From positions 1 to 64,000 of the forward strand of contig CAMDPX010000005.1 of NCBI GenBank assembly GCA_945905295.1: a stretch of DNA of 64,000 nucleotides, written 5' to 3'. Made by a program: the position numbers and the translations under genes. The stretch comes from Planctomyces sp. SH-PL62. Its GTDB lineage: Bacteria; Planctomycetota; Planctomycetia; Planctomycetales; Planctomycetaceae. The notes below the pieces were generated by a model that saw only the letters and a program-made list of their open reading frames with translations, made no database searches and was not told the DNA's origin. This document shows positions 1 through 64,000 of the stretch, piece by piece; position 1 is the stretch's first letter, and each line of letters opens with the position of its first letter.

Positions 1-1728
1 AGCTACAAAGCGACGAAGGAAGAGTTCGTCTCGCGCACGCCGCTGCCGCTGACCGACTGCACCGTCGGGAAGGACGGAGCCTTGTACTTCACCATCGGCG
101 GCCGAGGCGCTCAGTCCGAGTTGTTCCGAGTCACCTACGTCGGCAAGGAAGATGTTTCAACGGTCGATGCGCGGGATCGGCAAACGGATCCCCTATTGAA
201 GGTTCAACCTTACCAGTGGCGAGGTGAGCGGCACGAGCTTGAGGGTTTGCACGTTCGCACTCCCAATAACTTTGAAATTACCGACTTGCTCTTGCCGTCA
301 AACCTCGGTCACTGGGATCGACATCTGAGTACCGCCGCAAGAGTCGCCTTGGAACGATTGCCATTGGCAAGTTGGCAAGACGCGATTTTCGCCGCACCCG
401 ACAAAATCAGCAGCAGTCAACCGGACCATGCAATGAATTCACCTTATCGCAACGTCGTGATCCACGGTTGTGTTGCGTTGGCTCGGCAAGCCGAACCCGC
501 ATTGCTCCCCAAGATTCTTTCGACACTCGGCAAGCTCGATTTCGCGCAGCTCACCGAGTTTCAGCAGCTCGGCCTGCTGCGAGCCTACCAACTCGCGTTC
601 ATCCGGCTGGGCAATCCCGACAAGGAGACGTGCGCCGCGCTGGCGAAGAAGTTTGACGATCTGTTCCCGCAGAAGTCGGACTTCGTCAACCGCGAGCTGG
701 CGATCCTGATGATTCACTTCCAGTCGCCGGGAGCCGTCAAAAAATTGGTGCCGCTGCTGGCTCAGGAGCGACGCTCCACCGTAGGTTGGGACTCCGTCCC
801 GACCAGCCCGGGAACTGTCCCGACCAGTCCGGCAACCGGCTCGCCATCGTCCAAAGATTCGGAAGGAACCGCAGGGTCGGGACGGAGTCCCAACCTACAA
901 ACAAGCGATCTCCTCAGCCGCAACAAAGGCTACGGCGGAGTCTTCGCCGCGATGCTCGCCAACCAGCCCGACCAGCAGCAGTACCACTACGCCTTCGTCC
1001 TGCGGAACCTGAAGACCGGCTGGACGCTCGACGACCGCAAGGCGTACTTCGCGTGGTTCGAGAAAGCCCGCACCTGGAGCGGCGGGGCCAGCTATCCCAA
1101 ATACCTGACCAACATCGACAAGGACGCCTTCGCCAACTGCACCGACGCCGAACGCCTCGCCATCGAAGCCCTCGGCATCCGCAAACCCTACGTCATCCCC
1201 GAACTCCCCAAAGCCAAAGGCCCCGGCAAGGACTACTCGGTCGAGGAAGTCCTCGCCCTGGCGACCGACAAGCTGAAAGCCCGCGACTTCAAGAACGGCG
1301 AGAAGATGTACAAGGCCGCCCGCTGCGTCGTCTGCCACCGCTTCGGCGGCGACGGCGGAGCCACCGGCCCCGACCTCACCCAACTCGCCGGCCGCTTCAA
1401 CCTCAAAGACCTCAACGACGCCATCGTCGATCCCAGCAAAGTCATCTCCGACCAATACAAAGCCTCGGTCATCGAAACCAAAGCAGGAAAAATCATCACC
1501 GGCCGCATCGTGAGCGAATCGAAAGACTCAATCACGATCGTCGTCGATCCGGAAAACGCCACGAAGACCGTCGAGGTCAAAAAAGCCGACATCGAAACGA
1601 ACCAACCCTCGAAGGTCTCACTGATGCCGAAGGACTTGCTCAAGACGTTGAACGAAGACGAAGTCCGCGACCTGCTGGCGTACTTACTCTCTCGCGGCAA
1701 TCCCAACGACGCGATGTTTCGGAAATAA
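1..1728 (+). CDS. HEAT-like / c-type heme-binding domain protein, 5' end outside window
   Basis: The frame is open to base 1, so this is the 3' part of a larger gene; an internal TTG at 82 is not a credible start. The visible part begins with the end of a beta-propeller-like segment (YFTIGGRGAQSELFRVTYVG), continues with an alpha-helical HEAT-like region, and ends with a single c-type heme site, CVVCH, near base 1325. After it come GATGPDLTQLAGRF and a KAGKIITGRIVSES-type tail. This C-terminus is characteristic of the Pirellula/Verrucomicrobium heme-binding domain (TIGR02603). Such proteins are exported and often have an N-terminal membrane-bound dehydrogenase-like propeller; the substrate is unknown. 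An in-frame palindromic insert (781-898) adds a low-complexity Pro/Ser/Thr stretch between helices. The stop is TAA at 1726-1728. Confidence 0.85.
   Translation, partial: SYKATKEEFVSRTPLPLTDCTVGKDGALYFTIGGRGAQSELFRVTYVGKEDVSTVDARDRQTDPLLKVQPYQWRGERHELEGLHVRTPNNFEITDLLLPSNLGHWDRHLSTAARVALERLPLASWQDAIFAAPDKISSSQPDHAMNSPYRNVVIHGCVALARQAEPALLPKILSTLGKLDFAQLTEFQQLGLLRAYQLAFIRLGNPDKETCAALAKKFDDLFPQKSDFVNRELAILMIHFQSPGAVKKLVPLLAQERRSTVGWDSVPTSPGTVPTSPATGSPSSKDSEGTAGSGRSPNLQTSDLLSRNKGYGGVFAAMLANQPDQQQYHYAFVLRNLKTGWTLDDRKAYFAWFEKARTWSGGASYPKYLTNIDKDAFANCTDAERLAIEALGIRKPYVIPELPKAKGPGKDYSVEEVLALATDKLKARDFKNGEKMYKAARCVVCHRFGGDGGATGPDLTQLAGRFNLKDLNDAIVDPSKVISDQYKASVIETKAGKIITGRIVSESKDSITIVVDPENATKTVEVKKADIETNQPSKVSLMPKDLLKTLNEDEVRDLLAYLLSRGNPNDAMFRK
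781..898. repeat. REP-like inverted pair inside a coding region
   Basis: A 23-bp arm at 781-803 (GTAGGTTGGGACTCC then GTCCCGAC) is repeated as a perfect inverted copy at 876-898, with a 72-bp spacer. Each arm starts with GTAG at its outer foot and contains a local hairpin (GGGAC/GTCCC), which is the layout of REP sequences. The whole insert reads through in frame and encodes the atypical segment from GWDSVPTSP to SGRSPNL of the host protein. Confidence 0.75.
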
Positions 1729-1762
1729 CCTGGAGTGCGGTGGCTCGACAAATCACTCCAGG
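1729..1762 (+). terminator. Possible terminator hairpin after the heme-binding gene
   Basis: The base after the TAA begins a perfect 9-bp inverted repeat, CCTGGAGTG (1729-1737) and CACTCCAGG (1754-1762), with a 16-nt loop. There is no T-run after it, so intrinsic termination is uncertain. The position directly after the stop is the main support. Confidence 0.35.
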
Positions 1763-1795
1763 GGCAGAGAGAAAACACAACAGACGGGCAACAGT

Positions 1796-2050
1796 GATCG
1801 CAACTTGCTCATTGGCAGTCTGGCTTTGCAGAGGGACTTGATCAGTCGCGATGTCGCCTGACGACCGCTTGGCCCTCGAAGCGATGGTCGATCGGCACAT
1901 CGGCAAACAGGGTGGCGAACCCGGCCAGAGTTTGGCCGCGCTCAGTTCGGTGTTGGAGGTCGCCGACGAACTGCGCGAGTTGAACGACGAAGATGTGCAA
2001 CACAGCTTGGGGCAATTGGCCGCACCGGCGGGTCGTCAAGCGCGGATTTG
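1796..2050 (+). pseudogene. Relic of a planctomycete Ser/Thr protein kinase N-terminus
   Basis: One frame from 1796 reads DRNLLIGSLALQRDLISRD and then stops. A second frame from 1851 reads SPDDRLALEAMVDRHIGKQG, then SLAALSSVLEVADELRELND, and degenerates after LGQLAAPA. Both pieces resemble the N-terminal segment that precedes the kinase domain in many planctomycete Ser/Thr kinases (a DRNLLFGxLALQxxxI-like block, then an LLEALVARHLxxHGGD-like block); this is from memory of the family. The linker between them is missing and the frame changes at about 1850, so a deletion is likely. No kinase catalytic motifs follow. A 33-codon frame ending at 2175 follows and is not recognised. Confidence 0.55.
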
Positions 2051-2196
2051 GTCGGGAGTGATTCCTGCTCAAGATGAGGAAGAATCACGGCGCGATCAAT
2101 TCCGAGCATGGCCAGCCCGGCGACAAACCAACGCAGGAACTGTTTCACTTCCTGGATGGCGTGTTGAAGAAGTAGTGAATCCCACGGAACTGAACC

Positions 2197-3207
2197 ATGC
2201 ACCGCAGAACATTCCTCGCCAGCAGCCTGTTTTCGGCAGTCGCTTTGACGTCTCGGATCAGGGCCGACTGGGAGCCGAGTCAGCGCTATCCCGATCCGCG
2301 GATCAAGATCATCGATCCGAGCTTCACGAAGTATCGGTTGAACCTGGCCAAAGTCGAACGCATCGCGACCGGCCTGCGCTGGAGCGAAGGGCCGGTTTGG
2401 TTTGGCGATGGACGGTTCCTGTTGTGGAGCGACATCCCGAACAATCGAATCCTGAAGTGGGAGGAAGAGACCGGGGCCGTCAGCCTCTTTCGTAAGCCGT
2501 CGCACAACTCCAACGGCAACACGCGCGACCGGCAGGGGCGGCTCGTGACCTGCGAACATGAGTCGCGGCGAGTCACACGCACCGAGTACGACGGCTCGAT
2601 CACCGTCATCGCCGATCAGTTCGACGGCAAGCCGCTCAATTCGCCGAACGATGTCGTGTGCAAGACCGATGGCTCGATCTGGTTCACCGATCCGCCGTTC
2701 GGCATCCTCGGCTTTTACGAGGGGCAAATCGCGAAACCGCAACTGCCGACCAACGTCTATCGCTGGGATCCGAACTCCAAGAAATTGACGATCGTGGCTG
2801 GCGACATCGACCGTCCCAACGGGCTCGCGTTTTCGCCCGATGAGTCGCAGCTCTACATCGTCGAGGCCGGCGTCTCGCCGCGTGTGATTCGCATCTATGA
2901 CGTCATCAAAAACGGCACCGAGTTATCCAACGCCCGCACGCTAATCACCGCCGAACCGGACGGAACTCCGGACGGACTGCGAGTCGATGTGGACGGCAAC
3001 CTGTGGGTCGGTTGGGGCATGGGCAAAGAGGGGCTGGACGGCGTTTCCATCTTCAACCCGCAAGGGACGCTCATCGGCCGAATCGATCTGCCGGAACGCT
3101 GCGCGAACCTGTGCTTCGGCGGTCGCCACCGCAATCGCCTCTTCATGTGCGGCAGCACGTCGATGTATTCGCTGTTCGTGAACACTCAAGGGGCCATCGG
3201 CGGATGA
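2197..3207 (+). CDS. Exported SMP-30/gluconolactonase/LRE-family protein
   Basis: A 336-aa protein starting MHRRTFLASSLFSAVALTS, a Tat-like or Sec signal with an RR pair; cleavage is probable near residue 22. The rest fits a six-bladed SMP-30/gluconolactonase propeller. The divalent-metal ligands expected for the family are visible: Glu64 in WSEGPVW, Asn151 in LNSPNDV, Asn208 in RPNGLAFSPDE and Asp259 in DGTPDGLRVD. By family it hydrolyses a lactone or related sugar ester in the periplasm; the real substrate cannot be read from sequence. The ATG at 2197 is followed directly by the signal peptide, and no earlier start is supported. Two inverted repeats lie downstream of the gene (3243-3373). 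Confidence 0.88.
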   Translation: MHRRTFLASSLFSAVALTSRIRADWEPSQRYPDPRIKIIDPSFTKYRLNLAKVERIATGLRWSEGPVWFGDGRFLLWSDIPNNRILKWEEETGAVSLFRKPSHNSNGNTRDRQGRLVTCEHESRRVTRTEYDGSITVIADQFDGKPLNSPNDVVCKTDGSIWFTDPPFGILGFYEGQIAKPQLPTNVYRWDPNSKKLTIVAGDIDRPNGLAFSPDESQLYIVEAGVSPRVIRIYDVIKNGTELSNARTLITAEPDGTPDGLRVDVDGNLWVGWGMGKEGLDGVSIFNPQGTLIGRIDLPERCANLCFGGRHRNRLFMCGSTSMYSLFVNTQGAIGG

Positions 3208-3242
3208 CGTCGCCTGAATCTCCGAGGCTGTGAATAAATGAC

Positions 3243-3305
3243 GTGGGGCACGTTTTCAACGTGCCCAATCAGCCTATTTTCGAGCACGTTGAAAACGTGC
3301 TCCAC
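3243..3305. repeat. Palindromic element, two self-complementary arms
   Basis: Arms of 22 bp at 3243-3264 and 3284-3305 are inverted copies with one mismatch (GTGGGGCACG versus GTGGAGCACG when read inward). Each arm also folds on itself, because GCACGTT/AACGTGC is present within it. The element lies between two convergent genes and may end transcription from both sides. Confidence 0.7.
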
Positions 3306-3320
3306 GAAAACGTCACAGCC

Positions 3321-3373
3321 TCTCCGAGTCGGGACTCTTGCGAGAAAGCTCCCGACTCGGAGAGTCAGGCTAC
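3321..3373 (-). repeat. GTAG-footed hairpin (REP-like)
   Basis: A perfect 14-bp inverted repeat, TCTCCGAGTCGGGA (3321-3334) and TCCCGACTCGGAGA (3350-3363), has a 15-nt loop. Read on the minus strand, the element starts with GTAG at 3373. It lies 41 bp downstream of the stop of the DUF1501 gene. Confidence 0.65.
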
Positions 3374-3413
3374 GGTGAAAAGCCACTTCTCGGATAGCCT
3401 CTGAGTACCGATT

Positions 3414-4985
3414 TCACGCCAGTAGTTCTCGCACGACCTTTGCCTGAGTCAGATCGGTGTCCGTCAGCGTTTCTTGGCGACCTTCGTGATCGAACGCCAA
3501 CCGCTGGTGGTCGAGTCCGAGGGCGTGGAGCAGCGTGGCGTGGAGGTCGTGCATGGTGACGACCTGGTCGATGGATTCGTAACCGAAATCGTCGGTGCCG
3601 CCGTGAGCATAGCCCTGCTTGATCCCGCCGCCGGCGAGCCACAAAGAGAAACCTCGGCGGCTGTGATCGCGGCCGTTCGCTCCTTGCGAGACCGGGGTGC
3701 GGCCGAATTCACCCATCCAGACCACCAGCGTCGAATCGAGCAGTCCGCGCTGTTTGAGGTCTCGCACCAACGCGGCGCTCGGTTGATCGATGCCGGCCGC
3801 GACGTTCTTTGTCGCGTTGGCGTTGTCGGCGTGAGTGTCCCACGGCTGGCTTTTCAAATAGACACCGACGAATCGCACGCCTCGCTCGATGAGTCGCCGA
3901 GCCAACAGGCAGCGCGCGCCGTAAGCCTGAGTCGCTGGCTGGTCGAGACCGTACAGCTTGCGAGTCTCCTTCGTCTCTTGTTTGAGATCGACCGCGCCGG
4001 GAACAGCCGCTTGCATCCGGGCGGCTGTCTCGAAGTCGCGCAGCCGGGCTTCGAGATCCGTGTTCTCCGGGAACCGCGCGGCGTGTTCTTGATTGAGACG
4101 CGAGACGAGATTGAGTTGCCGCGCTCGGGCGGCGGCGGTGATGCGATCGGGCGTGCGCAGGTTGAGCACCGGAGCAGAGGCGTCGCCGACACTGAAGGGT
4201 GTCCCCTGATGTTGAGCCGGAAGCCAACCAGCGGACCAATTGAGCGTGCCGTTGATCGGCAGGCCGCCGGGATCAGGGAGGACCACGAACGCCGGCAGAT
4301 CCTGATTGCCGGAACCGAGACCGTAGGTGAGCCACGAACCGAAGCTCGGCCGGTCGGTGGCGATGGGATGACCGCTGTGAGCGATGCGGAGGGCGGTCTC
4401 GTGACAGACCGATTCCGTCGTCATCGAACGCACGAGCGTGATCTCGTCCGCGATTCCCGCAATGTGCGGAATGATCTCCGACAACCGCATCCCGCACTCG
4501 CCGTGCGGCTGAAACTTGAACGGCGAGCCGAGCAGGTTCCCCGAAGCCGACGGTGACAGCGTCTCGACTTTGTTCTGTCCCGGATACGGCTTGCCACTCA
4601 GCTTCGTGAGTTCCGGTTTTTCATCGAAGAGGTCCATCTGACTCGGACCTCCATTTTGGAACAGACACACAATCCGCTCCGCCTTCGGTACATGATGAGG
4701 ACCAACTGCCGCGGCACGCTCCGCCGCGCGCGGCTCCCGCGCCGTCAGCCACGACAGCGCGATCGCCCCGAGGATGCCGCTGGCCGACTGTCCGAGAAAT
4801 GCTCGGCGTTGTGCTCGCAAGACAGAGTTAAGTACGTAGCCATCATCGCTCCGCGTGATGAGCCGGTCGGTCACAGAGCGTTGGCAAGCGTTCGGCTCGT
4901 CACGCGGAGCGATGCCGGCTACGTATCTGCGGCTTCGCCGCAAACGAAGGTCTTTCACAGTTTGCTCCCATTGACCTTCAGCCAT
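3414..4985 (-). CDS. DUF1501 family exported protein
   Basis: A 523-codon frame matching the planctomycete DUF1501 family, which is related to alkaline phosphatase/sulfatase-fold proteins. Recognisable family features are IVCLFQNGGPSQMDLFD, the WMGEFGRTP block, the DHSRRGFSLWLAGGG block and the C-terminal DLHATLLHALGLDH. Family members are exported and usually paired with cytochrome-like PSCyt/DUF1592 genes; their biochemical role is unknown. The start is uncertain. The Tat-like signal (RAQRRAFLGQSASGILGAIA) begins about 55 residues in. The preceding 30 or so codons are read through a palindromic repeat (4833-4925), so the ancestral start may have been lost. The ATG at 4985 overlaps the upstream lectin-esterase by 31 bp; a TTG just before RAQRR is the alternative. 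Confidence 0.85.
   Translation of the reverse strand: MAEGQWEQTVKDLRLRRSRRYVAGIAPRDEPNACQRSVTDRLITRSDDGYVLNSVLRAQRRAFLGQSASGILGAIALSWLTAREPRAAERAAAVGPHHVPKAERIVCLFQNGGPSQMDLFDEKPELTKLSGKPYPGQNKVETLSPSASGNLLGSPFKFQPHGECGMRLSEIIPHIAGIADEITLVRSMTTESVCHETALRIAHSGHPIATDRPSFGSWLTYGLGSGNQDLPAFVVLPDPGGLPINGTLNWSAGWLPAQHQGTPFSVGDASAPVLNLRTPDRITAAARARQLNLVSRLNQEHAARFPENTDLEARLRDFETAARMQAAVPGAVDLKQETKETRKLYGLDQPATQAYGARCLLARRLIERGVRFVGVYLKSQPWDTHADNANATKNVAAGIDQPSAALVRDLKQRGLLDSTLVVWMGEFGRTPVSQGANGRDHSRRGFSLWLAGGGIKQGYAHGGTDDFGYESIDQVVTMHDLHATLLHALGLDHQRLAFDHEGRQETLTDTDLTQAKVVRELLA
4833..4925. repeat. REP-like inverted pair overlapping the 5' end of the DUF1501 frame
   Basis: Arms of 33 bp at 4833-4865 and 4893-4925 are inverted copies with three mismatches, separated by 27 bp. 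GTAG is at 4836-4839 and CTAC at 4919-4922, so both arms have the GTAG foot of a REP sequence. On the minus strand the element is translated as part of the N-terminal extension of the DUF1501 protein. Confidence 0.7.
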
Positions 4986-6244
4986 GGCGTGAACGCGCCC
5001 GTGGCGTGGACCTTCACTTTGCGCTTCCAGACTTTGCCGTCACTGAAGGCGAAGAGAGTGTCCAACTCGCGCCCACCGAGACAGACCGCTTGGATCGGCT
5101 TCGCTTCGAATTTGCGAACGAGCGTCGGGTACTCATGGCCGCCTCGAAACGCGACGAAACTACCGCTGGCGGCATAGACGCGACTGAAGGCATCCGGGCG
5201 TTCCCAAGCGGCGCTGAAAGCGGCAATGCCACCGCTGCTGCCGCCTGACATGCAGCGGTCGTTTCCGTCGTTCGAGAGTTTCAGATCGAACTCTTTGGCC
5301 ACAAACGGCAGCAACTCTTCGACGAGGAACCGGACGTTGTTGTCTCCCACGCCATCGTATTCAAAGCAACGATTGCGACGTCCCAGCGTGCCCTTCATCG
5401 GAGCGGGGAGATCGCCAGGTCTGACGAACACGCCGATCGTCACGGGCATCTCTTTGGTGGCGATCAGCATTTCCAGCAACTGCTTTTCTTTCGGGGTGTA
5501 CCCGTCCGTTTTGACATACACACAAGCGGGCTTCGAGCCATCGTATTGAGCCGGGATGAAAACGGTGACGTCGCGCACGGTGCCGGGAAAGATCACGCTC
5601 TTGGTGAATGAGCATTGCTTCGTCACACCGGGAAGCACGTCTTCCGGCTTGATGGCGGGCGGGAGGTAGGCCGTTGCCCCACTGTTGCCAGCGGCGTTGG
5701 CGGCAGGAATCGGGCTGCCCGCCAGCGGCTTGATGAACCATTGCAGGTGCGGGTCTCCCTCTTTGTTTTCCCACAAGTCGATTTGAGCTCCGGGGGCCTT
5801 GTTGCCGCCGAAATCATTGAGGCCCTTCTCGGGCGCATGCTTGGGAACGAGCGTGTAACTGCCGTTGTCTTGCTTATTCAAAGTCCAGATTTGCCACGGT
5901 TGACCGCTGTCCGATTCCAGCACGATGGCTGTGCCGTTCTTGTCTCCCCCCTTCGCCACAGCCAGCACAAGTTTGGAACTGTGAGACGGCTTGATTGAAT
6001 AAAGACCATCGCCTTTGGGAAGGACGATCCATTTCTGATTCGCCGCAGCCGACGGTTTGCCAATCGACACCACCGTACCGTCGGTCGTTCCCGAATCGAC
6101 CGCTTCCAAAACCAGCGCCGGCGCGCTGACCGGGATGACCGAGTAATAGCCCCAGTCTTCACCGCGAGACGGGCAAGTCGTCCCACCGGCAGTGAGCACG
6201 ACAACAAGGAGTTTGATCCGGCTCAGTTTGAATGTGCCGTGCAT
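4955..6244 (-). CDS. Ricin-type lectin plus esterase-D-like hydrolase with a foreign C-terminal tail
   Basis: From the chosen ATG (6244) the protein has a signal peptide (MHGTFKLSRIKLLVVVLTAG). It is followed by a ricin-B-like beta-trefoil with QKWIVLP, PWQIWTLN and HLQWFI blocks, then an enterochelin-esterase/esterase-D-type alpha/beta hydrolase. The nucleophile motif GGSSGG and the following AAFSAAWERPDAFSRVYAAS are clear. The predicted sugar-binding module suggests an exported carbohydrate-ester hydrolase. The C-terminus is abnormal. After FEAKPI, where the family normally carries the strand and loop with the catalytic His, the sequence becomes QAVCLGGRELDTLFAFSDGK, which resembles the end of an SMP-30/gluconolactonase domain. 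An in-frame internal deletion of a longer esterase-gluconolactonase fusion is the likely explanation, and activity is doubtful. The in-frame ATGs at 6268 and 6289 are alternatives; the latter lies in a small palindrome. Confidence 0.75.
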   Translation of the reverse strand: MHGTFKLSRIKLLVVVLTAGGTTCPSRGEDWGYYSVIPVSAPALVLEAVDSGTTDGTVVSIGKPSAAANQKWIVLPKGDGLYSIKPSHSSKLVLAVAKGGDKNGTAIVLESDSGQPWQIWTLNKQDNGSYTLVPKHAPEKGLNDFGGNKAPGAQIDLWENKEGDPHLQWFIKPLAGSPIPAANAAGNSGATAYLPPAIKPEDVLPGVTKQCSFTKSVIFPGTVRDVTVFIPAQYDGSKPACVYVKTDGYTPKEKQLLEMLIATKEMPVTIGVFVRPGDLPAPMKGTLGRRNRCFEYDGVGDNNVRFLVEELLPFVAKEFDLKLSNDGNDRCMSGGSSGGIAAFSAAWERPDAFSRVYAASGSFVAFRGGHEYPTLVRKFEAKPIQAVCLGGRELDTLFAFSDGKVWKRKVKVHATGAFTPWLKVNGSKL

Positions 6245-6301
6245 TGTGGTCTTTCGATGAGTCTTCATGGTTGAACGTGGGAAGCCCACATCCGCCGCGC
6301 G

Positions 6302-6340
6302 GCGCTCGCACCGGTTTGAACCGGACGCGAGCGCGTACCG
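6302..6340. repeat. Hairpin related to the CCGGACGCTAGCGCG element family
   Basis: A left arm 6302-6316 (GCGCTCGCACCGGTT) pairs with 6319-6334 (AACCGGACGCGAGCGC) across a 2-nt loop, apart from a small bulge. Bases 6319-6343 match, with two differences, the 25-bp inner arm at 24485-24509. This is therefore a second, diverged copy of that element, placed between the lectin-esterase gene and the DUF1552 gene. Confidence 0.55.
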
Positions 6341-6374
6341 GCTGATTCTGGTCGATTCGCATCTGCCGCTCGCC

Positions 6375-7724
6375 TTACACCAACTCCTTCACGGTCCCCG
6401 TTGCGATTCCACCCTGAAAATGATCGGGCTGAGGCATGCCGACTTGGGTGATGACGGTTTGCCAGACGTTGGCGATGGGCATGTCCTTCTTTGCCAGGTG
6501 TCCCTGATGCTTGACCCCCAGTGCCGAGCCGCCGCAGAGGATCAGCGGGAGCATCTTCGAATCATGTGCGTTGGGGCCGCCGTTGGTCGTGGCCCAGGCG
6601 GCCAGCGTGTTATCGAGCAACGTGCCGCTCCCTTCTTTCACGTCTTTCAGCTTGCCGAGGAAGTAGGCCCATTCAGCCATGTAGAGCGCATCGACTTCGC
6701 GCCACATCGCGATCTTGTCGTCCTCTTGGGAATTGTGCGTGAGAGTGTGCAGATCCCATTTGCTCTTGGTTTGGTAGCCGTAGCACTTGGCTTCATCTCC
6801 CTCGGTGCGAGGAATGTGACTGACGACGCGCGTGCTGTCGGTCTGGAAGGCCAGCGCGATCATGTCGAACATCAGCCGGGTGTATTCGGAGTAACCGCGT
6901 CCGTCGGCGGCAATGCGATCGCGCGGCGAGCCTGGGCCGAAGTCGGGCTTCGCGATCTTGGGCTTGGGACGGTCGATCCAATCTCCCTCAACCTTGATCC
7001 GTTCTTCGAGATCGCGGATGGCGGTGAAGTATTGATCGAGCCGCTCGCGGTCGGCCGTGCTCACTTGGTGCTGAAGTGCAGAGGCTTGGTCCTTGATGGA
7101 ATCGAGCAGGCTCGCACGGCGCGACATCGCCTGCTTGGCCGCCGCCAGAGTTTTGTTGTCCTCACTCCCGAAGAGCTTCTCGAAGAGCACTTCCGGCCGA
7201 TTCTCCGGCGTGATGGGTGTGTGGTTCTTGCTCCAAGACAGAGTCGTGGGGAACGGGCCGCCGAACCCGGTCTCGCGCACCGTGCCGAGCACCAGCGCGG
7301 GAAACCGAGTCGCACTGCCGTGATAAGCCGCCAGTTGCTGATCGACCGAGGTCAATGTCTTGGCGTTCTGGACGGTGTTCACGCCGGTGAGCAGGCAGCA
7401 GCACGATCCATGACCGCCGGTGAAGGACGTCAGCCCCGTCATCACGGTGCAGTCCTCCTTGAACGGTGCCAGCGGAGCCAGCGACGGCGTGAGCGTGTAG
7501 TTCTTCCCGGTGTCCGCCGGAGTAAAGCCGGTCGGCTCGGCACCCAGTCCCCAATAGGTAAACATGGCCCGCCGCGGGATCTCGCTGTCCGCCATCGAGC
7601 CGGCGGTCGTGATGTCTTTGGCATTCGCGCTCATCACTTCCAGCCACGGCAGGGCGAGTGACACTCCGAATCCTTTGAGAAGCGTGCGACGCGGCATGAG
7701 CCAATGATTGCCTTTGATATTCAT
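6375..7724 (-). CDS. DUF1552 family exported protein
   Basis: About 449 aa from the chosen start, a typical DUF1552 length. MPRRTLLKGFGVSLALPWLE is a classic twin-arginine-type signal for this family. Family blocks include MFTYWGLGAEPTGFTP, GGHGSCCCLLTG and DNTLAAWATTNGG. DUF1552 genes in planctomycetes almost always sit beside a DUF1592/1588/1585 gene, and here they follow one on the same strand. The function is unknown. The start at 7724 was chosen because AAGGGA lies 6 nt upstream and the Tat signal follows; the ATG at 7727 is equally possible. The frame is open to 7865, but that extension is unlike family N-termini. Confidence 0.85.
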   Translation of the reverse strand: MNIKGNHWLMPRRTLLKGFGVSLALPWLEVMSANAKDITTAGSMADSEIPRRAMFTYWGLGAEPTGFTPADTGKNYTLTPSLAPLAPFKEDCTVMTGLTSFTGGHGSCCCLLTGVNTVQNAKTLTSVDQQLAAYHGSATRFPALVLGTVRETGFGGPFPTTLSWSKNHTPITPENRPEVLFEKLFGSEDNKTLAAAKQAMSRRASLLDSIKDQASALQHQVSTADRERLDQYFTAIRDLEERIKVEGDWIDRPKPKIAKPDFGPGSPRDRIAADGRGYSEYTRLMFDMIALAFQTDSTRVVSHIPRTEGDEAKCYGYQTKSKWDLHTLTHNSQEDDKIAMWREVDALYMAEWAYFLGKLKDVKEGSGTLLDNTLAAWATTNGGPNAHDSKMLPLILCGGSALGVKHQGHLAKKDMPIANVWQTVITQVGMPQPDHFQGGIATGTVKELV

Positions 7725-7871
7725 CATGTTTCCCTTGTGTTTGGCAGACGGAATTTGAATTGATTGATCACCAGAGCCGTCGCTGTCGTTGAGAAAGTGC
7801 TTCTTTGGTCGAAGATCCGTGGGATTCTTGCTTTTCATGACAGGATCAATCGCGACCTGCGGCACGAGTGC

Positions 7872-8780
7872 TTACTTGGTTTGAAAAAACTCGCAGGCAA
7901 CCGTTGCCTGGATGATTTCTTGCAGACGGTCATCGTGCTTCGCGGCGTGAGCCATGATTTGTTCGACCGTGAGGTGGTCGCCGTAGCCGATCGGCCGACC
8001 GAGCGCGTAGCACAGCAGCTTTTCCGTGAAGCCTTTCACGAATCGTTGCTTCTCGGCCAGCAGCGCGGCTTTGAATTCCTGCACCGATTTGAATTCGGTC
8101 CCGTTGGGGAGTTGGCCGCTCACGTCTAAGGCGGGGGAATTGGCGTCGCCGCGCATCCCTTCGCCGTTTTGGCGATCGCGCCACATGCCGGTCGCGTCGT
8201 AGTTTTCCAGAGCCATGCCAAAGGGATCGACTCGCGCGTGGCAGCTTCCGCAGTTTTCCGATTGGCGGTGCAGATCAAGCCGCGCGCGAACGCTGAGTTT
8301 CTTTTCCTTGCTGGCGGGTAGATCGCCTGCATTCGGCGGCGGTGGCGGCACCGGCTGATTCCATAACGTGTCGAGCACCCACGTTGCCCGGCGCACGGGC
8401 AGCGTTCGAGTGCCGTCCGCCAGATACGTCAGAATGCCCGCCATCCCCAACACGCCGCCGCGACGGTTATCGGCACGCGCGGGGACTCGGCGAAACTGCT
8501 CTCCTTCGATCCCCTCGATGCCGTAGTGCTTCGCGAGCCGTTCGTTGACCACCACAAAATCGCTGTCGAGAAAATTCGTGATGGGGAGATCCTGCTTCAG
8601 CACCTCGCTGAAAAACTCCAGCGGCTCGCGCTTGGAACTGTCGCGCAGAGCGTCATCGTAGAAGCGGTAGAAATCGCGGTTCGGAGGCGTGCCGTTGTCG
8701 AAGTTGCGCACGCCGAGCCATTGTCCGGCAAAGCTGCGAACGAATTCGTGAGCCTTCGGGTCGGCGATCATCCGCTTCAC
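7872..8780 (-). CDS. C-terminal half of a split DUF1592/DUF1588/DUF1585 protein
   Basis: A 302-codon frame that begins with GTG directly after the in-frame TAA ending the upstream half. It carries the end of DUF1592 (HEFVRSFAGQWLGVRNFD), DUF1588 (NRRGGVLGMAGILTYLADGT) and DUF1585 (SVQEFKAALLAEKQRFVKGF). A heme-type CGSCHARVDPFGMALENYD motif lies between the last two. It has no signal peptide of its own, so if made alone it would stay in the cytoplasm. I read this as the distal part of one ancestral gene with 8781-10601, broken by a single substitution such as GAA or CAA to TAA. It is probably a pseudogene half unless the stop is suppressed or the GTG supports reinitiation. Confidence 0.7.
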   Translation of the reverse strand: MKRMIADPKAHEFVRSFAGQWLGVRNFDNGTPPNRDFYRFYDDALRDSSKREPLEFFSEVLKQDLPITNFLDSDFVVVNERLAKHYGIEGIEGEQFRRVPARADNRRGGVLGMAGILTYLADGTRTLPVRRATWVLDTLWNQPVPPPPPNAGDLPASKEKKLSVRARLDLHRQSENCGSCHARVDPFGMALENYDATGMWRDRQNGEGMRGDANSPALDVSGQLPNGTEFKSVQEFKAALLAEKQRFVKGFTEKLLCYALGRPIGYGDHLTVEQIMAHAAKHDDRLQEIIQATVACEFFQTK

Positions 8781-10601
8781 TTAGCCGCGCAGCACGTCGG
8801 GATCGCGCAACTTGTTTTGCGAAGCCAGCCGATACAGCTCCTCGTCCGGAGCGCTGCTCCACAACAGATACGACAACCGGCTGGCGAGCTGCCAACCATC
8901 GACGGGCTGCGGATCCGACTGAGGTTTTTCCAATGCGGGTGTTTCCAAAGCCGTCACCGGCATCGCCTCGCTGCCGAGATACAAAAACTTGGGCGAGCAG
9001 AGCACGTTCTTCACCCCCTCGCGCACGGCATTGATGAAGGACAGCTCGCGGTCGGACTTCGTCTTCAACGTCCAATTCACGATGCGATCGAGTTCGTCCG
9101 GAGTGACTTGTCGCCGGTAAGCCAGCGGCAGGAACTTGGCGAAGATCTCGCGGAGATAGGCGTCATCGTCCCGTTCCTCGCCGTCGAACAGCAGCGACTG
9201 GCGTCCCTGCGGCGGCCATTCGACGATCGGCCCTTCCCACTCCATCTTGCCGAGCCACAATCGCGGCCGCTTGGCAATGTTGAGCTTCGGGTTCCAAATC
9301 CAGTAAGGCCCTTCAAACGTCTTCCGGTTTTCGGTGGCCTTCGCGATGGTTTCTTCGAGGAGCTTCTTCTTGGCTTCGATCTCTTCTGGCGGTTTCTTTT
9401 CGCTCTTGGCCCGCGCGATGTCGCCGCCGACGATGACCTGCTTCCATTGCACGTCCCAATACAGCGGATTCGCGATGACTGCTTCCTTGCGATCGCCGAA
9501 GTCCCAACTGACTCGCCATTGACGATTCATCCCCACGGGGCCGACCTGCAGATACATCAAGAACTCGTATTCCTGCGGCGCATCGTGCGGCGCATCAATC
9601 ACGACGGTCTTCGTCATTTCGACGGGACTCGCCTCGCCGTATTTCATCGTCAGCCGCACGTCTTTGAGTGCCTCTTCATCAGTCCCTTTGAACCCACCGG
9701 CTTGGACGCGGATTCGATACCATCCGTCCCGCGTGACTCCTTTGCGACCCCAATCCACGGGGAAGAAGCGGCTGTGGGCGAGGTACTCGATGCCGCCATT
9801 CTTCATCTCCCAATCGAACGGCCCGTGAGGCACATAGCGTCGGTCCTTCGAACCCCATTGATCGAAGTTCGGCTGCGGAATCCAACTGAGCGGCTCCTTG
9901 AGATTCGCGACGACATTCGGCACGTTGCTTTCGACGAACGTGCCGGACTCATCCTTGTAAGCCGTCATCAGCCCATGCACGTACCGCTCCGCCGTGCCGT
10001 CGTAGGTCATCTTCTGAACTTTCGGCTGCTCGTGAAACACCCCTTCGTTGAGCACGATGTCAGCGACCGCCAGGTATTGATCGAGCTGTCCTTCATCCAT
10101 GAACAAGCTCGCCGCCCCGCGATCAAAGCCACCGACTTTGCCGTCGGCGGGAAGTTCCTTCTCGATGCGTCTCGCAAAATTGTCGTCGAGCAAAAACAGA
10201 TCGCGCACCGAGTTCGCATACTCGACGCGATTGAGCCGTCTCATCGGCACTCGCCCGCCGGCACCTTGAGCGGCCCGCGCCGTTTCATCGAGTCGCTCCG
10301 CCACCCACGACGCGACCGCAAACGCGGCCTTCGCGTCGGGCCGCTCAGACTTCTTGGGCGGCATCTGGCCGGAGTTGATCTTATCCATCACCTCCTTCCA
10401 AACGTTTGCCGTATTCCCGGCGGTGAAGTCGGCACCGAGTGTGTCGATCCGAAACCCCGCCCGCGCCGAATCGGCGTCGTGACACTCGACGCAATGAGCC
10501 GCGACGAATGCCTTCACGGACGGAGGCAACTCCAACGCGAACGTGCTCGCCGACAACAACGCCAACACACAACTTGCCAGCGCAAGGAATCTCATGCTCA
10601 T
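8781..10601 (-). CDS. N-terminal half of a split planctomycete cytochrome-like (PSCyt1/DUF1587/DUF1595/DUF1592) protein
   Basis: The start at 10601 (MSMRFLALASCVLALLSAS) gives a normal Sec signal. It is followed by a planctomycete cytochrome C-like motif (HCVECHD...SGQMPP), DUF1587 (RLNRVEYANSVRDLFLLDDN), a long middle region, DUF1595 (FAKFLPLAYRRQVTPDELDR), and only the first part of DUF1592 (ASRLSYLLWSSAPDEELYRL). The frame ends LRDPDVLRG-stop, exactly where intact family members continue with a VxRML-like segment; that continuation is present in the next ORF in the same frame. The gene is upstream of a DUF1552 gene on the same strand, the usual pairing. The ORF is open to 11009, but the extra 136 codons cover relic DNA and are not coding. 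Confidence 0.75.
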   Translation of the reverse strand: MSMRFLALASCVLALLSASTFALELPPSVKAFVAAHCVECHDADSARAGFRIDTLGADFTAGNTANVWKEVMDKINSGQMPPKKSERPDAKAAFAVASWVAERLDETARAAQGAGGRVPMRRLNRVEYANSVRDLFLLDDNFARRIEKELPADGKVGGFDRGAASLFMDEGQLDQYLAVADIVLNEGVFHEQPKVQKMTYDGTAERYVHGLMTAYKDESGTFVESNVPNVVANLKEPLSWIPQPNFDQWGSKDRRYVPHGPFDWEMKNGGIEYLAHSRFFPVDWGRKGVTRDGWYRIRVQAGGFKGTDEEALKDVRLTMKYGEASPVEMTKTVVIDAPHDAPQEYEFLMYLQVGPVGMNRQWRVSWDFGDRKEAVIANPLYWDVQWKQVIVGGDIARAKSEKKPPEEIEAKKKLLEETIAKATENRKTFEGPYWIWNPKLNIAKRPRLWLGKMEWEGPIVEWPPQGRQSLLFDGEERDDDAYLREIFAKFLPLAYRRQVTPDELDRIVNWTLKTKSDRELSFINAVREGVKNVLCSPKFLYLGSEAMPVTALETPALEKPQSDPQPVDGWQLASRLSYLLWSSAPDEELYRLASQNKLRDPDVLRG

Positions 10602-10836
10602 CACTCGCTGAATCTCCTGATGATCGCGTTCCACATCTGAGCGACCGTGAGATTGTAGCCAGGCTCGCCAAGAGCGTGGAGAATCGTCGATCGAGCCGCT
10701 GTTCCCCACGGTCTGGCGACCGTGGCGACCCGCGTTTGCAACTTGAACTTGATTGGTCTGTTGTCGGAGTTTCGCGAGCAAGGCGGCGGATAGAATCTCG
10801 GCCATCCCACTCGTGGTGCTCGACTTGGCTGGCAAT
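10602..10836. other. Gene-free stretch with one hairpin
   Basis: No credible gene was seen. Bases 10706-10725 form an 8-bp hairpin, CCACGGTC and GACCGTGG, with a 4-nt loop. It is close to the start of the split cytochrome-like gene and may be another small palindromic repeat. Confidence 0.5.
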
Positions 10837-11022
10837 GCGGTCGGCGCGAAGAGATCGAGCGTCAGCCGCGGCTTCGTCAGAGTGTCGGCCGATGAACTGG
10901 AGAAGTTGCGAGCTCGACCAATCTCTGACCTGCGAATGGCGGCGTTGTTTCTGGATGGCCTGACCAAGCCAATTTCGTTGTCAGTACCAAGCCAATTGGG
11001 TGGCCTCACGATTGCGATTGGC
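10837..11022 (+). pseudogene. IS256-type transposase relic
   Basis: The frame reads NAVGAKRSSVSRGFV, then LEKLRARPISDLRMAALFLD. This resembles the IS256/mutator transposase region that spans the GxSxSxVSRxF block and the first catalytic Asp (LxxLFLDG). Nothing upstream or downstream continues the transposase, and no terminal inverted repeats were seen. It is a short remnant. Confidence 0.55.
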
Positions 11023-11245
11023 TGACGACTGGGAGTCGGACAGGGACGATTGGATCAATGCCGCCACGCTCGGCCGAAGCCTCGCCGCCAAGGGGCACAT
11101 GATCCCGCTCACCGATTTAATCCTGGCTTCGGTCGCGATCCGTCTGAATGTCAGCGTCAATTCGACCGATCCGCACTTCGATCTGATCGAGAATCTCAAT
11201 CGACACCAACCGGAGTCGCTGAACTCGTCAGAGTTCAGCCCATGA
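11012..11245 (+). pseudogene. PIN-domain (VapC-like) C-terminal fragment
   Basis: The frame reads ADDWESDRDDWINAATLGRS, then KGHMIPLTDLILASVAIRLN, and ends with DPHFDLIENL. This matches the second half of PIN-domain ribonucleases (GxxLRxKGxxIPxxDLLIAAxA...TxDxHF). The N-terminal half with the first catalytic Asp is missing, and the fragment abuts the transposase relic in another frame. No antitoxin gene is visible. Confidence 0.6.
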
Positions 11246-11274
11246 TCTGAAGACGTTGAAAATCCGCCATCGGC

Positions 11275-12231
11275 TCAGCCGCTTTTCTTCCGGCAATGTT
11301 CCGCCCACATCTCTAACAATGTTTCTTCGGACGTGTAGCGGAATTGAAAGCCGAGTTCGTTTTGCAGGCGTGCTGGCGAAACAACCCACGGATACCGTGC
11401 GAAGTCGTGCAGGCTGGGAGGGAAGTCGAACACCGGCAAGCGCAGCCCCCACCAGACCGTGGTGGCCAGCTTCATCATCCAGAACGGAAGCTTCGCGGTT
11501 CGGCGATTCGTGAGTGTGGCGAGTCGTGTCAACAGGACGTTATCCGGGGGACCGATGTTGAAGGGGCCACGGGCGTTCTTTTGGAGAATCATCCACGTCG
11601 CCGCAACGCAGTCGTCTTCATGAACGAAGTGCAGCGGCACGTCTTGGCCGTCGGGCAAAACAATGAACGGAAGATTGAGCACGAAACGGCTGAGGTAGTT
11701 GCTGACCCCCTTGCCGCCGATGATGACTGGCCGAGTCCACGAGACCGCAACGTGCGGGAGTTCTTCGGCGAGCGATTTGATCGCCAGGTCGATCGCGGTC
11801 TTGTCCGCGGCATATTGAAAGCTCGTGCGGGGCTTGAGCCGCCAGTCTTCGTGAATGGGTACGGGATTGTCGGGCCACGCCTCATAGGCCGTGGCGCTGG
11901 AGGCCATCAAAAAACGTTGTGGCCGCAGAGTGCGCACAGCCTCGAAGACATTGTTCGTGCCGCCGATGTTGATGTCGCTCATCAGCCGGTTGTCGCGGAT
12001 CGGGTTCACCACGAATGCCAGATGGACGATCGTGTCGGGCCGAAAGTTCGCCAGCGCAGTTCGGACGCCGGGACTGCGAATGTCGGCTTGGACGAACTCG
12101 TGGGGGGCAACTTCAGAGGGCGGGACGACGTCGATTCCCAAGAGCTGTGTCTCAGGTGACGCACGCCGCACATGTTCGATGAGCTTACGACCGTAGTAGC
12201 CGGAGCTGCCGGTGATTGCGATACGTTGCAT
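11275..12231 (-). CDS. NAD-dependent epimerase/dehydratase (extended SDR)
   Basis: A 318-aa protein beginning MQRIAITGSSGYYGRKLIEH. It has the Rossmann glycine motif GSSGYYG (8-14), the SSATAY segment (111-116) with the catalytic Ser/Thr region, and the Tyr140-x3-Lys144 pair (YAADK). These place it in the extended short-chain dehydrogenase family of NAD-dependent sugar or sterol epimerases/dehydratases. The length is typical and the ATG is the first in frame. It follows the electron-transfer cluster on the same strand after about 300 bp, so it may be transcribed with it, but no functional link is visible. Confidence 0.85.
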   Translation of the reverse strand: MQRIAITGSSGYYGRKLIEHVRRASPETQLLGIDVVPPSEVAPHEFVQADIRSPGVRTALANFRPDTIVHLAFVVNPIRDNRLMSDINIGGTNNVFEAVRTLRPQRFLMASSATAYEAWPDNPVPIHEDWRLKPRTSFQYAADKTAIDLAIKSLAEELPHVAVSWTRPVIIGGKGVSNYLSRFVLNLPFIVLPDGQDVPLHFVHEDDCVAATWMILQKNARGPFNIGPPDNVLLTRLATLTNRRTAKLPFWMMKLATTVWWGLRLPVFDFPPSLHDFARYPWVVSPARLQNELGFQFRYTSEETLLEMWAEHCRKKSG

Positions 12232-12534
12232 AGTCTTGATGGCGAATCCAAACGCTGAGGTCGACCTCCTCGGCGCTGCGATTGAAGTACTTCACGCTGT
12301 CGCCACACAACTCCTGTACGTTCGGCTTGATCTTGAGAATTCCGTGTCCGATCACGTTGAAGAGATCGGCCGGGATCGTCGTCTGCTTTTGCGACACACG
12401 ACGCACTGGTTGGAGGGTCCGTACCAGAGCCTCTCTTCGCAAGCCCAACACGATCCGGAAGCGAAGATCATCCGGATCGTCCACCAACCGCGCCGCGGTT
12501 TACCAACCCTGACTCCACAAGCCTCGGTCAATGG
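12232..12534. other. About 300-bp spacer, no supported gene
   Basis: A minus-strand ORF (12185-12487, 100 codons) runs through this spacer and 47 bp into the epimerase gene, but its product resembles nothing I know. I see no promoter or RNA motif I can defend. Confidence 0.5.
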
Positions 12535-15036
12535 TTAAACAGGGTGACTGAGTAATTGCCGCGTCGATCTGTCAGCGTGCAGGTCAGCCTTACCGGAGAC
12601 GATTTTGAGCAGTTCGGAACCACTCATGCGGAAGGCGGCATTATGTGGGCAGGAGTAAACGCAACTGACTTCCGCGTTGACTCCAACCACTTGGCGGCAC
12701 AAATCGCAAGTCGTCGCCTTCTGCTGAATCACAGCCTTCTGGCAACCGGAATCGGGCGGGTATTCTCGTACCACATCGAAGCCGTGCATGTTGATGTTGC
12801 CGTACGGACAGTTCTTGGCGCATTGCCCGCAGCCGATGCAGTGGTCGTCGATCACGATTTCGAGCGAACCTTTGCGGTGAATGGAATCCACCGGGCATCC
12901 GACCAAGCAGTAGGGATCCTGGCACGAGCGGCACGAACTCGCGACGAGGAATTTGTCGATCCGCTGTCCCTCGCGGATCAAACGCACGATGCCGCCATGC
13001 GTGTCGCTACACGCCCGCGTACATTCGTCGCACCGCGTGCAGCTTTCCAGATCCATGACCAACAACGTCTGAGCGTTGAACAAGCCTTGGTCCAGGAAGC
13101 TCGCCATCGGGAGTCCCATCTCCCGGTTCACCGGCTTATTCTGATCCAGGTGACTTTTGCAGATTTGGACAAACTTATTCCGCAGCTTCTCGAAGCGAAG
13201 GATCAACTCTGAAAAGTGTTCGCCGCGAATGCGAACCAGTTCCACATCGTCCAGGGCAGTACATGTGGCGGTGCGGCGCGCGACCAAGCTCTCAGGAACA
13301 TGTTGGTCGATGAGATTGGGAATCTTCGACAACAGGGCGATTTCGCCGAAGTGGCGGTTGGGGCCAATGTAATCCAACACTCGCTCCGTACCGTGAAGAG
13401 TCTGAGTGACTTTCACATAGCCGAGCCGGATCATGTAGAAGTGGCCGACAAACTCGTCGTTCTGAATCACCGCTTCGCCTTGCCGGAAGATGTTCTGGCC
13501 GGGATCGACTCGCAAGAGCGTCACCTTGTCGCGGAGGAACTCGACACACTCGTGGCGTTCCTCTTTGGTCAGATCCTGGAAGAACGAGATCGTCCGCAAG
13601 TGATCCTGCAACGCCCGCTCGCGATAGACGCGGTCGAGCATGGCCCGCGCGGCCGGATTGCGCTGGAGGACGTACAGCACGTTGCGCCGAATTTCCAGAA
13701 CTTCACCGTCACCCATTGCGACCACGGTCGCCGTGCGCGGGTGATCGCTCATGCAAGTCATCTCGCCCAAGATGAGGTGCTCGGGAGTTCTTGTGCTGAC
13801 ATGGGTGCCGTAGTCGGTCGAGTCGTTGTTGCCTGGTTTGGTCCCACGGCCAAACAGACGACCGAAGAAGCCGACTGGTCCATCGTCGGCACTCTTGCGC
13901 GGCGTGCCGATGTACACGCCAAATTCTCCTGAGTTGAGGATGAAGGCCGTCGCACCGTAGTCTCCCTGCCGGCAAAGGACGTCCCCTTTTTGGGTTTTTC
14001 GACGCACGACCGACGCCGAATTCCATTGCAGGAATTTGTACGGCACACCGGCAAACAGCGGGTGCTGCCTCAGCTCCTGCGGCGAGATGGCGGAGTACGC
14101 CGGCTTCTCGACCAGATCACGCCACCAGTCCGAGACGACCGGCCTGCGGAACGTCAGCGCATCGGTCGGGCAGGAAACCATGCACTCACCGCACGACACA
14201 CAACTCGAATCTTCCATCGGGTCGTCGAGATCGAACGCGATCTTTGCCGTGTAGCCCTTACCCGCTCGGCCGACGACAAAGTTCTTCTTGATCTCGTCGC
14301 AGGCTCGAATGCAGCGGTTGCAGAGGATGCAAGAATTGTGGTCCACCGAGATCAGCGTCGACGAGTTATCACGTCCCCGATCAACCGGGTTACGGGAGGC
14401 GAACCGAGTCGGATTGGCTCCCACCCTCTGGACGAGGGTTTCCAGTTCATTGCGAGTCTCAGGGTCTCGTTCCGGAGCACCATCCTGCTTAGGACGAAGA
14501 TGGTCCGAGGCCAACAACTCCGTCAGCACTTTGACGCTTCGCTGCACGCGCTTCCGAGCTTCCTCGTTGGTCGACTCCAGAGTATGCACTTCCATGTCCG
14601 GTTCGGCGCGATGGGCACAAGACGGCAAAAGCTTACCGCCTGAGCGCCGTTTACCGCCGGTGGTGCGAAACACCTCCACCACGCAAATACGGCACACTCC
14701 CGCCGGATTCATGTGCTCTTGATGGCACAGAACCGGAATCGGATTCACATCGCCCGGCTTCTTAACGAATAGCTTTGCCGCAGCGTCATAAATCGTCGTG
14801 CTGCGCGGGATCGTCTTGCCATCCTGGTCAGTGACGACGTTGCCTTGGGAATCGGTCGTCGGAACGGCCTTCTTGACCGTCACGGACTGGCCGTCAATCG
14901 TCAGGGTCACATCTTTGGCGTAGTCTTTTTCCGTGGCCGAAACCACTCGAATCAACTGGCCATCCACGTCGCGGGCAAATAGACCTTCGACTTCCCAGAG
15001 TTGGGATGTCGCGTCCTCATACGCGTTATCGGCCAT
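12535..15036 (-). CDS. Multi-[Fe-S] electron-wire protein with two cyclic-nucleotide-binding domains
   Basis: An 833-aa protein in three sections. Residues 40-300 resemble the N-terminus of NuoG/HoxU. They hold a [2Fe-2S] set (C104, C115, C118, C140) and two [4Fe-4S] sets (C236/239/242/246 and C279/282/285/289). Residues 325-620 hold two CRP-like cNMP-binding folds. Their phosphate cassettes are G424-E425 with R434-T-A, and F563-G-E-I-A with R588-T-A after an insertion. Residues 660-800 form a DmsB/NrfC-like ferredoxin with four more Cys sets (C666/669/672/676, C702/705/710/714, C733/736/739/743, C777/780/792/796). There is no signal peptide, so it is likely cytoplasmic. Its ATG overlaps the end of the NuoE-NuoF gene by 11 bp, which suggests translational coupling and a shared complex in which it passes electrons to or from the diaphorase. 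Regulation by a cyclic nucleotide is inferred. Confidence 0.85.
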   Translation of the reverse strand: MADNAYEDATSQLWEVEGLFARDVDGQLIRVVSATEKDYAKDVTLTIDGQSVTVKKAVPTTDSQGNVVTDQDGKTIPRSTTIYDAAAKLFVKKPGDVNPIPVLCHQEHMNPAGVCRICVVEVFRTTGGKRRSGGKLLPSCAHRAEPDMEVHTLESTNEEARKRVQRSVKVLTELLASDHLRPKQDGAPERDPETRNELETLVQRVGANPTRFASRNPVDRGRDNSSTLISVDHNSCILCNRCIRACDEIKKNFVVGRAGKGYTAKIAFDLDDPMEDSSCVSCGECMVSCPTDALTFRRPVVSDWWRDLVEKPAYSAISPQELRQHPLFAGVPYKFLQWNSASVVRRKTQKGDVLCRQGDYGATAFILNSGEFGVYIGTPRKSADDGPVGFFGRLFGRGTKPGNNDSTDYGTHVSTRTPEHLILGEMTCMSDHPRTATVVAMGDGEVLEIRRNVLYVLQRNPAARAMLDRVYRERALQDHLRTISFFQDLTKEERHECVEFLRDKVTLLRVDPGQNIFRQGEAVIQNDEFVGHFYMIRLGYVKVTQTLHGTERVLDYIGPNRHFGEIALLSKIPNLIDQHVPESLVARRTATCTALDDVELVRIRGEHFSELILRFEKLRNKFVQICKSHLDQNKPVNREMGLPMASFLDQGLFNAQTLLVMDLESCTRCDECTRACSDTHGGIVRLIREGQRIDKFLVASSCRSCQDPYCLVGCPVDSIHRKGSLEIVIDDHCIGCGQCAKNCPYGNINMHGFDVVREYPPDSGCQKAVIQQKATTCDLCRQVVGVNAEVSCVYSCPHNAAFRMSGSELLKIVSGKADLHADRSTRQLLSHPV

Positions 15037-16780
15037 TGAGATACCTTTCCACGTCAGCGGGGAAATGTTCCAAAACTGAAGTCAGCGGATTTGGAGCGAC
15101 AGTGCCCAGACCGCAGATCGCGGTGAGCACCATGGTCTCTCCCAATTCCTTAATCGATTCACGTTCTGCTTTTAGAGTCTGTGCCGTGTACTTTTTCTGA
15201 TGCAAGTCGGTGCCGATCTCGACCAGTTTTTGAGAACCGATCCGGCAGGGGACGCATTTGCCACACGACTCATTGCGATAGAACTTCTGACAACTCAGGG
15301 CTTGCTCGACCATGTCGGCATTCTCGCCATAAACAACCATTCCGCCGCCGAGCATCAGACGCAGGTCACGGAAGACGTTGGTGTCGAGTTCCAAATCCAA
15401 GATATCGAAATGCGTCGCGTCAGGTGGCAGCTTCTCTTTCACGAATTTTGCGGGCAAGTGTTTGACGGGAAGCATCGCCGGCAAGAAACCGCCCGACGGT
15501 CCCGATGGAGCGAATGCCTTGAGTGCCTGGCCGTCGCGCATGCCACCACAGAAGTCGATAATGAGCTGCCGCAGAGTGATCCCACTTGGCACCTCGTAAG
15601 CGCCGGGGCGATTGAGGTCGCCACTAATCGAAAAGAACCGCCGACCTCGCCCCGCTCCACCCCCTGTTCCCTGTGAGGCGTACCATTTGCCCTCTTCCAA
15701 AAGCACGACTGCGGGAACCCAGGCCATCGTTTCCACATTGTTTAGCAGCGTCGGCTTGTCCCACAGTCCGTTTGTTTGCAGTTCGGGCGGGCGATTACGC
15801 GGCTCGGCACGTTTATCTTGCATCGCTTCGATCAGCGCAGTCTGCTCGCCGCAGATGTAGCCGCCCGGGCTGACGAACACCTCAACCGGAAACGACACGT
15901 CCGAGCCAAGAATGTTCTTGCCGCAGAAACCGAGCTCCTCCGCCTCCTTAATCGCCTGCTCCATCACCGCGATTTGCTCTTCATATTCGTGCCGGATGTA
16001 GATGTAGCCGTGCTTTGCGCCGACAACTAAGCCGCCGAGGATGATTCCTTCCAGAACCAACCACGGCGTCCTCAGCAGCAGTTCCCGATCCTTAAACGTG
16101 CCCGGCTCGCTTTCATCACCGTTGATGACGACATATTTCTCGTCGCCTGCGGCCTCGAGAACTTCCGACCACTTTTTGAAGGTTCGGCCTCCGGCCCCTC
16201 CCATGCCAATCAAGCCGGCGGATTCCAACGCCTTGATGATCCGCGCCCGCTCAGCAGTTCGGTCGGTGCTATCGATGAATCTGCGGACGGCGGAATACTT
16301 TGGCTGGCCTTGGTAGACGTCAATTTGCCAGGTCGGCGACTGGTCGGGGAACGACGCGTCAGTGTCGGGTGTCGGCGGCGAGCCTGCCATGGTTTGCTGA
16401 ATGATCGCGCAGAGCTCTTCCGCAGATCGTTGCACATAATTTCGCGGATGATGCCCCGTCACGACGGTTGCGATCGGCGCTCGATCACAGCGGCCCAAAC
16501 AAGAGACACCCTCAACGTGCAACCGATTCTTGTCATACCCCTGCGCGAATGACTCCAATCGCTTGAGCATTCCGTCCGAGCCGCGCAAATGACACGCCAT
16601 GTCCCGGCAGACTTTGACTTCGAACTGCGGCGGTTCGTCACGCCGAAAGTGCGGAAAAAAGCTGGCCACCTCATGCAGGCGATACAGCGGCGTTCCCGTG
16701 CGCTTCGACAACGATCGCAACTCGTCGGTCGGCAGGAAGCCATGTCGGTGTTGGATGTCTTGCAATGCTTGAACGATCAT
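15026..16780 (-). CDS. NuoE-NuoF fusion: NADH dehydrogenase-like diaphorase
   Basis: A 584-aa protein. Residues 1-130 are a thioredoxin-fold NuoE with [2Fe-2S] ligands C58, C63, C94 and C98. Residues 170-584 are NuoF, with an FMN-site glycine motif GMGGAGG (192-198), the GDESEPGTFKDRELLL segment (221-236), and the [4Fe-4S] N3 ligands C506, C509, C512 and C556 (ESCGKCVPCRIG). The first glycine motif differs from the usual GRGGAGFP, as in some diaphorases of hydrogenases and formate dehydrogenases. Expected chemistry is NAD(P)H to FMN to Fe-S electron transfer, or the reverse. The start lies 6 bp after the stop of the penta-heme gene. No other Nuo subunits are nearby, so this is not complex I. 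Confidence 0.88.
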   Translation of the reverse strand: MIVQALQDIQHRHGFLPTDELRSLSKRTGTPLYRLHEVASFFPHFRRDEPPQFEVKVCRDMACHLRGSDGMLKRLESFAQGYDKNRLHVEGVSCLGRCDRAPIATVVTGHHPRNYVQRSAEELCAIIQQTMAGSPPTPDTDASFPDQSPTWQIDVYQGQPKYSAVRRFIDSTDRTAERARIIKALESAGLIGMGGAGGRTFKKWSEVLEAAGDEKYVVINGDESEPGTFKDRELLLRTPWLVLEGIILGGLVVGAKHGYIYIRHEYEEQIAVMEQAIKEAEELGFCGKNILGSDVSFPVEVFVSPGGYICGEQTALIEAMQDKRAEPRNRPPELQTNGLWDKPTLLNNVETMAWVPAVVLLEEGKWYASQGTGGGAGRGRRFFSISGDLNRPGAYEVPSGITLRQLIIDFCGGMRDGQALKAFAPSGPSGGFLPAMLPVKHLPAKFVKEKLPPDATHFDILDLELDTNVFRDLRLMLGGGMVVYGENADMVEQALSCQKFYRNESCGKCVPCRIGSQKLVEIGTDLHQKKYTAQTLKAERESIKELGETMVLTAICGLGTVAPNPLTSVLEHFPADVERYLNGR

Positions 16781-16786
16781 TAGCAG

Positions 16787-18211
16787 CTACCCCTCTAGTT
16801 TCGCCAGTTGTTGGAGCAGTAGTTTGACCGCGTCCTGAAACGTCTCGCCCGTCGGGTCGAATTCGAGTGGTGATTCAAGTTGCCCGCGGATTTTCTCCAG
16901 CGTGGATTGGCTTTCACGAACCGCCGCCTCGCGTTCACTAGTCTTAACGGGATCTCCGTTTTTCTGATTGTCCAGGTGCTCTTCTCGCAGAGCTTGATGC
17001 CACGCGGTCGTCGCCAAGTACCACTGCGCAATTTCGTCCCAGTCACCTCGAAGAGCCGGCAAACTCTTCGCCAGACGCGCGACGGTTTGCAGTGGGTTGG
17101 CAGGCGGAGTGAGCTTCGGCCGCAATGCGCCGGTGAGCGACAAAACTTTTTTGGAATCAGGATGGATCGCACTCATTGCCAGCTCAAGCTGATGCCATGA
17201 GTCTTCATTGCTCACTTCGGCTGGTTGCTGAGACAGCAAAGCGTGCCGGGGCATCGGAAAATACCAAGTTCCCCAAACCAGCGATCCAATGGGAAGCCGA
17301 CGATTCGCGGGCGTCTCACGCTGAAACAATTTCTGACGATAACTCTGCGGTCGCAGTTCGTGGTGGCAGGAATAGCAACTAATTTCTGAGAACTCCGGCC
17401 AAGTGTGCTCCTTATCCGCTCCGCCGTCGGCTTTCGCACGCGCGTCAAGCAATTCCAGGGCAGCGTTGGCTGCAACGAATTGACCAGTCAACCATACCTC
17501 AGCAGCGAAATTGGCTTGGGCCTTTTTGACTCCGTCAGGCTGGCGAACCCGATTTCGATCCTTCTCCAAATCCCAATGTGTCGGCAGGCTGTTCAAGTAG
17601 GCGGAGAATTCAAAGTTGAGGCGTGGATGTCCTGCGGCAATCAAATCATGATTGACCTCTCGCGCTGGCTCGCCGTCATGCGCAGGCGATCCGACATGAC
17701 AAACAACGCAAACCTTGGCTCGCGATGCGAGCTGCTGGGTCACCTTCATCTGGCCGGCCCTTCGCCCCGCGTGGTTGTCGCCGAGCCAATCCCCCGCGAC
17801 GCCGTGGCACGATGCGCAGCTCACGCCATCTTCCGCGAAGCCATCGGACGACGGCCGGCCCTCACCGATTGTTGCATGGCACGTCGCACATCGCTTCTCC
17901 AGAAAGGACCGATATTCTTTGGGGGTCTTTTGGGGATCGACTTTTTCAGGGAAGACGAGCCGGGCCACAATTCTTTGAGATCGGTCACCAAACAACACTG
18001 CGTAAGCATCGGCGTGAGGATCTTTAGTCGCCCAAACGGTGTAAGAGCTGTTCCATTCCCGCTTCTTCCCTGTCGCCGCCACCGAGCCACCGTGGCAGGC
18101 CGAAGCGGTGCAGGAATTCATTCCCAGCGAAACATGAGTCGCAGTTTGAGCCACCGAGGGCTCCGCCGCAGGCATCAAGATCGCTGTCAAGAAGATGGCG
18201 GTGAATGTCAT
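16787..18211 (-). CDS. Penta-heme c-type cytochrome (c554-like)
   Basis: From ATG 18211 (MTFTAIFLTAILMPAAEPSV, a Sec signal) the product is 474 aa. Four CxxCH sites are visible: CATCH 108-112, CASCH 132-136, CVVCH 168-172 and CYSCH 279-283. A fifth, wider site C34-TASA-C39-H40 lies near the N-terminus. CX4CH heme sites are known in some multiheme cytochromes. The pattern resembles cytochrome c554-type proteins, and the C-terminal 180 residues are helical with no heme site. The start codon overlaps the stop of the decaheme gene (ATGA, 18208-18211), so translation is coupled. It is probably periplasmic. The in-frame upstream start at 18301 would spoil the signal peptide. Confidence 0.85.
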   Translation of the reverse strand: MTFTAIFLTAILMPAAEPSVAQTATHVSLGMNSCTASACHGGSVAATGKKREWNSSYTVWATKDPHADAYAVLFGDRSQRIVARLVFPEKVDPQKTPKEYRSFLEKRCATCHATIGEGRPSSDGFAEDGVSCASCHGVAGDWLGDNHAGRRAGQMKVTQQLASRAKVCVVCHVGSPAHDGEPAREVNHDLIAAGHPRLNFEFSAYLNSLPTHWDLEKDRNRVRQPDGVKKAQANFAAEVWLTGQFVAANAALELLDARAKADGGADKEHTWPEFSEISCYSCHHELRPQSYRQKLFQRETPANRRLPIGSLVWGTWYFPMPRHALLSQQPAEVSNEDSWHQLELAMSAIHPDSKKVLSLTGALRPKLTPPANPLQTVARLAKSLPALRGDWDEIAQWYLATTAWHQALREEHLDNQKNGDPVKTSEREAAVRESQSTLEKIRGQLESPLEFDPTGETFQDAVKLLLQQLAKLEG

Positions 18212-19665
18212 GGTTTCGCCTCCGGCGCTCCATGACCGATGAGTGGATTCACAGAACGGATCGGCTGGTCGGCTCTGTGATACCGATGGCACTCGACGCA
18301 ATCGGCTCGCGCGCCACCGCGTTTGCCGTCAGCACTCAGTGGACCGTGACATTCAAGGCAATTCTCCCGACCTAAGATCAACACGTCCTGACTGCTCATG
18401 GACGTGGATGCTTTTGCGTGACACACAACACATTGCTCAATGGCAGGCTTCGTGGGATCCACGTTGCGATGCGAGTTGTGATCAAACCGCGCGTGCTGCA
18501 ACCAGACTTGCGGAATGTCGGCTTTCTTCACGGGCACCAGATGCGGTTCACCGGCCGGGGCATCTTGGTGACAGTGCCCGCAGACAGTCAGAAGATGCCG
18601 CTCCGCACGGCTCACTCGGTCCTTGACCCATTCCTTGGCCTCGACCGAATCGGATGCAGGCTGCGTTAAGCTTGGCACCGGCAAACGCTCGATTTTCTTC
18701 TGCAGCACGCTGGGATTTTCCTTTACGTATTCGCCCAGGTAGTTGCCTTCAACGATCTCGCGGATCGCAACTGGCGACAAGCCGTGAGGAACCACTTTAT
18801 TTTTCGATCCAGGCTCGAACGTCAAAGCGTGACAAGCGCGGCAATTCTCGTCGAACGTCACCGGCGTCATATACTGTCTGGTGGAATTCGGTTGGTGGCA
18901 TGACGAACAATCCAACTGCACCAAATCCGCATCCACCTGTCCGGGGCGTCGGTATTGCTCGCGATCAGCCTCGCTCAAATCCGCCAGGGAGAGGGAGACT
19001 TTGTCACCCGGCTTGTCACTTTTCAGTCCCTTCGCCAGATGGCGGCCGTGTGTGAACTTGATTGTCCCTGGATCACTCTTCAGCGATCGAAACTCTGGAT
19101 GAATCAGATCAAACCGAGTCACGTCCTTGAATGGGTCAGGATTGGCGACCTTTAAGTGCGATGCGAGACCGCCGTGGCAGACAGTGCAAGTTTGATCGTC
19201 CATCCGCAAGAGCGACGCGAGTTTGCCGTTGTGTTCGCGATGACAACTGGCACAGCTCGGCACTTCTTCGGGGATCTGTCGAAAATGGTGTTCGGGACCA
19301 GGATGACATTTCTCGCACTTCTCATCCGCCAGTTTATCCCAGGGACGCGGCTGCGGATTCCACTTATTGAGCAATGATGCTGCCCAGGTATCGTCTCGAA
19401 TGGGCGCGAAATCCATGTGGCACGCGTCGCATTTATTTTCCCACGTTGCATGGACGATGGCTACGGGGCCGTGCGTGTACGGGGCGTTCCGTTGCTCCCT
19501 GGCCAACAGGCTCCAGCACAACCAGACGACCGGAGTGAATACGATCGCGAACAAGGACAATTTGGACTTCCAGCGGCTCATGTCATCACGACGATGGTGA
19601 TAGCCGAACGAAATCTTGACAGCCCGCTGCTTACCAGTGACGGGAGGCTTAACTTTCGCGTCCAT
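18208..19665 (-). CDS. Membrane-anchored decaheme c-type cytochrome
   Basis: A 485-aa protein with ten CxxCH sites starting at residues 79, 117, 138, 160, 253, 275, 362, 412, 436 and 456. One hydrophobic helix at about 36-55 (LSLFAIVFTPVVWLCWSLLA) follows a basic N-terminus and probably anchors the protein with its hemes in the periplasm. Several extra His residues (for example HGRH, FDHNSH) could be distal heme ligands. The heme spacing suggests two pentaheme halves. It lies between a membrane b-type candidate and the penta-heme gene, with which it overlaps by 4 bp. The ATG at 19581 (MSRWKSK) is an alternative start. No match to MtrA/OmcA is claimed. Confidence 0.85.
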   Translation of the reverse strand: MDAKVKPPVTGKQRAVKISFGYHHRRDDMSRWKSKLSLFAIVFTPVVWLCWSLLAREQRNAPYTHGPVAIVHATWENKCDACHMDFAPIRDDTWAASLLNKWNPQPRPWDKLADEKCEKCHPGPEHHFRQIPEEVPSCASCHREHNGKLASLLRMDDQTCTVCHGGLASHLKVANPDPFKDVTRFDLIHPEFRSLKSDPGTIKFTHGRHLAKGLKSDKPGDKVSLSLADLSEADREQYRRPGQVDADLVQLDCSSCHQPNSTRQYMTPVTFDENCRACHALTFEPGSKNKVVPHGLSPVAIREIVEGNYLGEYVKENPSVLQKKIERLPVPSLTQPASDSVEAKEWVKDRVSRAERHLLTVCGHCHQDAPAGEPHLVPVKKADIPQVWLQHARFDHNSHRNVDPTKPAIEQCVVCHAKASTSMSSQDVLILGRENCLECHGPLSADGKRGGARADCVECHRYHRADQPIRSVNPLIGHGAPEAKP

Positions 19666-19749
19666 AAGTTACTCGCATCGTCGTAAGGTTGGTCTTCCAA
19701 GGCCGCCCGGTTGTCGTTTGGTCGACCTCAAAAGGCCAACCGACACCGG

Positions 19750-20808
19750 TCACCAATACTTGAGCGCCACGTAGGCATGGACGAACATCAACACCAGCAG
19801 GGCCATTGATAACGGCAGATGTATCCACAACCAACTGTGAAGCCACCAATGGAGCCGGGTTTGCAAATCGAATTGCCGGCGCTGTTCGCAGCATTCCTCG
19901 ATCGCCTCAAGGACCAGATGAGCTTCGGGATCCAGAACCGCGCGAAGCTGCCGGAAAAACTCCGCTGACCGGCTGCGGTTACTCAGCGGAGACCTGAACC
20001 GCCTGCCTCGTTCGAGGAACGGCTTAATGGTTGCATTAAACTTTTGACGCAACACCTCGCAATTTGCGACCGGAACTTGCGGCACCGGAGTTCTCAGCAA
20101 TTGCCCCGGGATCAGTTCGACTTGACGGGAGGCACCGATCACCACACGCCCGCCATCGCGTTTATCGGAGGCCTTGCTCGGCAGCGAATGAGTTTCCTTG
20201 CTCGGCTGCGGCTGCGCTGAGACTTCCGAACTCTCCTTGGGGAGACCGCAGGTGGCGAGCACTAAGTTCTGAGCATCCGCCAAAGCCATTTGCATGGCTT
20301 GCTCAATCTGCGAGTAGATCGTTTCGAGGGGCGTGTCGACGAGCATTTTGCGTGGCATATACTGCTGCATCGCCAAGCCAAAAATGCCACTGACGATCAC
20401 CATCGCGAACAAGACGGCGAGAATGGTGCTCAGCGGTCCGCCCCACACAAATCCGCTGTGCAGCAGAATCAGCGGAACCGTCAACAGGCCGAGCCAAATG
20501 TGGGCTTTCATCCATAAGCGAGCGCTGCCCCAGCGCCAGGATCTCATCATTCGTCGGGGCCACAAGAGGCACTCGAAGACAATGATTCCTCCGCCGAGGA
20601 TACCGAGGATCAGCCCGGGAGGGCTGCTTCCGCCGGGCCAGCGCGTCGCATATTGGTGAGCCCAAAAAAAGTAGCCAAACACCGCTGCAGCCGTACCGGC
20701 CAAAAAAGTGGCGAACCACTTGCGGTGCATTGCGAAGTGCTTGCGGAGGATAAGCATGGTGCGTGACAAACGTCGTAAGAGGTGATGACTGCCTGAGGCG
20801 ACGAACAC
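19750..20808 (-). CDS. Polytopic membrane protein, candidate b-type cytochrome
   Basis: A 352-codon frame with hydrophobic segments near residues 31-52, 64-85, 101-120, 125-147 and 330-350, and a large soluble loop (about 150-315). Histidines sit at positions suited to bind heme b: H103 and H117 in KAHIWLGLLTVPLILLHSGF, and H320, H324, H330 and H344 in the last helix region (HWWLHSWLWIHLP...FVHAY). Similar layouts occur in small quinone-linked b-type cytochromes. It is the first gene of the electron-transfer cluster and would be the natural membrane and quinone contact for the adjacent multiheme proteins. The true start may be the ATG at 20757 (MLILRKHF). Heme binding is inferred, not shown. 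Confidence 0.65.
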   Translation of the reverse strand: MFVASGSHHLLRRLSRTMLILRKHFAMHRKWFATFLAGTAAAVFGYFFWAHQYATRWPGGSSPPGLILGILGGGIIVFECLLWPRRMMRSWRWGSARLWMKAHIWLGLLTVPLILLHSGFVWGGPLSTILAVLFAMVIVSGIFGLAMQQYMPRKMLVDTPLETIYSQIEQAMQMALADAQNLVLATCGLPKESSEVSAQPQPSKETHSLPSKASDKRDGGRVVIGASRQVELIPGQLLRTPVPQVPVANCEVLRQKFNATIKPFLERGRRFRSPLSNRSRSAEFFRQLRAVLDPEAHLVLEAIEECCEQRRQFDLQTRLHWWLHSWLWIHLPLSMALLVLMFVHAYVALKYW

Positions 20809-21516
20809 ACTACTGCGATCTCATTCTACAACAACGCCGGAAGAGAACAACCAATCGGCAATCAGTTTTCGACAACGTGTCTCCGAGAAAAAATTCGCAT
20901 CAGAGAATGGCACTGCCAAACACTGGGAACGTGTACTTTGCGAGCAGCGTTGGGACTCACGCGTGAGAAATGCTGTTCATTGGCGTCGTTTCGGGAGAAC
21001 TGCTGACCAATGGATTCCGGCCGTGAATTCAACGTCACCAATGTTTCAGCCTCGGCGAGACGTCGGACTCTTGCCTGTGCCGGTCCGGTTCAGCCAACGA
21101 CAATCGCATTTTGGGGCCACAGGTGGATTTCGAGAAGAATAAGTGCATTGAAACGGATGCCTCTTCCTCCGCATGCGACACCGTGACGAGTTTCCGTCGA
21201 ATTGAAACAATTCTGCTTGCGAAAAATCTATCTCACTCGGATTGGACGTGGTTCTCCGAAGAAATGGTGAAGACTGGCGGTCTGAGACACCCCGTTCCAC
21301 TCTCCGAACCTCTTTTTTAAGAATGTCGATCATGGCCAACTCAGGCCGCATCCGACACGAGAATTGGTGGAACGCCGGCCAAGAGTCGTCGTTCGCTCAA
21401 AAGGTTTTTGGGCTTCGTGGATTCCGTCCTTCTTTGACTGTTTACCAAACCAGAACTTTCGCGTCACGGATGTTGCGATTGTCTCGTGGATTTCCACAGG
21501 ATGAGGTCAGGGCGTC
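20809..21516. other. Divergent spacer between the electron-transfer cluster and the TonB receptor
   Basis: About 700 bp without a supported gene; the short ORFs in it look like chance frames. It must hold the promoters for both directions. A perfect 12-bp palindrome, CTCACGCGTGAG at 20956-20967, is the only operator-like site I can point to. No riboswitch motif was recognised. Confidence 0.45.
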
Positions 21517-23916
21517 ATGGAAGATCGCCTGCGGATCATGCTACAGACGGCGGGGCTGAGCCTCTGTCTGATGGTCGGTCGTGCGTTCGCCGATGACGCC
21601 TGGATCGACGCGTTTCGGCGACCGGAAGCGCCGTGGATCACGCTGGAATGGTCCTCGCCGAGTGATCGCGAACTGCCACGAATCCGGCTCGTGAAGCAAG
21701 AGGTACAGCCGCAGCAACCGCCGACGGCACCGGCGCTGGAATTGCCCGCCCCATTGCCCTCTGCGGCAAGCGAATTCTCAACATCGTTGTTCGCCTCTTC
21801 GGAATCAGCGCGAAGTCAATTGTCTTCCGTGCGCAAAGAGCGGTTGAGGGCGGGTTCGGATGTGATTAGCGGTGGCGAATCGCGAAGTCGGCAGACTTCG
21901 GATGCAGGGAGCTTGTTGCGAAAGTCTTCGACCGCACTGGGGGTGGGCACACAGCGACGAAATCCCATCGTGTCCGATCCACGAGTTCGCGGGTCGCGAG
22001 TCGGACAGCTTGCCGCTTCGGGATCTCACTGGGTTCCCGCGCGGATCGACCTCGACACGATGCTCAACAAATTGGACTCGCGGATCATCGACGACATCAT
22101 CGTTGTGAAGGGGCCGTATTCGGCGCTCTATGGTCCCGACCTGCGTTTCATCGACGTCGAGCTGCTGGCCTCACCGCGGTTCGAGGATGGCTGGCAATTG
22201 GGAGGCAGCACATCGCTCAACTATCAGACGAACGGCGAGCAGTGGTATGGCCGGCAAACCTTCGAGGGGGGCGAGAATGATTGGGGCTTCCGCGTTGGCT
22301 ACGGGCACAAAACCGGCAACGACTATGAATCGGGCAACGGCACCGATATCCCCGCCAGTTATCAATCGCGTGATGTGGACTTCGCCCTGGGTTACGACCT
22401 GACTCAGGACAGTTCGATTGAGTTTCATTACCTGCGGCTCGATCAGACGGACGTCGAGTTCCCCGGTCAGCTCTTCGACATGGACTTCCTGAAGACCGAT
22501 GGATTTGAAGCGACCTATGAGCTGCGTAATCAAGATCATTTCGATCGGCTTGTGATCGACACCTGGTACAACAACACGCAGTTCAAAGGCAACGCGCAGT
22601 CCCCGGCGAAGAAGACACAGTTTCCGGGACTGTTCTCCCAGGTGCCGAACTATGTCGGGCTGACCGATGTTGAGACGACCTCGGTGGGATATCGCGCCGC
22701 GGGAACTTGGGAACTGAGTCAGCAAACTCGACTCACCGCCGGAACAGACCTGCGGGTGGTTCAGCAGGCGCTCGATGAGTTTTCCTCGGGAAGCGTCGGA
22801 TTCATCTTCTTCAACAACGTGAATTCGCCGCTGCCCAAGTCGCAGTCGGCCAATCCGGGACTGTTCGCCGAGCTACAGCTCGCGGCCACCGAGCAACTTT
22901 CTTTCACGGCCGGCACGCGAGTCGATTACGTCAACGCAAACGTTTTGGATTCCCCTTCCCAGGTGGGAATTGACGGAGCCTCGCTGGCGGCGATTCTGGG
23001 GACCGACCGCTTCGAGCAGAACTTCGTCCCGTGGGCGGCGTTCCTGACGGGGCGTTGCCAGATGAGTGACGACTGGGCGATGACGTTCGGCGCGGGGCAC
23101 TCGGAGCGCCCGCCAAGTTTGACCGAGCTGTATGTTGCCGAGTCCTTTTTGTTCTTGCTGCAAAACGGCGAGAACACCGCGACCGGAGACCCCTTGCTTT
23201 CGCGCGAGCGGCTCACGCAACTCGACCTGGGACTGCAATTCAATCGCGACCGATTGCGAGCCGGGGGCAACGGCTTCTTCGGTTGGGCTCAGGACTACGT
23301 CACGTTTGAAAACATGCGCGTGTTCCCCGCCGCCAATCCGCAGCAGGTCAACTTGAAATACGTCAACACAGATTTGGCCACTCTGGCAGGCTTCGAAAGC
23401 TTTCTCGAATATGACGCGACGAGTTGGGCGACATTGTTTGGTCGAGTCCATTACGTCGAGGGCCAAGATCGAACACGCAACGGAAGCTTCGCGACCAGAA
23501 TTCATGACGGAGCGAATCCCAGCATCCGCGTGGCCGGGTTGGCTCGCGGCTCTTTCAGTGGCGTCACGGGACCAAGCTCCGAGCCGTTGCCGAGCATCTT
23601 GCCGCTCGAAAGCCGATTGGGTGTGCGTGTGCGGCCACCCTCGCAATCCGCCCGTTGGTCCGCCGAGCTCTCGGCGCGAATCGTTGATCGTCAGGATCGC
23701 GTTGCAAAGAGTTTGCTGGAAACGCCGACGGCCGGCTTCACCACTTGGGATTTGCGTGGCACGTGGCAGGCCAACCGAGCGTGCTTGGTCGTGGCGGGTG
23801 TCGAGAACTTCACGAACAAGAATTTTCGCGAGCATCTCGACTTCCGCTCTTCCGGCGGCTTTCGAGTGTTACAGCCGGGGATCAACTTCTACGCTGGCAC
23901 CGAGCTGAAGTATTAA
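21517..23916 (+). CDS. TonB-dependent outer-membrane receptor
   Basis: A 799-aa protein with a signal peptide (RIMLQTAGLSLCLMVGRAFA) and a Pro-rich linker. A plug-domain fragment follows (VGQLAASGSHWVPARIDLDT, then IIVVKGPYSALYGPDL). The rest is a long beta-barrel of alternating aromatic strands ending in FYAGTELKY, a typical C-terminal barrel signal. The barrel has a RPPSLTELY segment common in TonB receptors. It should import a metal chelate or other large ligand across the outer membrane; the ligand is not readable. The plug is shorter and more diverged than usual and no TonB box is obvious. The ATG at 21517 is preceded by CAGGG; the ATG at 21538 is an alternative. A strong palindrome begins at the base after the stop. 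Confidence 0.85.
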   Translation: MEDRLRIMLQTAGLSLCLMVGRAFADDAWIDAFRRPEAPWITLEWSSPSDRELPRIRLVKQEVQPQQPPTAPALELPAPLPSAASEFSTSLFASSESARSQLSSVRKERLRAGSDVISGGESRSRQTSDAGSLLRKSSTALGVGTQRRNPIVSDPRVRGSRVGQLAASGSHWVPARIDLDTMLNKLDSRIIDDIIVVKGPYSALYGPDLRFIDVELLASPRFEDGWQLGGSTSLNYQTNGEQWYGRQTFEGGENDWGFRVGYGHKTGNDYESGNGTDIPASYQSRDVDFALGYDLTQDSSIEFHYLRLDQTDVEFPGQLFDMDFLKTDGFEATYELRNQDHFDRLVIDTWYNNTQFKGNAQSPAKKTQFPGLFSQVPNYVGLTDVETTSVGYRAAGTWELSQQTRLTAGTDLRVVQQALDEFSSGSVGFIFFNNVNSPLPKSQSANPGLFAELQLAATEQLSFTAGTRVDYVNANVLDSPSQVGIDGASLAAILGTDRFEQNFVPWAAFLTGRCQMSDDWAMTFGAGHSERPPSLTELYVAESFLFLLQNGENTATGDPLLSRERLTQLDLGLQFNRDRLRAGGNGFFGWAQDYVTFENMRVFPAANPQQVNLKYVNTDLATLAGFESFLEYDATSWATLFGRVHYVEGQDRTRNGSFATRIHDGANPSIRVAGLARGSFSGVTGPSSEPLPSILPLESRLGVRVRPPSQSARWSAELSARIVDRQDRVAKSLLETPTAGFTTWDLRGTWQANRACLVVAGVENFTNKNFREHLDFRSSGGFRVLQPGINFYAGTELKY

Positions 23917-23994
23917 GGCGAGCGGGGCGGCGTCAGCCCCCCGGTGGTCACGATGGCCGCAAAGAACCAGGGGGCTGACGCCGCCCCGCTCGCC
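23917..23994. repeat. 78-bp palindromic element after the TonB receptor gene
   Basis: A perfect 25-bp inverted repeat at 23917-23941 and 23970-23994, with a 28-nt loop. Arms begin GGCGAGCGGGGCGGCGTCAG. It starts at the base after the TAA and may act as a terminator. A second copy lies at 24350-24551. Confidence 0.75.
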
Positions 23995-24349
23995 TGTTGC
24001 ACTTGGATTTCGATTCCGGCGTGACAAGCAGACCAAGCTCTTCTGCAACCATCTCGCGCAGCCGCCGCGCCGACCAACTGGCTGGGTGCTGCTCGGTCAT
24101 CTGCTGAGTCGCGGCATTCAAGGCCGCCAGCGTCAGAACGAACGCGGCGGCCGTGTGACCGTCGGCGAGCCATCTGTCTGACAACGACCGTCTCTTGCCG
24201 ACGAACATTCGCCGTCTGGCGGTCTCTCGGCAGCTTTATCAAGCAACACAAGCGAGCTACGGCAAACCGTCGCTCAGAATAGATGGCCTGCTTCCGTTGA
24301 AACCGGCCATCGACTTGATATCCCCGCTCGCCGATCCGTGAAACCTTCT
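23995..24349. other. Spacer with a doubtful small minus-strand ORF
   Basis: A minus-strand frame from 24208 reads MFVGKRRSLSDRWLADGHTA, then TEQHPASWSARRLREMVAEE, a plausible helical peptide. It then runs into the palindrome at 23917-23994. If it was once a gene, its end has been replaced by the repeat. No family is recognised and no ribosome-binding site is clear. Confidence 0.2.
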
Positions 24350-24551
24350 GGCGAGCGGGGTGGCGTCAGCCCCCCGGTGCGTTCGTCGCGGAGCCGGGGC
24401 TGACGCCCAATGGCACTCACTTTGATGGGTTCGATGATCAGCCGGAACGCGCTAGCGTCCGGTTTTTCGCGGTCTTGATGCCCGAACCGGACGCTAGCGC
24501 GTTCCGGCTCATCAAAGTGAATGCCATTGGGCTGACGCCGCCCCGCTCGCC
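24350..24551. repeat. Second copy of the 78-bp palindromic element, interrupted by another element
   Basis: The left arm (24350-24374, GGCGAGCGGGGTGGCGTCAG...) and the right arm (24529-24551) match the element at 23917-23994. Its right arm begins normally at 24397 (GGGCTGACGCC), is cut by about 121 bp of foreign palindrome, and restarts with the same 11 bp at 24529. Confidence 0.7.
24408..24529. mobile_element. MITE-like palindromic insertion with flanking direct repeat
   Basis: The insert has terminal inverted repeats CAATGGCACTCACTTTGATG (24408-24427) and its inverted copy at 24510-24529 with one mismatch. Inside is a perfect 25-bp inverted repeat (24440-24464 and 24485-24509). The direct repeat GGGCTGACGCC occurs at 24397-24407 and 24529-24539. 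It encodes nothing, so any movement would need a transposase supplied in trans. Confidence 0.65.
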
Positions 24552-24799
24552 GGTGCAGTTGCTGTCCGCACAAGGGGTCACGCGGGGACTCTGAGTTCAG
24601 GCGTTCCAAAGATACTGTCAACGCACACAGGCACCTCCATTCGACGTTACGTTTTGACGCTTCCTGACCGTCTGCGGCAACGATACCGTGGTGCCGCATT
24701 TCCAACGCAATTAACGACTCATCAGCCCGTTCGTCGCGACGAAACCGCGATTCGGTTGAAGAGCATCGAACAGAAGGAATTGGACTCGCGTGCTCGAAT

Positions 24800-24851
24800 G
24801 CGAGTCGCAGGAGCGACTCGCCTACGTTGCTCAGTCGCTCCCGCGACTGAG
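24800..24851. repeat. Two adjacent small hairpins upstream of the giant gene
   Basis: GCGAGTCGC/GCGACTCGC (24800-24808, 24813-24821; 4-nt loop) is followed by CTAC at 24822-24825, so the minus strand reads GTAG plus a hairpin, a REP-like layout. A second hairpin, CTCAGTCGC/GCGACTGAG (24830-24838, 24843-24851; 4-nt loop), lies next to it. They end about 40 bp before the giant gene. Confidence 0.6.
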
Positions 24852-24892
24852 ATTTCATCGTGTTAGACGCTCTCAGTCACAGAGACCAACCC

Positions 24893-27800
24893 ATGAAGTT
24901 TACAAATTGGCTCAGGAATTGGCGGCCCAATCGTCGTCGGCCGCAACGGATGGATCCGCGACGACTGCAACGCTGCGTCGAACGACTTGAGCCACGAATG
25001 GTGCTGACGTCGTCACCGTCCGGCGATTGGTTCAGCGTCGTGCATCCCGTCGAACTCAGCGGCGGAACTTTGCAGGGAGCCAGCGGAGTCAGCGGCACCA
25101 TTTCGGGAGACGCGATCGTTGGCACCTGGATCGTGCAGCTCACGCGCGAGTCACTCGCGAACGTGCAGAGCCCGTCCGAGGTGGAATCCCTGCTCGACGG
25201 TTTCGGTGCCGACTTCCAAGTCTTGCACGGTCTGGGATTGCCGGGCCAAGTCCTGGTGCAAGCGAGCCTCGACACGCGCGATCTGGCTGAATCCGCTTTG
25301 CAGAACAACTCGCGCATCTTCGCGTTCGAGGCGGACACCTACATCATCGGCCCGCAGGAGATGCCCGCGCAGCTTCTCCCCAACGACGCGAACTTCGGTG
25401 AGCTGGCGGGACTCGACAATCGAGGCCAGACCGGCGGAGCCGCGGACGCGGACATCGACGCACCGGAGGCGTGGAACTTCGTCGATTCAAGACTCGCGCC
25501 CGAATCGACCAGGACGCAAGTCGGCAGCCGGAGCATCGTCGCCGGAGTCATTGATTCGGGGATCGACTACCGGCATCCGGATCTCTTTCAAAATATCTGG
25601 ATCAACCCCGGCGAAATCCCCGCGAGCGTGCGTGCCGCGCTGGTCGACACCGACGGCGACCAATTGATTTCGTTCGTCGATCTCAATGCGCCGGTCAACG
25701 CCTCACAAGTCACGGACACCGCCAACGACGGCAACACCTTCATCGACGCCGGAGATTTGCTCAACGATCCGCGCTGGGCCAATCGAGATGCGAATGGTCG
25801 GCCCGTTGACGATGATCTGAATGGTTTCGCGAATGATCTCTTCGGCTGGGATTTCTCGCAGATCTCCGAAAACTCCGCGACGACACATCTGGGATTGGGA
25901 GACAACGACCCATTCGACGAGCATCGGCACGGCACGCACGTCAGCGGCATCTTGGGAGCCAGCGGCAACAACAACGCGGGTGTGACGGGCATCAATTGGA
26001 CGGTCTCGCTGCTGCCGCTGCGGTTCCTGGGAGCAGACAACAAAGGCTCGACCTCCAACGCGATCCGCGCGATCAACTACGCGACGATGATGCGTCAGCG
26101 CTACGAGGCGTCGCTCACCGATCCGGCGATCGTGGATGGTTCCGTCGGCGCGAACATCGTCGTCACGAACAACAGTTGGGGCGGCTCGACCAGCGGCGGA
26201 GCATTGTTGCGTGAAGCGATCGCGGCTCACGGAGCGGCGGACATCCTGTTTGTCGCCGCCGCCGGAAACGGCAACGCACTGGGGCAGGGGAACGACAACG
26301 ATCTGCGCCCCTTCTTCCCTTCGAGCTTTGACTTGGAAAATGTCATCTCCGTCGCAGCCGTCGATGCCGCGGATGAGCTGGTCCCGTTCAGCAACTTTGG
26401 CGTCCGCTCGGTGGATCTCGCGGCCCCTGGACTGGCGATCCTGAGCACAGTCCCGAACGGACAATTCCGGCGTCTGAACGGCACCAGCATGGCCGCTCCG
26501 ATGGTCTCCGGAGTGGCCACCTTGATCGCCGCGATCAATCCGGACGCGACGGCCGCCGAAATCCGCGACGCGATTTTGAGCTCCGTGGATGCCGTGCCGA
26601 CGCTGGCCCAGCGCCTCTCGACGGGCGGACGATTGAATGCGTTTCAGGCAGTCTCCATCGACACGGTGCATCCGCGCGCGACGCTCGACGTGACCGACAT
26701 CACCGATAACGACGCCGGCTCGACCGTCCAGGAATTCACGGTCACTTACCGAGACAACGTGGGCATCAACGTCACCAGCCTCGACGCCGCGGATGTCACC
26801 ATCACTCGGCTGGAGACACTCGAACGCTACACGGCCCGGTTGGAATTCGTGCAGAGCGGCGGCAACGGGACGCCCCGCACGGCGGTCTATGCCTTCACCC
26901 CCTCGGGAGGGACTTGGGACGTCGCCGACAACGGCACCTATCAAATCGACTTGGTCGATCTGCAAGTCCGCGACACCAGCGGCAACTTCGCCAGCGGAGG
27001 CACGCTCGGCTCGTTCCGAGCGTCGGTGTCGCGCGTCGGACAAATCAACGTCAACAGCACCGTCGATTCCGTGGACGCCGATCCCGGTGATGGGCAAGCG
27101 GAAGATGACCTCGAACGAACCACGCTGCGCGCCGCGATTCTCGAATCCAACGCCGACTTCGGCGAGAACACCATCGTCCTGCCCACCGGAGTCTTTCGCC
27201 TGACGATCGAAGGGACCGGCGAAGACAGCGCGGAGACCGGCGATCTCGACATCGACGGAGCGTTGACGATCATCGGTGCTGCCGACGGCCACACAATCAT
27301 CGACGCCGCCGACCTCGACCGCATCTTCGACGTGCTCCCCGGAGCACGGCTGACTCTGCGAAACATCACGCTCCGAGGCGGCTTCGCGCCACTCGACGAT
27401 GCGCAGGGCGGCGGCATCCGCAACGCCGGCACGCTGACGCTCGAAACCAGCACGCTGCACGACAACGAAGCCTCCGAAGATGGCGGCGCGATCGCCAATC
27501 TCGCGGGTGCGACCGCGACCCTGACCAACGTCACCCTCTCCGGAAATCGAGCGGCACGCGGAGCCGGCATCGCCAACAGCGGTTCGCTGCTCCTGTTCAG
27601 CACAACCGTCGCCGCGAACACAGCCGCAAGCACCGCCGGCGGAATCATCAACCTCGCCGGTGGCACCACCCGCGCGAAGAACGCGCTCATCGCCACGAAC
27701 ATCGCCGACACCGGCCCCGATCTCAACGGCGCGTTCGTCTCGGACGGCAACAACTTCATCGGCAACCCCGCGTCTTCGACCGGCTTCAACCGCGACGTCG

Positions 27801-30800
27801 CAGGCAACAAGGTCGGGACTCCCGAACTGCCGCTCGATCCCAATCTGGCCCCGCTCGCCGACAACGAAGGGCCGACTCCCACCCACGAACTCCGCCCCGG
27901 CAGCAAGGCCATCGACGCCGGCAACAACTCCGGAGCACCGCTCACCGACCAGCGCGGGCTCATCCGCCGCGTCAACAACTCCGGCACGGTCGATATCGGA
28001 GCCTTCGAGCAACTCTTCGCCGAAATTCGGGGCAAGAAGTTTCACGATGAAAACGCCAACGGAGTGCAGGACGTCAACGAAGTCGGCCTCCCTGGCTTTG
28101 TGATTTACCTCGACCTGAATCACAACCAGTTCCGCGACTCGGACGAACCGTCGCGAGTCACCGCCGCCGACGGCTCCTACGTTTTCAATCGCTTGCAACC
28201 TGGTGCCTACACGGTGCTCGAAGAACCTCGCGACGGCTACGAACAAACCACGCCGCGCGAATTGCAATTCACATCAAACACGCTGACGACCGGCGACGGT
28301 CCCTCCGCCATCGTGGCCATCGACCTCAACGGCGACAGTCGCCCGGATCTCGCTGTCGCGAACCGACTGACGCACAACGTGCAGATTTTCCTCAACACCG
28401 GCCGAGGCACATTCCTCGCTCCGCAAACTATCTCGCTGCCGAACAACGCCAACCCAGTCGCCATCACCGCCGGAGACTTCACCGGCGACGGCCTCGTCGA
28501 TCTGCTCGTCGCCAGCCAGGGAGACAACAAGCTCACACTGCTGCGAAACTCAACAGAGAACTCGTTCACAACCTCAACGACATTCGCATTGAACGCCACT
28601 CCGACGTCGATCACTGCCGGACGAATCGACAGCGACAGCGACCTCGACCTGATCGTCACCTTCGGCGAAAGCGACACCGCCAACGTTTTGTTGAACGACA
28701 GCACCGGCACCTTCAGCTCAGCCGCAACGCTAACCACCGGCGACGAACCGCGTGCCGCCACACTCGCCGATTTCGACAACGACCATGACCTCGACCTCGT
28801 GATCGCCAATCGCGGCTCCGACACACTGACCTTCTTCGCCAACACCAGCAGCACCTTCAGCACCGGCACCACCATCAGCGCCGGCGGTCGCAACCCACAG
28901 TCTGTCGCCGCCGCCGACTTCGATCTCGATGGAGACGTTGACCTCGTCGTCGCCAACAACGGCTCATCGAGCGGCACGTCGATCGCGCTGCACCTCAATC
29001 GTGGCAACGCCACGTTCGCATCACCTGTCACATTCGCCGGCGGTTCGACTCCGATCGCCGTGCAAGCCGCTGATCTCGACAGCGACGGCGCGCTGGACCT
29101 TGCTGTCCTCAACCAAAACACAAACACCATCTCGCTGCTGCTCAACACCAGCGAGACATCAGCGGGTACGACAAACGGCCTTAGCGGTGACTTTGATTTC
29201 GGTGACGCGCCGGATACGGGCACAGGAACTGGCCAAGGAAACTACAACACGCTCTCCACCGACAACGGTCCCAGTCACAGTGTCGTCGCGGGATTATTCT
29301 TGGGAGCCCGCGTCGACGGAGACGAGTCTGCGCAACCCAATGCTCGCGCGAATGGCGATGACATCACGACGTTGCCGGACGACGAGGATGGTTTGATCGA
29401 GCCGGCTCAGGACTTGGTGCTGACGGTCGGCACGGCTCCGGTGGTGCGCGTGCGGGCGACGAACACGACCGGCACGGCGGCGACGCTATTCGGCTGGATC
29501 GACTTCAACCGCGACGGTGTATTCGACAACGCGACCGAGCGGACCTCAGTGACGGTTCCCAATTCGTCGGACAACGGCACGTTCACGCTGACGTTTCCAA
29601 CGATTCCGACTAGCACTGTGGCGGGGGCGACGTACGCGCGGTTCCGCTTGAGTACCGATGTGGCAGCGGCGAACTCGACAGGTGCCGCGACCGGCGGCGA
29701 GGTGGAAGATTACGTTGCCACGATCACTCGACGCAGCGACGGCACGGTGAACAGCGCGCTGACGACCAAAGTCGCGCACGCTACGAATGGCGGGCCTTCG
29801 TTGGCGAACGAAGACACGTTCGGGCAATCGGTCGCGTCGATCGGGGATTTGGATGGCGATGGCGTGACGGATTTGGTGGTCGGCGCGAATGGCACGAACT
29901 CGCGCGGTGCCGTGCATGTGCAGTTCATGAATGCCAACGGCACCGTGAAGAGCGTGGCGACCATCGGCAATGGCACGAATGGCGGGCCGTCTTTGTCGCT
30001 CGTCGATCAATTTGGTTATGCCGTGGCAAACCTCGGCGATCTGAACAGCGACGGCGTCACTGACATCGCAGTTGGCGCGATCGGCGATGATACCGGCGGT
30101 AACGCGCGCGGAGCCGTCTATGTCCTGTTCCTCAACACGAACGGGACGGTGAAGAGCTTCACGAAGATCGCACACGGCACGAACGGTGGACCGTCTCTGG
30201 GCGATGTGGACTTCTTCGGTTACGCGCTGGCCAACATCGGAGACTTGGATAGCGATGGCGTGAGCGATCTGGCCGTGGGAGCGGTCGGGGAAGACACGGA
30301 AGGCGGTGGAACGAGCGGAGCGGTTTACCTCCTGCGTCTGAATGCGGATGGCAGCGTCAAAGGTTCCACCAAGATCGCCAGCGGCACGAATGGCGGCCCG
30401 ACGCTGGCAGGCGAAGATCGCTTCGGTTCGGCGATCGTCAGTTTGGGGGACCAGGACGGTGACGGGGTCTCGGAGATCGCGGTCGGCGCGCCGGAAGACA
30501 GCACGAACGCTTCCAAACAAGGTGCCGTGTATGTGCTGTCGTTGAACGCCAATGGCACGGCCAAGAGCGTTACCAAGCTGACGGGTAACGCGAATGGGAC
30601 GCCCAACCTGTCGGGTTCCGATGGGAACTTCTTCGGCCGCGCCTTGGCCACGCCGGGCGACCTCAACGGCGACGGAATCAACGATCTCGTTGTCGGTGCT
30701 TATGGCGACGACACCGGCGGAACGGCCAATCGCGGAGCCGTCTATATCCTGTTGATGAACGCGAACGGCACGGTAAGCGGCTCAACCAAGATCGCCCCCA

Positions 30801-33800
30801 ATGTTGGCGGCGGCCCCACGCTGGCGGACTTCGACAACTTCGGAGCGGCCGTGACGTCGCTGGGCGATCTGAACGGCGACGGGATTGTCGATCTGGCGGT
30901 CGGAGCCTTCGGCGACGACACCGGCGGCACGAATCGCGGTGCGGTGTATGTGCTGTCTCTGAATCCCGCCGTCGATTTCGGCGACGCGCCGGATACGACT
31001 TCGGGAACGGGGACTGGCAATTATCAAACGCTGTTGGCCAATGGCGGGCCGAGCCACGACATCAGCTTGACCAAGACGACGCTGTTCTTGGGAGCGCGAG
31101 TCGATGGCGAGGCCAATGCGACTCAATCTGCTCGCGCAAATGGCGACGACGTCACGACGCTGCCGGACGACGAAGGGGGTGTCTTCGAGCCAGCTCAGGA
31201 CTTGTTGCTGACGGTCGGCACGGCTCCGGTCGTGCGCGTGCGGGCGACGAACACGACCGGTTCGGCGGCGACGCTTTACGGCTGGATCGACATCAACCGC
31301 GACGGCGTGTTCGACAACGCGACCGAGCGAACCTCGGTGACGGTCCCCACCTCGACGACCAACGGCACATTCACGCTGACGTTCCCGACGATCCCGGTCG
31401 GCACTGCGGCGGGAACGACCTACGCGCGGTTCCGGCTGAGCGCGGACGTGGCGGCAGCTAACTCCACCGGCGCTGCGACGGGCGGCGAAGTGGAAGACTA
31501 CGCCGCGACGATCACTCAACGCAGTGACGGCACCGCCAACAGCGTGAAGAATGTGAAGATTGCCAGCGGCATCAATGGTGCCCCGGCTCTGGCGAACTTT
31601 GATCGCTTTGGCAATTCCGTCGCGTCGATCGGTGACTTCGACGGAGATGGCATCAATGACTTGGCCGTCGGTGCCTATCGCGACAACGCGGGCGGCTTTC
31701 AACGAGGTTCGTTGCATGTTCTGCTCATGAATGGTGACGGCACCGCCAGGAGCAGCGTCAAGATCAACGGGACGACTGGCGGCGGTCCCGCCGTGGGAGA
31801 CGCGAGTTTCTTTGGGAGTTCCGTGACCTCGCTCGGCGACTTGGATGGCGACGGTGTCAGCGATCTCGCCATTGGAGCTTACTCGGATTCGACGGGAGGC
31901 TCGTCTCGTGGTGCGGTGTATGTGTTGCTCATGAATGCCAACGGCACCGTCAAAAACAGTGTGCAGATCGCGAGTGGCATCAACGGCGGACCAGCGCTGG
32001 CAAACGGAGATCAATTTGGCAAAGCCGTGTCGTCCATTGGGGATTTTGATGGAGACGGCATCATGGACTTGGCCGTCGGAGCCGTTCGCGACGATACCGG
32101 TGGGGCCGCTTCCAATCGTGGCGCGTTGTATTTGTTGATGATGAATTCGAATGGCACGGCCAAAAGCAGCGTGAAGATTGCCAGCGGCCTGAATGGTGGA
32201 CCATCGCTCGCGATCAACGCGATCTTTGGGAGTTCTGTGGCCTCTCTGGGAGACCTCGACGGCGACGGCGTCTCCGACTTGGCCGTTGGATCGGTGGGCT
32301 ACGGAACCGGTCTATCGTATCGCGGAGCCGTCTATGTATTGATGATGAACTCGGACGGCACGGCCAAGGGAAGCGTCAGGATCGCGAGCGGTGTCAACGG
32401 TGGTCCGAGTCTTCAAAATAACGATGGATTCGGTTTTGCGTTGACGTCCATCGGCGACCTGGACGGAGACGGACTCACGGATCTGGCGGTCGGTGCCTTC
32501 GGTGATGACTCGGCCGGTGTTGTCGGCGGCGGTGCCGCATACATCCTGACGATGAATGCCAATGGCAGCGCGAAGAGCAGCGTGAAAATCGCAAGTGGGA
32601 TCAACGGAGGCCCAACGCTCTTGCAAGACGACTTCTTTGGTTTTTCACTCGCGTCGCTCGGCGATCTCGATGGTGACGGTGTCGGTGAGTTGGCCGTCGG
32701 AGCTCACGAGGACGATACCGGTGGCACTTCTCGCGGGGCGGTGCATGTGCTGTCGTTAGTCCGATCGGGCACTGCGGATGCAGATGTCCTGACTGGAACT
32801 GCCGCCAAGGATCACATTCGCGGCGGCGATGGAAACGATGTGCTGTCCGGCGTCGAGGGGAACGACACGCTGGAAGGCCAGAACGGCAATGATTCGCTGA
32901 TTGGCGGACCGGGAAATGACTCGCTGAACGGCGGAAGCGGCGATGATTCGCTCCAAGATGGAATCGGTGATGACACGCTGCTCGGCGGCGATGGGAACGA
33001 CGTGATCGTCGTCTCTGGTTCCATCACAACACTGCTGATTGACGGTGGTCAGGCAACAGACACGCTGAGTCTGTCTGGTGCCGGGATCGTGATTGATCTC
33101 ACGACCTTGTCGGACGCATCACTGCAAGGCATCGAGCAGATTGACATCACCGGCAGCGGGAACAACACGCTGACGTTGAACCTTCAGGAAGTGCTCAACC
33201 TCAGCAACGAATCCGACACGCTGCTGGTCCGTCGTGACTTTGGCGACACCGTCAACATCGGCAGCGGCTGGACGCGCGGGGGCACGGAGACCATCGGGAC
33301 GGAGACGTTCGCCGTCTTTACCCAGGGAGCGGCCACGCTCAAGGTTCAAAACCCGTTGGTGCTCAATCTGAGTGGCTTGAACGGCACGATTGGCTTCCGG
33401 CTCGACGGCATTGATCCAAATGATTTCTCTGGTTGGTCGGTGTCGAGCGTGGGGGATCTGAACGGCGATGGCTTCGACGACATCGTGATCGGTGCTCGCG
33501 AGGCGGACCCCAACAATACGTATGCGGCCGGCGAGAGTTATGTGGTCTTCGGAAAGGCGGGAGGCTTCACGTCGTCGATTGACCTGAGCACGCTCAACGG
33601 CACAAATGGTTTTCGACTAGAGAGTGCAGTTGCCAGCGATCGCTCCGGACATTCCGTGTCGGGCGCGGGTGATGTGAATGGCGACGGGTTCGCTGACTTG
33701 CTCATCAGCGCGCCCGGTGGTCGTCCCAATGGAGACAATGACGCGGGCGAGACCTATGTCGTGTTCGGAAAGGGGAGCGGTTTTACGGCAACATTTGGAC

Positions 33801-36800
33801 TGAGCAGTCTGAACGGCACGAATGGTTTCCGCATTGATGGCGTCGCGGCGACGGACGCGTCGGGCGGTTCGGTGGCGAATGCCGGTGACGTGAATGGGGA
33901 CGGTTTCAATGATCTCTTCATTGGTGCCCCTGGTGCCGATCCTCTGGGACGCACGAATGCGGGCGAGAGCTATGTGGTGTTCGGGAAGGCGAGCGGTTTT
34001 GGAGCCGAACTCGACCTGAGTGCCTTGGATGGCACCAATGGCTTCCGGCTGCGCGGACTACTGGCGGGAGACAATCTGGGAATCTCCGTCTCAAGTGCGG
34101 GAGATGTCAACGGCGATGGCATGGCCGACCTCGTTGTGGGTGCTCGCCGAGCTGACTCGAACGGCCACAACGAAGCCGGCGAGAGCTTTGTCGTGTTCGG
34201 GAAGTCGAGCGGCTTGGGCGCGGAGGTCGATCTCAGTGCGCTCAACGGGACGAATGGCTTCCGACTCGTCGGGATCGATGCCGGCGATTACTCAGGCGGA
34301 TCAGTCTCGAGCGGCGGTGATTTCAATGGCGACGGGTTCGACGATTTGATCATCAGCGCTGTCAGCGGAGATCCCGCCGGGCGCGAAGGTGCCGGCGAGA
34401 ACTATGTCGTGTTTGGAAAGTCGACTGGCTTTGCGGCCTCGATTGACTTGAGCACGCTTAACGGCACGAGCGGATTCCGAATCGACGGCGTTGCCGTCGG
34501 AGACGGCGCGGGATACTCGGTGTCTGCCGCTGGAGACGTGAATGGCGATGGCTTCGACGACGTGATGGTCAGCGCGACCGGAGCGAACCCCACGGGAACA
34601 GCCCGCACGGGCGCAATCTACATCGTCTTTGGAAGGTCGAGCGCCGCCGCGGCGACATTCAGCCTCAGCACTTTGGACGGAAGCAATGGTTTTCGGATCA
34701 ACGGCATTGATGCGAATGACCGCCTCGGCTTTTCCGTGTCGAACGCCGGTGACTTGAATGGCGACGGCTTTGATGACGTGATCCTCGGCGCGATCGAAGC
34801 GGATCCCAATGGGGACACCAACGCCGGCGAAAGTTATGTGGTCTTCGGCGGCAACTTCACCGGCGGGGCGGAGACGCAAGTGGGGACCAGCGCCGCGAAC
34901 ACACTGACGGCCACGCGCGGTGCGGGAGCGATCGACATTCTGATCGGCGCGCAGGGGAACGACATCCTCATCAGCGACGGTGGTGCGGATGTGCTGCTGG
35001 GCGGCGAGGGGAACGACACCGTTCAAATCTCAAATGTCACATTTCAAAGAATCGACGGCGGCACTGGCACCGACACGCTGACTCTGAACGGCGGTGGCCT
35101 GACGTTGAACCTGACCACGCTGGCCGACAACCGCTTGCAGAGCATCGAGCAGATCGACATCACCGGCAGCGGCAACAACACGCTGACGTTGAACCAACTT
35201 GAAGTGCTCAACCTCTCCGATAGTTCCAACACGCTGCTGGTCCGCCGCGACTTTGGCGACACCGTCAACATGGGCAGCGGCTGGACGCGCGGGGCCACGG
35301 AGACCATCGGAACGGAGACGTTCGCCGTCTTCACCCAGGGAGCCGCCACGCTCAAGATTCAGAACCCCTCGGTGCTCAACCTGAGTGCCTTGAACGGCAC
35401 AATCGGCTTCCGACTTGACGGCATTGATGCGGGTGACTTTTCGGGCCGTTCGGTGTCGAATGCGGGGGATGTGAACGGTGACGGCTTCGACGACTTGCTC
35501 ATCGGGGCTCGAGGTGGCGATCCGAATGAGAAAAACTCAGCGGGGGAGAGCTATGTGGTGTTCGGGAAGCCGGGCGGTTTCGCCCTGGCGTTCCACCTCT
35601 CCACGCTGGATGGCACCAATGGCTTCCGCATCGACGGCATTGACGTGGCAGACGTCTCCGGAATTTCAGTGTCGAGCGCAGGGGATGTGAATGGAGATGG
35701 CTTCGACGACCTGCTCATTGGAGCCTATCGAGCCGATGCGAACGGGGAAGACGCGGCGGGCGAGAGCTATGTGGTGTTCGGAAAGGCGGGCAGTTTCGAT
35801 TCGGCGCTAGCCCTCTCCACCCTAGACGGAACGAATGGCTTCCGACTCAACGGCATTAATGAGGGCGACCTCTCCGGCCATTCGGTGTCGAGCGCTGGGG
35901 ACGTGAATGGCGACGGGTTTGACGACCTGCTGATCGGGGCCTATCGAGGTGACCCGAACGGGGACAGCGCCGCGGGCGAGAGCTATGTGGTGCTGGGGAA
36001 GTCGAGCGGGTTCGGGGCGGTTCTGGAACTCTCCACTCTCAACGGCACGACCGGCTTCCGACTCGACGGAATTGACGCAAGCGACTTCTCCGGCTTTTCG
36101 GTGTCGAGCGCGGGGGACGTGAACGGCGACGGATTTGACGACCTGATCATTGGGGCCTATCGAGCAAATCCCAATGGGGACATCTTCGCGGGCGAGAGCT
36201 ATGTGGTGTTCGGAAAGTTGGCCACATTTGCTTCGGCGTTTGATCTCTCCACGCTGGACGGTACGACGGGCTTCCGCATCGACGGAATTGACAGATACGA
36301 CTTCTCCGGCTTTTCGGTATCGAGCGCGGGGGACGTGAACGGCGATGGCTTCGACGACCTACTCATCGGAGCCGAACGAGGCGATCCGAACGGGAACAGC
36401 TTGGCGGGCGTCAGCTATGTGGTGTTCGGGAAGGCAAGCGGTTTCTCTGCCTCGCTGGATCTCGCGTCGTTGGACGGCACGACCGGCTTCCGACTCAATG
36501 GCATTGACGCGTACGACCGCTCCGGTCGTTCGGTGTCGAGCGCTTGGGACGTGAACGGCGACGGCTTCGACGACCTGCTGATCGGGGCCTATCGAGGCGA
36601 TCCGAACGGGGACAGCAACGCGGGCGAGAGCTATTTGGTGTTTGGGAAGTCGAGCGGTTTCGCTGCGGCGCTGGACCTCTCCACATTGAACGGCACTAAC
36701 GGCTTCCGGCTCAACGGCGTTGACGCGGAGGATCTGTCGGGAGCTTCGGTGTCCAGCGCTGGAGACGTAAACGGCGATGGCTTCGACGACCTGCTCATCG

Positions 36801-39800
36801 GGACCAATGGAAGTACTCCGAACGGGGTCAGCCAAGCCGGTGAGAGCTATGTCGTATTCGGCGGAAATTTCACCGGTGGAGTGGAGACGCAGGTCGGTAC
36901 AAGCGGCGCGAACACGCTGACGGCCACACGCGGCGCAGTGGCGATCGACATTCTGATCGGCGCGCAGGGGAATGACATCCTCGTTAGCGATGGCGGCGCG
37001 GATGTGCTGTTGGGTGGGCAGGGGAACGACACATTTCAAATCTCAAATCTCACATTTCAGAGGATCGACGGCGGCACCGGCACGGACACGCTGCGGTTGG
37101 ACGGCAGTGGGATCAATCTCAATCTCTCGACGATTGCCGACAACAAGCTGACCGGGATTGAGGTCATCGACATTCAGGGGAGCGGCGCAAATCGGTTGGC
37201 GTTGCGGCGGCTGGAAGTGCTCAATCTGTCCGACTCATCCAACTCCTTGACGGTGATGGCCAATGCGGATGACTCCGTCTTGATAGGCGGCGGTTGGACG
37301 GCTCAGGCGAATCAGCAGATTGATGGGGCGACCTATCGCGTCTTCACCGATGGGGCCGCGACGTTGAGAGTCTCGGCGGCGGCTGAGGTGCGTGAGGGCT
37401 TTGAGTTCACGGTCAACAGCACGCTCGACACCGTGGATGTGAATCCTGGGGACGGCATCGCTGCGGACTCGCTGGGTCGCACAACTCTGCGTGCGGCGAT
37501 CATGGAGTCGAACTCGCTGCCGGGCCGCCATCGCATCGATCTGGCGGGTGGCGTCTATGCGCTGACTCGCGCGGGGGCGAACGAAGACGGGGCGTTGACC
37601 GGTGATCTCGACATCACCGGCGACATCACGATCGTTGATCAAGGGAGCGAAGGGTCCGCTATCGACGGCGGGGACTTGGACCGTGTGTTTCATGTTTTGC
37701 CGACCGGCAAGCTGACGGTGGTTGGAACCTCGATTCAGAACGGAAACGTCAGTGGCTTCGGCGGCGGCGTTTACAACCGTGGAAACCTCACGTTGCTCGG
37801 CACTCGGTTGTTGAACAACGTGGCGACGGCTGGTGGCGCGGTGATGAATGAAGGGATCGCCGATCTTCAAAGTCTGGCCGTGAGGGACAACTCGGCGACA
37901 TCGAGTGGCGGCGGCATCAGCAATTCGGGGTCGGCCTCGTTGGGGCTGGCATTCAGCTTCCTCGTCAACAACACGGCGGGTGGATTCGGCGGCGGACTGG
38001 AGAATACGGGGACGGCGACGATCTTCGACACGCGGTTCTTCGAGAACTCGGCGAGCACCGCCAGCGGAGTCGGCGGCGGCGGGCTGTACCACAACGGCGG
38101 CACGACGACCGTGACGTTCAGCGAACTGCGCGGCGGGGCCGCACAAGACGGAGCCGGTTTGTACGCGATCGGCGGCACGCTCAATGTTTCCAACAGTCTG
38201 ATTTGGGCGAGTGTCGCCAGCCGCAACGGCGGCGGCGCGTTTCTGGACAATTCGACCAACGCGACCTTCACCAACACGACCTTCTCCGGGAACTCGGCGG
38301 TGAATGGCGGCGGATTGCACACGCTCAGTTCAACGGCCCCGACGTTGCGAAACGTGACGATCTCGGCCAACACCGCCAGCGGACTCGGTGGCGGCATTCG
38401 CAGCTTGGGCGGAGCGTCGCTGTTCAACACGATCGTGGCGAGCAACACGGCACCGAACGATCCCGATGTCAGCGGCAGCGCGTTTTCGGGAACGCACAAC
38501 TTGATCGGTGTGCCCTCCGCGACGAGCTACACAAACGGCGTCAACGGAAACCGAGTCGGCTCGGTCGGCTCGCCGCTGAACTCGCTGCTCGGTCCGCTGG
38601 CCGACAACGGCCCGATCAGTTTCGATCCGATCAAGACCCACGCGCTGCTGGCGGGCAGCCCGGCGATCGACGGCGGCACGAACACCGGCGCGCCGGAGAT
38701 TGATCAACGCGGGTTCGCTCGGCCGAAAGACGGCGACGGCAACACGACCGACGTGACCGACATCGGTGCCGTCGAAGCGTTCCTGGGAGCGATCACCGGC
38801 CTGGTCTATCACGATCGCGACGGCGACCGAGTGCGCGACTTGGACGGGACCGAGCCAGTCTTGCCAGGCTTCACGATCTATGCCGACCTCAATAACAACA
38901 GCCAACTCGACGAGGGCGAACCACGCACCGACAGCAGCTTCTTTGATGATCTCTCAACGCCGCTCATCAACGAGATTGGAACCTACAAGCTCTTCGGTCT
39001 CGATCCGGGCATGGTCAAGTTGCGTGGCGTGCCGCCGCTCGGCTTTGAATCGACGACGACGTTGCCCCTCACGTTCGCGCTCAGCGCAGGCCAGCAGGTC
39101 AACAACGTGGACATCGGCAGCCGCTTCGTGAACTCCGCGCCGGTACTCGCCGACACGAACGTCTCCGCACTGCTACCTCTGGGAGCCAGCGTGACTCAGG
39201 ATCGGGGCGCGTTGGTGAGCCGCTTGGTGGGCGGGCAGAGCGATGCGGATGCCGGAGCACTCCAAGGCATTGCAGTCACGGCGCTGAACACGTCGCAGGG
39301 GACGTGGCAGTTCAGTCTCGATGATGCCGTGAATTGGACGGACATCACGGCGGTCGCGGGGTTGGGAGATGCGAATGCGTTGCTGCTGCCCGCCGACGCC
39401 AGCACGCGAGTTCGCTTCCGTCCCAATGGCGGAGTCTCCGGCACGATCAACAACGCGCTGACATTCCGCGCGTGGGATCGGACTGAGGGCTTCTTCGGCG
39501 ACACGTTCGATGCGCGAGTCAACGGACTCAACACCGCGTTCAGCACGGCGACGGACACGCTCTCGGTGACATTGACCGCGACGTTTTTTGACGGCGGCGG
39601 TGACGGGATCAATTGGTCGGATGCGGCGAACTGGAGCAACAACACGTTGCCCGCTATCGGCAGCGATGTGTATCTCGACCTTGCCGGCGAACCAGCAACC
39701 GTGACAAACGGACTGACGGTCAGAAACATTCAGAGCGAAGAAGCGATCACGGTCCAGACAGGTGCCTTGGTCGTGACCGGACGCGGCCGTTTGTTCGGCG

Positions 39801-42800
39801 CGGTCGCGGTGCGCAATGCCGGAGTTGTGGAAGCGGCAGGTTCCGTGGCCGATCTCTTCGTCGCGCAAACCGACAACTCCGTGGAGGGCTTGTTGACGGC
39901 CACGGGTGGCGGCCGCGCGACGTTCGCCGGTCTCACGGCGGCGACGACCAGCAACGTCCAAGGTTTCATCGCCGCCACGAACGCTGGTTCGGTGCTCAAT
40001 CTGCCTGACCTGGTGAGTGCGTCGGCGTCGAGCTTGGGACTGGGACTCAATGCGAATGGCGGCACAGTCCACGCGCCACGACTTGCGTCCCTCTCCGGTG
40101 AAGTCCAACTCCATGCGAACAGTGGCGGTGTCATGAATCTGCCGGCGTTGGAGTCCATCAACAATGCCACGATTCTCGTGGACGCCAACACCACGCTCGA
40201 CCTCCCGCAAGTGGCTTCGTTGAACAGCGTCGTGCTGTCCGTCTCCGGTACGAATGCGATCTTGGACCTGTCGTCCGCGACCACTTTGACGGCGACGAAT
40301 GGACGAGGATCGAATTGGACTGTCAACGGCACCGGAGCGCGGCTCGATTTCTCTGGGCTACAAAGTCTGTCCGGGTCCGAAGGGAATGAGATTCAGGCCA
40401 GCGTTTCCAGCGGTGGAGCACTCGACCTCTCGCAGGTGGATTCGATCACGGGGAACGTGGGCGTGTTCGTGGCCCATCTGAATTCGACGGTGAATCTGAC
40501 GGACTTGGACCAGTTGCGGCGCGGCGCGGACAATTCGTCGCCGACGTTGGAAGCGCTGATTGACGGACAACTCCGGCTGAATTCGGGAACGACAATCGTG
40601 ATGGACGATGCCTCGATCACGGGCTTCGACGGCACGGTGCTCGTGGGAACCTTGGAGGTTGCCACCGGCGCGACGTTGCGTTCTGGAGGACTCGTGACCG
40701 GGCAACTGGTCAATCGTGGTGTCCTCGACTTGCAGGGCACGCTGATGCTCACTGGCAACTTCACCCAAACGACAACCGGCAAGCTGCAAGTCGGTTCGTC
40801 CACGACCGAGTTCGAGCGGCTGGCGATTTCTGGCACGGCGATGCTGGACGGTGAAGTCGCCGTGTCGTCCCGTAACGGGCCGTTTGATGCCGCAGACGAC
40901 TTTTACGCCGTCTCCAACTCCGTGCATTCGGTGGTGACGTTCGGTTCGCGAACCGGTGACTTCGCGACGCGAACGCAAGACCCCGCTGGCGGACATCGTT
41001 TCGTCTTCAGTTCAGACGCGAACAGCGTGGATTTGCTCACCCAGTTATTCATCGAGAACGCCAGCGACGAGATCGATGCCGTCCCCGGCGACGGAATCGC
41101 ACGAGCGGCGTCGGGAGTGTCCTCCCTGCGATCCGCGATCATCGAAGCCAACGCGTTCGCCGGTCACGACACCATCGTGCTGGCGGCAGGCACCTACACG
41201 CTGACGATTGTCGGCGCGAACGAAGACGCGGCGGCCACGGGCGATCTCGATATCACCGGCGATCTGACGATCATCGGAGACGGAGCGGCAACGACGATTA
41301 TTGATGCGGCGGATTTGGATCGTGTGTTTGATGTGAAGTCGGGGAAGAAGCTGCGGCTGGAAGGGGTCACGGTTCGCAATGGGCGTCTGGCCGGGGGCGC
41401 GGATGGTGGCGGCATCTTGAACTCCGGCACGCTGGAGTTGGTGGGGGTGACGCTCGATAGCAATGACGTCACTGGCTCAACCTCGTCGCAAGGGGGAGCG
41501 ATTTACAACCTGGGGGCGTTGACGATCAGCGATTCGAAACTAACCAACAATACGTCGCAGGGAGCGGGCGGCTCTTTGTTCAACTTCACCGGACATACGG
41601 CGACGATTTCCAACACGACGTTTGGCTCGAATAGTTCCACCGCGCGCGGTGGCGGGGCGATCTACAACGAAAACAACGCCACGCTAGTCGTCACCGGCGG
41701 CACGTTCACGAACAACTTCGCGTCGGTGAATGGCGGAGCGATTCAGAACTTCGGCGGGACCGTCACGATCACTTCGAGCCTGATCGACCAGAACACGGTG
41801 TCGAGCGGCACCAGTGGCGGCGGATTGGCCAATCAGAGTGACGGTGTGATGACGGTGTCTTCATCGACGATCACCAGAAACTCCGGCCAGGGGGCCGGTG
41901 CTCTCTACAACGTGGACACTGCTCAAATGACGGTGACCGGCAGTTTGATTGCCAACAACACCGCCGGCAGCACCATCGTGACGAATGCCAACAGCGCGGT
42001 CATGACCATCAGCAACAGCACTTTTTCCGGCAACGTGTCGAACTCGAACAGCACCTATGGGATGATCGAGAACTACAACACGGCCACCATGCTGCTGGTG
42101 AATAACACGATCACCGGCAGTACCGTCGTGACGACGACCGATGCCGGTGGCGTGATGGTCTCTGGCGGGACGGTCACGTTACGGAACAACGTGCTCGCCG
42201 GGACGGTCAGCAATCGCCAAGACGTTGTCGGGGCCTTCATCTCAGAGGGTGGCAACTTCATCGGCAACGTCGGCACGGCGACCGGCTTCACGCAGCCGAC
42301 CGACCGCACGGGCATCAGCGGCTCGCCGCTCAACGCGCTGCTTGGTCCGTTGGTGAATTACGGTGGCCCGGCTCGAACCGGGACATTGCAAAGCACGATC
42401 GCATCGGGCAGCACACAAATCACGCTGAGCAGCGCGATCAACTTCCCAAATCTCCCGTCGTTCACCATCAAGATTGATTCCGAGCAACTGCTGGTGACGG
42501 CGGTTTCCGGGACGACCTTCACCGTGACTCGCGGAGCGAACGGCACGACTGCCGCTTCGCACAATGCCAACGCCACGGTGACGCTGTTGTCGGTTCCGAA
42601 TATCACAACCCCCGCGTTCCATTCGCCGTTGGCCGGCAGTCCGTTGATCGACGCCGGAGTGAGTGGAGCCAACGGCACGACCGACCAACGCGGAGCCGGC
42701 CGCACGCTCGATGGCAACGGCGACGGTATCGCGACCACCGACATCGGTGCGGTCGAATTCGCGTTCGTCGTGACAACGACGGCGGACACCGTCGATGTGA

Positions 42801-45800
42801 ATCCTGGAGACGGCATCGCGGCGGATGCCAGCGGCCAGACGTCGCTCCGCGCGGCGATCATGGAAGCCAATGCCAGCGCGGGTTACGACGTGATCGATCT
42901 CCCGGCTGGAACCTTTACGCTGACTCGCGCAGGAGCGAACGAAGGTGCTGCCTCGACGGGCGACCTCGATATCACGGGGGCGTTGAGCATCGTTGGCACT
43001 GGCTCAGGTTCGACGAACATCGACGGCAATCAACTGGATCGCGTCTTCCAAATATCGAGCGGCCTCAATGTCGCGTTGTCTGATCTGACGGTTCGCAACG
43101 GCAAGCAGGTGGGGCTGACAGTGGATGCGGTGGCTGTGGCGTTTGTCGGGGGCGGTGCGATTCTGAATGCGGGCAACCTCACGCTGTCGAACGCGGTGTT
43201 CACGGCGAACACGGCGGAAGGGAGTGGCGGTGCGATTTACTCGTCGGCCGGCGGCTCGCTCACGATCAACAACTCGCGGTTCACCAGCAATTCGGTGACC
43301 GGCACCGCCACCGGTGCCGAGCGAGATGGTGGTGCGATCTTTGCGAATCAGACCCCGTTGACCATCGGGTCGGGCAGTCGCTTTGAGAACAATCAAACGA
43401 CGGGACCGAATTCCTTCGGTGGTGCGATATCAGTCGGCGGCTCCACCGCCGTGATCAGTGACACGACGTTCGTGGGGAACACGTCGCCGTTTCACGGGGC
43501 GGCGATCTTCTCGGGGGTGAATACCACGTTGGAGCGAACGGTCTTTGAGAACAACGTCTCGACGGCTGGGTCCGGGGGAGCGATCCGGGCCGTGCATGGG
43601 ATCATGACCATTCGCGGCGGTCGCTTCGAGGGCAACCGAGCCAATGGCGTCGGTGGAGCCCTGCTGATCGAAGAGCCGTTGGTGATTGAGCCGGACGGCA
43701 CGACGGGCACGGTCTTTTCCGGAAACGGAAACATCAACGGCGATACTGCTGGGACGACAATCCATCTCGCCGACGGATCCACCCGGGGTCCGATTACGAT
43801 TCACGGGGCGCGGTTCGAGCACACTGGGACAGTCGCGGGCACCGACATCACCACGTTGGGCGCGCTCACTTTGCCGGTGACGATTAGCGAAAGCGTCTTC
43901 GTCGGGAACAACGTGCCCGGCAGTTCCGCCATTGATACGCCCAATTTCGGAAGCCGCTTGCTGATCGACAGCTCGACGTTCACGGGATTCTCGTCGGGAT
44001 TCCCAACGATCCTCGTGCCGACGGGCGAAGTCGAACTCCGCAACAGCACGATCTCAGAGAACACGTCCGGTTTGGACGGCGTCTTGCGTGTGTCTGGCGG
44101 CTCGCTCCTGCTCAATCACACGACGGTGGCGAACAATGTCATCAATACCGGGAATATTTTCCCCACCGATTTCGGCGTCATCACGAGTGCGGGCGGCACG
44201 GTTACGTTGCAGAACAGTCTCGTTGCCGGCTCGGTCAATCAAGTTGGCAGCACGGTGTCGGATCTCTCAGGAACCTTCATCTCGTTAGGCAACAACCTCA
44301 TCAGCAATGCCCGACTGGCGAACGGCTTCACGAACGGCGTCAACGGCGACTTGGTCGGCACGTTGGCCAGTCCCATCGACGCGAAGCTCGGAGCATTGGC
44401 GAGTAATGGCGGGCCGACTCAGACGCACGCGCTGCTGACGGGTAGTCCGGCGATCAATGCCGGAACGACAGTTGGATCGACAACGCTGGAATACGACCAG
44501 CGCGGAGCGTTGCTGTCTGCGGGAACGGCTTCGGACATCGGGGCGTTCGAGTCGGGCTTCAAGCTCTTCACCGTCAACAGCACGGCGGACAGCGTGGATG
44601 CCAATCCGGGGGATGGAATCGCGGCGGATGCTCTGGGACGCACGACTCTGCGCGCGGCGATCATGGAGGCCAATGCGCTCGCGGGGCCGGATCAGATCCT
44701 GGTTCCGATGGGCACCTATTTACTTACGCTTGCCGGGTCGAAGGAGAACGGGGCGGCGACGGGCGATCTGGATGTCGCCGGTCCGTTGAGCATCTTGGGA
44801 GCTGGCGCGGACAGCACGATCATCGACGCCAACCAATTGGACCGCGCTTTCCATGTGCAGAGTGGAGTGGCCTTCAACTTGGTGGGCACCACGGTGCGCA
44901 ACGGGCTCGCGACCAATGGCGACGACGCCGGATTGTCGTTCTTTGGTGTGGGGGTCTCGTTTGGCGGGGGCTTGTTCGCGGACACGCTCTCACAAGTGCT
45001 GATCGCGGACAGTCGCTTCACGGCCAATGTCGCGGACACGCAACTCGGCGACGGCGGCGCGATCTATGGCTTCCGCGCCACAGTCGATGTGCGTGACTCA
45101 CAATTCGACAACAATGCGGCGCAAGGTACAGGCGGAGTGCAGGTGTTTGGCGGGGCATTCCAGGGACTCAGCGGTGGGGTGCTGCGCGTCTCGGACAGTA
45201 CGTTCAACGGCAATCAAGGCCGAAGCGGCGCGGCATTGCGTGTGGACAGCGGCGCGATGCTGACGATCTCAGGAAGCACTTTCTCGAATCACTACGCATT
45301 TGCTGGTCAAGGCGGTGCGATGTTCATCAGAGAAAGCACCGCGACCATCGCCGATTCCCAGTTCTTGAACAATGTCGCCACCAATTCCGCAGGTGCCCTG
45401 CAGATCGACGCATCGCAGGTGACGATCACCCGATCGACGTTTGACGGCAATCGAGCCGACACGCAGAACGGTGGTGCGATCCGAGCGCTCACGAATAGCA
45501 ACGTCACGATCGACTCCAGTTTGTTCGTGAATAACCAGGCGGCTCAAACGGGCGGCGCGATCGTCGTTGAATCCGGCACGGTGCTCACGATTGCGGAGTC
45601 GACACTGTCGGGAAACACGGCCAACCAACAGGGCGGCGCTGTCTTCAATGACGGTGGCGAAGTGCGTTTGGAGCATCTTACGGTGACGTTGAATATCGCG
45701 CCGCGAGGTGGCGGCGTGGCCAATGCCTCCGGCGAACCGACCAACACATTCCTGACCAACACCGTCGTGGCCGGCAACACGTCGAGCATAAGCTCACCGG

Positions 45801-48800
45801 ACCTGTATCAGGACCAATCGGGCGGAGTGAACGCAGACAATTTCACTTCGGGCGGAAACAACTTCATCGGCGCGGTCTCGTTCAACATCACCGGCTTCAC
45901 GCATGGTGTGAATGGCGATGTGGTGGCAACGGTGGGCAGTCCGCTCAACGCGAACCTGGGCGCGTTGGCGGATAACGGCGGGCCGACGTTGACGCACGCA
46001 CCGTTGCTGGGGAGTCCGTTGATTGATGCAGGATCGGTCACGGACGGGGCATCCATACTACACGATCAGCGTGGCGGACCTCGGTTTGCCGACAACAACG
46101 GCGACGGGATCGCTCAATCCGATATCGGAGCAGTCGAACGGTACTTCTACGTCAACACGACCAGCGACACAGTCGATGTGAATCCCGGCGACGGCTTCGC
46201 ACTCGATGCGATCGGCAAGACGTCTCTTCGGGCGGCGGTCATGGAGGCCAATGCGTTCGCGGGGCCGGACACGATCTACGTCGAGGCGGGGACTTATCAA
46301 CTCACTCGTGCTGGTGCCAACGAAGGCGCGGCGGCCACAGGTGACCTCGATATCACGAGTTCGATCCGCCTGGTGGGTGCGAGCACGGCTGCGACCGTTT
46401 TGGATGCTCGATCCCTCGACCGCTGGTTCGATGTCGCCGCGAGTGGCACTTTGGTGTTGAGCAGTTTGACGCTGACCAATGGCCGAGCAGTCGATGGCGG
46501 GAACAGTGGTGGAGCGATTCGAAGTTCTGGGACGCTGTCGCTGAGGGACGCCGTCATCACGAACAGTCACGCGACCGGAGACGGCGGAGCCATTGATGCC
46601 ACTGCAGGTTCTCTGAACATTGAGACCAGCAGTTTCTCCGGAAATACAGCCGACCGAGGCGGTGCGGTTCACGCCGATGGCGAATTTGAGGTCAGCATCG
46701 CCACGAGTCAGTTTACCGACAACAGTGCGCGAGTTGTTGGTGCCATCGCCGCATTCCATGCCACATTGACTCTTGACTCCGTGACGTTCGTTGGGAACAG
46801 CTCGGTTGACGAGGCAGGTGCGGTCTTTATCGACGGTGTTGCGGCAAACGCCACGATCACGCGGTCAACCTTCCAGGGCAATCGATCGGGAAGAAAGGGT
46901 GGAGCGCTCGTTGTCGATGCGAGAACAATCATTGAGGACTCCTCGTTCCTGGAGAATCAAAGCGGAGGGGGCGGTGGTGCGATTAGTAACGAGGATGCGC
47001 TCGTCGTTCGTCGGACGTTGTTTCAGCACAACGTGACGACGGGCTTCAGCGGCGGAGCTTTATTGAATTTCGGAACCGTCGATGCCACCATCGAACAAAG
47101 TACGTTTGTTGAGAACGAAGTCAGAGGCGTGGCTGCTTTTGGCGGTGCGATCTCTAACGATGGCGTTGCAAGATTGGTGATCCGGCAGAGCACGTTGGCC
47201 GGTAATCGGGCGATAGGCGTTGGACCGACCAGCGGTGTCGGCGGCGGAGCGATCCTCAATCGCCGCGGATCGATCTTCCTCTTTGATTCCACGCTGAGCG
47301 GCAACTCCGTCACCGCCGGTTTTGAAGCGGATGGTGGGGCGATCATCAATGTGGAACCCGGCGGCACGGTCCACGTTGTGCGGTCGACGATTGTGAGGAA
47401 CAGGGCCTTTGGGGCAGCCGGTGCGAGCTTTTCGGGTGGAATCCATTTGGAGCGAGAAGGCGACATCTTCATCCAGGGTTCGCTGATCGCGGAAAACACT
47501 GAGGGAAGCGCGGGAAACCAAGCGCAGGATTTACGAGGAGTTTTTGTCAGCGGCGGGCACAACCTGATTGGTGTCGCGCCAGGAACCGGTGGTGGTTTCG
47601 TCAACGGCACGAATGGTGATCTCGTTGGCACCGGTGCTAATCCGATTGATCCGAAGATCGGCCCGCTGGCGTTCAATGGTGGTTTGACGCAGACGCACGC
47701 GCTGTTGGCCGGCAGTCCGGCAATTGACGCGGCAGCGGCAACGAGCGATCCATTGGCTCGCGATCAGCGCGGCGCACCGCGTCCGCAAGGCACGACGACG
47801 GATATCGGCGCGTTTGAAGTCGGTGCGAATCTGCTGTTCGTGAACAGCACGGCGGACAGCGTCGATGCGAACCCTGGCGACGGCATCGCGGCGGATGCGA
47901 ACGGCCGAGCCACGCTCCGCGCGGCGATCATGGAATCGAACGCGCTCGCCGGCGTGCAGACGATCGTGATTCCGGCCGGGACGTATCAGCTCGCGCTTGC
48001 GGGTGCGGGCGAGGACTTTGGGGCAACGGGCGATTTGGATGTCACGGCTCCGGTCGTGATCGTCGGAGACGGGCGCGGGACGACGATCATCGACGGCAAT
48101 GGACTGGATCGCGTACTCGAAATCATCAGCGGAGCCGCCTCGACGCAGATTTCGGATCTCACGATTCGCGGCGGGCGGACCAGCGGCGGTGGTGTCAACG
48201 ACGTCTCCGCCTATGGCGGTGGCATCCGGATGAGAGCATCTGCGGCGCTGACGCGGGTCGAAATCACGGACAACTTCGCCAGTCATTTGGGCGGCGGTTT
48301 GTATGTCGATATCGGTGGCCTGTTGGTGGACGTTGAGATTTCCGACAACGCTGCGGGACAAGGTGGTGGTGGTGTATTCTTCGACAACAAAACGATCGCC
48401 GCAGTGTTGCGGGTCGAAGACTCGTGGATCCACCACAACTCGGCCGTCGCTGCTGGCGGCGGATTCGAGGTGGATGGCGGACGGCTAGAGTTGTTCCGCA
48501 GTCGAGTCTCACATAATGAAGCCACCAACGGCAGTGGTGGTGGCGTTTCCATCGACCGCGGCAATTCTTCGTTCGAGATCGACGTGCTCATTGAACAGAG
48601 CCTGCTCGACGCAAACACGGCAGGTTTGCAAGGCGGGGCACTCTTCAATCGCGACCTCGGCTCGGAGAGCGCGGGCACTCTCGTCGTGAACTCGACCATC
48701 TCTGGGAACTTCGCCGACACCTCCGGTGGCGGCATACATGCCGACAGCGGAAGTGTCGAACTGCGGAACGTCACGGTCAGCGGCAACTCAACGGCCGGAT

Positions 48801-51800
48801 TGGGCGGCGGGTTGTCGCGGAGTGGCTTAGCAAGCTTGTTGTTGCTCAATACGGTCGTCGTCGGCAACTCGGCCAGCACGCCGGCCGCGTCGGATTTGAC
48901 GGCAACGACATTCACCTCCCAGGGACACAATCTGATCGGCGTGATTGGCGGAGCCACCGGCTTCACGAATGGCGTGAATGGCGATTTGGTGGGGAGCACG
49001 TCGAATCCGCTCGACGCGAAACTTGGTCCGTTGTCGGATAACGGCGGGCCGACAATGACAATGTTGCCGAGGCTCGGCAGTCCGTTGATTGATGCCGGTG
49101 ACAACACCGGGGTATCGGCTCTCGATCAGCGTGGATTGGCTCGGCGGGTTGATGGGAATGCGGATCGCGTGGCGACCGTTGATATCGGCGCGGTCGAGCA
49201 GTTTGCAGGGGCGTTGAGCGGGCGGGTCTTCTATGACGGCAATGGGGATGGGTTCCAGAATCTTAGCTTCACGGACAATTTCACGACCGGGCCGTCGGCC
49301 CTGTGGGGGAACGAACGCGGGGGTTGGATTGCCTCCGGCGGCGCGTATGTCGCACTGGCACCGTCGGGGAATCCGATCGCGTTCAGTTCGTTGCCGTTTG
49401 AGCTGAATGATTTCACTTTGGAGTTTGATGCCACGAATCTGCAAGACGGCGGTGTCGTGCTGCATTCGCCGTCGGCGGACAACGGCGTTGTGTTGGCGTT
49501 CTCCGAGGGGCAAGTCTATTGGCACATCGTGCATGATGGAGTCTTTGGACCGGCGTTGAATCGTGTCTTCAACGTGTTCACGTCGGGCGTGAGCGACCCC
49601 CATATCCGCGTCACGGTGTCTGGCGACAACTACTCGGTCTTTTTCGACGGTAGCGCGACTCCGGTGACGACGCTAACGACTTCGCAATTCACCTCCGGCC
49701 GCATGGCGCTCTTCAGCAACGCCGCGCAGAGCTTTGACAACGTGCAGCTCACGACTCCGGGGACTCTCGAATTGGGAATCGTGGGGCGAACGGTGTTCCT
49801 TGATGCGGATCGGGACGGAGTGCTCGATCCGGGCGAACGCAGCACCGTGACCTTGGCGGATGACCCGGCGACGGCGGGGGTCAATGAAGCAGGGACTTAC
49901 GTCTTCGATGATGTTGCTCCGGGCGGGTATCTCGTCCGCGAAGTCGCTCCCGCTGGCACGGTCTTCACGACGCCGCTGGGGTTGCAGCATCCCGATCCCG
50001 AATCGTTCCCGCTGTCGCGCATCGAAAGCGGCGATGGTTCGCGCGGGGTGCTCTTCAACGGCGCTCCAACGGGGGCATTCTTGGGTCGGGAAGTTGCGAG
50101 CGCGGGAGACCTCAATGCGGACGGCTTTGACGACATGGTCTTCACGACCGATCAATCGACGCACTATGTCGTGTTCGGTCGCGGCACCGCGTTTCCGGCA
50201 AACATTGATGTGACGGCGCTCGATGGAACGAATGGCTTCAAGGTCATTACGACGGGGGCCAACGAAGTCCTGACACGCGGCATCTCCGGGATTGGCGACT
50301 TCAATCATGATGGCATTGATGACCTCGCGGTGGGGGGCCAGGTCGGGGGCACGGCAAACAGCGGATTCGTGAGCATCGTCTATGGACGCTCCTCCGGTTT
50401 CGCGAGCACCGTCGATCTGGCAAGCATGAGTATTCCGCGGATCGTCGGTGTCCCCAGTAGCGGCAATAACAGCAACGGTGGCCTGACAGACATCGCGATC
50501 GGCAGTGCGGGCGACATGAACAACGACGGGATCGACGATCTGCTCTTCAGTGGGGCTCGACTCACCAACGACGGCTCAGTGTTCGTCGTGTTTGGAACGG
50601 CGGGTTCGCTGAACCTGAACTTCAATGTGAGCTCGCTCAATGGAACCAACGGCTTCCGCGTCACTGGCGTGCTCGATTCGGGAGTGGCAGTGGCGGGGGT
50701 TGGCGATGTGAACGGGGATGGGTTTGACGACATCGGTTTTGGAGCGCGTCTCGCCGATAGTCTGAATGGAGCCGGCTATGTCGTGTTCGGCAAGAGCGCT
50801 CCGTTCGCCGCGAGTTTCAGTGTCACGACGCTCAACGGCACGAACGGTTTCCAGTTGGCGGGCACGGCGCACTCGCAGATCGGTCAAGCGATCGGCGGTG
50901 GCGACATCAACGGTGACGGCTTCGGCGACGTCGTCATTGGCGGCCCCAGCTTTAGCGATGCGCGAGGCGAGGTCTTCGTCGTGTATGGTCAGGCCAACGG
51001 CTTTTCAGCAAGCATTCCGCTCGACGGCACGGGCGTGATTCGGCAGACGCGATTCACAGGCCCCGGCTCATTTGAGGCGACGGGGTTTTCGCTTGATACG
51101 CTCGACTTCAACGGAGACGGTTTTGATGACGTGGTGCTTGGTGCGTATCTCTCAAGCGTCGGCAGAGACTTTGTCGTCTTCGGAAAGTCCGACGGATTGG
51201 CCGCGCAGTTTCCGCTGGCCAGTTTGACCCCGTTCGATGATTCCACGACCGCGTACCTCACCGGCCAGTCGCCACTGCCGGGCTTTGTTTTGACCGGCGT
51301 CAGCAACGGCGATCATGCGGGCTTTGTCGCCAACGCAGGTGACGTGAATGGCGACGGCTTGGACGATCTCTTGGTCAGCGCGGCCTCTCCGGACACTCCA
51401 GGGGCAAACACGCCCGGCAAAGTCTATCTCGTCTTTGGTCAAGCTCCGCGCGGAACACACGCGCTGCGAGTCAACTCCGGCGTGGCGTCGTTCGGGGACT
51501 TCAGCAACGCAGCAGCGCTGACAATCACGGACCGGACGGCGAGCACCGCATCGGTCGCTGAAGTCACAGAAGGTGATTCGGGACAGGCGATCCTGACATT
51601 CCGCGCGGAGCTATCAACGGCGGCACCTGTGGATGTCACGTTCGTGGCGACGATCACGGGGGGAACGGCGACTGTGGGCACCGATGTTCTCGAACGGAGC
51701 GTCGTGCAGCGGACGATCGTCATTCCGGCCGGACAGACGAACGTGGATTGGAGCTATGCGGTCCCCGCAGACTTGATCGACGAGTTCGATGAGACAGTCA

Positions 51801-54800
51801 TCGTCACACTCTCGAACGTGACGGGCGCGGTTCCTCCATCCAGTGCGGCGATCACGGGCGTGATTTTCGACAACGACGCCCCGCCGGTGTTGAGCTTTGT
51901 GAATCGGTCTGTGATTGAAGGCGATATAGGCACCGTCAATCGCGCGTTCCAAGTAGCCTTGAACGCGTCCAGCGGGCGTGTGGCGACCGTCGATTACAGG
52001 TTCCTTGCCAATGCGACTCCCACTGACGGTGATGGCGTCGACTTCATCGCGACCTCCGGCACGATCACTTTCTTGCCGGGAGAAACGATTCAGAACATCT
52101 TCCTGCCCGTCATTGGGGATCTCCTTTTTGAAGGTCTGTCCGAGACGATCAGACTTGATCTCCTGAATCCGAATGGCCTCACTTTGGCCGACGGTGCCGC
52201 TTCGGGGAACTTCGAAATCCTGGATGACGACCCCGATTTGCGAGTGAACAGCACCGCGGACAAAGTGGATCTCACCGCCGGCGACGGTGTCGTCAACACG
52301 GGCGTGGCCAACGAGATCACTTTGCGAGCGGCGGTCATGACCGCCAATCAAATTGCGGGAAGCGACGAGATCGTGTTGCCAGCCGGCACGTTCACGTTCA
52401 CGTTGGGGACACGCTCGGAAGAGGCGGCAGCGTCGGGCGATCTCGACGTGACCAGCGGCTACTTGCGGATTCGTGGTGCGGGAGCGGGACTCACGATCAT
52501 TGATGCGGCGGATCTCGATCGCGTGTTTCATGTCCGCAATGGTGCGACGCTGGAATTGGTCGGCGTGACGCTGCGTAACGGCGAGCTTGGCGATACTCAG
52601 GACGGCGGTGCGATTGCGGTCGATTCGTCGGGCACGTTGATTCTGACTCAGACGGAACTCGTCGGGCACACGGCACGCACGGGCGGGGCGTTGTTCTTGC
52701 AAGCGAACTCGACACTGACGGTGTCTCAAGCGATGTTCACCGACAACACCGCGTCGGGTGCGACGGGGTTGGGTGGTGCGATCGCGACGTCTGGGGCGGG
52801 CATCACGCTCAACGTCGCTGACAGCACGTTCCAGAACAACAAGGCGATTTCTGGCGGGGCGATCTTCAGCACCGGGACGCTGACGGTCAGCGGCAGTACG
52901 TTTGAGTCGAACCGCGCGGAAGCGGTCAGCACGAATCAGTCGTCGCGCGGCGGAGCGATCTTCATGAGTTCGGGGACGACGCTGTCGATCGCGTCGAGCA
53001 CGTTCTCACAGAACTCATCGACATCGCGCGGCAGCGGACAATCGACGGGGGGTGGTGTCGCGGCGGATACGAGCACCACGGTCACGATCACGGGCAGCAC
53101 GTTCGATCACAACACGGCGACCGGGGCGGCCGGAGCGACCGGAACTACGCGGATCGGCGGCGGCTTGTGGACGCGCGGCGCGGCGACGATCTCGAACTCG
53201 ACGTTTTCGACCAACACGGCGGACTTCGACGGCGGCGGGTTGTTTCATCAGAATGGCACGCTGTCGCTCAATCATGTCACGATCGCGCGGAATGTCTCCG
53301 GCCGGAATGGCGGTGGTGTGGCTGTCGCGAGCGGTTCGGCCAGCGTGAAGAACTCGCTGATCGCCACGAACACGGCGACGACCAGCAACCCGGACGTGCA
53401 TGGCGTCTTCACCTCGCTGGGACACAACCTGATCGGCAATCGCGGACTGGTGACGAGCTTCACTGCCGGGCAGAACGGCGATCTGGTCGGTGAAACGGGA
53501 GCGGTCATTGATCCGAAGCTGCTCGATCTCGCGAACAACGGCGGGCCGACCAGGACGCACGCGCTGGAGGTTCGGCAAATCGGGGTGTCCGTCGTCTTCA
53601 GTCCGGCGGTCGATGCCGGTGACGACACGGATGCGCCGCAATTCGATCAGCGCGGATTTGCACGCGACGTTGATGGCCGGGATCTCGGCACGGCCACGGT
53701 CGATATCGGCGCGTTCGAGTTGCCGCTCAATCGGCGACCGACGCTCGCGGCGCAGAATTTCACGATCAATGAGAACTCGGCGCAGGGTACGCTGATCGGC
53801 CGCGTGGCCTTCGGCGATCCGGATGGCAATCTGCGTTCGATCGCGATCACGGACGGCGACCGCGATGACTTCACGTTCGATGCCGTGACCGGCGACCTGT
53901 TCGTCAAGACGCCGCTCGACTTTGAAGGCGATGCGTCGTACTCGCTGACGCTGCGAGCAACCGACACGGCAGACCTGTTCCGCGACGCGGTGATCACGAT
54001 CAACGTGGCGAACGTCAACGAGCGGCCCGTGCTGGTGGGAAGCGGACTCGATAATCGGTCGCGGCGCGACGGGGACGAACCGGAGACCGTTGACCTGTCG
54101 CCGCTGTTCGTGGACCCGGACAACGGCGACACGCTGACGTTCAGCCTCGTGGCCAGCACCAATCCGGCGCTCGTCGATGTGCGGCTCATTAACGGCCATG
54201 AATTGTCGTTCGAGTATCTCGACTATTCTGCCGGCCAGAACCGCAGCCCGGCGACCGTCACGGTGCGAGCGACGGACGCTGGCGGCTTGCAGGTCGCGGA
54301 CACGTTCACCGTCACGGTCGCGCCGCAGCAGACGTTCGAGTACGCGCTCGTGATCACGCGCGACATCACGCCGCAAGTCACGGCCGAGACGTTGCCGACG
54401 TCGCTGACTTCAGTGCTTGAGGGAGCGGATTACTTTGTTGAGGTGTGGGTCCGCGACCGGCTGGTCGTCGGTCATCCCGATTTCCCGATCACGCTTAACG
54501 AATTCGAGGCGACGGAAGGGATCCTCGCGGCTGGTGTTGATCTGCGGTTCGACCCCAGCTTGTCGATGTTCCTGGAAGTGGTCGAGTCGGGTGTCTTCAG
54601 CACGGCGTCCTCGGACCCGGTCGATCCGGACGCCGCGCCCGTCAACAATCTGCGCGGGCTGATCAACAACCTGCGCGGCGAGATTCTCGGCTCGGACCCG
54701 GACCCGGAGACTGCTGGAAAGTTTGGCCGAGTCGGTGCTGCTCGATTCCGTGCGACCGGATTGGGTCTGCAAACATTCGCACTCGATCTGACCGGCGACG

Positions 54801-57800
54801 AACAATCGACCGTGCGCAAGGCGGACGGCTCCAGCCAGAACGTACATGCTTCGCAGATTCAGCTTGGTGCGGCCCTGACGGTGGGCGTTGATCCTGAGGG
54901 CAGTGCCGGTGCAACGCGACTATTCGCTCCGCCGATCGTTGTGTCGCTCGGTGCCGGGGCAACCTCGCCAATCAGTCTTGCGGTCGCGGACTTCGATGGA
55001 CTCAATGGAATCGATCTGGTGAGCGCCAACGGTGGCTCGAACAACGCACGGGTTGTGTTGAGTGCGCCGCAACTCGGACACACGGTGATGCTCAGTCCGG
55101 GCGATGTCGTGACTGGAATCAACTTCGGCAATCGCGCGTTGGCGGGCGAGATTCGTGGCGTCGTCTTCGCCGATGAGAACGGCAACGGCGAACAGGACAC
55201 GACCGAGTTGGGATCGCCCGGCTGGACCGTGTTCCTCGATCTCGACAATGACGGCGTCTTCGATCAAGACATCGACGGCGATGCCGACACAGTCGATCCC
55301 GAACCGAATCGAGTCTCCAGTGCGGCCGATCCCAACAACCCGAGCAGTCCGGCGGGCGAGTATGTCTTCCGCGAGTTGAAGTCTCTGCGAAGCTACTCGG
55401 TCGGGCTGATGCCTCGAACCGGATTCACGGTCACGGCACCGGGGACGAACGGCGGCCGGCACACTTTCACGCTCGACGCTGGCGAGATTCGTGACAACGT
55501 CCACTTCGGTGTCGGCGACACTTTGACCGGCGGACAGTCGGGGGAGGCCTTCATCCAGGGCTTTGTGTTTGAAGACTTCGACGAAGACCGCGTCCGCGAT
55601 CCGAATGAGGGAGTGGCCGACATCCTCGTGTATCTGGATCTCGACAACGATGGCAGGCTCGACGAGGCGGAAGATCTCGACAGTGATGGGCGACTCGATG
55701 CGGGGGAAGACCGCGACGGAGATGGACGTCTCGACGGACGGGAACCGCGCACGACAACGCTCGCCGACAACACGACGACATCGGGGGATGAAGCGGGAAG
55801 CTATTCGCTCTTCAACCTCCGGGCCGGGACGTACCAGGTCCGCGTGGTGACGAGCGGCACAGGCATGCGGCAGACGTCGCCGCTGACCAGCCAATTCGAC
55901 CGGACGGAATTGGTCGCGGGAGGTGGACCGCAAGCGGTCGCCATCGGCAATTTTAATTTCGATGGAGACGCGCTGCTCGAAATCGCGGTGGCCAACGAAG
56001 ACACCAGCAACGTGAGCCTGCTGCAACAAACGCTCGCTGGCTACCAATCGGGTTCTTCGGAAATCGACTTGGGAGTGAACCGCGGCTTCGGAGCGTTCGC
56101 CGTGATCTCTGGCAACTTCGATGGCTTGAACGACGGAGACGACTTGGCCGTCGCCAACACGTTTACCAAGAACGTCTCGATCCTGCGCAACACCAAAGGA
56201 CAGTTCGCAGCCCCCGTGAATGTGACGATTGGTTCCGGACCACGGTCGATCATTGCCAGCGATCTCGATGGGGACGGCGACTTGGATCTCGTGACCACCA
56301 ACGAGTTCGGCCGCAACCTTTCCATTCTGACGAATAACGGGTCCGGCACGTTTACGGCGACGTCCGTGTCACTGGAGACCGTTCCGCTGGCGATCGCCGC
56401 GGCCAATGTGCTCGGCGACAGCAATCCTGAATTGCTGGTCACGCTGCGCGATTCTCAGCAGGTCGCGATCCTGAGCCGAAACGGCAGCGGCGTCTTTGCG
56501 ATCCATCAACGAGTGTCGGTCGGCGACGCTCCGTTCGGCATTGTGGCCGGTGACTTCGACGGCGATCCGTCACACCTTCAGGATTTCGCCGTCACCCGGT
56601 TTCTCTCCAACTCGGTCGCGGTCTTTTTGAATCAAGGCGGCGGCACCTTTTCTTCTCCACGGATTTTCGCGGCCGACATTGGACCGGCCGCCATCACCGC
56701 GATTGATCTCGAAGGAGACGGCGACCTCGATCTGGCCGTCACGCATCAGGCCAGCGCCGGCGATGCCGTCACTCCCGATGTCAGCTTGTTGCGAAATGAC
56801 GGTGCAGGACAATTCTCATCGCCGGAATCCGCTGGCGTGCTCAACGAAAGTTCCGGCGCGCTCCGATTCTCCATCGCCGCGCGAGACATTGATGGTGACG
56901 GCGACCCCGACTTGATCGTCGCCGACAAGGACAGCGAGCGAGTCTCCGTCCTGACGAACGAATTGGTCGCGGGAGCCGCCACCGTTCGCCTCGTCGATGC
57001 GATCGAAGCGGAGCCCGTCAGCTTCACGCTGGAAACACTCTTCAATGGCCACTTGCAGATTGATCTGATTGGCGGACAAGACGTGCTCGTTCGCTCCGCC
57101 GCTGATCAACTCGAAGTTCTGATCGACGGCGTGCGCAACCCTCAACTGAGCGCCGCTCTGGCCGCAAGCGTGCAGACAATCACGATCAACGGCGGTGACG
57201 GCGACAACGTCATCGACCTGAGCGGAGTGTCGGACGCCGCATTCACGAATGTTGCCGGAGTCGATGTCACGGTGCATGGCGGTGCGGGGAACGACAGCGT
57301 TCTGGGAAGTCAGTTCGACGATTCGATCACCGGCGACGAGGGAGACGACACGCTCAGCGGCGGCCGAGGACGCGACACGCTCGCGGCCGGCGGCGGCTTG
57401 TCTGATCTCCTGAGCGAAACCGCGAACACCAACTTCACGCTCACCAATTCTCAACTGAGAGGGATCTTCGGACTGGTCGATGAGACGGACACGCTCAGCG
57501 GCTTTGAACGAGCCAGCCTGACCGGCGGAGCTGACGCGAACCGGCTCGACATCAGCGGCTTCACTCCGATCGGTTTGAATACGCTTCAAGGACTTGGTGC
57601 CAACGACACGCTGGTTGGCGGCAACGGGATCGACATCCTCGATGGCGGCGAGGGAAGCGACAGCTTGACCGGCCTCATGGGAGACGATGTCTATCTCTTC
57701 GGTGCGACGACCGACGCAGGTGGAGAAATCGACGACGTCCGCGAGGTCGCTGCGCAAGGTCGTGACAGTCTCGATTTCTCAAATCTGCCCGCGAACGTTC

Positions 57801-60800
57801 CCGTCACGGTGACTCTCGGAAGCGACACGCTGGCGATACACGCGGGCCGTATGGTCCGAGCCGGGACGGGACAGTTCGCGAACTTTGAAATCGCCAAAGG
57901 GGGACTCGGTAACGATTCGCTGACCGGCAACGGCGCGACGAATGTCCTGGAAGGAGCCGCAGGAAACGACACGCTCAACGGTGCGGGAGGCAGCGACACT
58001 CTGACCGGCGGGATTGGCGACGACGTCTATGTCTTCACGGCGGCGATGGTGCTCGAGAACGACGTCGTTCGCGAGTCGGTCGGCGATGGAATCGATCGTC
58101 TCGACTTCAGCGGATTGGCGGCAACGGTCCCCGTGACGGTCAATCTCGGCAATCTCACGCTGGCGACGCACACCAACCGCACGGTCCGCGCCGAGTCCGC
58201 AGCGACCAGCGACATCGAACAGGCCACGGGTGGCGCGGGGAATGACCTCTTCACCGGCAACGCCCTCGCCAACCGGTTCGATGGCGGTGCCGGCAACGAC
58301 AGGCTGATTGGCTTGGGCGGTCTCGACCTGCTGATCGGTGGAACTGGCAACGACATGCTTGAGGGCGGAGACGGAAACGACACGCTCGAAGGGGGAGTGG
58401 GCACCAATTCCATGCTGGGTGGATTCGGTGACGATGTTTATCGCTTCCTGGCGGTGACGGTGGCCGAAGTGGACACGATCACTGAGCTGGCGAATCAAGG
58501 GACCGACGTGCTCGACTTCAGCAGTCTCGCGGTCAACCTGGCAGTGACCGTTGACCTGTCCAAGGATCTAACGCTCGCGAAATACACGAACGTCACCGTG
58601 AAGGCCGGCGCTGGATTCGCCGTCAACATTGAGAATGCCCTCGGTGGAGCCGGCAACGATCAGATGCTTGGCAACTTGCTGAGCAATCAGCTTGATGGCG
58701 GCCTCGGCAACGACACCCTCAACGGCGGCGTGGGAAATGATCAGCTCTTCGGTGGAGCTGGCGACGACGTCTATCTCTTCCTGGCCGCCACGTCTTTGGA
58801 AACGGACACGATCCGCGAACTGCTCAACGAGGGGGTGGATCGTTTGGACTTCTCGACGTTGCTGGCGACGATGCCGGTGACGGTCGATCTCGCGAACGAC
58901 GCCACGCTGGCAACCCACGCCAATCGCACGATCAGCACGGCGGCAGCCGGACAAGCGGCAAACCTCGAAGACGTGACGGGCGGAGCGGGAGCGGATGCGC
59001 TGAGCGGAAACTCGGCAAACAACCGCCTGATCGGCGGCCTCGGCAACGACGCGCTGCGCGGTCTGCTCGGCGACGACAGCCTGACCGGAGGAAACGGCAA
59101 TGATCTTTTGGAAGGGGGCGACGGCAACGACTCGTACCTCTTCCAAGCGGTGACCGGAACGATCGCGGAAACCGATACGCTGTCTGAAACGGCGAACTCC
59201 GGAATCGACACGCTCGACTTCAGCGCGCTGGCGGCGACGATCGCCGTCACGTTGGATCTCGGCAACGATGCGTCGCTCGCGCGGCACACGAGCCGCACCC
59301 TCGCCGCGAATGCCGGCCAGGCCGCGAATGTCGAGAACGCGATGGGCGGTGCCGGAAACGATTCGCTGACCGGCAATGCAATCGCCAATCGACTGCTGGG
59401 AAATGCCGGCAACGACACGCTCACCGGCGGAGCGTCCGACGACGTCCTCGAAGCCGGCCTCGGCACCGATGAACTGCGTCAAACAGCGAGTGCCACGCAA
59501 ACGCTGACAAACTCCTCGCTCACCGGATTGGGGACGGACACCATCAGCGGCTTTGAACGAGTCGTGCTCACCGGTGACGCGACCGACAATTTGATGGATG
59601 CCCGGCAATTCACGGCGGGCGCCGTCACGCTCACCGGTCTGGGCGGCAATGACACGCTGTTCGGCGGCTCGCTGATTGATTCGCTATCGGGCGGCGAAGG
59701 GGACGATTCGATCAACGGCGGCGGCGGCAACGATGCGCTGATCGGCGGCAGCGGCAACGACATCTATTTCTTCTCGACGGCCACGACTGCCGAGGTCGAC
59801 ACGATCACGGAACTCGCCGGGGCCAGCGAAGGGACCGACACCGTCGAGTTCGCCGCGATCACGACACCGGTCACGATCGACCTCACGAAGGATGCCACAC
59901 TCGCCACGCACGCGAACCGCACGCTGAAAGCCACGACAGGGCAAGCGGTGAATCTCGAAAACGCGACCGGTGGCTCGGGCAACGACAAACTCACGGGCAA
60001 CGCCGCCAGCAATCGCTTGGAGGGCCGCGAAGGAGCCGACGAACTGATCGGCGGGCTGGGCAACGATGCGCTGCTCGGTGGCTTGGGCGACGATGCGTAT
60101 GTCTTTGCGACGCTCATCGGTGCGGCCGAGGCGGACGTTGTCACGGAACTCTTCAACGAGGGGACCGATCGGCTCGACTTTAAGTTGTTGACGGCCACAG
60201 TCGCGGTGACGATCAATCTGACGAGCGATGCGTCGCTCGCCGCTCACACGAACCGCACGATCACCGCACCGGTGGGACTCGCCGCGAATCTCGAACAAGC
60301 CTTTGGTGGCGCGGGGGCCGACGTGCTGACCGGCAACAACGCCGCCAATCTGTTGGACGGGGCCGCTGGCAGCGACATTCTTAGCGGTGGACTCGGCAAC
60401 GACACACTCGTCGGAGGTGTCGGCAACGATGCGCTGATCGGCAACGACGGCAATGACGACTATCGTTTCCTCGCCGATACAACGACCGAAACCGATACGC
60501 TCACCGAACAGCCCAACGAGGGTCTCGACCGGCTCGACTTCAGTGCGGTGATCAGCAAAGTTACCGTGAATCTCGGCGACGACGCGGCGCTCGGCAGACA
60601 CAACGGCCGCACGGTCAGAACCAACGCCGGTCAATCGCTCAATTTTGAAAACGCGACCGGCGGAACCGCGGGGGACTCACTGGTCGGCAACAGTGCCGAC
60701 AACATCCTGAACGGTGGAGCCAACAACGACACCATTCGTGGTGGTGCCGGTAACGATCTGCTGGATGGCGGTCTCGGCAACGATGCGTTGGCGGGACAAG

Positions 60801-61072
60801 CTGGCAACGACACGCTCCTCGGGCAAGCCGGTCTCGACACACTCAGTGGCGGCCTCGATAACGACTCGCTGCTGGGTGGAGCCGACAACGACACGCTCAT
60901 CGGCGGCTTCGGCGTGGACGTGGTGAACGGCGAACTGGGAACAGACCGAGCACTCGGCGGACAGGGGAAGAGCGGAACGCCTCGCCTCGGAAACGGCGTT
61001 GCCGATCTGGGCGATGCGATCACGGCCGAAATCATCGACGAATTGTTCGCGACCGCGTTTCCGTTTGAATGA
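24893..61072 (+). CDS. Giant secreted mosaic protein (12,059 aa): subtilase plus FG-GAP, GEVED, CSLREA-type, Calx-beta, cadherin-like and RTX modules
   Basis: The ATG at 24893 is chosen because the LEPRMVL sorting motif then falls at residues 32-38, as in other planctomycete secreted giants; a GTG at 24860 is an alternative. Approximate residue order: peptidase S8 170-590 (Asp221, His346, Asn459 and Ser532 in NGTSMAAP); Ig-like; CSLREA-type module 717-1041; SdrD-B-like; VCBS 1130-1430; two GEVED plus six-FG-GAP units 1435-2623; RTX; two units of seven FG-GAP repeats 2823-3990 with RTX between; CSLREA-type 4173-4630; a mixed region to 5383; five CSLREA-type modules 5387-8105; LamG-like 8108-8288; seven FG-GAP repeats 8376-8853; two Calx-beta 8878-9113; CSLREA-type 9117-9610; cadherin-like; cohesin-like; two SdrD-B-like; VCBS 10340-10687; RTX nonapeptides 10786-12037. 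The tail is ITAEIIDELFATAFPFE. The catalytic triad is intact. It is likely a calcium-stabilised surface or matrix protein; its function and secretion route are inferred. Confidence 0.88.
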   Translation: MKFTNWLRNWRPNRRRPQRMDPRRLQRCVERLEPRMVLTSSPSGDWFSVVHPVELSGGTLQGASGVSGTISGDAIVGTWIVQLTRESLANVQSPSEVESLLDGFGADFQVLHGLGLPGQVLVQASLDTRDLAESALQNNSRIFAFEADTYIIGPQEMPAQLLPNDANFGELAGLDNRGQTGGAADADIDAPEAWNFVDSRLAPESTRTQVGSRSIVAGVIDSGIDYRHPDLFQNIWINPGEIPASVRAALVDTDGDQLISFVDLNAPVNASQVTDTANDGNTFIDAGDLLNDPRWANRDANGRPVDDDLNGFANDLFGWDFSQISENSATTHLGLGDNDPFDEHRHGTHVSGILGASGNNNAGVTGINWTVSLLPLRFLGADNKGSTSNAIRAINYATMMRQRYEASLTDPAIVDGSVGANIVVTNNSWGGSTSGGALLREAIAAHGAADILFVAAAGNGNALGQGNDNDLRPFFPSSFDLENVISVAAVDAADELVPFSNFGVRSVDLAAPGLAILSTVPNGQFRRLNGTSMAAPMVSGVATLIAAINPDATAAEIRDAILSSVDAVPTLAQRLSTGGRLNAFQAVSIDTVHPRATLDVTDITDNDAGSTVQEFTVTYRDNVGINVTSLDAADVTITRLETLERYTARLEFVQSGGNGTPRTAVYAFTPSGGTWDVADNGTYQIDLVDLQVRDTSGNFASGGTLGSFRASVSRVGQINVNSTVDSVDADPGDGQAEDDLERTTLRAAILESNADFGENTIVLPTGVFRLTIEGTGEDSAETGDLDIDGALTIIGAADGHTIIDAADLDRIFDVLPGARLTLRNITLRGGFAPLDDAQGGGIRNAGTLTLETSTLHDNEASEDGGAIANLAGATATLTNVTLSGNRAARGAGIANSGSLLLFSTTVAANTAASTAGGIINLAGGTTRAKNALIATNIADTGPDLNGAFVSDGNNFIGNPASSTGFNRDVAGNKVGTPELPLDPNLAPLADNEGPTPTHELRPGSKAIDAGNNSGAPLTDQRGLIRRVNNSGTVDIGAFEQLFAEIRGKKFHDENANGVQDVNEVGLPGFVIYLDLNHNQFRDSDEPSRVTAADGSYVFNRLQPGAYTVLEEPRDGYEQTTPRELQFTSNTLTTGDGPSAIVAIDLNGDSRPDLAVANRLTHNVQIFLNTGRGTFLAPQTISLPNNANPVAITAGDFTGDGLVDLLVASQGDNKLTLLRNSTENSFTTSTTFALNATPTSITAGRIDSDSDLDLIVTFGESDTANVLLNDSTGTFSSAATLTTGDEPRAATLADFDNDHDLDLVIANRGSDTLTFFANTSSTFSTGTTISAGGRNPQSVAAADFDLDGDVDLVVANNGSSSGTSIALHLNRGNATFASPVTFAGGSTPIAVQAADLDSDGALDLAVLNQNTNTISLLLNTSETSAGTTNGLSGDFDFGDAPDTGTGTGQGNYNTLSTDNGPSHSVVAGLFLGARVDGDESAQPNARANGDDITTLPDDEDGLIEPAQDLVLTVGTAPVVRVRATNTTGTAATLFGWIDFNRDGVFDNATERTSVTVPNSSDNGTFTLTFPTIPTSTVAGATYARFRLSTDVAAANSTGAATGGEVEDYVATITRRSDGTVNSALTTKVAHATNGGPSLANEDTFGQSVASIGDLDGDGVTDLVVGANGTNSRGAVHVQFMNANGTVKSVATIGNGTNGGPSLSLVDQFGYAVANLGDLNSDGVTDIAVGAIGDDTGGNARGAVYVLFLNTNGTVKSFTKIAHGTNGGPSLGDVDFFGYALANIGDLDSDGVSDLAVGAVGEDTEGGGTSGAVYLLRLNADGSVKGSTKIASGTNGGPTLAGEDRFGSAIVSLGDQDGDGVSEIAVGAPEDSTNASKQGAVYVLSLNANGTAKSVTKLTGNANGTPNLSGSDGNFFGRALATPGDLNGDGINDLVVGAYGDDTGGTANRGAVYILLMNANGTVSGSTKIAPNVGGGPTLADFDNFGAAVTSLGDLNGDGIVDLAVGAFGDDTGGTNRGAVYVLSLNPAVDFGDAPDTTSGTGTGNYQTLLANGGPSHDISLTKTTLFLGARVDGEANATQSARANGDDVTTLPDDEGGVFEPAQDLLLTVGTAPVVRVRATNTTGSAATLYGWIDINRDGVFDNATERTSVTVPTSTTNGTFTLTFPTIPVGTAAGTTYARFRLSADVAAANSTGAATGGEVEDYAATITQRSDGTANSVKNVKIASGINGAPALANFDRFGNSVASIGDFDGDGINDLAVGAYRDNAGGFQRGSLHVLLMNGDGTARSSVKINGTTGGGPAVGDASFFGSSVTSLGDLDGDGVSDLAIGAYSDSTGGSSRGAVYVLLMNANGTVKNSVQIASGINGGPALANGDQFGKAVSSIGDFDGDGIMDLAVGAVRDDTGGAASNRGALYLLMMNSNGTAKSSVKIASGLNGGPSLAINAIFGSSVASLGDLDGDGVSDLAVGSVGYGTGLSYRGAVYVLMMNSDGTAKGSVRIASGVNGGPSLQNNDGFGFALTSIGDLDGDGLTDLAVGAFGDDSAGVVGGGAAYILTMNANGSAKSSVKIASGINGGPTLLQDDFFGFSLASLGDLDGDGVGELAVGAHEDDTGGTSRGAVHVLSLVRSGTADADVLTGTAAKDHIRGGDGNDVLSGVEGNDTLEGQNGNDSLIGGPGNDSLNGGSGDDSLQDGIGDDTLLGGDGNDVIVVSGSITTLLIDGGQATDTLSLSGAGIVIDLTTLSDASLQGIEQIDITGSGNNTLTLNLQEVLNLSNESDTLLVRRDFGDTVNIGSGWTRGGTETIGTETFAVFTQGAATLKVQNPLVLNLSGLNGTIGFRLDGIDPNDFSGWSVSSVGDLNGDGFDDIVIGAREADPNNTYAAGESYVVFGKAGGFTSSIDLSTLNGTNGFRLESAVASDRSGHSVSGAGDVNGDGFADLLISAPGGRPNGDNDAGETYVVFGKGSGFTATFGLSSLNGTNGFRIDGVAATDASGGSVANAGDVNGDGFNDLFIGAPGADPLGRTNAGESYVVFGKASGFGAELDLSALDGTNGFRLRGLLAGDNLGISVSSAGDVNGDGMADLVVGARRADSNGHNEAGESFVVFGKSSGLGAEVDLSALNGTNGFRLVGIDAGDYSGGSVSSGGDFNGDGFDDLIISAVSGDPAGREGAGENYVVFGKSTGFAASIDLSTLNGTSGFRIDGVAVGDGAGYSVSAAGDVNGDGFDDVMVSATGANPTGTARTGAIYIVFGRSSAAAATFSLSTLDGSNGFRINGIDANDRLGFSVSNAGDLNGDGFDDVILGAIEADPNGDTNAGESYVVFGGNFTGGAETQVGTSAANTLTATRGAGAIDILIGAQGNDILISDGGADVLLGGEGNDTVQISNVTFQRIDGGTGTDTLTLNGGGLTLNLTTLADNRLQSIEQIDITGSGNNTLTLNQLEVLNLSDSSNTLLVRRDFGDTVNMGSGWTRGATETIGTETFAVFTQGAATLKIQNPSVLNLSALNGTIGFRLDGIDAGDFSGRSVSNAGDVNGDGFDDLLIGARGGDPNEKNSAGESYVVFGKPGGFALAFHLSTLDGTNGFRIDGIDVADVSGISVSSAGDVNGDGFDDLLIGAYRADANGEDAAGESYVVFGKAGSFDSALALSTLDGTNGFRLNGINEGDLSGHSVSSAGDVNGDGFDDLLIGAYRGDPNGDSAAGESYVVLGKSSGFGAVLELSTLNGTTGFRLDGIDASDFSGFSVSSAGDVNGDGFDDLIIGAYRANPNGDIFAGESYVVFGKLATFASAFDLSTLDGTTGFRIDGIDRYDFSGFSVSSAGDVNGDGFDDLLIGAERGDPNGNSLAGVSYVVFGKASGFSASLDLASLDGTTGFRLNGIDAYDRSGRSVSSAWDVNGDGFDDLLIGAYRGDPNGDSNAGESYLVFGKSSGFAAALDLSTLNGTNGFRLNGVDAEDLSGASVSSAGDVNGDGFDDLLIGTNGSTPNGVSQAGESYVVFGGNFTGGVETQVGTSGANTLTATRGAVAIDILIGAQGNDILVSDGGADVLLGGQGNDTFQISNLTFQRIDGGTGTDTLRLDGSGINLNLSTIADNKLTGIEVIDIQGSGANRLALRRLEVLNLSDSSNSLTVMANADDSVLIGGGWTAQANQQIDGATYRVFTDGAATLRVSAAAEVREGFEFTVNSTLDTVDVNPGDGIAADSLGRTTLRAAIMESNSLPGRHRIDLAGGVYALTRAGANEDGALTGDLDITGDITIVDQGSEGSAIDGGDLDRVFHVLPTGKLTVVGTSIQNGNVSGFGGGVYNRGNLTLLGTRLLNNVATAGGAVMNEGIADLQSLAVRDNSATSSGGGISNSGSASLGLAFSFLVNNTAGGFGGGLENTGTATIFDTRFFENSASTASGVGGGGLYHNGGTTTVTFSELRGGAAQDGAGLYAIGGTLNVSNSLIWASVASRNGGGAFLDNSTNATFTNTTFSGNSAVNGGGLHTLSSTAPTLRNVTISANTASGLGGGIRSLGGASLFNTIVASNTAPNDPDVSGSAFSGTHNLIGVPSATSYTNGVNGNRVGSVGSPLNSLLGPLADNGPISFDPIKTHALLAGSPAIDGGTNTGAPEIDQRGFARPKDGDGNTTDVTDIGAVEAFLGAITGLVYHDRDGDRVRDLDGTEPVLPGFTIYADLNNNSQLDEGEPRTDSSFFDDLSTPLINEIGTYKLFGLDPGMVKLRGVPPLGFESTTTLPLTFALSAGQQVNNVDIGSRFVNSAPVLADTNVSALLPLGASVTQDRGALVSRLVGGQSDADAGALQGIAVTALNTSQGTWQFSLDDAVNWTDITAVAGLGDANALLLPADASTRVRFRPNGGVSGTINNALTFRAWDRTEGFFGDTFDARVNGLNTAFSTATDTLSVTLTATFFDGGGDGINWSDAANWSNNTLPAIGSDVYLDLAGEPATVTNGLTVRNIQSEEAITVQTGALVVTGRGRLFGAVAVRNAGVVEAAGSVADLFVAQTDNSVEGLLTATGGGRATFAGLTAATTSNVQGFIAATNAGSVLNLPDLVSASASSLGLGLNANGGTVHAPRLASLSGEVQLHANSGGVMNLPALESINNATILVDANTTLDLPQVASLNSVVLSVSGTNAILDLSSATTLTATNGRGSNWTVNGTGARLDFSGLQSLSGSEGNEIQASVSSGGALDLSQVDSITGNVGVFVAHLNSTVNLTDLDQLRRGADNSSPTLEALIDGQLRLNSGTTIVMDDASITGFDGTVLVGTLEVATGATLRSGGLVTGQLVNRGVLDLQGTLMLTGNFTQTTTGKLQVGSSTTEFERLAISGTAMLDGEVAVSSRNGPFDAADDFYAVSNSVHSVVTFGSRTGDFATRTQDPAGGHRFVFSSDANSVDLLTQLFIENASDEIDAVPGDGIARAASGVSSLRSAIIEANAFAGHDTIVLAAGTYTLTIVGANEDAAATGDLDITGDLTIIGDGAATTIIDAADLDRVFDVKSGKKLRLEGVTVRNGRLAGGADGGGILNSGTLELVGVTLDSNDVTGSTSSQGGAIYNLGALTISDSKLTNNTSQGAGGSLFNFTGHTATISNTTFGSNSSTARGGGAIYNENNATLVVTGGTFTNNFASVNGGAIQNFGGTVTITSSLIDQNTVSSGTSGGGLANQSDGVMTVSSSTITRNSGQGAGALYNVDTAQMTVTGSLIANNTAGSTIVTNANSAVMTISNSTFSGNVSNSNSTYGMIENYNTATMLLVNNTITGSTVVTTTDAGGVMVSGGTVTLRNNVLAGTVSNRQDVVGAFISEGGNFIGNVGTATGFTQPTDRTGISGSPLNALLGPLVNYGGPARTGTLQSTIASGSTQITLSSAINFPNLPSFTIKIDSEQLLVTAVSGTTFTVTRGANGTTAASHNANATVTLLSVPNITTPAFHSPLAGSPLIDAGVSGANGTTDQRGAGRTLDGNGDGIATTDIGAVEFAFVVTTTADTVDVNPGDGIAADASGQTSLRAAIMEANASAGYDVIDLPAGTFTLTRAGANEGAASTGDLDITGALSIVGTGSGSTNIDGNQLDRVFQISSGLNVALSDLTVRNGKQVGLTVDAVAVAFVGGGAILNAGNLTLSNAVFTANTAEGSGGAIYSSAGGSLTINNSRFTSNSVTGTATGAERDGGAIFANQTPLTIGSGSRFENNQTTGPNSFGGAISVGGSTAVISDTTFVGNTSPFHGAAIFSGVNTTLERTVFENNVSTAGSGGAIRAVHGIMTIRGGRFEGNRANGVGGALLIEEPLVIEPDGTTGTVFSGNGNINGDTAGTTIHLADGSTRGPITIHGARFEHTGTVAGTDITTLGALTLPVTISESVFVGNNVPGSSAIDTPNFGSRLLIDSSTFTGFSSGFPTILVPTGEVELRNSTISENTSGLDGVLRVSGGSLLLNHTTVANNVINTGNIFPTDFGVITSAGGTVTLQNSLVAGSVNQVGSTVSDLSGTFISLGNNLISNARLANGFTNGVNGDLVGTLASPIDAKLGALASNGGPTQTHALLTGSPAINAGTTVGSTTLEYDQRGALLSAGTASDIGAFESGFKLFTVNSTADSVDANPGDGIAADALGRTTLRAAIMEANALAGPDQILVPMGTYLLTLAGSKENGAATGDLDVAGPLSILGAGADSTIIDANQLDRAFHVQSGVAFNLVGTTVRNGLATNGDDAGLSFFGVGVSFGGGLFADTLSQVLIADSRFTANVADTQLGDGGAIYGFRATVDVRDSQFDNNAAQGTGGVQVFGGAFQGLSGGVLRVSDSTFNGNQGRSGAALRVDSGAMLTISGSTFSNHYAFAGQGGAMFIRESTATIADSQFLNNVATNSAGALQIDASQVTITRSTFDGNRADTQNGGAIRALTNSNVTIDSSLFVNNQAAQTGGAIVVESGTVLTIAESTLSGNTANQQGGAVFNDGGEVRLEHLTVTLNIAPRGGGVANASGEPTNTFLTNTVVAGNTSSISSPDLYQDQSGGVNADNFTSGGNNFIGAVSFNITGFTHGVNGDVVATVGSPLNANLGALADNGGPTLTHAPLLGSPLIDAGSVTDGASILHDQRGGPRFADNNGDGIAQSDIGAVERYFYVNTTSDTVDVNPGDGFALDAIGKTSLRAAVMEANAFAGPDTIYVEAGTYQLTRAGANEGAAATGDLDITSSIRLVGASTAATVLDARSLDRWFDVAASGTLVLSSLTLTNGRAVDGGNSGGAIRSSGTLSLRDAVITNSHATGDGGAIDATAGSLNIETSSFSGNTADRGGAVHADGEFEVSIATSQFTDNSARVVGAIAAFHATLTLDSVTFVGNSSVDEAGAVFIDGVAANATITRSTFQGNRSGRKGGALVVDARTIIEDSSFLENQSGGGGGAISNEDALVVRRTLFQHNVTTGFSGGALLNFGTVDATIEQSTFVENEVRGVAAFGGAISNDGVARLVIRQSTLAGNRAIGVGPTSGVGGGAILNRRGSIFLFDSTLSGNSVTAGFEADGGAIINVEPGGTVHVVRSTIVRNRAFGAAGASFSGGIHLEREGDIFIQGSLIAENTEGSAGNQAQDLRGVFVSGGHNLIGVAPGTGGGFVNGTNGDLVGTGANPIDPKIGPLAFNGGLTQTHALLAGSPAIDAAAATSDPLARDQRGAPRPQGTTTDIGAFEVGANLLFVNSTADSVDANPGDGIAADANGRATLRAAIMESNALAGVQTIVIPAGTYQLALAGAGEDFGATGDLDVTAPVVIVGDGRGTTIIDGNGLDRVLEIISGAASTQISDLTIRGGRTSGGGVNDVSAYGGGIRMRASAALTRVEITDNFASHLGGGLYVDIGGLLVDVEISDNAAGQGGGGVFFDNKTIAAVLRVEDSWIHHNSAVAAGGGFEVDGGRLELFRSRVSHNEATNGSGGGVSIDRGNSSFEIDVLIEQSLLDANTAGLQGGALFNRDLGSESAGTLVVNSTISGNFADTSGGGIHADSGSVELRNVTVSGNSTAGLGGGLSRSGLASLLLLNTVVVGNSASTPAASDLTATTFTSQGHNLIGVIGGATGFTNGVNGDLVGSTSNPLDAKLGPLSDNGGPTMTMLPRLGSPLIDAGDNTGVSALDQRGLARRVDGNADRVATVDIGAVEQFAGALSGRVFYDGNGDGFQNLSFTDNFTTGPSALWGNERGGWIASGGAYVALAPSGNPIAFSSLPFELNDFTLEFDATNLQDGGVVLHSPSADNGVVLAFSEGQVYWHIVHDGVFGPALNRVFNVFTSGVSDPHIRVTVSGDNYSVFFDGSATPVTTLTTSQFTSGRMALFSNAAQSFDNVQLTTPGTLELGIVGRTVFLDADRDGVLDPGERSTVTLADDPATAGVNEAGTYVFDDVAPGGYLVREVAPAGTVFTTPLGLQHPDPESFPLSRIESGDGSRGVLFNGAPTGAFLGREVASAGDLNADGFDDMVFTTDQSTHYVVFGRGTAFPANIDVTALDGTNGFKVITTGANEVLTRGISGIGDFNHDGIDDLAVGGQVGGTANSGFVSIVYGRSSGFASTVDLASMSIPRIVGVPSSGNNSNGGLTDIAIGSAGDMNNDGIDDLLFSGARLTNDGSVFVVFGTAGSLNLNFNVSSLNGTNGFRVTGVLDSGVAVAGVGDVNGDGFDDIGFGARLADSLNGAGYVVFGKSAPFAASFSVTTLNGTNGFQLAGTAHSQIGQAIGGGDINGDGFGDVVIGGPSFSDARGEVFVVYGQANGFSASIPLDGTGVIRQTRFTGPGSFEATGFSLDTLDFNGDGFDDVVLGAYLSSVGRDFVVFGKSDGLAAQFPLASLTPFDDSTTAYLTGQSPLPGFVLTGVSNGDHAGFVANAGDVNGDGLDDLLVSAASPDTPGANTPGKVYLVFGQAPRGTHALRVNSGVASFGDFSNAAALTITDRTASTASVAEVTEGDSGQAILTFRAELSTAAPVDVTFVATITGGTATVGTDVLERSVVQRTIVIPAGQTNVDWSYAVPADLIDEFDETVIVTLSNVTGAVPPSSAAITGVIFDNDAPPVLSFVNRSVIEGDIGTVNRAFQVALNASSGRVATVDYRFLANATPTDGDGVDFIATSGTITFLPGETIQNIFLPVIGDLLFEGLSETIRLDLLNPNGLTLADGAASGNFEILDDDPDLRVNSTADKVDLTAGDGVVNTGVANEITLRAAVMTANQIAGSDEIVLPAGTFTFTLGTRSEEAAASGDLDVTSGYLRIRGAGAGLTIIDAADLDRVFHVRNGATLELVGVTLRNGELGDTQDGGAIAVDSSGTLILTQTELVGHTARTGGALFLQANSTLTVSQAMFTDNTASGATGLGGAIATSGAGITLNVADSTFQNNKAISGGAIFSTGTLTVSGSTFESNRAEAVSTNQSSRGGAIFMSSGTTLSIASSTFSQNSSTSRGSGQSTGGGVAADTSTTVTITGSTFDHNTATGAAGATGTTRIGGGLWTRGAATISNSTFSTNTADFDGGGLFHQNGTLSLNHVTIARNVSGRNGGGVAVASGSASVKNSLIATNTATTSNPDVHGVFTSLGHNLIGNRGLVTSFTAGQNGDLVGETGAVIDPKLLDLANNGGPTRTHALEVRQIGVSVVFSPAVDAGDDTDAPQFDQRGFARDVDGRDLGTATVDIGAFELPLNRRPTLAAQNFTINENSAQGTLIGRVAFGDPDGNLRSIAITDGDRDDFTFDAVTGDLFVKTPLDFEGDASYSLTLRATDTADLFRDAVITINVANVNERPVLVGSGLDNRSRRDGDEPETVDLSPLFVDPDNGDTLTFSLVASTNPALVDVRLINGHELSFEYLDYSAGQNRSPATVTVRATDAGGLQVADTFTVTVAPQQTFEYALVITRDITPQVTAETLPTSLTSVLEGADYFVEVWVRDRLVVGHPDFPITLNEFEATEGILAAGVDLRFDPSLSMFLEVVESGVFSTASSDPVDPDAAPVNNLRGLINNLRGEILGSDPDPETAGKFGRVGAARFRATGLGLQTFALDLTGDEQSTVRKADGSSQNVHASQIQLGAALTVGVDPEGSAGATRLFAPPIVVSLGAGATSPISLAVADFDGLNGIDLVSANGGSNNARVVLSAPQLGHTVMLSPGDVVTGINFGNRALAGEIRGVVFADENGNGEQDTTELGSPGWTVFLDLDNDGVFDQDIDGDADTVDPEPNRVSSAADPNNPSSPAGEYVFRELKSLRSYSVGLMPRTGFTVTAPGTNGGRHTFTLDAGEIRDNVHFGVGDTLTGGQSGEAFIQGFVFEDFDEDRVRDPNEGVADILVYLDLDNDGRLDEAEDLDSDGRLDAGEDRDGDGRLDGREPRTTTLADNTTTSGDEAGSYSLFNLRAGTYQVRVVTSGTGMRQTSPLTSQFDRTELVAGGGPQAVAIGNFNFDGDALLEIAVANEDTSNVSLLQQTLAGYQSGSSEIDLGVNRGFGAFAVISGNFDGLNDGDDLAVANTFTKNVSILRNTKGQFAAPVNVTIGSGPRSIIASDLDGDGDLDLVTTNEFGRNLSILTNNGSGTFTATSVSLETVPLAIAAANVLGDSNPELLVTLRDSQQVAILSRNGSGVFAIHQRVSVGDAPFGIVAGDFDGDPSHLQDFAVTRFLSNSVAVFLNQGGGTFSSPRIFAADIGPAAITAIDLEGDGDLDLAVTHQASAGDAVTPDVSLLRNDGAGQFSSPESAGVLNESSGALRFSIAARDIDGDGDPDLIVADKDSERVSVLTNELVAGAATVRLVDAIEAEPVSFTLETLFNGHLQIDLIGGQDVLVRSAADQLEVLIDGVRNPQLSAALAASVQTITINGGDGDNVIDLSGVSDAAFTNVAGVDVTVHGGAGNDSVLGSQFDDSITGDEGDDTLSGGRGRDTLAAGGGLSDLLSETANTNFTLTNSQLRGIFGLVDETDTLSGFERASLTGGADANRLDISGFTPIGLNTLQGLGANDTLVGGNGIDILDGGEGSDSLTGLMGDDVYLFGATTDAGGEIDDVREVAAQGRDSLDFSNLPANVPVTVTLGSDTLAIHAGRMVRAGTGQFANFEIAKGGLGNDSLTGNGATNVLEGAAGNDTLNGAGGSDTLTGGIGDDVYVFTAAMVLENDVVRESVGDGIDRLDFSGLAATVPVTVNLGNLTLATHTNRTVRAESAATSDIEQATGGAGNDLFTGNALANRFDGGAGNDRLIGLGGLDLLIGGTGNDMLEGGDGNDTLEGGVGTNSMLGGFGDDVYRFLAVTVAEVDTITELANQGTDVLDFSSLAVNLAVTVDLSKDLTLAKYTNVTVKAGAGFAVNIENALGGAGNDQMLGNLLSNQLDGGLGNDTLNGGVGNDQLFGGAGDDVYLFLAATSLETDTIRELLNEGVDRLDFSTLLATMPVTVDLANDATLATHANRTISTAAAGQAANLEDVTGGAGADALSGNSANNRLIGGLGNDALRGLLGDDSLTGGNGNDLLEGGDGNDSYLFQAVTGTIAETDTLSETANSGIDTLDFSALAATIAVTLDLGNDASLARHTSRTLAANAGQAANVENAMGGAGNDSLTGNAIANRLLGNAGNDTLTGGASDDVLEAGLGTDELRQTASATQTLTNSSLTGLGTDTISGFERVVLTGDATDNLMDARQFTAGAVTLTGLGGNDTLFGGSLIDSLSGGEGDDSINGGGGNDALIGGSGNDIYFFSTATTAEVDTITELAGASEGTDTVEFAAITTPVTIDLTKDATLATHANRTLKATTGQAVNLENATGGSGNDKLTGNAASNRLEGREGADELIGGLGNDALLGGLGDDAYVFATLIGAAEADVVTELFNEGTDRLDFKLLTATVAVTINLTSDASLAAHTNRTITAPVGLAANLEQAFGGAGADVLTGNNAANLLDGAAGSDILSGGLGNDTLVGGVGNDALIGNDGNDDYRFLADTTTETDTLTEQPNEGLDRLDFSAVISKVTVNLGDDAALGRHNGRTVRTNAGQSLNFENATGGTAGDSLVGNSADNILNGGANNDTIRGGAGNDLLDGGLGNDALAGQAGNDTLLGQAGLDTLSGGLDNDSLLGGADNDTLIGGFGVDVVNGELGTDRALGGQGKSGTPRLGNGVADLGDAITAEIIDELFATAFPFE
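27041..28015 (+). repeat. First CSLREA-type module of the giant gene
   Basis: Codes for the block NSTVDSVDADPGDG, then TTLRAAILESN, followed by parallel beta-helix-like GGGIRNAGTLTLETSTLHDN repeats and a closing DQRGL...VDIGAFEQ. Seven more modules start near 37411, 41051, 42760, 44569, 46151, 47838 and 52241. The Cys of the canonical CSLREA motif is replaced by Thr or Ser. Confidence 0.7.
29190..32760 (+). repeat. Tandem duplication, GEVED plus six FG-GAP repeats
   Basis: Two units with a period of about 1.78 kb start near 29196 and 30966. Each begins DFGDAPDT, passes through a GGEVEDY block, and ends with six FG-GAP repeats of the type FGxSVASIGDLDGDGVSDLA. The units are diverged but align throughout. 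Confidence 0.75.
33040..37380 (+). repeat. Tandem duplication with 2.0-kb period, seven FG-GAP repeats per unit
   Basis: Two full units (about 33040-35048 and 35048-37055) and a partial third start (to about 37380). Each unit has an IDGGxxTDTL linker, seven repeats of SVSSAGDVNGDGFDDLLIGA type, and RTX repeats beginning with ILIGAQGNDIL. The linker segments at 33127-33341 and 35137-35351 are almost identical at the DNA level, which suggests recent duplication or gene conversion. Confidence 0.8.
41041..49205 (+). repeat. Five consecutive CSLREA-type modules
   Basis: Modules start near 41051, 42760, 44569, 46151 and 47838. Each runs from a TVDVNPGDGIAADA-like opening and LRAAIMEANA, through GDLDIT and a beta-helix-like stretch of short GGAI..N repeats, to a DIGAVE or DIGAFE end. 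The beta-helix stretches vary in length. Confidence 0.75.
57250..61000 (+). repeat. C-terminal RTX region with a repeated 110-125-aa module
   Basis: GGxGNDxLxGG-type calcium-binding nonapeptides alternate with a module reading DRLDFSxL...VTVxL, then TLAxHxNRTV, then a NxENATGG-like end. Eight copies of the LDFS-type block occur near 57772, 58100, 58510, 58849, 59215, 59840, 60173 and 60534. Confidence 0.75.
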
Positions 61073-61238
61073 TCGTCACCGACTTTTCGGAGACGACGCA
61101 CGATTTTGCGACAACGCCTTGCGGTGTGTGGAACGGGCAATGCCGTGGGGATATGCTGCCCGCCCGACCGGGGACACGATTCAGATTCGCGAGCGATGTC
61201 CTGTCGGTTCGGCGAGCACCCAGATCAGGAGAGCAGTC

Positions 61239-62537
61239 ATGTCGAACAAGGGAACGCAGCTTCCTCGGCGTCAATTTTTGAAGACGGCACTTTCGGTGGC
61301 CAGCGCCGCCGTGATGGCACCGACAATCATTCCCAGTTCCGCCTTGGGCCTGGACGGCGCGGTTGCTCCCAGCGAGCGGATCATTGTCGGCGGCATCGGC
61401 ATCGGAAACCGGGGGCTGTACGACCTCGGCTGTTTCCTGGAGCAAAGCGACATTCGATTCGCCGCCGTGTGCGATGTGAAAGAAGCTCGCCGCACGCTGG
61501 TCAAGAAGATGGTCGATGAGAAGTACGGCACCACCCTCTGTGACATGCACCGCGACTATCGCGAACTGCTCGACCGCAGCGATATCGACGCGGTGTTGAT
61601 CGCGACCGGCCCGAACTGGCACTGCACGATGTCGATGGCCGCTGCGAAGGCAGGCAAGGATATCTACTGCGAAAAACCTTGCACCAAGAACATCGAGCAG
61701 AGCCTGATCCTGCGGGACACGATCAAACGGACCGCGCGAATTTTTCAGGCGGGAACCCAACGCCGCAACCTACCGCACTTCGCGTTCGCGTGCGAGTTGG
61801 CTCGGACCGGGAAGCTCGGCAAGATGAAAAAAGTGTTCGCTCATCCGGCCGGGATGACATCAATGCTGAGCGGTTGGCTGCCGGCCGAACCGGAACCGGA
61901 GAAGGAAATCATCGATTACGACAATTACCTCGGCCCGGCCGCGTGGCGACCGTTCAACAAGGCACTGCTCGCCGGCTTCCACTTTGAAAAGGGTGGCGGA
62001 TTCATCGGCGCGTTCGGAGGTGGCGGCGTCCTCGAATGGGGTTCGCACTGTGTGGACCTCTGCCAGTGGGCGATGGGAGATTGCGAACCCCCCATTGAAT
62101 ACAACCCGCCGAAGGATGGGCACCTCGTCGCGAAGTACGCCAGCGGTGCTGAGCTGATCTTCCGCGAGAAGGATTGGATTCCGCTCGGCTCGTGCCCCGT
62201 GCGATTCGAGGGAGAGACCGGCTGGGTCGAAGCGGGCGACAGCGGCAAGATGGTGCTGAGCTCGCCGGAGTTGCTCGCCGGTCGCACGGTCCTGGAGATC
62301 GGCGGCTATCCGGCGACGTTCCACGTTCGCGATTTCCTCGACTGTGTGAAGACTCGCTCGCAGCCGAAGACGAACGCGCTCGCGGCCTGCAACGCTCATA
62401 TCGCCTGCCACGCGGCGAACGTCGCTCTCTATCTCAACCGGCAAGTCAAATACGACAACAAGACCAACACCTTCATCGACGACGAACCCGCCAACCGCAT
62501 GCGCTCCGAAGCGCTCCGCGAACCCTGGCGTCTGTAA
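61239..62537 (+). CDS. Tat-exported Gfo/Idh/MocA family oxidoreductase
   Basis: A 432-aa protein. The ATG at 61239 is preceded by AGGAGAG at a good distance and is followed by a twin-arginine signal (PRRQFLKTALSVASAAVMAP). The Rossmann motif GGIGIGNRG follows. The EKP of YCEKPCTKNIEQS is the conserved block with the family Lys. The C-terminal part has HCVDLCQWAMGDCEPP and LDCVKTRSQPKTNA, typical of planctomycete Tat-type members. The family uses NAD(P) to oxidise or epimerise sugars and related compounds; the substrate is unknown. The frame is open upstream to 60999 inside the giant gene, but that part is not coding. A REP-like pair and an exported HEAT-repeat gene follow. Confidence 0.9.
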   Translation: MSNKGTQLPRRQFLKTALSVASAAVMAPTIIPSSALGLDGAVAPSERIIVGGIGIGNRGLYDLGCFLEQSDIRFAAVCDVKEARRTLVKKMVDEKYGTTLCDMHRDYRELLDRSDIDAVLIATGPNWHCTMSMAAAKAGKDIYCEKPCTKNIEQSLILRDTIKRTARIFQAGTQRRNLPHFAFACELARTGKLGKMKKVFAHPAGMTSMLSGWLPAEPEPEKEIIDYDNYLGPAAWRPFNKALLAGFHFEKGGGFIGAFGGGGVLEWGSHCVDLCQWAMGDCEPPIEYNPPKDGHLVAKYASGAELIFREKDWIPLGSCPVRFEGETGWVEAGDSGKMVLSSPELLAGRTVLEIGGYPATFHVRDFLDCVKTRSQPKTNALAACNAHIACHAANVALYLNRQVKYDNKTNTFIDDEPANRMRSEALREPWRL

Positions 62538-62545
62538 ATCAAATC

Positions 62546-62601
62546 GTAGGACGGGCACTCTTGCCCGTCCCCGCTTCGACGGCCAAGAGTGGCCGTCCTA
62601 C
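62546..62601. repeat. REP-like inverted pair with covarying hairpins
   Basis: GTAG at 62546 and CTAC at 62598-62601 bound two hairpins: GACGGGCA/TGCCCGTC in the left arm and GACGGCCA/TGGCCGTC in the right arm. The arms are inverted copies except at two positions, and the two differences keep each local hairpin paired. It lies between the oxidoreductase and HEAT genes and starts 9 bp after the TAA. Confidence 0.75.
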
Positions 62602-62639
62602 TTTCCACCACATCGTCCTCAACGATCAGGACCGCAACC

Positions 62640-64000
62640 ATGCTTTTGACTCAACGCTTCGCTCGCTCAGTTCTTGTTGCCGCATTGATGTTCGCGGCTG
62701 TCACCTCAGCCCGCGCCGCCGACGGCTTCAAAGCCTCGCCGGAGAAAGAAAAAGAATTGATCGCGGTCCTGCGATCCGACGCTCCGCCGCAAGACAAGGC
62801 CATTGCTTGCAAGAAGCTGGCGATCGACGGGTCCAGCGAATCGGTTGGCGATCTGGCGAAGTTGCTTTCCGATCCGCAATTGGCCTCGTGGTCGCGAATC
62901 GCGCTGGAAGCGATTCCGGGAACAGCTCCCGATGAGGCGTTGCGGAAAGCTTCCGAGTCTCTCGAAGGCAGACTGTTGGTCGGCGTGCTGAATTCGATCG
63001 GTGTTCGTCGCGATGCGAACGCGGTCGAATCCTTAACCAAGCGATTGAGCGACAAAGACGAAGAAGTCGCGTCGGCCGCCGCGGTCGCCTTGGGCCGAAT
63101 CGGAAGCGAAGCCGCCGCGAAGTCTCTGCGACCGCTGTTGACCAGCGGTCCCGCCAAAGTTCGATCGGCCGCTGCCGAAGGCTGCGTGCTGTGTGCCGAA
63201 CAATGGCACTCCGCGGGCAAGTCTGCTGACGCGGTCGCGCTGTACGACGAAGTCCGCAAGGCCGAACTCCCGAAGCAACGCATTGTCGAAGCGACTCGCG
63301 GCGCGATCCTCGCTCGCAAGGACGAAGGAATCCCGCTGCTGCTGGAACAATTCCAATCCGCCGACAAGAAGATGTTTGAGCTCGCATTGTTCACCGCTCG
63401 CGAATTTCCTGGCAGCGAAGTCGACAAGGCTCTCGCGGCAGAATTGGCCAAGGCGACTCCCGAACGAGGGGCCTTGATCGTTCAAGCGATGGCCGATCGC
63501 AAAGAGACCGTCATTGTTGCTGCCGTCTCGAAGGCCGCCGGCAGCGGGCCGAAGCCGGTTCGCCTGGCTGCGATCAAAGCCCTCAGCCAAGTCGGCGATG
63601 CGTCGTCCGTGACCGCACTGTTGGAGACGGCCGTCGATAAAGATGAAGACTTGGCCCTCGCCGCAAAAGCGACGCTCGCCGATCTGCCTGGAGATAAGGT
63701 CAATGCGCAAATCGCCGCGATGCTCCCCAACGCCAAGGGCAAAACGTACCCGCTGCTGATCGAACTCGTTGGCCAGCGTCGGATCGAAGCGACCCCAGCG
63801 TTGCTCAAGGCGATCGACAGTTCCGACAAGAACGTGCGGAGCGCCGCGTTGATCGCGCTGGGTGAGACGGTCTCGCTCAAAAATCTGCCGGTGCTGATCA
63901 CGCAAGCCATCAGCCCAAAGAATGCCGACGATGCCGCGACGGCTCAGCAAGCGTTGAAGTCGGCCAGCGTTCGTATGCCCGACCGCGAAGCGTGCGCGAC
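62640..64000 (+). CDS. Exported HEAT-repeat protein, 3' end outside window
   Basis: The frame from ATG 62640 is open to the end of the window (453 codons). It starts with a signal peptide (RSVLVAALMFAAVTSARA, cleavage probably after ARAA). Helical HEAT-like repeats follow, for example VASAAAVALGRIGSEAAAKS and VRLAAIKALSQVGDASSVTA and VRSAALIALGETVSLKNLPV. A possible Shine-Dalgarno AGGA lies about 10 nt upstream. Such proteins act as scaffolds and no enzyme domain is visible in this part. The gene follows the Gfo/Idh/MocA gene after a REP pair and may be co-transcribed with it. Confidence 0.8.
   Translation, partial: MLLTQRFARSVLVAALMFAAVTSARAADGFKASPEKEKELIAVLRSDAPPQDKAIACKKLAIDGSSESVGDLAKLLSDPQLASWSRIALEAIPGTAPDEALRKASESLEGRLLVGVLNSIGVRRDANAVESLTKRLSDKDEEVASAAAVALGRIGSEAAAKSLRPLLTSGPAKVRSAAAEGCVLCAEQWHSAGKSADAVALYDEVRKAELPKQRIVEATRGAILARKDEGIPLLLEQFQSADKKMFELALFTAREFPGSEVDKALAAELAKATPERGALIVQAMADRKETVIVAAVSKAAGSGPKPVRLAAIKALSQVGDASSVTALLETAVDKDEDLALAAKATLADLPGDKVNAQIAAMLPNAKGKTYPLLIELVGQRRIEATPALLKAIDSSDKNVRSAALIALGETVSLKNLPVLITQAISPKNADDAATAQQALKSASVRMPDREACA

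Follow-up and report, generated by a model that had tools for sequence, protein, structure and literature searches.

A conserved planctomycete operon encoding a putative NADH-driven, cyclic-nucleotide-controlled electron-export complex

A locus that places NADH-oxidising domains beside multihaem c-type cytochromes raises the question of where its electrons come from, how they would cross the membrane and where they end. The window analysed here, a 64,000-nucleotide stretch of contig CAMDPX010000005.1 from Planctomyces sp. SH-PL62, carries such a locus at 12535-20757, where five genes all lie on the - strand with spacings of 84, -4, 6 and -11 bp, as an earlier note on this DNA had described (Table 1). 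The operon products are a putative di-haem membrane cytochrome b, a decahaem c-type cytochrome, a c554-like pentahaem c-type cytochrome, a NuoE-NuoF fusion and a protein combining cyclic-nucleotide-binding (CNB) domains with Fe-S clusters; the 10-haem and 5-haem cytochromes, the fusion and the seven-cluster Fe-S protein with two cNMP domains that the note had listed were all recovered by motif counts and Pfam. The likeliest start of the membrane protein is ATG 20757, not the GTG 20808 of the listed open reading frame, because its homologs open with MLIDR and the window has MLILR at that point. Searches of Pfam, NCBIfam, PDB and open-licence papers turned up no named complex with this gene set, in line with the note, whose author knew of none. 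We consider it probable that the operon encodes a NADH-driven, cyclic-nucleotide-controlled electron-export complex ending in extracellular transfer through a putative outer-membrane pair, here called F7 and F9.

Table 1. Genes of the operon, with positions in the window
Feature	Positions	Strand	Basis
CNB/Fe-S protein, 833 aa	12535..15036	-	Pfam/NCBIfam and alignment
NuoE-NuoF fusion, 584 aa	15026..16780	-	PF01257, PF01512, PF10531, PF10589
Pentahaem c-type cytochrome, c554 type, predicted periplasmic, 474 aa	16787..18211	-	PF13435, PDB 1bvb profile match
Decahaem c-type cytochrome, N-terminal membrane anchor, 485 aa	18208..19665	-	10 CxxCH; c7/c3-type
Five-helix putative di-haem cytochrome b, about 335 aa	19750..20757	-	invariant His, AlphaFold; without Pfam model

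Conservation of the gene order across other Planctomycetota was examined, and the genes are kept together there. A survey of 392 Planctomycetota genomes gave 60 cases of the membrane protein (E<1e-40): in 55 of the 60 it is encoded no more than 12 kb from the gene for the CNB/Fe-S protein, and in 45 of the 60 the distance is at most 200 bp. To judge from this the five genes are a conserved system. A scan of contigs for the core found matches in Planctomycetota only and a scan of plasmids in Sphingobium only, a core-type version being present on Sphingobium plasmids. The constant core consists of the CNB/Fe-S protein, the cytochrome b and the decahaem protein, and the NAD(P)H-oxidising part varies by lineage: NuoEF with a NuoG-like head on the CNB/Fe-S protein, FNR with a 2Fe-2S protein, or a fused pyridine-nucleotide oxidoreductase. 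Within the fetched stretches, NuoF is present in 17 of the 19 loci with the NuoG-like head and in none of the head-less cores, eight of which carry the NAD(P)H-binding FNR and 2Fe-2S protein instead. Of the two head loci without NuoF, one lies on a contig that is cut short and the other is a copy next to a cyclase. In Sphingobium the pyridine-nucleotide oxidoreductase is fused to the CNB/Fe-S protein, and in remote relatives (L089-L091) an oxidoreductase is fused to the cytochrome b. By gene content, NuoEF is one of several apparently interchangeable input modules and is absent from the constant core, a division that the earlier note had not seen. The three swapped NAD(P)H modules point to cytosolic NAD(P)H as the donor.

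The second gene (PF01257, 6e-22; PF01512, 4.5e-39; PF10589, 2.6e-22; also PF10531) is predicted to encode a NADH/FMN diaphorase with 2Fe-2S and N3-type 4Fe-4S sites and the motifs GMGGAGGRT, DESEPGTFKD and ESCGKCVPCRIG. Its nearest PDB relatives are HydB, NfnB, HoxF, the FDH beta subunit and the complex I 51 kDa subunit, and the beta subunit of the tungsten FDH (7e5z_B) aligned over residues 2-437, being a NuoE-NuoF fusion alike. No match to the complex I subunits NuoB/C/D/I or to antiporter-like membrane subunits came from the operon or the genes directly flanking it, and a stray complex I fragment was rejected on account of these missing subunits and the conserved partner genes; separate NuoE and NuoF genes of the same genome are located on contig C14. 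The protein stops after the NADH_4Fe-4S domain, with no Fer4 match and no C-terminal ferredoxin domain such as marks the NuoF of the electron-bifurcating HydB/Bfu family.

The 833-aa protein has one 2Fe-2S and six 4Fe-4S sites together with the cNMP-binding domains (PF00027, 1.2e-26). In its NuoG-like head, the 2Fe-2S site lies at C104/115/118/140 and two 4Fe-4S sites lie within C236-C289, the N5 cluster site being lost; the closest relatives of this head are FDH alpha (7vw6_A) and the heads of HydA. Two cNMP-binding domains follow at about residues 330-460 and 500-625, and a DmsB/HmcB-like ferredoxin with four 4Fe-4S clusters (C666-C796) closes the protein, its 16 cysteines conserved in all 35 aligned homologs. 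Residues 315-833 hold CNB and ferredoxin domains only, with no Mo/W-pterin or H-cluster catalytic domain, and a remnant of a bifurcating hydrogenase or FDH was rejected on this ground and because the core also occurs without NuoEF. The first CNB domain combines the PF00027 match with the Gly-Glu..Arg phosphate-binding cassette, and its residues G424/E425/R434 are kept in 36 of 36 aligned homologs. Class III cyclases adjoin 9 of 44 core loci, where 0.67 would be expected (P about 4e-8, counting related genomes as independent). The invariant phosphate site and the adjoining cyclases lend support to the gating by a cyclic nucleotide that the earlier note had proposed.

For the membrane protein, the note's label "His-rich" was right about the histidines and too weak as a description, since their pattern is that of a di-haem cytochrome b. 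H78, H92, H305 and H319 are invariant in 30 homologs and also present in remote relatives, and they form two pairs 14 residues apart within each pair, which matches, in sequence and predicted helices, the two His pairs 13-14 apart on two membrane helices of di-haem transmembrane cytochromes b. By this pattern the protein is most likely a di-haem cytochrome b. Helices are predicted in its AlphaFold model (pLDDT 84.5), and these and a basic loop at 58-74 are compatible with an N-in topology. The protein matched no Pfam family, its profile gave only chance matches to PDB sequences, and Foldseek with the model returned nothing at E<=0.001. VIA-align returned mostly soluble helical bundles, and Dcytb (5zle; Z 6.3, 3.8 A over 136 residues) was the sole membrane haem protein among the matches listed, so that no clear structural match emerged. 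For a cytochrome b561 or ferric-reductase fold, the other signal was one remote relative that scored below cut-off against DUF4405 (2e-5) and Ferric_reduct (4e-4). Found in 57 of the 392 sampled Planctomycetota genomes (about 15%), the protein on present comparisons is a family without a name or Pfam model, defined by the operon core. If it held a quinone site, the operon would instead encode a quinone-linked dehydrogenase connecting NADH, quinone and periplasmic haems, perhaps with energy conservation. NarI and the bc1 cytochrome b are di-haem b proteins that react with quinones, and some cores (L050-L064), with no NAD(P)H module visible at the locus, would need another donor; however, Pfam and NCBIfam gave no match to the quinone-reactive families NrfD, NarI and NapC, the operon contains no proton-pumping subunits, and three unrelated NAD(P)H modules meet the same core, all of which makes a quinone-linked enzyme quite unlikely.

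On the periplasmic side, the fourth gene encodes 10 CxxCH motifs where 0.06 are expected in shuffled sequence, so that chance motifs were rejected, and all 10 are invariant in 21 homologs (20-39% identity, one near relative aside). The pentahaem protein, encoded by the third gene, has four CxxCH (0.01 expected) and one CX4CH, and these haem sites are conserved in 18 homologs. It contains a cytochrome c554 tetrahaem domain (PF13435, 2.9e-7, over cut-off) and its profile matches PDB 1bvb, cytochrome c554, at E 1e-10; it differs from the Nitrosomonas protein in its extra CX4CH haem site and a long C-terminal helical domain, and its AlphaFold model is poor (pLDDT 62). At one locus (L044) the decahaem and c554 proteins are naturally fused in one protein with 14 CxxCH and one CX4CH.

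The likely exit is encoded at two loci elsewhere in the same genome, none of them at the window locus, as a pair of a barrel-like protein (F7) and a decahaem protein (F9), the same layout as the Mtr/PCC porin-cytochrome conduits. Of 8 F7 members, 3 match the barrel family Alginate_exp weakly, F7 has no PDB match, and the MtrC domain was not found in the organism's own genome; a putative novel porin-multihaem system has been reported in freshwater Verrucomicrobia (PMC5615132). F7 occurs in 22 of the 24 genomes with a close core versus 17 of 368 others (Fisher p 2e-23, with related genomes counted as independent). Over genomes with any core it occurs in 31 of 66, the divergent Pirellulaceae-type cores being mostly without it. 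These divergent cores carry other 4- and 5-haem proteins, and the c554-like gene is near-constant at core loci, both of which would suit a NADH-to-periplasm wire ending in a periplasmic reductase, the c554-like protein or a soluble partner, acting on nitrogen oxides, peroxide, metals or thiols. Against this, F7 accompanies the close core almost without exception, c554 serves as an electron carrier in Nitrosomonas, and no reductase family in Pfam or NCBIfam scored over cut-off; we regard such an end point as unlikely.

For the export complex, we infer the following path. Cytosolic NADH would reduce FMN in the NuoE-NuoF protein, and electrons would pass through its Fe-S centre(s) to the NuoG-like head and on to the four-cluster ferredoxin end of the 833-aa protein. 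From there they would cross the membrane over the two haems of the cytochrome b, the cytosolic-side haem held by H78/H305 and the periplasmic-side haem by H92/H319, to reach the anchored decahaem protein and then the c554-like cytochrome; the final sink would most likely be the F7/F9 pair, hence extracellular electron transfer. Class III cyclases may supply a cyclic nucleotide that binds the first CNB domain, in this type probably the second as well, and so controls whether electrons pass from the NADH part to the ferredoxin end. The membrane-crossing path from NAD(H) to periplasmic haems that the earlier note had put forward has good support: the gene order is conserved, NAD(P)H modules are exchanged between lineages, some of the proteins are naturally fused, and the membrane protein shows the di-haem pattern. 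Topology and energetics speak against its alternative of reverse transfer to NAD, in which electrons from an extracellular or periplasmic donor would travel inward along the haems and reduce NAD+. In principle any of these carriers can run in reverse, and the diaphorase modules of NAD-reducing hydrogenases run both ways. Import would nevertheless have to overcome the membrane potential, and with haems at typical potentials the step to NAD+ would be redox-uphill as well. The operon has no subunit able to couple import to ion flow, and its NuoF has no extra ferredoxin domain like that of bifurcating HydB, so that import appears very improbable.

Several known systems share parts of this design. 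NAD-dependent FDH, HydABC and HoxEFU have a similar diaphorase module (NuoE, NuoF, NuoG head); the operon differs in having no Mo/W or H-cluster catalytic domain, in the loss of the N5 site, and in a head that continues into CNB domains and a ferredoxin and is encoded alongside cytochromes b and c. The Tmc, Hmc, Qrc and Dsr complexes of sulfate reducers also combine multihaem c, a membrane protein and a four-cluster cytosolic ferredoxin, and the C-terminal part of the 833-aa protein resembles HmcB/DsrO, but the membrane subunit here is not NrfD or NarI by family search and, to our knowledge, those complexes have neither CNB nor NADH modules. CymA, CbcL/MtoC/MtrH and ImcH are likewise inner-membrane entries for electrons to periplasmic multihaem cytochromes; none of the five proteins has the NapC/NirT (Cytochrom_NNT) Pfam match of CymA/NapC-type entry, and the pentahaem protein scored 21/134 bits against the NCBIfam NrfH model, far below cut-off. 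The operon differs from CymA/CbcL/ImcH-type entry by its built-in NADH diaphorase and the cyclic-nucleotide domain within the path, and the known entry proteins of extracellular electron transfer are described as quinol oxidases or quinone reductases in a text in which the word "NADH" is absent (PMC6295460).

We tentatively suggest that the operon represents a quinone-free NADH entry complex with cAMP/cGMP switching in its Fe-S subunit, a dedicated outer-membrane exit and lineages that swap NAD(P)H reductases. We know of no electron-transfer protein shown to be gated directly by a cyclic nucleotide, and such gating, if true, would give fast redox control of electron transfer. A NADH-wired entry, if true, would change the energetics of extracellular electron transfer, because it would bypass proton pumping and vent reducing power. 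Electron export by planctomycetes could be tested in cultured relatives and in Sphingobium.

The core of the locus, a CNB/Fe-S protein, a putative membrane cytochrome b and a decahaem cytochrome c, is conserved in Planctomycetota. The gene 1 query matched at E<=1e-30 in 84 of the 392 genomes, a number of which carry FDH-type heads alone, and the CNB/Fe-S part was present in 66. The membrane-protein profile gave 60 strong matches (E<1e-40) across 57 genomes; in the gene-order comparison across the phylum proposed in the earlier note, 55 of them had a CNB/Fe-S gene no more than 12 kb away, and for 45 the distance was at most 200 bp. Profile scans of the fetched neighbourhoods defined the core as these three components, usually accompanied by a c554-like gene. 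L003-L005, near relatives of the window, have the full five-component set, as do L040, L009, L043, L044 and L073, and Sphingobium plasmids carry the core with F7 and F9 nearby. The window's own genome holds a second copy without NuoEF (L074).

The five same-strand genes described earlier were confirmed, with spacing of 84, -4, 6 and -11 bp and transcribed in the order membrane protein, decahaem c, pentahaem c, NuoE-NuoF fusion and 833-aa Fe-S/CNB protein. Homologs of the membrane protein begin MLIDR or MLVDR and the window has MLILR, so translation probably starts at this ATG (table). The predicted haem counts also held: the decahaem protein has 10 CxxCH (0.06 expected by shuffling), and the pentahaem protein has four CxxCH (0.01 expected) and one CX4CH. 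So did the domain assignments: gene 2 contains 2Fe-2S_thioredx, Complex1_51K, SLBB and NADH_4Fe-4S domains, all over cut-off, and retains the FMN/NADH and N3 motifs, while in gene 1 a NuoG-like head is joined to two cNMP domains and a ferredoxin with four clusters. At the N5 site of the head, some relatives keep two Cys and one His (DHPAPCEKH...C).

The membrane protein had no sequence relative in Pfam, NCBIfam or PDB. H78, H92, H305 and H319 are invariant in 30 homologs with identity down to 18%, are also retained in remote relatives, and form two pairs with members 14 residues apart, the hallmark of di-haem cytochromes b. The AlphaFold model (pLDDT 84.5) contains helices 2-28, 38-55, 71-93, 100-133 and 269-325. 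A fold search gave no clear structural match; human Dcytb (Z 6.3) was the sole membrane haem protein among the matches listed. Because loop 58-74 is basic, the N-terminus and domain 134-290 are predicted to lie inside, which would orient H78/H305 towards the cytosol and H92/H319 towards the periplasm.

On the periplasmic side, the decahaem protein and its 21 homologs share all 10 haem sites without exception, and the pentahaem protein is a relative of cytochrome c554 (match to 1bvb, E 1e-10). Both are naturally fused into one protein in L044, which argues for direct contact between them. A second kind of fusion, in L089-L091, joins an oxidoreductase carrying two 4Fe-4S clusters to a remote member of the same cytochrome b family; it adjoins 22-28-haem cytochromes, again the order NAD(P)H, b, multihaem c. 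The wider group L089-L095 is a distinct NAD(P)H-fed cluster with a YpdA-like oxidoreductase carrying two 4Fe-4S, a remote cytochrome b of this type, cytochromes with 16-28 CxxCH and, in several loci, a beta-barrel-like protein; it appears to give Planctomycetota a second route for extracellular electrons.

The input module varies. NuoF lay within the fetched stretch at 17 of the 19 loci with a NuoG-like head, the other two being L007, on a contig truncated just upstream, and L041, a copy adjoining a cyclase; profile scans of the fetched neighbourhoods found no NuoF in head-less cores. Eight head-less cores adjoin an FAD-NAD(P) reductase that is flavohaemoprotein/NqrF-like and carries a plant-type 2Fe-2S domain, and the Sphingobium CNB/Fe-S protein is fused to a pyridine-nucleotide oxidoreductase. 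No NAD(P)H-oxidising module was seen at cores L050-L064. The case for NAD(P)H as the probable electron donor rests most strongly on this sharing of one core by three unrelated NAD(P)H-oxidising modules.

Two further proteins recur at many core loci: F7 (roughly 530-690 aa, weak Alginate_exp beta-barrel matches) and the decahaem, LVIVD-repeat protein F9. F7 was present in 22/24 close-core genomes vs 17/368 others (Fisher p 2e-23), and by any core in 31/66 genomes vs 8/326 without, p-values being weakened by phylogenetic non-independence with the direction unaffected. The window's genome carries F7/F9 on C44; a second F7 lies on C94, where the contig end leaves only the start of F9. We infer that F7/F9 form an outer-membrane conduit for exported electrons. 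The earlier note had allowed either export or reverse transfer to NAD. Redox potential and membrane potential both favour the passage of electrons out of the cytosol into the periplasm, whereas inward flow would need energy that no operon subunit appears to supply; export is therefore preferred.

Among 36 aligned CNB/Fe-S homologs just five columns are invariant, three of them G424, E425 and R434 in the phosphate-binding cassette of CNB1; all 16 ferredoxin-end cysteines are kept in 35/35. The CNB2 cassette is intact in the window type but degenerate in the FNR type. Of 44 core neighbourhoods (~20 kb each), 9 contain class III cyclases, several of which have FHA domains (L041, L042, L043, L065, L067, L072, L073, L097 and L098, of which L067 and L072 are close relatives); the cyclase numbers of the individual genomes would predict 0.67. 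A cyclase-FHA gene ends 34 bp ahead of the CNB/Fe-S gene in L041, with a 52-bp gap in L043. The invariant cassette and this excess make the proposed cyclic-nucleotide control of the core likely. The window locus itself has no cyclase gene, but 12-13 lie elsewhere in the genome. The FHA domain of the L068 protein possibly serves phospho-dependent recruitment.

Coordinates of the operon, its neighbours and related loci
Feature	Location	Remarks
Five-gene operon	window 12535-20808	- strand
Probable membrane-protein start	window 20757	ATG
N5 site of NuoG-like head	window 14437-14535	roughly residues 168-200 in the 833-aa protein; His-Cys3 site gone in window type
TonB-dependent receptor	window 21517-23916	divergent, upstream of operon; PF00593 3e-20
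Planctomycete cytochrome protein	window 8781-11009	downstream of operon; PSCyt1/PSD3/PSD4/PSD5
Single ORF	window 24860-61072	12,070 aa; subtilisin-like start, numerous repeat blocks
Second core copy	L074 (G000:C171)	divergent CNB/Fe-S, cytochrome b in overlong frame, decahaem and c554-like genes
Decahaem/c554-like fusion	L044:12802-15969	1056 aa; 14 CxxCH + one CX4CH
Example of the L089-L095 cluster	L093:5970-12916
CNB/Fe-S protein with FHA domain	L068:9786-11816	FHA at N-terminus; FHA domains also occur on cyclases adjoining other cores
F9 LVIVD + F7 barrel-like	L104:5486-11819 (C44)	away from window operon; HbpS-like protein or c554-like gene also present
F9 LVIVD + F7 barrel-like	L105:7227-11323 (C94)	as for L104

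The earlier note knew of no named complex with this set, and the open-licence literature searched for the five-gene set does not describe the whole, although its parts are known. In PMC6295460, the proteins examined as entry points for extracellular electron transfer are quinol oxidases/quinone reductases. There is a credible case that the predicted operon complex represents a new class.
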